A stretch of 42,159 nt of DNA from Bifidobacterium breve (GTDB lineage Bacteria > Actinomycetota > Actinomycetes > S36-B12), in the NCBI GenBank assembly GCA_945861775.1, contig CAMAVT010000003.1, positions 1-42,159 of the forward strand. The letters are read 5' to 3'. Both the position numbers and the translations under genes were made by a program. A model generated the notes under the pieces. It searched no databases. It was not told the DNA's origin and worked only from the letters and a program-made list of their open reading frames with translations. Below, in pieces: positions 1 through 42,159 of this stretch; the stretch's first letter is position 1, and each line of letters starts with the position of its first letter.

Positions 1-1
1 C

Positions 2-244
2 GCATTAACAATTGATTCGGGGATGAACCTCTCTGACGAAGAACTCGTCGAACTCACCAAGATCTGTGATATGAATTTGGAAGTTGAGATAGCGCTCGAT
101 TCAACTGGGTTAATTAGTTCCATAATTAAAACTTTTAATTGCGTGGGTAATGAGCGCGTAAGTGTCACACAACTTGCCGATTTTGGTTCGCCAATCGAAC
201 TTTCAACACCTGATAATGCGTTCGAAGTTGACCCAAATCAGTAA
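2..244 (+). CDS. C-terminal fragment of a protein that begins before the window; hypothetical, possibly lipoprotein-like
   Basis: Frame is open to the left edge (ALTIDSGMNLSDEEL...), stop at 242-244. Confidence 0.5.
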   Translation, partial: ALTIDSGMNLSDEELVELTKICDMNLEVEIALDSTGLISSIIKTFNCVGNERVSVTQLADFGSPIELSTPDNAFEVDPNQ

Positions 245-248
245 CGAA

Positions 249-1604
249 CTACGTGCCAAGTAGGTAACTGATTCCCTTTTGTGATTTAGCACCGGTCACG
301 CGCAGGACACACAGGCCACTTCGCAGCAGAGCCACCTGAGAACCCTTAATGGTGCAAATCCCGCGAGATGAAGGCGCTACTCGAACCCGTGGTTTTACCC
401 CAGATTGAGTTGTGACGCCGGCCCACCGTGCAACAAGTTGCTGCGTGAGCCTTGCTGGTGCGGTGCGTACCCCGTTGACAACGATTGCTTCCACCGGTGT
501 TGATGTGGCGCTCGAGCCCAGGCTATTTATTGCTTGCACAACGACCGATAACACGGTCCCAGCCGGTTGATCCTTGACCACACACGGTGACGTAGCGACT
601 TCGCATACCGGGGTTAACTCACCCGTTTGGCTGAGGAGGGAAACTTGGTAACCGCTAATGGCGAGACCACCGGTGTACGTTGGAGCGCTCCAACTCACCA
701 AAACCCGATCTTCTGGCCGGGAAGTAGCAGTGACGTCGACCGGCGGATTGGGGATTGATGTTAATGGTGGAACGTATTGATTAATCCATGGTAGGAATGT
801 CGTGATTCGAGCGTATATTCCGGGGAAGTTCGCAAGCGCGCAGTCATTTCCCACACTTGTTAGTCCTGCCAGAACCGCGCCTGCTGCCGTACTCACGACG
901 AGCGGTCCCCCACTGTCACCCTGACAGGTATCAACTCCACCGCCGACATTGCCAGCGCAGATTTTGTCAAAACTAGTGAACGAACTCCCATAAGAACCAC
1001 ACGTATTCTCGTTTGGTCCACCGAGAATCGAGACATTTGCCGCTGATAAAGCGTCACTGTATCCACCGCCAAAACTCGTACTTCCCCAGCCAGAGATCTG
1101 AGCTGTAGTTCCTGCGGCCGGCCACGTTGCGGGATCTTGGGTTAAAGGGAGGGCAATCGGCTGCACATTAGATGAGAAGGTGAGCGGAGTAGTTAGTTGC
1201 AACAGAGCTATGTCGCCGTTAAAGGTCGTCGAATTCCAAGATGGATTAATCGTGATTCCTGACACCGCTAAGGCATTTTGACTTGAGCGCCCGCTCAGAT
1301 TGGTAATTCCAACAAATGCTGAGATGCTACTTGGGGTTGAACCGGCTACACAGTGAGCCGCGGTCACCAACCAAGAAGTACCAATGATTGAAGCGCCACA
1401 TAATGTTGGATTACTTGAATTTCGAATTGAAAGACTTGCCTGCCATGGAGTTGATGAAATTGTGATCGGTGCGCCACCGACAATTCGCGGAGATACTCCT
1501 TGAACCGGAGTTATCAGACCTAGAGCAACGATTAATGCGGCCCCAACAGCACATAGGGCAGTAAATTTTCTCCGCACTGTGCGAATATACCTGCACACCC
1601 ACAA
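249..1604 (-). CDS. Secreted trypsin-like (S1 family) serine protease with C-terminal fibronectin type III-like domain
   Basis: N-terminal hydrophobic signal; RIVGG maturation site; triad motifs TAAHC, DIALLQL, GDSGGPLV; Fn3-like PNPPVDVTATSRPEDRVLVSWSAPTYTGGLAISGYQVSL. Confidence 0.93.
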   Translation of the reverse strand: MWVCRYIRTVRRKFTALCAVGAALIVALGLITPVQGVSPRIVGGAPITISSTPWQASLSIRNSSNPTLCGASIIGTSWLVTAAHCVAGSTPSSISAFVGITNLSGRSSQNALAVSGITINPSWNSTTFNGDIALLQLTTPLTFSSNVQPIALPLTQDPATWPAAGTTAQISGWGSTSFGGGYSDALSAANVSILGGPNENTCGSYGSSFTSFDKICAGNVGGGVDTCQGDSGGPLVVSTAAGAVLAGLTSVGNDCALANFPGIYARITTFLPWINQYVPPLTSIPNPPVDVTATSRPEDRVLVSWSAPTYTGGLAISGYQVSLLSQTGELTPVCEVATSPCVVKDQPAGTVLSVVVQAINSLGSSATSTPVEAIVVNGVRTAPARLTQQLVARWAGVTTQSGVKPRVRVAPSSRGICTIKGSQVALLRSGLCVLRVTGAKSQKGISYLLGT

Positions 1605-1653
1605 CGCGGATGACCGCCATGTGCCAATGTAATGAGTGGCCTAGGCTTTCACT

Positions 1654-2820
1654 GTGCGAGTTGCCCTGTTGACCAAGGAATGGTCCCCCCAGATTTACGG
1701 TGGTGCAGGTGTTCACGTGGACTATTTGGTTCCAGCCTTGGCCGCGCATATTGCGGTGGACGTACATGCATTCGGTGAAAGCTTCCCCGACGCACGGGCC
1801 CACCGAACCCCAGAGTTTCTTGTTGGTGCGAACACCACTCTCGAGACACTCGGTGTGAACCTTGACATGGTCAACGTAATCTCACAAAGCCAAGTGGACC
1901 TTGTGCACTCACACACGTGGTACACGAACTTTGCCGGCCAATGTGCTGCATTTCTGCTCGACATCCCGCTAGTGATCACCGCCCACTCACTTGAACCGTT
2001 ACGGCCTTGGAAACAAGAGCAGCTCGGTGGCGGTTACCGAGTCTCTTCGTGGGTTGAGCAGAGTGCTTACGAGAACGCCTCGGCAGTTATTGCAGTATCA
2101 GCGCGGATGAAAGCCGATGTCCTGGATTGCTATCCCAATGTGGAATCGGAGAAAGTTCACGTAATCCACAACGGGATCAATACCGATATTTACCGACCTG
2201 ACCCCTCATTTGAGGCTGTCAACAAATACGGAATCAATGCGCAAAAGCCCTACTCGCTTTTCATTGGCCGAATCACTCGGCAGAAGGGTTTGGCTCACCT
2301 GTTACAGGCAGCAAAGAGTTTTGAACCGGAAATCCAGATTGTCCTGTGCACATCTGCCCCTGACACTCCTGAGATTGCAGCTGAAGTACACGAGCATGTG
2401 AGTGAACTCAAACACATGCGCGGCAATGAAAATGTCTTTTGGATTCAGGAACAGGTCCCTCGTTCAGAGCTCATTGCATTACTCACTCACGCAAGTGTTT
2501 TCACCTGTCCATCTATTTATGAACCCCAAGGAATTGTGAACCTGGAAGCCATGGCCTGTGAAACTGCCGTGGTTGCCAGCGATGTCGGTGGAATCCCTGA
2601 AGTTGTCCTCGATGGTGAGACGGGCGTGCTCGTTCATTACGACCAATTCGATCCCAAATCATTCGAAGTGAATTTTGCCAATGCGGTGAATCAGGTAGTC
2701 GCTGATAGTGAACTAGCGAAGCGGCTGGGAGCTGCCGGGCGCCAGCGAGTGATCAAGGACTTTGGCTGGGATTCGATTGCCGCGTCAACAATTGATGTTT
2801 ATGGGTCCGTGATCCGTTGA
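1654..2820 (+). CDS. glgA: GT4 glycosyltransferase, glycogen synthase type (actinobacterial GlgA/GlgM-like), GTG start
   Basis: KEWSPQIYGGAGVHVDYL N-terminus, FIGRITRQKGL, PSIYEPQGIVNLEAMACETAVVASDVGGIPEVV motif. Confidence 0.88.
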   Translation: MRVALLTKEWSPQIYGGAGVHVDYLVPALAAHIAVDVHAFGESFPDARAHRTPEFLVGANTTLETLGVNLDMVNVISQSQVDLVHSHTWYTNFAGQCAAFLLDIPLVITAHSLEPLRPWKQEQLGGGYRVSSWVEQSAYENASAVIAVSARMKADVLDCYPNVESEKVHVIHNGINTDIYRPDPSFEAVNKYGINAQKPYSLFIGRITRQKGLAHLLQAAKSFEPEIQIVLCTSAPDTPEIAAEVHEHVSELKHMRGNENVFWIQEQVPRSELIALLTHASVFTCPSIYEPQGIVNLEAMACETAVVASDVGGIPEVVLDGETGVLVHYDQFDPKSFEVNFANAVNQVVADSELAKRLGAAGRQRVIKDFGWDSIAASTIDVYGSVIR

Positions 2821-3785
2821 GCGACATTGCAGAACCAATTCCCGGTATTCCGCTCGACAAGGTGCCACATCCATTTACCGGATATGCCCTTTACCTTTCC
2901 GCAGCGCTGATTTTTGCACTCAATGGAACTGTCGCAAAATCCATATTACTGACCGGGATTGACCCGGCTCGACTTGCCCAACTTCGGGTGACCGGTGCGT
3001 TCCTAGTGCTACTGGTCTATCTCGCACTTCGAAACCCAACCGCCTTGCGCCTCACTAAAAGAGAAATTCCGATGTTGATCGCCTATGGAATTCTTGGTGT
3101 TGCTGGGACGCAGTATCTGTACTTCGTCGCTCTCACCTACCTGCCGGTCAGTATTGCCCTGCTCATTGAATTCACCGCACCGCTCATCATCGCTTTGTGG
3201 TTTCGATTTGTGTGGAAAGAACCTACAAAAAAGAGTGTTTGGGTTGCCCTCGGAATGGCCCTGGTCGGTTTGGCGCTCGTTGCTCAGGTCTGGCTCGGTT
3301 TTGCGCTGAATGCGGTTGGAGTTTTGGCGGCCCTTGCAGCGGCCGTGTCACTGTCAATTTTCTATATTTTGGGTGACAAGCAATTGCGCGTGGCTAACCC
3401 GCGTGATCCTATTTCCCTGACCATGTGGGGATTCGCCGCTGCGTCGTTGTTCTGGCTGTTTGTCCAACCCTGGTGGACATTCCCGTGGGAGGCACTCTCG
3501 GGGAATTCCGAACCACTCAGCGATGCGAATATCTCTTTCCCCATTTGGGTCATGATGATTTGGATGATCCTCTTCGGGACGGTTATCAGTTTCTCACTGG
3601 TGCTCGCATCGATGAAACACCTTCGCGCTTCACAGGCATCCACCGTTGGCCTCACCGAGCCACTTTTTGCCACCCTGATCGCGTGGATTCTACTTGGTGA
3701 AGCCCTTTCGACAACCCAAATTATTGGTGGGGCCTTGATTCTGCTCGGCGTTTTTATCGCCGAGCGGGCTCGTCTCACGACTTAA
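2817..3785 (+). CDS. EamA/DMT family transporter
   Basis: Ten-helix hydrophobic pattern, ALIFALNGTVAKS and C-terminal GLTEPLFATLIAWILLGEALSTTQIIGGALILLGV; TTG start overlaps the previous stop. Confidence 0.88.
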   Translation: MSDIAEPIPGIPLDKVPHPFTGYALYLSAALIFALNGTVAKSILLTGIDPARLAQLRVTGAFLVLLVYLALRNPTALRLTKREIPMLIAYGILGVAGTQYLYFVALTYLPVSIALLIEFTAPLIIALWFRFVWKEPTKKSVWVALGMALVGLALVAQVWLGFALNAVGVLAALAAAVSLSIFYILGDKQLRVANPRDPISLTMWGFAAASLFWLFVQPWWTFPWEALSGNSEPLSDANISFPIWVMMIWMILFGTVISFSLVLASMKHLRASQASTVGLTEPLFATLIAWILLGEALSTTQIIGGALILLGVFIAERARLTT

Positions 3786-3835
3786 TGAATTGTTCTCAAA
3801 ACAAATCGAACTACTGCCAGTGTCATAATGTGTAG

Positions 3836-5023
3836 ATGGGTGAGAAACGAGTACTAATTGTTGGTGGCGGACTTGGTGGCCTTCGAACTGCCGAAGCGTT
3901 ACGCGCTAATGGATTCATCGGAGAAATTGCAATTGTGGGTGACGAGGAATACCAACCCTACAATCGACCACCACTTTCCAAAGAGGCATTGAGTTCTGGG
4001 CTTTCGCACGATGAACTCAAATTCCGACAACGTGATTCAGTGGCTGACGTCACGTGGACTCTCGGCAGCGGGGTCGAGAAACTGGACACGGATGCCCGCG
4101 AAGTAACACTCGCTAATGGAACTACCGAAAAATTTGATGCACTCGTGGTCGCAACCGGTATCCGTCCACGGCTGCTCCCTATCCCTGGCCCAACACAGGG
4201 GCTGCACACGTTAAGAACTATCGACGATGCCCGATCGTTGAAAGATGCAATTACACCGGGGAGCAATGTAGTAATTATTGGAAGTGGGTTTATCGGCTGC
4301 GAACTCGCAGCAACGGCAACCAAACTTGGCGCTACGGTGCACGTGGTCTCTCTCGATGATCAACCAATGATCATGCCCATGGGCGCTGACCTTGGAGCGG
4401 CTATGCGCAGACGTCATGAAGAAAAGGGTGTTACCTTTCACCTTGGTCGTACCGTTTCACAGTTCAATGGTGAAGCCCGCATTGAAAGTGTGACACTTGA
4501 TTCGGGTGAGATACTCCCGGCGGACGTCGTCGTAGAAGCAATCGGTTCTGTACCAAACACCGAATGGCTGAAAGACAACGGTCTCAATCTTGATAACGGT
4601 GTTCTCGTTGATTCCAATATGCGTGCTGTTGGATCCACTCTGCCCATCTACGCCGTCGGTGACGCGTCCAACCATCCCAACAAGCTTTATGGTGATAAAA
4701 CTCGTCGCATTGAACATTGGAACATGCCAACCGAAACGGGGAAACGCGCTGGCGCCGCGCTGGCCGCTGAACTCGCCGGATCCCAATTACCAACAGATGA
4801 GTTCTTCGCTCTCCCAGCATTCTGGTCGGATCAATACGAATTCAAGTTGCAGTCCTACGGTCTTCCGGGCGCCGCAAGTACTAGCAAAGTTGTCAGCGGC
4901 CATCTTGACGGACCATGCATCGTTGAATACTTCAACAGCGATAACGAACTGTGCGGTGTAATAGGAATTGACACGGTAAAAGAACTTATGCCATACCGCA
5001 AGCAATTTATGGAGATGAAATAG
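3836..5023 (+). CDS. FAD-dependent oxidoreductase, ferredoxin reductase type
   Basis: GGGLGGLRTAEALR, YNRPPLSK, ATGIRPR, IIGSGFIGCELAA, YAVGDAS, EHWNMPTETG motifs. Confidence 0.92.
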   Translation: MGEKRVLIVGGGLGGLRTAEALRANGFIGEIAIVGDEEYQPYNRPPLSKEALSSGLSHDELKFRQRDSVADVTWTLGSGVEKLDTDAREVTLANGTTEKFDALVVATGIRPRLLPIPGPTQGLHTLRTIDDARSLKDAITPGSNVVIIGSGFIGCELAATATKLGATVHVVSLDDQPMIMPMGADLGAAMRRRHEEKGVTFHLGRTVSQFNGEARIESVTLDSGEILPADVVVEAIGSVPNTEWLKDNGLNLDNGVLVDSNMRAVGSTLPIYAVGDASNHPNKLYGDKTRRIEHWNMPTETGKRAGAALAAELAGSQLPTDEFFALPAFWSDQYEFKLQSYGLPGAASTSKVVSGHLDGPCIVEYFNSDNELCGVIGIDTVKELMPYRKQFMEMK

Positions 5024-5026
5024 CCC

Positions 5027-6544
5027 GTGAGTGTGAACTTTCCGCAAGGCGGAGACCATAAACGCAGTACAACTGCAACGGGTCGGGCAATTTTTGCTGA
5101 CTCGGTGCGTGCGATTGACCCGGCACTCGCGGCTCGAATAGAACATACAAAAGATTGGCGCAAGGGCTACATTGAACCTCTGCGCGAAATTGTGATCGCA
5201 GCCTCGCACACCCATGACGCGGCGATTCAGATCTCACGTGCGGGGCTTGAGTCAGCTCACCGGCGCTTTGTTTTCGCCCAATCGCACGGTGATATCCCCC
5301 TAGATTCAGCCATGAACGCAACAGCCCCTGTCATTGAATCCGTTTCGGTTGCTGGGCGTGCCTCCCGTGAAGAGACCCTCTCTATTGTTTATCGGGGACA
5401 GAGGATCTTCGGGAGTGACCTGCGTAGGCAGATTGATAAATGGGTTGGTGATGGAATTGCAGAGCCAAGTTTCGGCGCTGCACTTCATCTGCTTATGGAC
5501 AACCCAGACTGGCTCGACCTGTCCGGTACCGACATCGCGGTCCTCGGTGCTGGCGCAGAAATGGCTCCAACCCGATCCCTGCTTCGGTGGGGTGCACGAA
5601 TCCATGCCCTCGATTTGCCACGACCTGAGATTTGGCAACGACTCATTGAGATTGCACGAAATACTTCCGGCTCAATCAGGATACCCATCAGTCCAGGTGC
5701 ATCAGGTGCCATGCCGTTTGTCACCGGTGGGACAGTGCACACCGAAGACGACCAGGTTGTCGCCGCCGCAAGTGGTGTTGACCTCCTCGAACAACCGGGT
5801 GCGATTGTCAACTGGCTCAATGAAATTGACAACCCATTTATCCTCGGCAACTACACCTATGCTGACGGCCCGATACATGCAACATTGAGTATGGCTGTTG
5901 ACGCGATCTTTAAAAAGCTAGACACCCAACGCAAAGACATCACTCTTGCATTTCTGGCCACCCCAACGGATGTTTTCATGGTCCCCATGTCGTGCGTTGA
6001 AGAATCGCGCGAACGTTGGAATGCCCGAGGCATCAGTGGGTTCCTTCAAACACCGCTTCGCGCATTCGGTCAGTTTGAACCGAATTACCCCCGCACTTAC
6101 CAAACTAAAAGTGGGATAGAAGTAGGACTCAACGACTCACTTGTCCCACAGCAAGGTCCCAACTATTTACTTGCAAAAAGAATTCAACGTTGGCGCGCAC
6201 TTGCCGCTCGCGCCGATGGCGTACCCGTCTCTCTCAATCTTGCTCCAGCGACTCGAACTCAATCGGTTGTAAAGAATCGAGCACTCGCAGCCGCATATGC
6301 TGGCGCTGGGAGGTTCGGTGTCGAAGTATTTGAACCAGCCACCTCAACAGCCCTCATGGCAGCACTACTGGTCCACGACTTACGCAATCCACTCTCAGCA
6401 GCAAATCCGAGTACGACCCTGAACAACCCGATGGACTTGTTCGTTGTCGGTGCTAATCACGGCGGCCTTTGGCGCACGGCTTATGCACCTCGATCAGTCC
6501 TCGGGGTTGCAGCGCTATTGGGCATGTTTGAGTCACGGGCTTAA
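5027..6544 (+). CDS. Conserved hypothetical protein with a Rossmann-like segment (VLGAGAEMAPTRSLLRWGARIHALDL)
   Basis: 505 aa ORF, GTG start, 3 bp downstream of the reductase; glycine-rich nucleotide-binding-like motif. Confidence 0.7.
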   Translation: MSVNFPQGGDHKRSTTATGRAIFADSVRAIDPALAARIEHTKDWRKGYIEPLREIVIAASHTHDAAIQISRAGLESAHRRFVFAQSHGDIPLDSAMNATAPVIESVSVAGRASREETLSIVYRGQRIFGSDLRRQIDKWVGDGIAEPSFGAALHLLMDNPDWLDLSGTDIAVLGAGAEMAPTRSLLRWGARIHALDLPRPEIWQRLIEIARNTSGSIRIPISPGASGAMPFVTGGTVHTEDDQVVAAASGVDLLEQPGAIVNWLNEIDNPFILGNYTYADGPIHATLSMAVDAIFKKLDTQRKDITLAFLATPTDVFMVPMSCVEESRERWNARGISGFLQTPLRAFGQFEPNYPRTYQTKSGIEVGLNDSLVPQQGPNYLLAKRIQRWRALAARADGVPVSLNLAPATRTQSVVKNRALAAAYAGAGRFGVEVFEPATSTALMAALLVHDLRNPLSAANPSTTLNNPMDLFVVGANHGGLWRTAYAPRSVLGVAALLGMFESRA

Positions 6545-6563
6545 CCTGCGGTCAGGGCATAGG

Positions 6564-6599
6564 AAAACCCGCGTAACGGGGGGGTGTCACGCGGGTTTT
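6564..6599 (+). terminator. Rho-independent terminator-like hairpin
   Basis: AAAACCCGCGT / ACGCGGGTTTT perfect 11-bp inverted repeat just after the 5027-6544 stop. Confidence 0.75.
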
Positions 6600-6707
6600 C
6601 GATCAGCTTGAGTTTCTCAACTGATGGCTTTAGTCTGCCCGAATAATTTGCACTTCGCCACATTTAATTCGAAGGTTGTGGATGGCAACCCGACTAGTCT
6701 TGTGGCT

Positions 6708-7316
6708 GTGAACAGCGGCGAACTCAGTGTGATTTTGCTCGCCGGTGGGTCCAGTCGCCGAATGGGAAGCGATAAAGCAAACGTAGAGTTTGGGAGTGGT
6801 ACCTTGCTCACTTTTCAATTAGAACAAATCCCTAGTACATTCTCCGTGGTCGTGGTCGGTGAATCCATCGACATCAAACCAACAATCAACTGGCCCACGA
6901 TCACCTGCACTCGTGAGAATCCACCGGGTGCGGGGCCAGTTGCTGCGGTTGCCGCTGGATTGGAACATGTCAATACTCCGGCCATTGCATTGCTCGCAGT
7001 TGATGCACCATTTGCATTACCCCGCCTTCTCCGATGCAATCTTGACCCGAATTCACATGCATTGATCCCACGCGAGCACGGTGGCAAGATTCAGTACCTG
7101 GCCGGCTTGTACCGCAGTGAATCCCTTCGGCGCGCACTTGAGCAACTGGGCTCTCCTACAGATAAAAGTATGCGCGAACTGACAGCTCACCTACCATCAA
7201 TTGACTATCTTGAACTGGGTCCAGAAGATGGCCAGGACTTTATGGATATTGATACCCCACAGGATTTGGTGACCGCACGAGAGTTTCTGCGCACGCACCC
7301 TAGAGTCAAGCCATGA
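6708..7316 (+). CDS. mobA: Molybdenum cofactor guanylyltransferase (MobA-like NTP transferase); exact start uncertain (ORF opens at 6624)
   Basis: LLAGGSSRRMGSDKANVEFG motif, next to moeA-like gene. Confidence 0.82.
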   Translation: MNSGELSVILLAGGSSRRMGSDKANVEFGSGTLLTFQLEQIPSTFSVVVVGESIDIKPTINWPTITCTRENPPGAGPVAAVAAGLEHVNTPAIALLAVDAPFALPRLLRCNLDPNSHALIPREHGGKIQYLAGLYRSESLRRALEQLGSPTDKSMRELTAHLPSIDYLELGPEDGQDFMDIDTPQDLVTAREFLRTHPRVKP

Positions 7317-7558
7317 ACGAATGGCTACAGGAAGTGATCAAGGCACTGAACCTCGGTGAGGTTACCCAGGGCGTGAGCGATTCAGATCTCAAGGCGATCC
7401 TCGACGGAGCGCGGCACGCAGCCCACCAGGTTGAACGCCCCGCTGCTCCCGTAACCACCTACTTGATGGGGATGGCGGTCGCTCGCGGTGGCGACATACA
7501 AGAAATCTCAGACACGATTGAAGCCCTGGCCAAGACCTGGGCGCAGAAGGACAGCTAG
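7313..7558 (+). CDS. DUF6457-like small protein
   Basis: NEWLQEVIKALNL...APVTTYLMGMAVARGGD pattern between mobA and moeA; 4-bp overlap with mobA. Confidence 0.72.
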   Translation: MNEWLQEVIKALNLGEVTQGVSDSDLKAILDGARHAAHQVERPAAPVTTYLMGMAVARGGDIQEISDTIEALAKTWAQKDS

Positions 7559-7562
7559 ACAC

Positions 7563-8732
7563 GTGGTGACAGATCACAGCGCTACGCACACCGAAAACTC
7601 CTGGGAACAAGTACGCCAATTTGCCTACTCATTTGCTCACAAAGGTCGAACAGAGGTCATATCACTTGATGCAGCCGACAAAAGAATGTGCGCCGATAAT
7701 CTAGTCGCTTTGACAAGCCTTCCGTTTGCCAATTCAAGTTCAATGGACGGCTGGGCGGTTAACGGCAACGGTCCGTGGACACTGACCACCGCGCCACAAC
7801 TTGAAATAGATCAAGCGAGCATTCTCACCACGGGCGCCGTACTTCCCGTTGGAGCGCAGGCAATTCTCAGAACCGAGGACGGAGTCCTTGTAGGTGATCA
7901 CCTAACAGCCAACACGAACAAAAGCGCCAATACCGAAGACATTCGCATTGCGGGTGAAGAGTGCCAAATGGGTCAAACTCTGTGTACTCCCGGAGCGACC
8001 CTCAATCGGGCACTGATCGGCTTACTCGCTGCAACCGGAAATGATCAAATCAAGGTTTTTGCGCAGCCCTGCGTCCAAGTAATTGTTACTGGGGATGAAC
8101 TCCTCGCAAGTGGGCTGCCAACGCGAGAACATGTACGCGACTCACTCGGAATCCAAATCCCAATGTGGCTAAAACGCATGGGGGCGCAGGTACTGCCGGT
8201 GCTTTACATTGGAGACCAAGCAGAAGAAATATCGGCAGCACTAATTGCGTCACCGGCTGACATTGTGCTGACAACCGGTGGAACCGCGGCCAGTGCAAAA
8301 GATCACTTCATCGACGCTATTTCATTTGCAGGCGGTGAGGTTCATTTTGACAGCGTTGCCGTGCGACCGGGACACCCCATGAAATTTGCAGCGGTACCCA
8401 ACCCCGCAGGGCAACAAATCCCGGTAGTAGGCCTGCCCGGAAACCCATTGGCCGCGATTGTTGCCCTTATAACACTTGTCCAACCGATGCTGAACAAACT
8501 TCTGGGTCAGCAACTGCAACCTTTGATTCCCGTTACAACAGCACGTTCACTTGAGGCTGGTAAGTCAGGGACAAGACTTGCACCCGGTTGGGTGACCGAC
8601 TCAGGATTCATGCCAGCCGAATTTGGCGGCTCCGCAATGTTGCGTGGTCTGAGCACCTCAACCGGATTCGGTGTTATTGACTCCGCGGTAAACAGCGGAG
8701 AGACGATTGCTTTCCTGCCACTTCCCGATTAG
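7563..8732 (+). CDS. moeA: Molybdopterin molybdenumtransferase (MoeA-like), GTG start near 7563
   Basis: SMDGWAV, TGAVLPVGAQAILRTED, TGDELL, TTGGTA, PGHPMKFA, GLPGNPLAA motifs. Confidence 0.92.
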   Translation: MVTDHSATHTENSWEQVRQFAYSFAHKGRTEVISLDAADKRMCADNLVALTSLPFANSSSMDGWAVNGNGPWTLTTAPQLEIDQASILTTGAVLPVGAQAILRTEDGVLVGDHLTANTNKSANTEDIRIAGEECQMGQTLCTPGATLNRALIGLLAATGNDQIKVFAQPCVQVIVTGDELLASGLPTREHVRDSLGIQIPMWLKRMGAQVLPVLYIGDQAEEISAALIASPADIVLTTGGTAASAKDHFIDAISFAGGEVHFDSVAVRPGHPMKFAAVPNPAGQQIPVVGLPGNPLAAIVALITLVQPMLNKLLGQQLQPLIPVTTARSLEAGKSGTRLAPGWVTDSGFMPAEFGGSAMLRGLSTSTGFGVIDSAVNSGETIAFLPLPD

Positions 8733-8735
8733 GAA

Positions 8736-9596
8736 TTATTCGCACACGGACCCGTCTTTGTCCCGATCGATGTACCAGAAGTATGCGGCGTCCCTACCCT
8801 TTATGTAGGGTCCGTAGCCCGCTGCGATTGCTGCCCCACAAGTGTCAAAACGTGGATCGGTTGCAGAATTTGATGGGTTCGAACTGCTATTTGAATCCGA
8901 TGGCACAGTATTCGTAGCAGTCGTGGTTTGGGCTCTGGGCGGTATGTTCATTGTTCCCTTGCAATTGGACAGCAATTGACGCAACTTTGTTTTCTCTCGG
9001 CTGTCCACCGACAGCCGCCAACGAAACTTGACGCCAACCCAACTCTTTGCATACAAACAGAGATTTTCACTCGGTAACCAGTCACTGGGATCACGATCAC
9101 TTTTTGAACGATTGGAACTGGCGCTCACCGCGATCAAGGACAGAAGGTATCCCTGATCGTTTGCAAAACGCTCTCTCGTTGAACTATCCCAGCGCCAGGC
9201 ACCCGAATCCCAGGCTTCTTTTAAGGGAACAAAATGATCAATATCAAATGTGCTCGAATTAGTTGTGATTACACCGTCGTACTGTGACACCCACTTTCCA
9301 TTAACAACCTTGCAGTCAAAAACCGTCCCGGCGATTCTTTCAGCGATAAGCACTTCCTCGCGAGTATCACAACCATCGGAATCAAGATCAGACCAATGCC
9401 GGAATAGATCGCGGTTATAGCCGGAAGTTACTTCATTGGAGACCGGGAGGGAGTTCAAAAGACGGACCGGATCAACCTTGGACGCGGATGTTGCGGTCGG
9501 TGAGAACCCAAGTGAGTATCCAAGTGAGATCGCAGCGATCAGTGCCAGCACGAAAAGTCGCTGGAGAAAAGTCTTGCGGTCTGGGAACGAAAACAT
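8736..9596 (-). CDS. Secreted HNH endonuclease (DUF1524-type) with C-terminal Excalibur domain
   Basis: Signal peptide; DIDHFVPLKEAWDSGAWRW...FANDQGYLL..SSNRSKSDRDPSDWLP; C-terminal DTCGAAIAAGYGPYIKGRDAAYFWYIDRDKDGSVCE. Confidence 0.9.
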   Translation of the reverse strand: MFSFPDRKTFLQRLFVLALIAAISLGYSLGFSPTATSASKVDPVRLLNSLPVSNEVTSGYNRDLFRHWSDLDSDGCDTREEVLIAERIAGTVFDCKVVNGKWVSQYDGVITTNSSTFDIDHFVPLKEAWDSGAWRWDSSTRERFANDQGYLLSLIAVSASSNRSKSDRDPSDWLPSENLCLYAKSWVGVKFRWRLSVDSREKTKLRQLLSNCKGTMNIPPRAQTTTATNTVPSDSNSSSNPSNSATDPRFDTCGAAIAAGYGPYIKGRDAAYFWYIDRDKDGSVCE

Positions 9597-9598
9597 GT

Positions 9599-9631
9599 AA
9601 CCCCCTTGTTGTGAACTATAACAAGGGGGTT
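9599..9631 (-). promoter_or_regulatory. Perfect 12-bp stem-loop overlapping the Shine-Dalgarno of the 8736-9596 gene
   Basis: AACCCCCTTGTT-(9 nt)-AACAAGGGGGTT; on the minus strand the 3' arm contains AAGGGGG 4 nt before ATG (9596). Confidence 0.7.
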
Positions 9632-9640
9632 AACCAGGCA

Positions 9641-9928
9641 CTAACCTTCGAGCGGAATTCGAATTTCTTCGTCGCGCGCGATTAAGTTTCCATCAGCATC
9701 GTAAACACTGATGATTTCATCTTCAATTACCAAGTCACCGTCGGCATCGAGTACATCGATAATTTCGTCGACTATTGAACCCTGAGGGCCGGTAGCAACG
9801 ATAATTTCGTCAGCAATGGCACCGACAACTTCACCATTTTCGTCGAGCACAATGTTGATTGACAAGTCGTCGCCAACTTCAATTTCATTTGGATCCACAA
9901 TTTCGTTTTCCACAATTCTCGCTTTCAT
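9641..9928 (-). CDS. Small acidic repeat protein, hypothetical
   Basis: 95 aa ORF with about 16-residue repeats DEIIDVLDADGDLVIE / DEIISVYDADGNLIAR; sits 20 bp downstream of the GlpD-like gene on the same strand. Confidence 0.68.
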   Translation of the reverse strand: MKARIVENEIVDPNEIEVGDDLSINIVLDENGEVVGAIADEIIVATGPQGSIVDEIIDVLDADGDLVIEDEIISVYDADGNLIARDEEIRIPLEG

Positions 9929-9948
9929 TCCACTCGATTACTTGATGG

Positions 9949-11739
9949 TCAAACTTTAGTGAGACGCACGTCGCGTACGTGATTGCGGGCTGCCATTGCG
10001 CCAGAATCATCAACGGCTAAATGTGCCTTTAGTTCAGCAGCAACCCGATCCTGGTAATGCGTGAGTTCTGCCTCGGTTCGCTCCTGACTCCAGCCAAGTT
10101 CAGCACCCATGATTTGAGCCACCTCTTCGGCTGCTTCCAAGCCTTGATCGGGTGTTTCAATTGAGAGGTGGGTTCGCCGGGTCAAAATGTCGTCGATGTG
10201 CAGTGCGCCTTCATGGGTCACCGCATATAAAGCCTCGACCCGCAGGTAGCCCGCTCCACCTGCTATCGGCTGGGCAAGTTCAGGACGGTACTTCAAGATC
10301 GAAATAAGGTCACCCACCATCGATCCGTAACGGCCGAGTAGGTGTTCGATTCCTTTGGTGTTGAGCCCAAAGTTTTTTCCCGTTGCCCTCAACTCGGTTT
10401 GGACTTGATCAAAGTTCGTCGCGCCTATTAGCAAAATGTCTTCTGTTTCGGATTGGGGAACGCCTTGAAGCAGGCCGCGACTTTCGAGGTCAACGACTGC
10501 GGCATTGACTGCGTCTTCGGCCATAATCCGATAAGTGGTGTATTTGCCACCCGCAATTGTGGTGAAACCAGGAACGCTCGTTTCAACTGCATGCTCCCGG
10601 CTCAGGTCACTGGTCGCACCCTCTTTGCCCTTGATCAGCGGACGCAGGCCGGCATAGACGCCATCGATATCGTCGACAGTGAGTCCAACATTAAGAACGC
10701 GGTTAACATTTCGTAGAAGGTACTCAATGTCGGTGGCGCTTGCGGCCGGGTGATCCAGTCCTAGCTCCCAAGGAGTGTCAGTTGTTCCAATAAGCCAATG
10801 AGCTCCCCATGTGCGAATAAACAACACGCTGTCTTCGGCTCTGACGAATACCGAGACTTCCGAATCAATCCGGTCACGTGGAACCAAGATGTGAACACCT
10901 TTTGAGGCTTGCACGGAGAAGTCTGAGTTACCACCAGCCATTTTTTGAAGTGAGTCGGTCCACACTCCGGTTGCGTTGATGACCGTCTTAGCCGAGATGT
11001 GAAATTCACTTCCGTTTTCTAGATCCTTCACATCAGCGCCGGTGACGGCTCCCGTTTGGTCATGGGAGATGCCAATAACTTTGAGTGCTGTTGCTGCCAC
11101 GGCGCCGTATGCGGCGGCCGTGCGGACTAGTTCCAGCGTGTGGCGCGAGTCGTCCACTTGGGCATCAAAAAACGAAATACCTCCGACCAAACTCTTCTTC
11201 GATAAACCGGGAGCGCGTTCAAGTACTTGCTTGCGACTCAATTGTTTATGACGTGGGACTGCACCTGCTCCACCGATCGTGTCATAGAGAAAAAGCCCTG
11301 CGCCCATGTACGCGCGCTCCCAAATACGATGTTCGATTGGGTAAATGAATTCAATTGGGCGGACGAGGTGTGGGCATAATTTCTCCAGCATGAGACTGCG
11401 CTCATTTAATGCCTCGCGGACCAAACCAAAGTTGAACTGCTCAAGGTAGCGCAGCCCGCCGTGGAAAAGCTTGCCCGAACGACTCGAAGTTCCTGCTGCC
11501 CAATCTCGCATTTCAATCAGTGCGACACTTAAACCGCGGGAAGCTGCATCAAGAGCGCACCCGGCTCCGGTAACGCCACCACCGATCACCAACACGTCAA
11601 ATTCTTGGTCGGCTAACGCCGCCAAAGCGCCTTCGCGCTGGCTAGGGCCAAGGATCGAATTCACTAATTCCACCTGCGCATCCTCGCAGGTCACCGATAG
11701 CGCTCCCCTCCTATGTACACGAGTGAGCAGGTTGAGCAA
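9949..11739 (-). CDS. glpD: Aerobic glycerol-3-phosphate dehydrogenase (GlpD-like); true start probably internal to the ORF
   Basis: VIGGGVTGAGCALDAASRGLSVALIE, GTSSRSGKLFHGGLRYLEQ, GVWTDS, AGGKYTTYR motifs. Confidence 0.92.
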   Translation of the reverse strand: MLNLLTRVHRRGALSVTCEDAQVELVNSILGPSQREGALAALADQEFDVLVIGGGVTGAGCALDAASRGLSVALIEMRDWAAGTSSRSGKLFHGGLRYLEQFNFGLVREALNERSLMLEKLCPHLVRPIEFIYPIEHRIWERAYMGAGLFLYDTIGGAGAVPRHKQLSRKQVLERAPGLSKKSLVGGISFFDAQVDDSRHTLELVRTAAAYGAVAATALKVIGISHDQTGAVTGADVKDLENGSEFHISAKTVINATGVWTDSLQKMAGGNSDFSVQASKGVHILVPRDRIDSEVSVFVRAEDSVLFIRTWGAHWLIGTTDTPWELGLDHPAASATDIEYLLRNVNRVLNVGLTVDDIDGVYAGLRPLIKGKEGATSDLSREHAVETSVPGFTTIAGGKYTTYRIMAEDAVNAAVVDLESRGLLQGVPQSETEDILLIGATNFDQVQTELRATGKNFGLNTKGIEHLLGRYGSMVGDLISILKYRPELAQPIAGGAGYLRVEALYAVTHEGALHIDDILTRRTHLSIETPDQGLEAAEEVAQIMGAELGWSQERTEAELTHYQDRVAAELKAHLAVDDSGAMAARNHVRDVRLTKV

Positions 11740-11768
11740 CGATCAGTGATCCGACTTAGAGTGGGATA

Positions 11769-14294
11769 GTGATCTTTGCCCGGCGCCTGCTCGTAATCGG
11801 CTCTGCGCTCGTTCTTTCTGGAGTGGTCTGCGGATTGGTCATTCCGCCAGCCGCCCAGGCCGCGGGCGAACCCGAAGCGCTGAGAATTGCCGGTGGGCCC
11901 ACTTCGGCATTAGACCAAACCCCCGTTGAGCTCGACGCGGATCTATATCTGCCCGAGCAGCTTCCAGCGCCAGCCGTTGTTCTGGCCCACGGTTTCGGTG
12001 GAGACAAGGCCGGCAGTGCCGACCAGGCTATAAAACTGGCACAGTCTGGGTTTGTGGTCGTGACCTACTCGGCCCGCGGCTTCGGGGACTCGACCGGACT
12101 AATCTCAATGAATTCGCCCGACTTCGAAGTCGCCGACGCTTCCCGGATAATCGACTTTTTGGCCCAACGAAGTGAAGTTACCCAAGACGGTGCCGATGAC
12201 CCGCGCGTTGGGTTTGCCGGTGGGTCCTACGGTGGCGCTCTCGCATTACTTGTTGCCGGCTACGACGATCGGGTAGACGCGCTCGCCTCGGATATTACAT
12301 GGAATGATTTAGAGTCCTCGCTTTTCGGCCAAAGCATTCAAGGTTCAACTCAACTCGGTGTATACAAAAACTTGTGGACCGGTTTCTTTTTCAGTGTGGG
12401 CCTTCGTAATACCGATGGAAAAGTAACGCGCTGTGGAAGATTTAGTCCGCAGTGGTGCAACGCCTACACACAGTCGGCAACAACTGCCCAGGTAACCGAA
12501 ATGAACCGCGCATTGATGCGGGAATCCTCACCCATCAGTATCACTGACAAGATCACCGCACCGTCACTCATAAGTGGTGGGCAGGCTGACTCACTCTTTC
12601 CGCTCGCACAAACAAATGCCAATGCACAACAAATCATGGCAGCGTCTCCACAAACGCCCGTTTCAGTTCTATGGCACGGAATGGGCCACGATGGTGGCAC
12701 AAATGAACGGGACCGACTGGAAACATCGATAATTAATTGGTTCGAGAAGTACCTACAAGAAGCTCCCGAGAACCCAGCCGTAACCGAACCCTTTGAAGTG
12801 ACACTTACTTCGGGCGAAATCTCGATCCAAAACAATCAACCCAAGCCCACCGTTATTGCCGGCGCCAACTACCCGGGACTTTTTGGCAGCGAACAACAGT
12901 CAATACCCGTACTGGGTCCGCCACAACAGATCCTGTCACCCGCAGGTGCAAGCCCAGCCGCAATAAGTTCAATCCCAGGGTTTGGTGGTTCACTAGCCGG
13001 AAACCTTGGCTCACTTCTCTCCAATTCCTTCCCGGGTCAGAGTGCATTTTTCCAGTCGAAACCACTTGAGACTGCCACCGAAATAATTGGTTCTAGTCAA
13101 GTTGAAATCGTTTTCTCATCTGAAGAAACGGTCAACGACGCCGTCTTCTTTTTGAGTCTGCAGGTTGTCGGGGCTAGTGGTCGCGCAAGTTTGCCCCAGG
13201 GACTCGTCGCACCGGTGAGATTCGATTCATTGGGAACCACGCCCCAGGTCGTTACCGTGGATCTCCCCGCTATTGCCCTAACAGCAAACGCGGGTGACTC
13301 ACTCCGCCTAGTTGTGAGCACCACAGACCTGGCCTACCGGATGCCACTTGACGAGCGCCTCTACACCGTTGCAATGACTCAAGGCGCGATTAGTGTTCCA
13401 CTGGTTACAGATTTAACCCCCGTTGGCGGCGCCGATGCAACCTTTGCGTGGCTGCTATTAATTATTCCAGCCCTCGCAATCGCGGGTGTGATTCTGTTTG
13501 TGCTGCGTCCGCGTGAACCAAAGCCAGCGCACGAGAATGCTTACGCCGACTCAATAAATGATCCACCCGTAGTGATTGAAGGTCTCTACAAAACTTATAA
13601 AGGCGGATACCAAGCGGTCAAGGGGGTCAGCTTCGAAGTTCCGCGCGGTGTTGTCTTAGGCCTGCTGGGTCCGAACGGCGCTGGAAAAACCACAACGATG
13701 CGAATGATGATGGGCCTGATCGCTCCCACCCAGGGAGAGATCACCCTGTTTGGACATCCAGTATTTTTTGGCTCCCCCGTTCTTTCGCGGGTGGGTGCAC
13801 TCGTGGAGGGCGCTGGATTCCTGCCGCACCTCAGTGGACGTGAAAACCTGGAAATTTACTGGAAAGCATCTGGTCGAGTTGGCGAACCCTACTTCGACGA
13901 AGTTCTGGAAATTGCGGATCTCGGCACGGCAATTGACCGCAAGGTAAAGGCATATAGCCAGGGCATGCGCCAACGATTGGGAATCGCCCAAGCGATGTTG
14001 GGAAAACCCGATCTGCTTGTGCTCGATGAACCAACCAACGGTCTTGATCCACCCCAGATTAAATCGATGCGAGAGGTCATGAAGAGTTACGCCGACACTG
14101 GTCGCACGGTTATTGTTTCTAGTCACATGCTCAGCGAGGTTGAACAAACATGTTCGCACGTCGTGGTCATGCATCGAGGTCAACTCATTGCAACAGGCAA
14201 GGTCGCTGATCTACTCGCCGGTCGCACGGGTGGCCGACTGGAAGATGTCTTCCTTGACATGATCGGCGAGGACTTGACGGTGGGTCAATCATGA
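11769..14294 (+). CDS. Fusion: exported alpha/beta hydrolase (S15/S9-like) - TM helix - ABC transporter ATPase
   Basis: N-terminal signal; nucleophile GGSYGG, Asp (GGQADSLFP), His (GMGHDG); TM FAWLLLIIPALAIAGVILFVL; Walker A GPNGAGKTT, signature YSQGMRQR, Walker B LLVLDEPTNGLDPP. Confidence 0.9.
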   Translation: MIFARRLLVIGSALVLSGVVCGLVIPPAAQAAGEPEALRIAGGPTSALDQTPVELDADLYLPEQLPAPAVVLAHGFGGDKAGSADQAIKLAQSGFVVVTYSARGFGDSTGLISMNSPDFEVADASRIIDFLAQRSEVTQDGADDPRVGFAGGSYGGALALLVAGYDDRVDALASDITWNDLESSLFGQSIQGSTQLGVYKNLWTGFFFSVGLRNTDGKVTRCGRFSPQWCNAYTQSATTAQVTEMNRALMRESSPISITDKITAPSLISGGQADSLFPLAQTNANAQQIMAASPQTPVSVLWHGMGHDGGTNERDRLETSIINWFEKYLQEAPENPAVTEPFEVTLTSGEISIQNNQPKPTVIAGANYPGLFGSEQQSIPVLGPPQQILSPAGASPAAISSIPGFGGSLAGNLGSLLSNSFPGQSAFFQSKPLETATEIIGSSQVEIVFSSEETVNDAVFFLSLQVVGASGRASLPQGLVAPVRFDSLGTTPQVVTVDLPAIALTANAGDSLRLVVSTTDLAYRMPLDERLYTVAMTQGAISVPLVTDLTPVGGADATFAWLLLIIPALAIAGVILFVLRPREPKPAHENAYADSINDPPVVIEGLYKTYKGGYQAVKGVSFEVPRGVVLGLLGPNGAGKTTTMRMMMGLIAPTQGEITLFGHPVFFGSPVLSRVGALVEGAGFLPHLSGRENLEIYWKASGRVGEPYFDEVLEIADLGTAIDRKVKAYSQGMRQRLGIAQAMLGKPDLLVLDEPTNGLDPPQIKSMREVMKSYADTGRTVIVSSHMLSEVEQTCSHVVVMHRGQLIATGKVADLLAGRTGGRLEDVFLDMIGEDLTVGQS

Positions 14295-15136
14295 AAACTA
14301 AGAAAGCACTTCCTTTCCGGGTCGAATTGATTCGGCAACTCAAGCGCAAGCGCACCCTAATTGCGTTAATTCTCCTGATCGCACTTCCCCTGATCGTGGT
14401 AACGGCCGTCAAGTTTGGCCCCTCCTCTGACAGCAACAATGGTGGTGGCGGATTCGGCGACGGTGACCTTGACCTGGTGGGCTTAGCCACCTCCGGTGGA
14501 TGGAACTTCGCACTGACCATGATGTTTTTTGCATCCGGCTTCCTGCTTCTCATCCTTGTCGCAATGTTCGCGGGTGACACTGTTGCAAGTGAAGCTTCCT
14601 GGTCAACCTTGCGCTATCTCCTGATCGCTCCAGTTCCTCGCAGGCGATTACTGACCATCAAGTTAGCTGTGGCATTGTTGTTGTCGTTTGTTTCGATTGT
14701 GGTGTTGGTTGGATTTTCCTATCTTGTGGGACTAGTCGCTTTTGGCAGCGGAAATCTTGCCACTCCAACAGCCGGTGTTTTCAGCAATTCTGAGGCGCTA
14801 TGGCGAATGTCGATTATTTCGGTGTACATCTTTATTACCCTTTTGTTCGCTGCAGGCATTGCGTTCCTTTTGAGTGTCCTGACAGACGTTCCACTGGGAG
14901 CGGTGGGTGGTGCTGTTGTCATCGTTATCGTGTGCAATATTCTCGATGCAATTGATGCACTCGGGGACCTCAGACAATGGCTTCCCACCGATTACGGTTC
15001 CGCTTGGATTGGCGCCCTCAACCGTGAAATTGACTGGACCGGCATGTCCCGTGGCGTTGCCTACTCCGTGGTGAGCTTCATTATTTTTATCACGATTGCC
15101 TACTGGCGTTTTGATCGCAAGGACATCACTTCCTAA
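14291..15136 (+). CDS. ABC-2 type transporter permease
   Basis: Multiple TM segments, TVASEASWSTLRYLLIAPVPRRRLLTIKL; 4-bp overlap with the ATPase fusion. Confidence 0.88.
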   Translation: MKTKKALPFRVELIRQLKRKRTLIALILLIALPLIVVTAVKFGPSSDSNNGGGGFGDGDLDLVGLATSGGWNFALTMMFFASGFLLLILVAMFAGDTVASEASWSTLRYLLIAPVPRRRLLTIKLAVALLLSFVSIVVLVGFSYLVGLVAFGSGNLATPTAGVFSNSEALWRMSIISVYIFITLLFAAGIAFLLSVLTDVPLGAVGGAVVIVIVCNILDAIDALGDLRQWLPTDYGSAWIGALNREIDWTGMSRGVAYSVVSFIIFITIAYWRFDRKDITS

Positions 15137-15162
15137 GATAAAATACGTAAAAAGGAGAAGAA

Positions 15163-15357
15163 ATGATTTCAATCAATATTGATATGGACTCTTGCCAGAA
15201 CTACGGGCAGTGCGTATTTGAAGCTGAGGACATTTTTCAACTCGATGACGCCGGAAACATCCAATACACCAAGGAAGTCCCCGACGACCGTCTCGAAGAC
15301 GTTGAGAGCGCCGTTGACGTTTGCCCTATGCAGGCAATCAGCTTCACGACCACTTAA
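15163..15357 (+). CDS. 3Fe-4S type ferredoxin
   Basis: CQNYGQC (CX5C) and distal VCPMQAI; strong SD aaggagaagaaATG. Confidence 0.88.
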   Translation: MISINIDMDSCQNYGQCVFEAEDIFQLDDAGNIQYTKEVPDDRLEDVESAVDVCPMQAISFTTT

Positions 15358-15382
15358 GGCTCGGGGCTTCACGCACATCCAA

Positions 15383-15414
15383 CACCCTATATTTAGAGCA
15401 CCCTATATTTAGTG
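15383..15414 (+). repeat. Two tandem 16-bp copies CACCCTATATTTAGaG/tG
   Basis: CACCCTATATTTAGAG followed directly by CACCCTATATTTAGTG, 30 bp before the next start codon. Confidence 0.8.
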
Positions 15415-15443
15415 GTTGAAAGCTAATTGGTTAAGGAGAAACA

Positions 15444-16394
15444 ATGCCCGTTGATTCTCCATTACCAACGGCATTGAGGGGACTCCGGCCCGAAGCCGTT
15501 GATCTGCTCGTGCAGGCGAACAAATGTGCTCAAAGCGTCGTTGATCCCTACCTGCTGGCGCTCCTTCGGCTACGAATCGATTCGCTGATCGGCGATGGAG
15601 CTTTGACACAGGATCCATTTCCTGAAGGTGGCAGTGATCTCACTGCCAGACAGAGCGTCGCGCTTTCATTCGCCGAACAGTTCATTATTGATGTGAGTGG
15701 AATAAACGAAACCGACCGCGAATCTCTTGCCGAGTACTTTCCGGGTGAAGAAATGCGTGAGTTCATCACCGCTCTGTATATCCTCGAATGCACATATCGA
15801 TTAACACTCGTTGCGCGCGAGCTGCTCACTGATGAATCAGTGCCGGCTGACACTATTGACTTCGAAATAATGGCACCGAACTCCAATGAACAGCCGAACA
15901 TTCGCCGCTCGCTCAAGGATTACCAGGATGCCGTTGTGCGCGGGACAGATCTGGACCCGATAACCACCGAACTTGTCCGGCTCCGATGCGCGCGAACCCA
16001 CAATTGCCGGATCTGCCAAACACTCCGTCTTTCCGATGCACGCGCGGCGGGAGCAAGTGACACGATGACCGAAAAAGTGGACTTCTATGAGCTGAGCAAT
16101 CTTGATGAAAATTACAAAATTGCATTACGGATCACAGATGCCTTTATATCTCGACCTGACACTCTCTCTGCGGAAACGATAGTTGCGGCCCGCACCAACT
16201 ATTCACCCGCTCAACTCGCAGAAATGTGTCTTGACATAACTAAATGGAGCACTCAGAAGATCCACGTCGCGTTGGGAACTGACGGAGCAGACGCGGTTCC
16301 CAAAAATGAACAGGGCCTGAGCTTTTTCGGATTCGACGACCTTGGCCAAGTTACCGGTTATTCACCGACACCGACGGGGAAGGATGCACCATGA
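15444..16394 (+). CDS. Carboxymuconolactone decarboxylase/AhpD-like protein
   Basis: LTTELVRLRCARTHNCRICQTLRLSDARAAG motif (CxxC) and a weaker first repeat. Confidence 0.78.
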   Translation: MPVDSPLPTALRGLRPEAVDLLVQANKCAQSVVDPYLLALLRLRIDSLIGDGALTQDPFPEGGSDLTARQSVALSFAEQFIIDVSGINETDRESLAEYFPGEEMREFITALYILECTYRLTLVARELLTDESVPADTIDFEIMAPNSNEQPNIRRSLKDYQDAVVRGTDLDPITTELVRLRCARTHNCRICQTLRLSDARAAGASDTMTEKVDFYELSNLDENYKIALRITDAFISRPDTLSAETIVAARTNYSPAQLAEMCLDITKWSTQKIHVALGTDGADAVPKNEQGLSFFGFDDLGQVTGYSPTPTGKDAP

Positions 16395-17146
16395 CACTCC
16401 CGAACACTGCGGTTATCACCGGAGGTGGGACCGGTATCGGCGCGGCCGTTGCCCACACCCTTGCTGCGTCATGCTCCGTGATAGTTCTCGTTGGTCGCCG
16501 CCAGGATCGACTTGACGCAATGGCCAGTGAGCTCAAGGCTTCACACCCCGGTGTGACCGTCCATGGGCGAAGCGTGGATCTCACGGATATTGATTCCGTG
16601 ACCGCATTTATCGAGTGGGCGCACCAAGAATTGCCTCAGGTTAACGTCGTGGTGAATAACGCCGGTGCGGCTCAACCACAGATTGAGAAGGGGCTCACCT
16701 CCGTGGCCTCGGCCTGGGAGGCCACCTGGCGCGCCAACACATTGAGCTCGGTTCTGGTCACCGAGGGCCTGAAAGACCTTCTTGCCCGGCCCGGTGGTCG
16801 CATCATCATGATCGGGTCATTTGCGGCTGAACTCGGTACCGGCAGCCCGGCCTACGCCTCAGCCAAAGGAGCGCTTCAGGCTTATGCAATCTCATTGATG
16901 CGCGAACTTGGCTCCCAAGGCATCACCGCGAACGTAGTGGCTCCTGGGTTCACCGACGGAACCGAACTGTTGGCAGGTCGTATTTCTCCCGAACGAAGGG
17001 AGCGACTTCTTACGAGCATCTCTGCACGCCGACCAGGCACCCCCGAAGAAATTGCCAGCCTTGTTGGTTATCTGGCATCACCGCTGGCCGGATTCATCAA
17101 TGGTGAGCTCATTACGGCTAATGGCGGAACCTACCTGTCGGGTTAA
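16391..17146 (+). CDS. SDR family oxidoreductase
   Basis: ITGGGTGIGAA, NNAGAA, SPAYASAKGALQAY, GELITANGG. Confidence 0.93.
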   Translation: MTLPNTAVITGGGTGIGAAVAHTLAASCSVIVLVGRRQDRLDAMASELKASHPGVTVHGRSVDLTDIDSVTAFIEWAHQELPQVNVVVNNAGAAQPQIEKGLTSVASAWEATWRANTLSSVLVTEGLKDLLARPGGRIIMIGSFAAELGTGSPAYASAKGALQAYAISLMRELGSQGITANVVAPGFTDGTELLAGRISPERRERLLTSISARRPGTPEEIASLVGYLASPLAGFINGELITANGGTYLSG

Positions 17147-17206
17147 ATGATTTCCATGATTGACTAAACTGCGACGCGTTAGCGACCCGACAACACCAGG
17201 AGTGGC

Positions 17207-17632
17207 ATGAGTGCTTTTGACGAAACAGATCTCGCTCGTATCGAAGTGGCTAAAGCCTTATTTGCAGCTTGGTCAAGTGGCGACCTCGATGCTCCACGTG
17301 CCTACCTCACCGACACTCCGGTGCTATGGGACAGCATCGGTGGACTCAAAGAAGGCTGGGACGCCATTCGCGAGTATTTCGGCCATGGTCTCAAGCGCTA
17401 CCCTGACCTGAGCCTTGTTCCAACAGGTGAGTTCTGGTCACGCCCGGACGGACTCGCAATGCAATGGACATTGAGTGCCACTGTTATCGATGAAAGCCTC
17501 GGCGCTGAACATTTCGGCAAGAAGTGGTCAGCACCTGGTTTGTCATTCCTCGTGTTCGATGGTCTCAAAGTTGCTTCCGAGTATGACTATCACGACAACG
17601 GCGCACGTCAGCGTTCACTCGAATCTAGCTGA
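17207..17632 (+). CDS. NTF2/SnoaL-like family protein
   Basis: 141 aa alpha+beta cone pattern; AKALFAAWSSGDLDAPRAYLTDTPVLWD..GGLKEGWDAIREYF. Confidence 0.78.
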   Translation: MSAFDETDLARIEVAKALFAAWSSGDLDAPRAYLTDTPVLWDSIGGLKEGWDAIREYFGHGLKRYPDLSLVPTGEFWSRPDGLAMQWTLSATVIDESLGAEHFGKKWSAPGLSFLVFDGLKVASEYDYHDNGARQRSLESS

Positions 17633-17637
17633 GTGCG

Positions 17638-18207
17638 TTATTGACTGGCAAGGGTCCAGCGTTCCAGCAATCGTGAGTGCAGCTCTTCGACCTGTCGAGG
17701 TGTAATGCGATTTTGTGTCACGACGCGTCGGTAGAGAAACGGTGCGACAAGGTCCTCAACACACTGCGCAATATCAAGTCGAGCATCAATTAAACCTTCC
17801 TTTTGCGCGCCACGAATGATGGAAGCAGCGCGCGAACGAGTTTGTGAAAATGCTCGGCGGTGCACTTCAGCAAAGGCGTCGTCGCGCCAAGAGCCTTCAA
17901 TTAAAGCCACCAGCATCGCGGTATAGGTCGGGTCATTAAGTCGACGCGCGTAGTCGACAAGATAGTCGTGCAATCCCGTGCTTGGGTCTGCACCAAGGTT
18001 GAGTGGTTCTTGGTGCATCAACTCATCAAATGCCTCGCAGGCTAGTGCGGCCAAATCGGGCCAGTTGCGGTAGATCGTGCTTCGAGCGATACCCGATTCG
18101 GCAGCAATCCGATCGACAGTCAAACCAACTAGTCCTTCTGAAACCAAGACCTGGCTGACAGCTTGGTACACAATTGCTCGCGTACGCTCAAATCGTGCAT
18201 CGGTCAT
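17638..18207 (-). CDS. TetR/AcrR family transcriptional regulator
   Basis: GLTVDRIAAESGIARSTIYRNWPDLAALACEAFDEL HTH. Confidence 0.93.
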   Translation of the reverse strand: MTDARFERTRAIVYQAVSQVLVSEGLVGLTVDRIAAESGIARSTIYRNWPDLAALACEAFDELMHQEPLNLGADPSTGLHDYLVDYARRLNDPTYTAMLVALIEGSWRDDAFAEVHRRAFSQTRSRAASIIRGAQKEGLIDARLDIAQCVEDLVAPFLYRRVVTQNRITPRQVEELHSRLLERWTLASQ

Positions 18208-19403
18208 GCGCAGGTAATCTCCGTCAGCTGCGAAAGAAATCGCAGGTGTACAGCTACCCCAATTGATAAATGATCCGTTGATCGACGCGGTCCTTGCTCA
18301 AACACCGATCGCGCACTCAAGTTCACACATGCACCTCGATAGTGATTGAACGCCAACCACTGCTCCCACTGTTGCGCTGTGTATTCAATTCCGGCAACTT
18401 TTGCCAAGCGGGCTTTCCATGAGTCTGCATCCATGATTCGTCGCCCTCTAATGAGTGCAAGATAAGCCCAATCTTCTGCCGCATCTCCAACGTGGGCAAA
18501 CTCCCAGTCGATTGTGGTTAACCCTCGCTCAGGATCAAATAATGCATTGCCGGGACCAGCATCACCGTGCACAATTACTGAAGGACCCGTGGGTTTCAAG
18601 TGCTCATGCAGCCACTCTGCTCCATGTTCAATCAACGGGGACTCAGGGGCGTACTTGCGGTACATGGTTCGCCAGTACTCAATGTTGTCGTGGACAACGC
18701 TCTCCGCACTTCGATTCGATGCATCGAGTACGCCAACGGTGACCTGGTGTAGTTCGGCAACGGAAGCAATGATGTCGTCAAGACCTTGGTCATCAAGTCG
18801 TACAACACCAGGAACCGCCTCCATGATGAAAAACGGTTGGCCTAAAACAACTCCACTTTCTTCGACCGCAAGGACTTCAGGAACGGCATGGCCAACCGCA
18901 TGGAGAGCATGCATTGCTTTCACCTCGGTGACGGTGTCGGTGCCAAACATCCCACCTTGTTCGATTCTCACGATAACGGATTTTGGGACACCGTCGATGA
19001 TCAGATTTACCCGCCACATGTGGCGCGAGAATCCGCCACCGATCACTTCTGCGTCCACGACGCTCACTTCTGCACCCCTTTGTTGGGCAAACCATGCAGC
19101 TACCGCACCAACTTCGGCCGGTGGGACAGGTACTACCGAATGTACGATGCTGGTGTCATGGCTGGTAAATGCACCCATCAAGGGTGCCGCTTCAACAACG
19201 TCACTTGCTAGCCATTCGTTAAGTTCTGTCACCGAAACTGCTTCAGAAGCAAGCCGCAATCGTCGCGATGGCCAAGGATCCTGGCCTCGGTTATTCACGT
19301 ATTCGGCGACCGCTGCCCACTGTGCGGCGGAGCCCAATGTGGAGTCTGATTCGCCATCTGTGATTGCCTGTCGAATGAGTGCTTCGTCGATCCAGTCCTG
19401 CAT
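18204..19403 (-). CDS. Phosphotransferase family protein (APH-like kinase)
   Basis: SVIVHGDAGPGNALFD and LTTIDWEFAHVGDAAEDWAYL catalytic motifs; 4-bp overlap with TetR. Confidence 0.9.
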   Translation of the reverse strand: MQDWIDEALIRQAITDGESDSTLGSAAQWAAVAEYVNNRGQDPWPSRRLRLASEAVSVTELNEWLASDVVEAAPLMGAFTSHDTSIVHSVVPVPPAEVGAVAAWFAQQRGAEVSVVDAEVIGGGFSRHMWRVNLIIDGVPKSVIVRIEQGGMFGTDTVTEVKAMHALHAVGHAVPEVLAVEESGVVLGQPFFIMEAVPGVVRLDDQGLDDIIASVAELHQVTVGVLDASNRSAESVVHDNIEYWRTMYRKYAPESPLIEHGAEWLHEHLKPTGPSVIVHGDAGPGNALFDPERGLTTIDWEFAHVGDAAEDWAYLALIRGRRIMDADSWKARLAKVAGIEYTAQQWEQWLAFNHYRGACVNLSARSVFEQGPRRSTDHLSIGVAVHLRFLSQLTEITCA

Positions 19404-20404
19404 CAGCGTCCTCGCACCGCATCCGCGATCTTTGCCTCAAGTGCAAAGTCGTAGCCGGCTCCCCACACTGGATCTGAGAGTTGATCCGGTGCGTCAACTA
19501 ACGGTGTTGTGCAGAACCAGTCGTAGGTTTGCATATATCCGTCACGGAATCCGCGCTCTGTTGTGAGGCCGAGTGATGCGGATTTGGCGACCGAAAGAAT
19601 GCCATGGTGCTTCACCCCGAAAAGGTGACCGTAAATGGGTTTTTCTTGGGTGAAGTCGGTCGGGAGAACAACAATGTCGGGTTCAACACCCACGATTTGC
19701 GCGAGGGTTTCGGTGAATGCCCGAGCTGATGCACCTTCACCGGTGATGTTAATGATTTCTCCGCGCACCGCAGGGAGCTCGGCCATCTCTAGCAAATTTC
19801 GGCATAGGTCATCGACGTGACCGTAACTCGTTGTGACCAGGCCTTCATGGGGCAGGAGCACGGGGAGCCCTCGGCGTAGCCGAAGAAACATTGCAGTCTC
19901 CATGTCGTGGATGTTGTTTTCCGGTCCGTAGATCGCGGCCGGTCGCGCAATTGAGCCAGGGAATCCCGTGCTCGCAAAGCGCCCGAGAATGGAACGCTCA
20001 GCATGTGCTTTGAATCCACCGTACGTGGTGATCGGGTCACTCGTTTGCGCCTTAGTTTCGGTCCACGGCATTACGCCGGTGGGTTCGTAGGCCATAATCG
20101 ATGAAACGAAAACATATGCTCCGACACTGCCATCGAGCATGGCGAGAAGTTCCTCGAACTCGCCACCGCCTGCGGCCATAACGAACCCGGAGACATCGAT
20201 CACCGCATCCCATTGGGTGCCGTCTAGGGCTGCTCGCATGGATTCCGTGCTCGTTCGGTCACCCACCAGCCGCTCGACACCGGGAGGCAGGTCACCTGAT
20301 GTCTTTCCACGATTTAAGACCGTGGTCTGATGCCCCTCCCGAATGAGTAAATCCACCATCCGGCGCCCGACAAAGGTGCCACCGCCCAAGACAAGAATTT
20401 TCAT
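19403..20404 (-). CDS. NAD-dependent epimerase/dehydratase family protein
   Basis: MKILVLGGGTFVGRRMVDLLIREGHQTTVLNRG; start codon at 20404. Confidence 0.88.
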   Translation of the reverse strand: MKILVLGGGTFVGRRMVDLLIREGHQTTVLNRGKTSGDLPPGVERLVGDRTSTESMRAALDGTQWDAVIDVSGFVMAAGGGEFEELLAMLDGSVGAYVFVSSIMAYEPTGVMPWTETKAQTSDPITTYGGFKAHAERSILGRFASTGFPGSIARPAAIYGPENNIHDMETAMFLRLRRGLPVLLPHEGLVTTSYGHVDDLCRNLLEMAELPAVRGEIINITGEGASARAFTETLAQIVGVEPDIVVLPTDFTQEKPIYGHLFGVKHHGILSVAKSASLGLTTERGFRDGYMQTYDWFCTTPLVDAPDQLSDPVWGAGYDFALEAKIADAVRGR

Positions 20405-20464
20405 GCCCCCGACCTTACAGGACATTTTGTCTCACAGTCATTCGGTGTGCGATATCATCCCGTT

Positions 20465-21592
20465 ATGACAAATTCCGGCCCACTGACGAAGATGGATGAA
20501 TACCCGCGGCATCAGATTGGTGGCACCTTTGACAGTGTTCAAAGTGACTCGGTCCATTGGAATGATGGCTTCTACTTCACTCTAGGCGACGAAGCAACCG
20601 GTACGACTCTATTCGCTGCGATCCGGCTCTATCCCAACACCGACGTGATGGATGGCTTTGCCTGCGTGACTTTTGACGGGCGCCAGCACAACATGCGTGT
20701 CTCACGCCGCCTACGTCCGCGAATCGACGACATCAGTGTTGGGCCACTATCACTGACCATTATTGAACCACTCCAAACTTTGAAGTTGGAGTGCGTGGAC
20801 AACGAATATGGAATTACATTTGACCTTCTGTGGGAGGGTCTCCACCAGCCTTACCTTGAAGATCGAATTGTTCGCTATGCCGGTGGCCGCAAAGTTTATG
20901 ATCGCACGAACTTTGATCAATGCTGCTCAGTCACAGGGACGATTTCAGTAAAGGGTCACGCTTTCAACGTTAATGCCGACACGTGGGTTGGGGTTCGCGA
21001 CCATTCGTGGGGCATGGGCCGCACCGGTGGTGCCTCATCCAGTGCAATCGCTCCCGAGCATTCGCGCGACCCTCGCCGCGGATTCGCGATGCGCCAGTGG
21101 ACCATGGTGCGAATGCCTGATCGCGTTATGTTCTGGCAGTTTCACTTGCAAGCCGATGGAAGTTTTGATCCGTTGGAGGCTGTCGTGATTCCCTTAGATC
21201 CGAGTCAACCGCAATGGTCCTATGTGGATGCTGAAGCGAGCGCGGTGCGAGTTCAGGGGTTACCGCGCGCCGAAGCAACCCACGTGAACCTAACCCGTCC
21301 CGATGGAAGGGTTGATCGGTTCGAACTCACTTCGGTGAGTTCACCCGTGTACTTGCAAGGCGGTGGTTACCATGACGGTTTCACCGACCGACTGGGCCGC
21401 GGCGTGTTCCGGGGGGAAGATGTCCACGAAGGTGAAGTCTGGGATGTAACGCACCCAATCGACGTTGGCGATCCGGGCGGCTGGTTCCGACAACGGCCCG
21501 ATGCGTGGGCTGAACAATTTGCGACCTGCGTCAACCTTGACGACCCCACCGATCGTGGATTCGGTCACCTGGAATGCGTCCTGGCGCCATGA
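20465..21592 (+). CDS. DUF7064/7065-like (CrtC/AttH-like beta-barrel) protein
   Basis: VNADTWVGVRDHSWGMGR motif and overall layout; family call from memory. Confidence 0.6.
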   Translation: MTNSGPLTKMDEYPRHQIGGTFDSVQSDSVHWNDGFYFTLGDEATGTTLFAAIRLYPNTDVMDGFACVTFDGRQHNMRVSRRLRPRIDDISVGPLSLTIIEPLQTLKLECVDNEYGITFDLLWEGLHQPYLEDRIVRYAGGRKVYDRTNFDQCCSVTGTISVKGHAFNVNADTWVGVRDHSWGMGRTGGASSSAIAPEHSRDPRRGFAMRQWTMVRMPDRVMFWQFHLQADGSFDPLEAVVIPLDPSQPQWSYVDAEASAVRVQGLPRAEATHVNLTRPDGRVDRFELTSVSSPVYLQGGGYHDGFTDRLGRGVFRGEDVHEGEVWDVTHPIDVGDPGGWFRQRPDAWAEQFATCVNLDDPTDRGFGHLECVLAP

Positions 21593-22092
21593 GCGAGCAA
21601 GAGGTCGCGCGACTGATCGATGAAAGCAATCTTCGGGCTTTATCGGCCACTTACATGCGCGGACTGGATCGACTTGATTCGAAACTTCTACGCGCAGTTT
21701 TTGCCGATAGCGCCACCACCCACTACGGCGCTTTCACTGGAGCCCCCGATGAGATGGTGGCAATGGCCATGAATGCCTTGGGTGCTTACCGCACAACCCA
21801 GCATTTTCTGGGACAGATCCACCTGTCAATTGATGGGGACGCAGCCACCGGTGAGGTGTACTTTCAAGCTTTTCACCAACATGCCACGGAGAACTTTGAC
21901 CGATTTATCTGCGGACGTTATATCGATCGGTACGCGCGCCTAGATGGTTCCTGGTTCATCACCCACCGCACCGAGGTAGTGGACTGGACCCGCACGGAAC
22001 CCACCGCCGAGAACTACTTCACTTCGCGTCCACAGACCGTGCGCGGTACCAGGGATAGAAGCGACCTCAGTTACCGCCCGCACGAAGCATGA
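21589..22092 (+). CDS. NTF2/SnoaL-like family protein
   Basis: LIDESNLRALSATYMRGLDRLDSKLLRAVFADSATTHYG...GRYIDRYARLDGSWFITHR; ATGA overlap with the previous gene. Confidence 0.85.
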   Translation: MSEQEVARLIDESNLRALSATYMRGLDRLDSKLLRAVFADSATTHYGAFTGAPDEMVAMAMNALGAYRTTQHFLGQIHLSIDGDAATGEVYFQAFHQHATENFDRFICGRYIDRYARLDGSWFITHRTEVVDWTRTEPTAENYFTSRPQTVRGTRDRSDLSYRPHEA

Positions 22093-22112
22093 ACTAATTA
22101 TCCCGCTGGGAT

Positions 22113-22913
22113 TTAGGCTTCGATCGGGTAAAACTTCTGAGCTCGGTCCGAAAGGGTTTCTTTACCCGCATCGACGACGAGCACGGCACCGTTCATGAAC
22201 TCAGACTCGTCACTAGCCATGAAAAGTGCGGCATTAGCCATATCTTCGGGTTTTGGTGCCCGACCGCCAACATATTTTGAGGACAGCCGTTCATAGGCTC
22301 CTTCGAGATTGTCAGGGTCGCCGGTCACAACGCCAGCGGTCAGGGATGACAGCGTGGCACCCGGACACAGGGCGTTCACCCGGACCCGGTGCGGGGCGGC
22401 TTCTACCGCGACCGACTTCGTGAGTCCGATTACCCCGTGCTTTGCGGTGGTGTACGCGTGTGCGCCGAGACCTCCCTGGACGCCGGCAGTGCTCGAAATA
22501 TTAATGATTGATCCCGACCGCTGCTTCCGCATTATGGGGAATGCATGTTTGGTTCCTAGGAAAACCCCGGTCTGCAGAATCGCGATTGTGCGCTCCCAGT
22601 CAGCCAAGTCGGTTGACTCAATTGAACCGGTGACACCAACGACACCGGCGTTGTTGATCATTACGTCAAGTGAACCAAAGTTCGTGATGCAGGCGCTAAT
22701 CGCAGAGACGATGTCACTTTCACGTGTCACATCTGTTCGAATGAAGAGGACGGAGTCGCCCAGTTCAGCGACTAGTTTTTCTCCCGCCACGACATCAATG
22801 TCAGCGATGACGCATTGAGCGCCTTCGGCAACAAATCGTCGAACGATTCCTTCACCAATTCCACGTGCTCCGCCCGTGACAACAGCTGCTTTGCCAGCAA
22901 GTCGATTCATCAA
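22113..22913 (-). CDS. SDR family oxidoreductase
   Basis: VTGGARGIGEGI, NNAGVVG, AYTTAKHGVIGLT, MNGAVLVVDAG. Confidence 0.94.
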   Translation of the reverse strand: MMNRLAGKAAVVTGGARGIGEGIVRRFVAEGAQCVIADIDVVAGEKLVAELGDSVLFIRTDVTRESDIVSAISACITNFGSLDVMINNAGVVGVTGSIESTDLADWERTIAILQTGVFLGTKHAFPIMRKQRSGSIINISSTAGVQGGLGAHAYTTAKHGVIGLTKSVAVEAAPHRVRVNALCPGATLSSLTAGVVTGDPDNLEGAYERLSSKYVGGRAPKPEDMANAALFMASDESEFMNGAVLVVDAGKETLSDRAQKFYPIEA

Positions 22914-23386
22914 TGGCCATCACTGAGGGTGAGACGTTGGAGCATGGTCAACGTTGACTCGTCTCGACCCACTGCGCCAGCCGCAATGATCTCTCGGGTT
23001 TTCATCTTCCAACCCTCAGGACTTTTGTACCAAGTGTCCACATATCGCCCATGCAGCGTCCATTCCTTACCTTGGGGATCGCGATGCCACGCCGTGACCA
23101 CACTCTCCGTGTTTGCACTGTCGGTACTTGTGAAAGTGATGGAGATGTTGGTCACCACATGGGATGTCTGCACATATCGCCGATACGCGCTCTCCCAGGC
23201 CGCACGCAATGCGTCATGACCTTCAAGCCAAACACCCCCACTGAAGTTCACCCGGCAATCAGGATGGAACACGGTTAATTGTGTTTCAATGTCAGCCATA
23301 TCAGCTGCTTTGGCGTATCGGAACATCAATTGTTCGATATCAAAGCGATCGGGGATTCGTAATCCATCCAGGCGGGCGCTGCTCAT
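22910..23386 (-). CDS. NTF2/SnoaL-like family protein
   Basis: IEQLMFRYAKAADMADIETQLTVFHPDCRVNFSG...GRYVDTWYKSPEGWKMKTRE; ATGA overlap. Confidence 0.85.
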   Translation of the reverse strand: MSSARLDGLRIPDRFDIEQLMFRYAKAADMADIETQLTVFHPDCRVNFSGGVWLEGHDALRAAWESAYRRYVQTSHVVTNISITFTSTDSANTESVVTAWHRDPQGKEWTLHGRYVDTWYKSPEGWKMKTREIIAAGAVGRDESTLTMLQRLTLSDGH

Positions 23387-23416
23387 ATTTCCTTCTTTCA
23401 GTGGTTGAGTCGAGTT

Positions 23417-24262
23417 TTAGTCTGGGCGAACGGCGGTAAGGACCGAGTCCAAGCCCTCGGCGATTTGGCGGGCGGTGAGGAATGGATCCTGCGCCTTTAG
23501 TTCGGTTGAAATAACCTCAATGGAGAAAGTGGAATCTGCACGGTGCGCATTTCGTTCTCGGAAAAGTCCGACTAGGTCAAACTCCCCCAATCCTGGGATT
23601 CTTCGATTGCGCAGACAATCCTCGCGAAGATCTTCAGGGTATTCGCATACAAGTGTTCCATCGTTGATCTGAAGTGTTGAAATATATGGCCATAGGTCAT
23701 CAAGATGGGATAACGGTAAATCATTGCGATACAGGTGCCAGATATCTAGGCACATCGAGAGATTAGGTCGATCTGCTAAACGGATTATCGATGCAGCGTC
23801 TGCGGGGGTCTTCATATTTGTGAATGGCAATGGTTCCAGAACTACATCAACATTCCATTGCGCGAATCGGTCAGCCACCCGACCAGCTCGAAGGGCAGCC
23901 TGCGTCTCCGTTTCGCTGTAGGGCCCAACGGCCTGCAATCGATCTGGTCGCAAGTGCTCGGCCAGTAAGGCTGCAAGGTCTTCGAGCGGGTCAGTTTCCT
24001 CGCCCATAACGCGAATGGCCTCGAGTTCGGCAACACGCACACCGAACTGATCGAGTTTGTGATCCAGTTCAGCGAGGTCATAGGTTTGCAGCCACTGTTT
24101 CATCCAACGAACGCTGAGTCCAACATCGACGAAACCAGCATCGCGGGCTGCCTCGAAACGCGTTTCCATCGGTACTTCGGCAATACAGTTGAACGAGAAA
24201 GTGAAGTCGGCAACGACCGGGGCGCTAATCCGTGAACTAATTACCGGCGAGGTCACGAGCAA
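23417..24262 (-). CDS. Sugar phosphate isomerase/epimerase family (AP endonuclease 2-like TIM barrel); start uncertain
   Basis: FEAARDAGFVDVGLSVRW...VVLEPLPFTNMKTPADAASIIRLADRPNLSMCLDIWHLYRN. Confidence 0.87.
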   Translation of the reverse strand: MLVTSPVISSRISAPVVADFTFSFNCIAEVPMETRFEAARDAGFVDVGLSVRWMKQWLQTYDLAELDHKLDQFGVRVAELEAIRVMGEETDPLEDLAALLAEHLRPDRLQAVGPYSETETQAALRAGRVADRFAQWNVDVVLEPLPFTNMKTPADAASIIRLADRPNLSMCLDIWHLYRNDLPLSHLDDLWPYISTLQINDGTLVCEYPEDLREDCLRNRRIPGLGEFDLVGLFRERNAHRADSTFSIEVISTELKAQDPFLTARQIAEGLDSVLTAVRPD

Positions 24263-25391
24263 TACCCTCGTCGATCAGTCTTTGAATTTGGTGGTGAAAG
24301 GCTGGGATTTTGCATTCGCGGTCGTTGAAGAGGTTTCTCTTATAAAAAGATGAACGCGAAGTCGCAGCAATGTCTTCCCACGTCCAAACATCCTCGCCAA
24401 CAACGATTTTCAGGTGGTCCCAGTGTCGCTGCGTGCGATCAAGGTAATCCTGATCATCAGTCTTGTACCAGAGGTCCCAGGTTTCAAAACGAGTCTTGTC
24501 ATGGGTAATGGGAACTGCGCGGAAAAGTTGCAGATGCTCGGGGTTGTTGTTGAACACCGATGTCGGGAAGATCGTGTAATGGCAGATTGCCACCGATTGG
24601 TGATCCTGCGTCTCTTGCAATTTTGACAGCGTTCCCTTCAATGGCACAACCATCATGGAATGTCGTTCGAACTCAAAAATGCGCATCTCACGACCATCTT
24701 TTACATCTTGCGGTGGAATATGGTGCAGTGCTTGCGCGTGATAAAACTCGTTGAATGCGTCGACGACTACTTTCCAGTTGACATCAACGTCCCATGTCAT
24801 TTTCTCATTAAGGTACATGTCTTCCATGTGGTACGCACCAAGGTCCGCGATGATGTCTTCGCCGAGGTACTCCATCAGTGGCGGTGCAACTCCGGGGCCA
24901 GCGAGCACACCCCACACCCAACCGGCCCATTCGGCAACTTCGATCTTGGGAGCTGCCAAGTCGCGAAGTTCTTCGGGGTCAAAATCTTCACTGTCGGGGA
25001 CACCGATTACCTTGCCGTCAAAGTCATAAGCCCAGCCATGCCATGCACACTTGAATCGACGTGCACACTCGCCCGATTCGCGCACGATGCGAGCACCTCG
25101 ATGCTGACACACATTATGAAAACCAGTTACCGAGCCGTCATTTTTACGGGTGATAACAACCGTCTCACCCTGTCCCTCCCAGACGACATGGTCGCCGGTG
25201 TTCACGAGTTCTTCGGACCTACAGAGAATTTGCCAGCTGTTGTTCAGAACGTATTTGCGCTCGAGTTCGAAGCGATACGGATCGGTGTACCAATCGGCGG
25301 GAATAGTCTCGGACTTTCCTGGAGTATTGGGGATCTCCGGTGCAAATCGAATTGGGGCATCACCGCGGGTGGGTGGGGTGAATATGGTCAT
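24237..25391 (-). CDS. Rieske aromatic ring-hydroxylating oxygenase alpha subunit (Rieske A)
   Basis: CQHRGARIV...CAWHGW Rieske motif; DAFNEFYHAQALHH mononuclear iron site. Confidence 0.95.
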   Translation of the reverse strand: MTIFTPPTRGDAPIRFAPEIPNTPGKSETIPADWYTDPYRFELERKYVLNNSWQILCRSEELVNTGDHVVWEGQGETVVITRKNDGSVTGFHNVCQHRGARIVRESGECARRFKCAWHGWAYDFDGKVIGVPDSEDFDPEELRDLAAPKIEVAEWAGWVWGVLAGPGVAPPLMEYLGEDIIADLGAYHMEDMYLNEKMTWDVDVNWKVVVDAFNEFYHAQALHHIPPQDVKDGREMRIFEFERHSMMVVPLKGTLSKLQETQDHQSVAICHYTIFPTSVFNNNPEHLQLFRAVPITHDKTRFETWDLWYKTDDQDYLDRTQRHWDHLKIVVGEDVWTWEDIAATSRSSFYKRNLFNDRECKIPAFHHQIQRLIDEGIARDLAGN

Positions 25392-25430
25392 GAGCCGTTC
25401 CTTTCACAGCGAGCGAAGCCCTAACCCTAC

Positions 25431-25444
25431 ACTTGTCTAGACAA
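25431..25444. promoter_or_regulatory. Candidate operator ACTTGTCTAGACAA upstream of Rieske A
   Basis: 12-bp perfect palindrome TTGTCTAGACAA 40 bp upstream of 25391; identical 14-mer at 28834-28847. Confidence 0.65.
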
Positions 25445-25486
25445 CTTCCACAAGTGTTTAAGGGAATCAACTTCTAGGAATTCGAG

Positions 25487-26443
25487 CTAAATATCGAGGA
25501 CCAGTCGGTCACCCTTGCAGCGTGAGACACAGGGCATCATGTAGACGCCTTCCTCACGATCCTCTTCCGAGAGGATCGAGTCCCGGTGGGCAATATCTCC
25601 CGAGATCACCTTGGTCTCGCACGTTCCGCAAACACCCTCGGTGCACGAGGTCATCACGGGAACTCCATTATCAATGAGTACCTCGACAATGCTCCGGTCG
25701 CGAGGAATCACAAACTCCGCTCCAGAACTGTTCAACACGACGGTGAATTCATGGTCACCCGAATCACCCGTGGTGTCGATCGGTTTAGCGGCAAAGCGTT
25801 CAACGTATGGAGTTGGCCGGCCAAGTCGTTCGCAGGCTTGTTCAACAGCTGAAATGAGTGGCTCGGGGCCACAGCAGTACACCGCGGTATCTGGTGCCGC
25901 TTTGCTTAAAATGTCATCGAGTGGCAGCAGTCCCTTTTCGTCTTGCGGCCATATAACAACACCGAGCGCTTCAAGGCGATCCCGAAAAGCCATTGAATTT
26001 CGGGTGCGGCCACCGTAATAAAACGTCCACGGCGCGTCTTTGTCGAAGATAACTTGGCCGAGCATCGGGACCATTGGTGTTACTCCAACACCACCTGCAA
26101 TGAAAAGATAGGAAGGCGCATCAACCAATGGGAAATGGTTTCGCGGTCCACGTGTGCGAACGTGGTCTCCAACATTGATGTTGTCATGGACAAATGAAGA
26201 TCCACCGCGACCATCAGGCTCACGCAGTACAGCAATCCGCCACGTGTCGGCGCCAAAATGACTACACAATGAATACTGACGTTCAATCCCGTTACCGAGT
26301 TGTACATCGATATGGGCACCGGGTTCCCAACTGGGAAGCTTCTCACCGCTAGGAGCGCCTACCCGGATGGAAACAACGCCATCGGCTTCTTCAACCCGCT
26401 CGATGACAACCAGATCTCGGTACTCCTCGTAAACATAAGACAT
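25487..26443 (-). CDS. PDR/VanB family oxidoreductase (FMN/NAD/2Fe-2S Rieske reductase)
   Basis: RQYSLCS, FIAGGVGVTPM, YCCGPEPLI, CTEGVCGTCETKV...C 2Fe-2S motif; likely start at 26443. Confidence 0.94.
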   Translation of the reverse strand: MSYVYEEYRDLVVIERVEEADGVVSIRVGAPSGEKLPSWEPGAHIDVQLGNGIERQYSLCSHFGADTWRIAVLREPDGRGGSSFVHDNINVGDHVRTRGPRNHFPLVDAPSYLFIAGGVGVTPMVPMLGQVIFDKDAPWTFYYGGRTRNSMAFRDRLEALGVVIWPQDEKGLLPLDDILSKAAPDTAVYCCGPEPLISAVEQACERLGRPTPYVERFAAKPIDTTGDSGDHEFTVVLNSSGAEFVIPRDRSIVEVLIDNGVPVMTSCTEGVCGTCETKVISGDIAHRDSILSEEDREEGVYMMPCVSRCKGDRLVLDI

Positions 26444-26521
26444 GCCTTCAGGGTATCGGAGCCCACGAACCACGCAACAATTACCACCGCACTGATGTTG
26501 CCGATATTTGTGCCAAGAAAC

Positions 26522-26563
26522 ACAACATCGCCTGCACTCGCAAAGGAGTGCAGGCGATGTTGT
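26522..26563 (-). terminator. Terminator hairpin downstream of the 26574-27359 SDR
   Basis: Perfect 18-bp inverted repeat ACAACATCGCCTGCACTC-GCAAAG-GAGTGCAGGCGATGTTGT. Confidence 0.82.
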
Positions 26564-26573
26564 TAGTTAATTA

Positions 26574-27359
26574 CTAGAACGCGGCCGAACCACCGTCAAC
26601 GTTGTAGGTGGCGCCGGTCATGCCGTTACCCAATGGACCAGCGAGAAGAACCGCCATGCCGGCAACCTGCTCAACCGTTTGCAATTCCTTGGTGAGGCAA
26701 TCATTAGCGAAGTCCTCAAGGAATGCTTCGTAAGTGATGCCCGATGCTTCGGCAACCTGTGCACCTGCATCTTTCATCAGTTCCGTCTCAATTGGGCCAG
26801 GACAGATTGCGTTGCACGTGACACCACTTGTGCCGTACTCCACCGCGGTCGCCTTTGAGAGGCCGATCATGGCGTGCTTGCCGGCGATGTAGTGACTCAC
26901 GGCAACCTTTGAAGCGACCTTGCCTTCGATTGAAGCGATGTTGATGATCCGGCCGTAACCGGCAGGCAACATGTACTTCAGTGCGCGACGAGTGCCCCAA
27001 AATGCAGTGCTGGCATTCCACTCAAGACCCTTGAGCCATGCTTCGTCGCTGAGATCCCCAATAAGCGCCCAACCATCGGAGCCACCGGCGCAGTTGACCA
27101 TGATGTCAAGCTTTCCGAACTTCTCGACCGCATAGTCCACGAGTGCGTCGACTTCGGTACGCACGAGTGCATCACATTTTTTGAAGAGCGCGCGATCACC
27201 AGCCTTCAAGCGCTCCAACGCGTAGGCGCCCTTTTCTTCGGAGCGATTACCTAAAACAACGGATGCACCTTCAGCGATAAATGCTTCGGCGATTCCAAAT
27301 CCAATGCCGGTGCTTCCGGCGGTGATTACCGCTACGCGGCCTTCGAGACTGCCACCCAT
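26574..27359 (-). CDS. SDR family oxidoreductase
   Basis: ITAGSTGIGFGIAEAF, NCAGGSD, SHYIAGKHAMIGLSKA, GATYNVDGG. Confidence 0.94.
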   Translation of the reverse strand: MGGSLEGRVAVITAGSTGIGFGIAEAFIAEGASVVLGNRSEEKGAYALERLKAGDRALFKKCDALVRTEVDALVDYAVEKFGKLDIMVNCAGGSDGWALIGDLSDEAWLKGLEWNASTAFWGTRRALKYMLPAGYGRIINIASIEGKVASKVAVSHYIAGKHAMIGLSKATAVEYGTSGVTCNAICPGPIETELMKDAGAQVAEASGITYEAFLEDFANDCLTKELQTVEQVAGMAVLLAGPLGNGMTGATYNVDGGSAAF

Positions 27360-27380
27360 GAATTTCTCCTGCTTCTCGCG

Positions 27381-27398
27381 GACAGCCGGACGGCTGTC
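27381..27398. promoter_or_regulatory. Inverted repeat GACAGCCG-GA-CGGCTGTC upstream of the SDR gene
   Basis: Perfect 8-bp arms, 2-bp spacer, 22-39 bp upstream of ATG at 27359. Confidence 0.5.
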
Positions 27399-27492
27399 AC
27401 TGTTTTATTCCCCAGTTATCGGGGTCTATCTCACACCACTTACAAGTGCCTGTCAACGCAACTGGGGAAGTCGAGATGTAACCGATATCTGA

Positions 27493-28797
27493 CTAATTGG
27501 TGATAACGCGGGGAAGAACAGCCTTACTCAGGTCGCCACCGTGAACCGCCTCGGCACCTTCATGCATGAGTCGGTTGATGGTCCGGTGAACGTATTGCAC
27601 GCCCGGTTCATTACGGCCAAAGATCTGGGTTTTACCGCCGGTTACGGCGACTCCTTTTTGAACCCCAAAGCCGGTGATGTAGTCCTCGTCGTAGGTGACG
27701 TCGTAGAACCAGTCGCGCATGACTGCAAGTTCATGCTGCTCGCGTTCATCATTTGTGATGGGTGTCCGAACCAAAATACGCTGCTCGGTGATTGACTCGG
27801 TCACCTTGGTTGTTGGCAATGGGAAAGCAACAGCCATCCGCTGACGCCATCCGCCAGCGATTGAGAAACCTGGGAACAGCCAGTTGATGGTTCCCACATT
27901 TGCAGTGGGATCCCACGTGTCTTCGGGGTCATCAAGGTGATTCTCAATTTCGCGCAACGCAAAGGCAACGCGCTCGTGCGCACCGTGGCCATCAAAGGTT
28001 GCGGTGTTGCTGAGATTTGTTTTGAAGACCGTGTCTTTGTGAAGCGCAGCGAAATGATAACCCTCTAGATAGCCTTCGATCGCAACTTTCCAGTTGGGAC
28101 CGGGCATCATGCGGGTAGAAAACAGATGACAATCGGCAAGTTTGAGGCTCTCCAAAATAGGAGCGAAGTCGCCGAGCCAAGAGTCGATATCAATTTCGAG
28201 TTCGGGGGTCAGGCACACAAAAATTACACCGTGTTTTTCAACACAGGGAAGTTTGATCATGTTGCGCTCGGACTTGTCAAAGTCACCGAAAGTACTCTCC
28301 CCGTAAAGCCCTTTAAGTTGACCGTCCATGCCATAACTCCAGTTGTGATAAGGACAGGTAAGCGCTCGCGAGGTTCCTAGACCAGCCGAACAAATCAATG
28401 CGCCGCGGTGGCGACATACGTTGAGCATTGCATGGACTTGACCCTGTGAATCCCGGGTAATAACAACAGGAACACCCACGACCTCGATAGCTTTGTGATC
28501 ATTCTTTTCTGGCAATTCACATGAGAGTGCCAGCGGAAGCGGGATCCGCTTGAAAATCAACTCGATCTCACTTGCGAAGAGTTCTTCATCCAGGTAATTC
28601 TCAACGGGCTCTTGGAAAGTGGCTTCGGCTTGATCGGTTGTCTTGTTCTTTGTGTGGGCAATCAGTCGAGCCATCATGGCCAACGCATCCTCGCGCGCTG
28701 CCCCATCAAGGATCTTGCTGGGGAGATAAGCGGGAGTGGAGCCTTGCGTCTCTACAACCTGCGTCTCAACAACTTCGGTCTCAATAATCTGGGTCAT
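27493..28797 (-). CDS. Rieske oxygenase alpha subunit (Rieske B)
   Basis: CRHRGALIC...CPYHNWSYG; EGYLEGYHFAALH iron site. Confidence 0.95.
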   Translation of the reverse strand: MTQIIETEVVETQVVETQGSTPAYLPSKILDGAAREDALAMMARLIAHTKNKTTDQAEATFQEPVENYLDEELFASEIELIFKRIPLPLALSCELPEKNDHKAIEVVGVPVVITRDSQGQVHAMLNVCRHRGALICSAGLGTSRALTCPYHNWSYGMDGQLKGLYGESTFGDFDKSERNMIKLPCVEKHGVIFVCLTPELEIDIDSWLGDFAPILESLKLADCHLFSTRMMPGPNWKVAIEGYLEGYHFAALHKDTVFKTNLSNTATFDGHGAHERVAFALREIENHLDDPEDTWDPTANVGTINWLFPGFSIAGGWRQRMAVAFPLPTTKVTESITEQRILVRTPITNDEREQHELAVMRDWFYDVTYDEDYITGFGVQKGVAVTGGKTQIFGRNEPGVQYVHRTINRLMHEGAEAVHGGDLSKAVLPRVITN

Positions 28798-28833
28798 GGG
28801 GGCTCCTTAGCAGCGACTGAGGCGAGTGTATCA

Positions 28834-28847
28834 ACTTGTCTAGACAA
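28834..28847. promoter_or_regulatory. Candidate operator ACTTGTCTAGACAA upstream of Rieske B
   Basis: Same palindrome as 25431-25444, 37 bp upstream of 28797. Confidence 0.65.
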
Positions 28848-28850
28848 ATA

Positions 28851-29456
28851 CTAGGGCTGATCCAAGTGCGATGTTTCATTGATGCTCACCAGCACAAAAC
28901 GGCCGTCGGGCCACACCTGAACCCGTGAAATGGAGGTATACCCCGGATTGAAAAAGAAGCGGCGAGGGCTTTCAAGCACTCCTGCCAGAAAACTATTTGA
29001 GGCGCCTCCATGACTAACAGCCACAATGCGCTCACCTTGATGCGCCAGACCTATATCGCGAACAACTTCCAACATGTTTGCCTGAAGTTCTTCATGGTTG
29101 TGCTCCGGCATAAAACCTTCCTCGAAGCGCCCTTCACGAAATGAACGCACGCGTTCGGGGTCGGGAAGATTCTCTATCCCCGCGTAGTGGGTTGCGCTGG
29201 ATTTCCATTCTTGAAGTCGCTCATCAATGACGACATCATGACCGAGAATCCGCGCAAGTGGGCCGGCCGTTTCAATGGCGCGCTTGAGCTGGCTTGAATA
29301 GATCGCGGTAATTCCTTTGTCCGCAAGATAGGCGCCAACAAGCTCCGCCTGTTCACGACCAGCTTCACCCAGTCCAGGATCCTTTGTGCCGTCTGGCTCC
29401 GGGAGTGCATGGCGAACAAGAAGTACTTCACATGATTCACTCATCAACGAGGGCAC
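28851..29456 (-). CDS. Histidine phosphatase family protein
   Basis: VLLVRHALPEPDG, YSSQLKRAIETA, IVAVSHGGASN. Confidence 0.92.
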   Translation of the reverse strand: MPSLMSESCEVLLVRHALPEPDGTKDPGLGEAGREQAELVGAYLADKGITAIYSSQLKRAIETAGPLARILGHDVVIDERLQEWKSSATHYAGIENLPDPERVRSFREGRFEEGFMPEHNHEELQANMLEVVRDIGLAHQGERIVAVSHGGASNSFLAGVLESPRRFFFNPGYTSISRVQVWPDGRFVLVSINETSHLDQP

Positions 29457-29459
29457 TCA

Positions 29460-30965
29460 TCAAACAGTTGAACCGAAGTCACCAGATGTTGGGAAGTCAT
29501 CAGATGATGGAAATTGCAGACTGAGCATTTCGAAATACTCCATCAATCCATGGTGACCAAGTTCGCGACCGATGCCCGAGGTTTTGAATCCACCGAAAGG
29601 TGCATTGGCGTTGAACCGACCACCGTTGACAGCGACTTGGCCCGTACGCAACCGCTTAGCAACACTCACCGCGGTCGGAATATCAGCAGCAAACACGGCA
29701 CCAGAAAGCCCGAATTCACTGTCATTGGCGAATTCGATTCCTTGCTCAAGACCGTCGTAGCCAATAATCGCTAGTACCGGTCCAAAGATTTCTTCTTGGG
29801 CAATGCGCGCCTTCGGACTGAGGCGACTGAAAACCGTTGGCTTAATGAAATAACCCTTATCAAGACCATCGGGGTGGCCAGGACCGCCAGCAATTAACTT
29901 GCCCTCCGTCATGCCGATCTCAATGTAATCTGCAACGACCTTGTGCTGGCCCGCCGATGCAACCGGCCCCAAGTCAACCGCGGCGTCCAGCGGATTACCA
30001 ACAGTAAATGCATTTACGAGCGCCGCAACGCGCTCCTCAACTTCATCGATTATTTCATTGGGAACAATCAGACGAGTAGTGGCCGAACAGGTCTGCCCGT
30101 TATTGACGAAACAACCGCGAACCGCATTCGCGATAGCGACATCAAGATCGGCGCCTTCAACCAAAAGGAACGCAGATTTACCGCCAAGTTCCAGCGCAAC
30201 TTTTTTAACGGTGGGGGCTGCAGCCTGCGAAACGCGAACACCAGCACCGGTAGAACCAGTGATGCTCACCATGTCGACCTCGGGGTGGGAGGAAAGAATT
30301 TCACCGATGAGTGCGCCTGGACCAGAAACGAGGTTGAAGACACCCTTGGGCAGGCCGAGACCGTCAATGATTTCAGCGAGGATGAAGTTGGAAAGTGGCG
30401 CCACCGAGCTTGGTTTCACCACCACGGTGCAACCAGCAGCAAGTGCCGGGCCGACCTTTGCGGCGAGTTGATACAGCGGATAATTCCAAGGAGTAATTGC
30501 TCCGACAACGCCTACGGGAACCCGGATAACAATCGAATTGCCGATCCGCTCTTCGGCGGGTAACTCGCGAGCTGCCTGCGCAATCGTTTCAAACACCGAT
30601 GCTGCAAGACCCACTTGCACCCGGACCGAAATGGCCAGGGGCGTTCCCACTTCCTGGGACATGATTCGGGCTAGTTCATCTTCTCGCTCGCGTAGTCCCG
30701 CGGCTATTGCTGAAACAACATCGGCGCGCTCAGCGATCGGGACCTGCGACCAGCCGTCAAATGCGCGTCGGGCAGCCGCGATGGCGCGCTCAGCGTCATC
30801 AGCATTACCCGAAGGGACCGTCCCGATAACTTCACCGGTGGCAGCTTCAATCACCGTGATGGCTTCGCCTCCTAAGGGCGCCACCCACTCTCCATCGATG
30901 TATAGCGTGTTGCGCTCGATCACGGTTCCTCCATTGGCTTGCGTTTCGGGGTCTAGGTTTTTCAA
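29460..30965 (-). CDS. Aldehyde dehydrogenase family protein
   Basis: ITPWNYPLYQLAAKVGPALAAGCTVVVKPS, ITGSTGAGVRV, LELGGKSAF, NNGQTCSATTR, PFGGFKTSGIGRELG. Confidence 0.96.
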   Translation of the reverse strand: MKNLDPETQANGGTVIERNTLYIDGEWVAPLGGEAITVIEAATGEVIGTVPSGNADDAERAIAAARRAFDGWSQVPIAERADVVSAIAAGLREREDELARIMSQEVGTPLAISVRVQVGLAASVFETIAQAARELPAEERIGNSIVIRVPVGVVGAITPWNYPLYQLAAKVGPALAAGCTVVVKPSSVAPLSNFILAEIIDGLGLPKGVFNLVSGPGALIGEILSSHPEVDMVSITGSTGAGVRVSQAAAPTVKKVALELGGKSAFLLVEGADLDVAIANAVRGCFVNNGQTCSATTRLIVPNEIIDEVEERVAALVNAFTVGNPLDAAVDLGPVASAGQHKVVADYIEIGMTEGKLIAGGPGHPDGLDKGYFIKPTVFSRLSPKARIAQEEIFGPVLAIIGYDGLEQGIEFANDSEFGLSGAVFAADIPTAVSVAKRLRTGQVAVNGGRFNANAPFGGFKTSGIGRELGHHGLMEYFEMLSLQFPSSDDFPTSGDFGSTV

Positions 30966-30979
30966 TTTTCCAGCATAGG

Positions 30980-31720
30980 TTATTCGAGGAGTTGGGCTCT
31001 CAAAGATTCAATGCTCTCATTGTGTACGTCGAGAGTAAGAACCCACTCATGTAGTCCACCATGCTCAACGAGAGTGCGGGACAAGAAGAGTTCCATGGCG
31101 CCTCGAGGTGAGCGCAGGAGATCATCAGTCTGGTTCATCATGGGATGGTTCTCAAAATCTTCACGGGTTCTCAACCAGCGGACAAGGGCAACAACTTCGT
31201 CACCGCTTAACGCAAAATCATCGGCGATGTCGTCGTCACTTACGCCCAGCAGCGATAACAAGACGGCAGCGACAAAGCCGGTACGGTCCTTGCCAGCCAT
31301 GCAGAAAAAGATTGCCGGGAATGCCTCCCCCTGTGCCAAATGCTCAACAATGTCTCGCATCGTGGTTGCACCCAGCTCGAGCATCACGTTATAAATGTCG
31401 GCAAGGTGTTCCGCCGGATCGGCATTAATTTCGCCTGGGGCTCGTTGCCACTGTTGCGGAAGAATCGGTGCATGGATAGGGCCATCAATAAAAGCTGGGA
31501 GGGGGAAAGCGTCAAGCTCACTTCGATAGCGCAGATCAAAAACCGTCGTAGCGCCGAATTCATTCCACGCCTGTTCATCGGTGAGTCGATGTAAACTGGA
31601 TGCGCGATAAAGCATTCCGGTACGCACCACGCGGCCATCTTGCGTCACCATGCCGCCTAGATCGCGGACGTTATAGACGCCACCAAGTTCCACACTTCGG
31701 TCAATTGTTTTGTCGATCAT
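30980..31720 (-). CDS. Tyrosine-protein phosphatase-like (Y_phosphatase3 type)
   Basis: VYNVRDLGGMVTQDGRVVRTGMLYRASSL; P-loop CMAGKDRTGF. Confidence 0.9.
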   Translation of the reverse strand: MIDKTIDRSVELGGVYNVRDLGGMVTQDGRVVRTGMLYRASSLHRLTDEQAWNEFGATTVFDLRYRSELDAFPLPAFIDGPIHAPILPQQWQRAPGEINADPAEHLADIYNVMLELGATTMRDIVEHLAQGEAFPAIFFCMAGKDRTGFVAAVLLSLLGVSDDDIADDFALSGDEVVALVRWLRTREDFENHPMMNQTDDLLRSPRGAMELFLSRTLVEHGGLHEWVLTLDVHNESIESLRAQLLE

Positions 31721-32253
31721 CCGGGGAACCCCGGGAAAGCCCGCTCATAGTCCGGTAACTCAGCCACTCCAGCTGCGCGCCCCGGCCAGCGCTTGCGCTC
31801 TTGATCACCGAGACCGCCCGCAGCCAGATCCGAAAGCGGCATCGAATACAAGCTGAGTACGTGACGCTTGGCGAATCTCCATCTACCTTCATCACGACGG
31901 TAGACATCTTGATAACGAATTGATGTGGACAGGGTCAGGTCCGAGCTACCCAACTCCGCATAAGCGATAACAGTTCCGGTTGCGTGATTCTCGTCAACGA
32001 GGTCAACCACTATCCCGTGCGGGTCATGCCAGGTGGCCGTGAAAGGTGCATGTTTGATTTTAAAATTTTCGATGATGGCGGCGCGGCCGGAAGTCGTGCT
32101 GTTTGCAGAACCAAATACTGCGTCAAGAGTAAAGAGCTCACCAAGAGCATCCCACTGAGCGTCGTCGAGCAAAGTTGCATAAGAAACAACCAGGTCATTG
32201 ATGGCGAATCGATCTTCCAACCGCGAAATCCGCTGTTCTAATGTGTGCATCAC
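31717..32253 (-). CDS. NTF2/SnoaL-like family protein
   Basis: LEDRFAINDLVVSYATLLDDAQWDALGELFTLDAVF...RYQDVYRRDEGRWRFAKRHV; ATGA overlap with the phosphatase. Confidence 0.86.
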   Translation of the reverse strand: MMHTLEQRISRLEDRFAINDLVVSYATLLDDAQWDALGELFTLDAVFGSANSTTSGRAAIIENFKIKHAPFTATWHDPHGIVVDLVDENHATGTVIAYAELGSSDLTLSTSIRYQDVYRRDEGRWRFAKRHVLSLYSMPLSDLAAGGLGDQERKRWPGRAAGVAELPDYERAFPGFPG

Positions 32254-32356
32254 CTGCGTGAGCGTACTGCAGGCAACTTGCAGGAATTAATGGCCGCCAT
32301 TGACCCGAAGTGTCCCTGCGCACCCACTGCGCTATTCGCCCCGATAGCGTCTCGCC

Positions 32357-33085
32357 ATGGGTGAAGTTCCACTGTATGAGCGCGTGCGCCAGTCAATTGC
32401 GCAAACACTCACCGATGGCACACTCTCCCCCGGCGACAAACTTCCCAGTGAGGCACGGCTGGCCGAGGAATTCGGTGTCAACCGGCTTACCGTCCGGCGA
32501 GCAATTGAGGAACTTGCCCGAGCCGGCGCGGTGGAGTCTCGACAGGGTTCCGGCACATTTGTGAGCGCCAGGATTATCCGGCTTCCGCTATCCCAGCAAC
32601 TCTCCACGGACTCACTTGTTTCCCGGCTTACCAGCCAGATCGCCGAACAGGGTCTCACCTATGAAGACATCCTTCTGCGGGCCGTTAAATTGAAAAGCTC
32701 GCATCTGAATACGACCCTCGAACTGCCTTTGGGTCCGCTGTGGCGGGTAGACAATGCGTTGGTGGTTAATGGCGCTACCTGGATGTGGTCGAGTTCGTGG
32801 TTCCCTCGAGAACTGCTCACAGATCCCGCTGGAAACTGGGACCAGGTCACCGGCCTGTACGGCCAACTCAATGCAGCACTGGGTGAACCACGTCCGGTCT
32901 GGCGGGCAATCTCCGCGGACGCCGCAACCCTTGTTGACGCAGAGATCCTCGGCATTCGAGCCAGCTCGCCCGTGCTCGTGCGCGACGGTCTCACCGCGGG
33001 AGAAAACGGTGAGCCGATGCTTCGGGTATCGCGCCGGGCGCGCATGGACCGGGTGAGCTACGTACTGCGCTACGACCAGGATTGA
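32357..33085 (+). CDS. GntR family (HutC/UTRA type) transcriptional regulator
   Basis: PLYERVRQSIAQTLTDGTLSPGDKLPSEARLAEEFGVNRLTVRRAIEELARAGAVESRQGSGTFV wHTH with UTRA-like C-terminus. Confidence 0.94.
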   Translation: MGEVPLYERVRQSIAQTLTDGTLSPGDKLPSEARLAEEFGVNRLTVRRAIEELARAGAVESRQGSGTFVSARIIRLPLSQQLSTDSLVSRLTSQIAEQGLTYEDILLRAVKLKSSHLNTTLELPLGPLWRVDNALVVNGATWMWSSSWFPRELLTDPAGNWDQVTGLYGQLNAALGEPRPVWRAISADAATLVDAEILGIRASSPVLVRDGLTAGENGEPMLRVSRRARMDRVSYVLRYDQD

Positions 33086-33100
33086 CCAAGATTGATCGAG

Positions 33101-34525
33101 TTATCGGGCCATCCACTCGTCTAAAATTTGGTGATAGTGCCGAATCCGATTCTCTTGGTACCGCGTAAGCCGCACGCCTGGTCCGCGCATTGACTTCAAA
33201 CCTTCTTGGATGAATGGCATGTTGGCCATATCTTGGTCAAAGACCGGTCCGAGTAATCCGATTTCCGTGATGTCAGAGAAAGTCTCCCCCGGCTTTAGCC
33301 AACGTGGCTCTGCGGGCTTGGGGTGTGAACCGTCAGCCGGCTTTTGTGCCAGTAAAAATACTTCCGCAAGGCACTTGTCCGGGTCGTTGCCGTGCGGGCG
33401 GAAACGGTACACGGCGTTGGTCCGGGGTCCGGCGAAAACATAGAAGTTGGGGAATACGAAGTACTGAATTCCATCTAAGAGTTCTGAATCTGTCCAATGA
33501 TCCTGTTCGCTGCCGAACTGTGCTGCAAGGGAGGTGCGCATTGCGGCGGCAAGTTCGCGACGGGCGGTTGAGTCCAAAGGAACACGTGGCGTGCCTTCAT
33601 CTCCCACAGCCAAGTCGCGACCTTTACCCTGCGTGTAAAAAGCGCGCGTTTCATAGTAGGAGTCCAGTACTTCTTGTTCACTGATGTGGTTTGCGATCGT
33701 TGGGCTGGGCACCCCCTGCGGCACAATCTGGCGACTCCAGTTCTCGCCTTTGATCACGTCGTACTGGGTGTTTTCATCGCCGAGCCATTCCATCATTTGT
33801 GGGTGCGTGGCCAACGAGTGGAAGCCTTCAATGAATGCTTCGCCCGCGACTTTCCAGTTGCAATCGATGACGCCACCGAAGTGCGAATACACGACCCGGT
33901 CTTCGTAATTCCAACGATCCCAGTCGTTGAGCATGGAACCCATGAAACTCTCAAGTGGTTCAGCATCAGGATCTTGGTTGATGAAAACAAAACCGTTCCA
34001 CACGGCAACCTTGGCTTCGGGCAACGGGAGGTTCGTGGGATCTATTTCTGGGAAGTCCCAAGCGCACGGGAGATTCTTGAGGGTGCCATCAATATTCCAA
34101 CTGAAGCCGTGGAATGGGCAGCGCAGTTCACTTACCCGCCCACCTTCTTGGCGCAGTGCCCGACCACGATGCAGGCATACGTTGTAGAGCGCCTTAATGC
34201 TGCCGTCGGGTTGGCGCATAATGATGAGTTTGTCGTCAACGATGTCGTAGGTGATGTGATCGCCAGCATTGGGGATGTGATCCTCGCGGCACACAAATTG
34301 CCATACCTTACGCCACACTTTGTCGACTTCACGATCATGGAATTCGCGAGAAATATACCGATCAATATCCATGGGGGCAGTCCCGAGATCCTCATTAATG
34401 TCGTATCTAAGTGCCGCCGGGACTGGACGTGAGTCTTCATCGAGATATGACTGAACACTGGTCCCCGGGGATCGCGGGCTTGGTGGCTCAGTTGATTCAC
34501 GCTGGGGAGATGCGAGTTCGGTCAT
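33101..34525 (-). CDS. Rieske oxygenase alpha subunit (Rieske C)
   Basis: CLHRGRALR...CPFHGFSWN; EAFIEGFHSLATH iron site. Confidence 0.95.
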   Translation of the reverse strand: MTELASPQRESTEPPSPRSPGTSVQSYLDEDSRPVPAALRYDINEDLGTAPMDIDRYISREFHDREVDKVWRKVWQFVCREDHIPNAGDHITYDIVDDKLIIMRQPDGSIKALYNVCLHRGRALRQEGGRVSELRCPFHGFSWNIDGTLKNLPCAWDFPEIDPTNLPLPEAKVAVWNGFVFINQDPDAEPLESFMGSMLNDWDRWNYEDRVVYSHFGGVIDCNWKVAGEAFIEGFHSLATHPQMMEWLGDENTQYDVIKGENWSRQIVPQGVPSPTIANHISEQEVLDSYYETRAFYTQGKGRDLAVGDEGTPRVPLDSTARRELAAAMRTSLAAQFGSEQDHWTDSELLDGIQYFVFPNFYVFAGPRTNAVYRFRPHGNDPDKCLAEVFLLAQKPADGSHPKPAEPRWLKPGETFSDITEIGLLGPVFDQDMANMPFIQEGLKSMRGPGVRLTRYQENRIRHYHQILDEWMAR

Positions 34526-34605
34526 GGCTGATGGACTCCTTGTTTACGGGTATCAGAATTATGTCCCCGATGTTATAGGACGTCAAATAAAGATGCTTAC
34601 CCAAC

Positions 34606-34644
34606 AAGGAAAGGGCCCGACCAAATTGGCCGGACCCTTTCCTT
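34606..34644 (-). terminator. Terminator hairpin downstream of the 34664-35767 gene
   Basis: AAGGAAAGGGCCCGACC / GGCCGGACCCTTTCCTT near-perfect inverted repeat, AAATT loop. Confidence 0.75.
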
Positions 34645-34663
34645 TACAGCGAGTGCTTGAGAC

Positions 34664-35767
34664 TTACTTTACGCCCCAAATCTTCTTGAACTGATTTACA
34701 TAGTCCTTGACGCCCAAGTAGTCACCCTCTGGAGTGAGGACCAACGACTTAGCATTTTGCTTGGTCAGGATCTGTGTTGGCAATTCGTTTGTGACGTATG
34801 GCATACCGATCGAGTTACGGGCCATGCTGTCCACGACACTCCAACCAACGATGGGGAGTGAGTAGCCGGTCCATGCTGATTCGGTGCCGTCCTTGAGTCC
34901 CTGGATATTTGCCTTACCAGCGGTCAAGCCACCGATTGCGATTGCAGGGTTGTTCAGAGCAGCAGAGACACCGGTGACCCAGCCACCGAGGTCGGAGACG
35001 AGCCAGTTGGTACCTGGGTTTGATGCAACAATGTTGACGGCTGCTTGGGGAACCTTACCCGCGAAGATGTCGGTCAACTGCTGATCATTTTCTTCGTATG
35101 TGCACTTGGTTGGGCACAGCTTCTTCAGGTTCTTAGCGTAAGAAACGTCGAAGCGACGAAGGATTGGGTACAAAGGAACCGTGATTCCCTGAGCCTTCAC
35201 GTTGCCCTTTGTTGCTGCAACGGAGTAGGCAGCGATCATCTGGCCCCAAAGGTCAATTGTCTTTGGACCGGCAATGTGGGTGTCCTCCAGTGCTGATGTT
35301 GGCTTGCTCATGCATGCAGAGCAGATAACGACAACACCCTGCTTCTCAGCCTTGGTCAGAAGATCTGACAAAGTTGATGGCTCAATACCGGAGATGTGGA
35401 TGTAGTTCGGGTTGAGTGACAGCGCCTGGCTGAAAAGTGAACGCTGGGTTTCAGGGCTGACTGCGCCAACGAGTTCTTTGTACTTCCAGCCGAGTGTCTT
35501 GGCAGCTGCACCAATGGCTTCATCGAGCACCTTGTTTTCATCGCCACCGTTTGAGAGGGCTACGACAAACTGACCCTTTGGTGGAACAGACTTCAAAGGT
35601 GTGGTGATCCCAATGCTTGTTGGGGTCTTGTTGTACTTAGCTACAATCGCGGCGGAAAGGGTGACACCCTTGTCCTGTGGATTTGCAGCAAAGGCTGCGG
35701 GTGCAATACCCGAAACCAAGAGGGCAGCGGATCCTATAAAAGCAACCGCTGTGGTTAGCTTGCGCAT
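34664..35767 (-). CDS. Periplasmic-binding-protein-like solute-binding protein (sugar ABC type)
   Basis: Signal peptide; VVALSNGGDENKVLDEAIGAAAKTLGW, ALSLNPNYIHISGI, GVVVICSACMS. Confidence 0.8.
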   Translation of the reverse strand: MRKLTTAVAFIGSAALLVSGIAPAAFAANPQDKGVTLSAAIVAKYNKTPTSIGITTPLKSVPPKGQFVVALSNGGDENKVLDEAIGAAAKTLGWKYKELVGAVSPETQRSLFSQALSLNPNYIHISGIEPSTLSDLLTKAEKQGVVVICSACMSKPTSALEDTHIAGPKTIDLWGQMIAAYSVAATKGNVKAQGITVPLYPILRRFDVSYAKNLKKLCPTKCTYEENDQQLTDIFAGKVPQAAVNIVASNPGTNWLVSDLGGWVTGVSAALNNPAIAIGGLTAGKANIQGLKDGTESAWTGYSLPIVGWSVVDSMARNSIGMPYVTNELPTQILTKQNAKSLVLTPEGDYLGVKDYVNQFKKIWGVK

Positions 35768-35959
35768 TGACGCTCTCTTCCATTAGTGGGGGTTGAACAA
35801 CATTCGTCCGGAAGAATACCCACAAAATTCATTTATTGGTAGTCCATTATTCATTTCGTTATAATTGCGAGGATTTCCTAGTAAAAAACGGACATTTCAC
35901 CCCAACAAAGACCGTAGAAACCCGATCTTGACTCCGAAACCAAATTTTTGGTAAAGGAA

Positions 35960-37159
35960 TTACTTGACACCCCATAACGCGGTGAACAGTTCGCGGTAGT
36001 TGGCAATTCCCAGGTAATTGCCGTTCTCGTCGAGTACTGCATCAGCAATATTGGTGACATTAAGGAGTTGACTCGGCAGGAGTCCATCAGCTGGTGCATC
36101 ACCCGCGAGCACCCGCGCGAACTGGTCAATAACCCGCCACGCCATCACTGGTACGGGCAGAGCCGTCCACGCCTGCAAGGCAGCAGCCGCTTCTGGGGTT
36201 GCATCCGTTGATCCACTTGCCGGTGGGACCGCACCCGATGCAGCGAGGTCGACCAAGGATGTGATGTCTCGAGCATTGGCACCACGGCCGATGAGAACCG
36301 TTGGTTCCAACACGAGTGCATCGGCCAAAGCCGCGGGGACATCGGCGGAAAGCTCCCCTGAGTCAAGGAGTGCCCAACGGCCCAGGCTCGTGCTCATGGT
36401 GTCCGCGATAAACGTGGGCACCATGCTCAGATCGGTCGTATCAACCTCAGATTCAATCGCGGAACAATCTCGACACAGGCCAGCCAGAGTGTTAACGAAT
36501 TCGGCATTGAAAGTGACCAGTGCTGGCACGGGAAGTGTGAAAACCTCTATGCCGGCAACTTCTTCTGCCGCCTGATTGGCGACCACGTAACTCGCAAGTA
36601 TTTGACCCCACAGGACATTTTGTGCGTCGCCATCAATGCTTGTGTTTTTGATGGCACCCGTTGGCTCGCCCGAGCATCCGGTACAAATCACGGCCACTCC
36701 TGCGGCCTCAGCGGCAGCGAGTTGGGTGGCTAAAACGTCAACGTATCTACCCGAGATCCGAATGCCCGCCGGATTGAGAGCCAGGGCTTCGTCGAATGCT
36801 GCCGGCGCCGATTCCACAGTTTCTGCTCCGAGAACCTCGGCGAATTCCCAGCCGATTGCCGCGGCAGCCTCGGCCATCGAGGTGTTCAGCAAGGTATCAA
36901 ATTCGGAGCCGTCGGAGAGGCTGACAATGAGTGAACCAGCAGCCGGTGGGGCCGTCAGTGGGACATCCACGCCAATGGAGGTCGGTGCAAGAAATGCCGA
37001 AGCGAGGAGTTCGGGATCAACCGCGGGATCCGCAGCGGTTTCCTCACCGACCACCGCTTCACCCTCAACGAAGTTGGGGTCATCAGCTGGCATGGCGCAG
37101 GAAGCTAGAACCAAAGTGGCGGATAAGGCAACGACAACCGAAAGCATTGACCGACGCAT
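35960..37159 (-). CDS. Solute-binding lipoprotein, paralog of 34664-35767
   Basis: Lipobox VLASC; colinear similarity to the neighbour (PTSIGVDVPL.., ALALNPAGIRISG, GVAVICTGCSGEPTGAIKNT, C-terminal NYLGIANYRELFTALWGVK); start at 37159. Confidence 0.8.
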   Translation of the reverse strand: MRRSMLSVVVALSATLVLASCAMPADDPNFVEGEAVVGEETAADPAVDPELLASAFLAPTSIGVDVPLTAPPAAGSLIVSLSDGSEFDTLLNTSMAEAAAAIGWEFAEVLGAETVESAPAAFDEALALNPAGIRISGRYVDVLATQLAAAEAAGVAVICTGCSGEPTGAIKNTSIDGDAQNVLWGQILASYVVANQAAEEVAGIEVFTLPVPALVTFNAEFVNTLAGLCRDCSAIESEVDTTDLSMVPTFIADTMSTSLGRWALLDSGELSADVPAALADALVLEPTVLIGRGANARDITSLVDLAASGAVPPASGSTDATPEAAAALQAWTALPVPVMAWRVIDQFARVLAGDAPADGLLPSQLLNVTNIADAVLDENGNYLGIANYRELFTALWGVK

Positions 37160-37328
37160 GTGACTCTCTTTCAAAGATATAAACGACTGAAAGCCCAAAA
37201 CTACATGCACGTCCAATAATCTGTCTCAGCGACTCGGTTTCAACTTGATCACATTGAGCACGACAGGCGGTCCCTTCATCACTTGCTATTGTTGTGGCTC
37301 ATCCATCTACATCCCGGCCCACCTCTGG

Positions 37329-37364
37329 AGTGCAATGTCCTTCGAAAGTGCAATGTCCTTCGAA
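37329..37364 (+). repeat. Perfect 18-bp tandem duplication AGTGCAATGTCCTTCGAA x2 spanning the acyl-CoA dehydrogenase start
   Basis: Direct reading; yields ATG at 37335 and ATG at 37353 in frame (MSFESAMSFELP). Confidence 0.92.
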
Positions 37365-38447
37365 CTACCCCTGGCAGCTCTTGACCCGGAAGAGATTGTC
37401 GATTTGCGCACCACCGTGCGCTCGGCTGCAACGGAGTCGGGGTATCCAACCGCGGTGCTTGAACTCGAAAAATCAGAGACTGGTCTAGACCTTGCGTTGT
37501 GGTCACTGCTCGCGCAGGACATCGGGCTCTCTGCGGTCGGGCTACCTGAGTCTGCCGGCGGCTTGGGCGGCCTTGCCGAAATTCTTGCGGTGGCAGAAGA
37601 ACTAGGTGCCACGTTGGCGCCCGTTCCCTTTATTACCAGCACTGTTCTGTGCGGCCAAGTCTTGGCTGCAAGTGATGAAAGTTCAACTCCATATCTTGAG
37701 CGAATTGCGGCAGGTGAGATTGCGGCTCCCGCCTTTACCAATGCGCGCGGCCAATGGTCTGCGGGTGACATTTCATGTACGAGTGATGGTGAAAAAGTTT
37801 CGGGAACGGTCCGATTCGCGCCATTTGGTGCCAGTGCAACATTCTTTGTGGTTGCAGCCCGCACAGATTCAGGCATTGATGTATTTGTTGTTGAGGCTTC
37901 CGATGCGAACGTCAGCGCGTTGCCATCACTAGATTTCTCGCGGCCATCGGCAACCGTCACTTTCGATAGTTCCCCAGCAGTGCGACTGACGACCGGTGGA
38001 AATGGCGAGAGTGTAATCTCACACGCCGTTGACATAACACTGATGGCTGTTGCCGCTGATCAACTTGGCGGATCGCAGGCCTGTTTTGATATGACACTTG
38101 ACTATATAAAGGTGCGCCGCCAATTTAATCGGGAGATCGGTAGCTTCCAAGCCATCAAACACCGGATGACCGATGCCCTGATGCTCGTTGAAATGCTGCG
38201 ATCTGGGCTGGAAAAGGTGACATCGGGTGGCACGCAGGATCTTGCCGCGGATGCAGCGATGAATAAGTCCTGGGGGTCTGATTCTTACATTGCGATGACC
38301 GCCGAAGCAATTCAATTGCACGGTGGTATCGGTTTCACGTGGGAACACACCACGCACCTGTATTTCAGAAGGGCGCGCTACGACGCTGCGTTTCTCGGCG
38401 ATGGTTCATTTCAGCGCGAGCGCCTCGCCAAAGTGCTGAACTGGTAA
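37335..38447 (+). CDS. Acyl-CoA dehydrogenase family protein
   Basis: Central and C-terminal ACAD motifs: DQLGGSQACFDMTLDYIKVRRQFNREIGSFQAIKHRMTD, QLHGGIGFTWEHTTHLYFRRA. Confidence 0.92.
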   Translation: MSFESAMSFELPLAALDPEEIVDLRTTVRSAATESGYPTAVLELEKSETGLDLALWSLLAQDIGLSAVGLPESAGGLGGLAEILAVAEELGATLAPVPFITSTVLCGQVLAASDESSTPYLERIAAGEIAAPAFTNARGQWSAGDISCTSDGEKVSGTVRFAPFGASATFFVVAARTDSGIDVFVVEASDANVSALPSLDFSRPSATVTFDSSPAVRLTTGGNGESVISHAVDITLMAVAADQLGGSQACFDMTLDYIKVRRQFNREIGSFQAIKHRMTDALMLVEMLRSGLEKVTSGGTQDLAADAAMNKSWGSDSYIAMTAEAIQLHGGIGFTWEHTTHLYFRRARYDAAFLGDGSFQRERLAKVLNW

Positions 38448-38455
38448 AAGCTCGA

Positions 38456-39709
38456 TCAGGATTTTGCAAGTTGCGAAAACGGTGCCTTGTCGGTTCGGTG
38501 CTCAGCAGGGAGCCCGAGCACTCTTTCGGCGACAATATTGCGTTGCACCTCGTCGGTGCCACCTGCCAGTCGGTAACCAGGAGCACCAAGAACATGCTCA
38601 CCCCAGGCAAACTCCCCCCACTCTCCAGTGTCCGCGACCAACGCGGATCCGAGCATGTTCGCAGCCGTGTTACCGATGCGCACGAGATTGTCCGATGCCA
38701 GAAGTTTTCCTAGAGATCCAGCTGGACCGGGATCCCCACCGGTTGCAGTAGCTCGAGCAACTTTGGTCACCATCGCTGCATGTAACCGGGTTCGGATCGT
38801 GATGTCGGCCAGTTCCTGACGAGTCACCGGGTCCGAACTCAACCCCAAATGCTGGGCGAGTGCAACAAGATCGGATGCGGTACCGCCTTTTCGTCGATGC
38901 CCCGATCCCGATGATGTCCGTTCAAAGCCAAGGGTGGTCTGCGCGACCTTCCAGCCCGCATCGACATCACCGATACGCATAGAGTCTGGGATCCGGGTTG
39001 CGTCAAACCACACTTCGTTGAAAGAAGCCGGGCCACTCATTTGACGAATGGGTCGAATCTCAACGCCCGGGGCATTCATGGGCACTAAAAATGCGGTGAT
39101 GCCACCCTGTTTCACCGCATCAGGATTGGTGCGGGCCAGAATGAAACCGTACTCGGAAAATTGTGCGTTAGAACTCCAAATCTTTTGACCGGTGATCAAC
39201 CAGTCATCCCCGTCACGAACCGCTTTGGTTGACAGGCCCGCAAGATCGGATCCCGCACCGGGCTCGCTGAACAGTTGGCAGCACAGCAATTCAGTGCTCA
39301 GGAATGCTTTTGCGAATTGCTCGCGTTGTTCGGGTGTACCGAAGATGCTAACGGCCGATCCGACAAGACCCGTGGTCACCGAGATGATTTCCGAGGAGGG
39401 GGGAACGGCAAATTTGCGTTCTTCTTGGGCAAAGGCAACGGAGTACACACTGGGCAGACCCGCGCCACCGAACTCAGCGGGGAGTGAAATGGCTCCGTAT
39501 CCCGCTTCGAATCGTTGGCGTCGGTATTCCCTTACTCGCGTAAGGAATGCGACTTCTTCGTCGTGGCTCAATGCTAAGAAAATTTGCAGGCGTGGGTCAC
39601 CTTCACCCCACACAAAAACTTCTTCTTGCGCCGGTTCAGCAATGGATGCAAGCCATGTGCGCACTTCGCTGCGCCAGGCGTCTAAATGTTGTTGGTCTAT
39701 TTCGCTCAC
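38456..39709 (-). CDS. Acyl-CoA dehydrogenase family protein
   Basis: CQLFSEPGAGSDLAGLSTKAVRDGDDWLITGQKIWSSNAQ, GGTDEVQRNIVAERVLGLP. Confidence 0.94.
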   Translation of the reverse strand: MSEIDQQHLDAWRSEVRTWLASIAEPAQEEVFVWGEGDPRLQIFLALSHDEEVAFLTRVREYRRQRFEAGYGAISLPAEFGGAGLPSVYSVAFAQEERKFAVPPSSEIISVTTGLVGSAVSIFGTPEQREQFAKAFLSTELLCCQLFSEPGAGSDLAGLSTKAVRDGDDWLITGQKIWSSNAQFSEYGFILARTNPDAVKQGGITAFLVPMNAPGVEIRPIRQMSGPASFNEVWFDATRIPDSMRIGDVDAGWKVAQTTLGFERTSSGSGHRRKGGTASDLVALAQHLGLSSDPVTRQELADITIRTRLHAAMVTKVARATATGGDPGPAGSLGKLLASDNLVRIGNTAANMLGSALVADTGEWGEFAWGEHVLGAPGYRLAGGTDEVQRNIVAERVLGLPAEHRTDKAPFSQLAKS

Positions 39710-40875
39710 GGTCGTGCTCCTTCGTTGATCAGGACCGTACAGGCACTAATGCCCGGCGCTCCATAGACGTGGGTGAAACCAATACGCGGGGCTCCCGGAA
39801 CTTGTTTACCGTCAGCGCGACCCTGCAACTGTCTCACGATCTCGTGTACTTGTCGCAAGCCAGAAGCGCCCACCGGCTCTCCGTTGGCGAGTAATCCACC
39901 GTCGGTGTTGAGAGGCAGCCGACCATCAATTTCGAATTCACCGTTGCGGTAAGCGGCTTCCTGCTCTCCATGGGCAACGAGTCCGGTCTCACCTAAGTGA
40001 ATAACTTCGGCTCCGCTGTCAGTGTCTTGGAGCTGGGCTACCTGCACATCCGCGGGCGTAATGCCAGCAAGGTCAAATGCTGCTTTCGCCGCGTCAATTG
40101 AAGGACTCGTACGGTCACCGGGTGAGAGCCAGGGTGAGAAAACTTCGAACGATCCTGGTCGACGACCACGAAGCGCCACCGATGCCAGTCGAATCGGAGT
40201 TTCGCACAAGTCATAGGCCTTCGAGCCGCGAGCTAGAACAAGGGAAACCGCGCCAGCATCAGGTGCACAAAACATGAAACGCGTGAGGGGGTCATTGATC
40301 ATGTCGGCATCCATCGCTTCATCAACGGAAACCGGCTTACGCCGCCACGCATACGGGTGTTCTTGCGCGTAATCAAATGCTTTTGCCGAGGCATAACCGA
40401 GGGTGCGCTGGCTTATTCCGTGTTCATGAAGGTAGCGCGCAATTTTCAGTGCAAAATATGAAGTAGTAACCATCATGCCTGTGGCTCCGTACCAATCACC
40501 CAGTCCATAGCGTGCGGGTGAAACATTGAAAGCGCCCCGAGCGTGATTGTCATAGCCGACAACGCAAGCAACATCGAGATCTTCAGCGATTAACCCGTTA
40601 CGTGCTGTCATTAAAGCCACAGCACCTGTCGCGCATCCGTTCTTCACCGTCACGAACGGAAGTCCGGTGAGTCCCAATCGTGAGACTAGGTTGTCCGGCT
40701 TTGTCTCACCATTAGTGCCACCCACCGCGAACTCGATGTCGGACCAGGCAAGACCACAGTCGGCAAGCGCACCGCGCACTGCCGTCTCTGCAAGCTCGTT
40801 ATCTTCGCCGTCAAATCTGCCGAACTCCGTCCGTGCTGCGCCGACAATAAAAATGTCATTCGTATTCACGCTCAC
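39706..40875 (-). CDS. Thiolase-like (SCP2/lipid-transfer type) protein
   Basis: IVGAARTEFGRF, VKNGCATGAVAL, NTDGGLLANGEPVGASGLRQVHE, HVYGAPGISACTVL. Confidence 0.9.
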   Translation of the reverse strand: MSVNTNDIFIVGAARTEFGRFDGEDNELAETAVRGALADCGLAWSDIEFAVGGTNGETKPDNLVSRLGLTGLPFVTVKNGCATGAVALMTARNGLIAEDLDVACVVGYDNHARGAFNVSPARYGLGDWYGATGMMVTTSYFALKIARYLHEHGISQRTLGYASAKAFDYAQEHPYAWRRKPVSVDEAMDADMINDPLTRFMFCAPDAGAVSLVLARGSKAYDLCETPIRLASVALRGRRPGSFEVFSPWLSPGDRTSPSIDAAKAAFDLAGITPADVQVAQLQDTDSGAEVIHLGETGLVAHGEQEAAYRNGEFEIDGRLPLNTDGGLLANGEPVGASGLRQVHEIVRQLQGRADGKQVPGAPRIGFTHVYGAPGISACTVLINEGARP

Positions 40876-41279
40876 GTCACAGCCTCGAAACCAAATGTGA
40901 AGACAGGTGCACCTTCATGCGTCCAGGCTTTAGCGAGCACCAAATTAACCTGCTCCCCAATCGTCCATTGGGTTTTTCCCACCAGCCAACCTTCGACAAT
41001 CACGGGGCCAAGGTCTACATAGCCAATGGAAAAAGGTGCGAATTCATCGGTCCGAAATGGTGGCTTCGGTGCGAAGTGTTGGGTTGTCCAGGACCAGAGG
41101 GTTCCTTCGGTGGGCAAGCCCACTCTCGTGACGTCAAGGCTCGAACAGGTTGGGCAGGAATCCATGGCTGGGAAAACGTGTGCACCACATGCACCACACA
41201 TGGATCCCGCTAAAACAACCGGATCCACGGATGTAAACAACGTCGAGTCAACAACTGCGATGCCCACAGGAATGCTCAT
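40872..41279 (-). CDS. Zn-ribbon/OB-fold DUF35-like protein
   Basis: CGACGAHVFPAMDSCPTC four-Cys ribbon, GTLWSWTTQHFAPKPPF, FSIGYVDL; start at 41279, ATGA overlap with the thiolase-like gene. Confidence 0.88.
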   Translation of the reverse strand: MSIPVGIAVVDSTLFTSVDPVVLAGSMCGACGAHVFPAMDSCPTCSSLDVTRVGLPTEGTLWSWTTQHFAPKPPFRTDEFAPFSIGYVDLGPVIVEGWLVGKTQWTIGEQVNLVLAKAWTHEGAPVFTFGFEAVT

Positions 41280-41295
41280 GTATTCGCTTTCGGGA

Positions 41296-42159
41296 TTAGG
41301 CCGAAAGGCGCACGAGCGCCTTGCCAAAGTTCGCCCCGGACAGTAAACCTTCAAGGCCCGCACCTGCGGCGCCAATACCTTCAACAATCGTCGCACGGTC
41401 GACCAACTGACCGCTTGCCAACCATCCACTGACTTTCGCTTCAAACTCCGGACGCAGATCCTCATAGTCGCGGACAATAAATCCCGTGATGGTAAGCCGT
41501 CGGAGTACTGCTTCAATGAGAACCGCGATGGATGGCTGCTCCTGAGTTCCAAAATTGGAAACTGCACCACACATGCTGATGCGCCCGCGAATCTTCATGT
41601 TATGCAGGGCCGATGCGAGTTGCTCGCCGCCCACATTGTCAAAAAACAAATCAATTCCTTCGGGTGCAAACTTGGATAACTCCGCCGCGAAATCCTCATC
41701 GCGATAATTGATTACCTCGTCGAAGCCGCACTCGGTTGTAAGCCACGTGCATTTATCTGCACCACCGGCGCTACCGATAACCCGTCCTGCGCCAAGCAAC
41801 CTCGCGAACTGTCCAACCATGCTGCCCACGGCTCCACCGGCGCCGGTCACGAGAACCGTCTCACCCGCCGCCAGATGACCCACGGGAAGAAGTCCTGCGT
41901 AGGCGGTGAATCCGGTCTGGCCCATTGAACTCAACCAAGAGATCGTTGGCGCCAGTGAAAGGTCGCAAATTGTTGCTGTCGCGTCGTCAACGACCGCGTA
42001 CTCGCGCCAGCCGAGGCGGTGACGAACAGTGGATCCGACGGGGAGAAGTTCTGAAGCGGACTCCTCCACTATTCCGATAGCAGAGCCATCAAGTGGGCCG
42101 CCGATCTCAAAATTGGTGGTGTACTGCTTCTCGCCCGGGTCCATGCGGCCACGGGTTGA
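41296..42159 (-). CDS. NADP-dependent MDR-family oxidoreductase, 5' end beyond the window
   Basis: Frame open to right edge (STRGRMDPGEKQYTTNFEIGGPLDG); GQTGFTAYAGLLPVGHLAAGETVLVTGAGGAVGSMVGQFARLLGA. Confidence 0.92.
   Translation of the reverse strand, partial: STRGRMDPGEKQYTTNFEIGGPLDGSAIGIVEESASELLPVGSTVRHRLGWREYAVVDDATATICDLSLAPTISWLSSMGQTGFTAYAGLLPVGHLAAGETVLVTGAGGAVGSMVGQFARLLGAGRVIGSAGGADKCTWLTTECGFDEVINYRDEDFAAELSKFAPEGIDLFFDNVGGEQLASALHNMKIRGRISMCGAVSNFGTQEQPSIAVLIEAVLRRLTITGFIVRDYEDLRPEFEAKVSGWLASGQLVDRATIVEGIGAAGAGLEGLLSGANFGKALVRLSA

Follow-up and report, generated by a model that had tools for sequence, protein, structure and literature searches.

A conserved palindrome at Rieske oxygenase promoters in Candidatus Nanopelagicales, the putative operator of a linked HutC-type GntR regulator

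Introduction

Which regulator, if any, acts at a palindrome that is repeated in front of two Rieske oxygenase genes, and in what way? The question is raised by the window, i.e. the whole stretch of 42,159 nt analysed here, which is the entire contig C3 of a 2.26-Mb MAG that is about 85% complete. Its genes include three Rieske oxygenases, a reductase, SDRs, an aldehyde dehydrogenase, two acyl-CoA dehydrogenases, a thiolase with an OB/ChsH2-type partner, SnoaL proteins and binding proteins, a content that looks like a cluster for the catabolism of a ring compound; in the literature searched, no paper links Nanopelagicales with Rieske genes. The original prediction held that a GntR-type regulator encoded in the same cluster controls Rieske A and Rieske B through the palindrome. 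Judged from the comparison of sequences presented below, AGTTGTCTAGACAACT, the consensus of the site, is very probably the operator of this linked HutC-subfamily GntR, which would block transcription of Rieske A and Rieske B until an effector releases it. The features under discussion are collected in Table 1.

Table 1. Positions of the proposed operators, promoter elements and cluster genes (window coordinates unless a locus is named)
Feature	Position	Strand	Basis and remarks
Operator 1 (before Rieske A)	25429..25448, core 25433-25444		20-bp minus-strand form GAAGTTGTCTAGACAAGTGT; kept in 17/17 Rieske A promoters read
Operator 2 (before Rieske B)	28832..28851, core 28836-28847		minus-strand form GTATTTGTCTAGACAAGTTG; kept in 18/18 Rieske B promoters read
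Rieske A core promoter, probable	25424..25453	-	-35 TTGTGG (25448-25453), -10 TAGGGT (25424-25429); by eye, cross-genus conservation
Rieske B -10 element TACACT, probable	28825..28830	-	just downstream of operator; by eye
Rieske A, ring-hydroxylating oxygenase alpha subunit, target gene	24237..25391	-	PF00355, PF00848
Rieske B, ring-hydroxylating oxygenase alpha subunit, target gene	27493..28797	-	PF00355, PF00848
Ferredoxin/flavin reductase (Fer2 + NAD binding)	25487..26473	-	domain matches, gene order; probably expressed from the Rieske B promoter
SDR dehydrogenase, between Rieske B and reductase	26574..27359	-	synteny
GntR/HutC-type regulator (wHTH + UTRA), proposed cognate repressor	32357..33085	+	PF00392, PF07702, co-occurrence, contact residues
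Rieske C, third oxygenase of the cluster	33101..34525	-	own promoter without palindrome
TetR	17638-18207		same cluster
GGTAGTTTCTTTAGATGGACTCCAGTA element	L056 2391, L069 5479, L049 3437/1167/8173, L074 629/2928, L065 15118, L071 3674

Two copies in one genome

The 12-bp perfect palindrome TTGTCTAGACAA does precede both Rieske genes, as originally described, and these are its only copies in the window, where no further match was found even with two mismatches allowed. The first copy lies in the 95-bp gap between the reductase gene (which ends at 25487) and Rieske A, 41 bp from the ATG at 25391, and the second in the 53-bp gap between a histidine phosphatase gene (ending at 28851) and Rieske B, 38 bp from the ATG at 28797; the genes bordering both gaps are co-directional on the minus strand, and the sequences around the two copies are ACTTGTCTAGACAAC and ACTTGTCTAGACAAA. 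That the bare 14-mer match carries little weight, which had been conceded from the start, is borne out by shuffled sequences, 31 of 100 of which gave at least two matches when two mismatches were allowed. The genome-wide scan that had been proposed as a check found TTGTCTAGACAA exactly twice in the whole 2.26-Mb MAG, both times before Rieske genes and against an expectation of 0.094 copies from base composition, with no third site at 0 or 1 mismatch. For two copies to fall no more than 80 bp from the window's three Rieske starts, the chance is about 5e-11; this figure treats the 12-mer as fixed beforehand, so a comparison across genomes tests the site better. A third GTCTAGAC core, at window positions 37483-37490 (ACTGGTCTAGACC), was set aside as a chance occurrence because it lies in the coding sequence of an acyl-CoA dehydrogenase and the orthologues do not have it. 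On another contig of the same genome (G000:C26, 6440-11376), a second Rieske B-like gene (44%) occurs without the palindrome and lies close to a distant homologue of the flavin oxidoreductase discussed below.

Conservation among relatives

The 146 genomes of the order (Candidatus Nanopelagicales MAGs) were searched with Rieske B and with the exact palindrome; the named relatives are mostly freshwater or estuarine MAGs titled Candidatus Nanopelagicales or Actinobacteria. Rieske B is present in 21 of them, spread over four genera of one family, to which all relatives with the system belong, and a class-wide sample of 395 genomes yielded no orthologues outside this family. The exact palindrome occurs in 16 genomes, 14 of which have Rieske B, i.e. 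in 14 of the 21 genomes with the gene versus 2 of the 125 without it (Fisher p=1e-12), although this and the other p-values given here count as independent genomes that are related, and many of the relatives are incomplete MAGs. Since kinship is ignored in these values, more weight belongs to the spread over four genera, the symmetric variants and the unlinked targets. Four loci with the Nanopelagicales cluster (L105, L106, L116 and L117; Rieske B identity 81-87%) come from MAG records titled Bifidobacterium breve, which look mislabelled.

Annotation of the relatives' loci against the genes of the window revealed a syntenic cluster, and a position weight matrix was built from 29 Rieske A and Rieske B sites. 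Every readable promoter of these two genes in the four genera has the site or a variant of it that differs by one or two bases, and the matrix finds sites even where a genome has no exact 12-mer; in genera g5 and g8, the promoter of a second copy of Rieske B (B') has a site too. The comparison of orthologous promoters, which the original prediction had called for, places the site at the same promoters in four genera, and almost nowhere else, and neither of the refuting outcomes named with that prediction, a lack of conservation or random scatter, was observed. Much of the symmetry is retained in the variants (GTTGTCTACACAAC, GTTGTATAGACAAC, GTCATCTAGACAAC), and the B' gene of one g5 genome has the fully symmetric CAAGTCATCTAGATGACTTG. 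Mean pairwise identity of the 16-bp core is 0.89 at Rieske A and 0.85 at Rieske B, as opposed to 0.31-0.41 for the flanks, which is a clear phylogenetic footprint and marks the palindrome as a true regulatory site that has been conserved in evolution.

Predicted targets outside the cluster

Sites were also found outside the cluster, before a flavin oxidoreductase gene and before a P450 gene, the promoters of which had been left out of matrix building. The flavin oxidoreductase is present in 21 of the 146 genomes and the P450 in 18, and both lie elsewhere in the genome, yet in nearly the same set of genomes as gntR (p=1e-20 and p=8e-16 for co-occurrence, respectively). Close orthologues of the flavin oxidoreductase with a readable promoter have a site scoring at least 10.4 in 10 of 11 cases, where the 95th percentile of random 166-mers is 1.5; a more distant oxidoreductase has a site in two g1 relatives (G008 and G011), and the P450 has one in a minority of genomes (4 of 17 promoters). 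The window's own genome has no site at its P450 promoter or at that of its (distant) oxidoreductase. Comparison of the sequences shows the sites, their conservation, their targets and their co-occurrence with gntR.

The linked GntR protein and its probable operator class

The product of the linked gntR gene has an N-terminal GntR wHTH domain (PF00392, 1.5e-22, above cut-off) and a C-terminal UTRA effector domain (PF07702, 1.3e-6, 28.8 bits with a cut-off of 23.8). Its best full-length NCBIfam match is PhnF (TIGR02325, 5.6e-34), but the score of 117.7 bits is below the 156.8-bit equivalog cut-off and no phosphonate genes were seen in the window, and an identity as the phosphonate regulator was rejected. 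Orthologues of gntR occur in 20 of the 146 genomes, 18 of them together with Rieske B; two genomes have gntR alone and three have Rieske B alone (p=5e-18), and these exceptions include fragmentary MAGs. In seven genomes, three of g8 and four of g12, the site also lies 36-38 bp before gntR itself, in one case in degenerate form. The gntR promoters of g5 and of g1, the genus of the window, have no site, so self-control is not general, and it was rejected for these two genera.

The operators of HutC regulators follow the consensus NyGTMTAKACNy, with the core GTMTAKAC (PMC4494728), and GTCTAGAC, which both window sites contain, has this core with its 4 nt between GT and AC; most sites of the family fit GTNTANAC, and some g5 and g8 half-sites read ATC. 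One of the closest comparisons is with NagR/YvoA of Bacillus subtilis and DasR of Streptomyces, GntR/HutC regulators of dre-sites, which likewise combine a HutC-type wHTH with UTRA and bind a palindrome with GT-4 nt-AC spacing, and whose recognition-helix Arg and wing Gly are kept here. Their half-site is TGGT, whereas here it is TTGT, and their targets are amino-sugar genes, whereas here they are oxygenases. In NagR, Arg38 reads G-5 and Arg48 reads G-4 (PMC4333415), and a survey of HutC regulators reported the same Arg-G link at this position (PMC4494728). After PSE (PGE in g12), all 20 orthologues have Ala, Ser or Thr and never Arg, while the second Arg (in VNRLT; the Arg48 equivalent) is invariant in all of them; G-4 is retained in most half-sites, and no site has G-5, its place being taken by T (or C). 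The missing Arg after PSE agrees with the change of half-site from TGGT to TTGT. Of the operator class first proposed, the HutC type with its GTMTAKAC fit therefore stands, and the DasR/NagR dre-type proper, with TGGT half-sites, gives way to a TTGT type. The choice of this GntR as regulator of Rieske A and Rieske B also gains support, at the level of sequence, from its linkage, its co-occurrence, the seven sites at gntR promoters and the fit to the HutC consensus and the contact residues.

Some g5 half-sites read AGTCATC and so lack the GT expected to be contacted by the conserved Arg. The half-sites AGTTGTC and AGTCATC alternate at orthologous g5 operators, even inside one genome (L076 about 10120-10310, L072 about 15060-15215, L052 3155, L075 6401). 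A separate array of four tandem GTNTANAC palindromes lies at 6887-7011 of L048 (G128:C50), before a geranylgeranyl-reductase-like FAD oxidoreductase; that genome does not have this gntR, and we read the array as operators of some other HutC-type regulator.

Position in the promoter and mode of control

When the core promoters were assigned by eye, the operator was found to fill the 18-bp spacer between the -35 and -10 elements of Rieske A. Across genera, the Rieske A site lies between a TTG-type -35 and a -10 that reads TAGATT (g8 and g12) or TAGGGT (window), and at Rieske B of g5 and g12, also by eye, TTGACA is found upstream and the -10 overlaps the left half-site. Strict sigma-70 scans gave no match at either window site. 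Because the sites overlap core promoters, repression is the most likely mode of control. A parallel is BguR of Streptococcus pneumoniae, a GntR repressor reported to have UTRA, the site of which (AAAAATGTCTAGACAAATTT) overlaps the -35 (PMC3585215). It shares the core TGTCTAGACA, and there too the operator overlaps the core promoter and represses, but BguR serves a single target, a cellobiose-responsive PTS operon of a Firmicute, whereas here there are several targets, some unlinked, around a catabolic cluster.

The identity of the binding protein, repression and the inducer are what we infer, as follows. A GntR dimer would sit on the palindrome with one subunit per half-site, and would block transcription from a position inside the Rieske A core promoter and against that of Rieske B. 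The operator would then be freed by an effector that binds to the UTRA domain, probably a pathway substrate or intermediate, so that the oxygenases are expressed, together with the unlinked flavin oxidoreductase and P450 in some relatives.

It is rather unlikely that GntR binds the palindrome as an activator or dual regulator instead of a simple repressor. The window promoters are without a good sigma-70 -35, as are activator-dependent promoters, and the -10 of g1 Rieske B is only fair, but in the conserved alignments the sites are found between -35 and -10 or on top of the -10, where a repressor usually binds, and both NagR and BguR, the latter with a nearly identical operator, are repressors. 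We give little credence, too, to a real operator with another binder, either the TetR of the cluster, which is syntenic with it in several genomes, or an unlinked transcription factor. The genome of the window has six further GntR-family matches, one of which (L121) has by eye a UTRA-like C-terminal region, and the bare gntR promoters of g1 and g5 would suit such a binder; against it stand the HutC form of the core, the sites before gntR in seven relatives and the way in which gntR orthologues track the sites. TetR itself is disfavoured because its operon has no site at any promoter in any locus examined. A chance match, or a non-regulatory repeat kept by shared descent (a terminator or a mobile or REP-like element), is very improbable and, so far as sequence comparison allows, already refuted. 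It is true that 14-mers are shared by chance in 42 kb and that two-mismatch matches are common in shuffles, but the two copies have unrelated flanks, the palindrome shows neither a loop nor a T run, its conservation in four genera is far above that of its flanks, and it predicts unlinked targets.

A second promoter element

The least expected finding was a 27-bp element, about GGTAGTTTCTTTAGATGGACTCCAGTA, which is conserved in the cluster at promoters other than those with the palindrome, namely before the SnoaL-PTP-ALDH-PGM operon, Rieske C, SDR 26574 and binding-protein genes. The loci are orthologous to the window gaps 32253-32357, 34525-34664 and 27359-27493, and the element is weak in the genus of the window. 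It suggests the site of a second regulator. Tentatively, one pathway may have two classes of promoter, one with the palindrome and GntR, which would read both AGTTGTC and AGTCATC, and the other with GGTAGTTTCTTTAGATGGACTCCAGTA and another regulator; the first class would hold the entry oxygenases (Rieske A, B and B', the flavin oxidoreductase and some P450s) and the second the SnoaL-aldehyde dehydrogenase operon, Rieske C, an SDR and the binding proteins.

Meaning for the lineage

The operator type is already known, whereas the regulon and its targets seem to be undescribed in the literature searched. What began as a guess from two sites becomes a defined regulon for an uncultured freshwater actinobacterial lineage, and this regulon points to members of the same pathway that are encoded on other contigs. 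The substrate of the cluster is not identifiable from sequence, as the similarity of the Rieske proteins to solved structures is limited to the general ring-hydroxylating fold, the P450 matches many families and the flavin oxidoreductase matches 2,4-dienoyl-CoA reductase. The regulator offers a handle on it, in that a compound which frees GntR from the 20-bp site would likely be a compound of the pathway.
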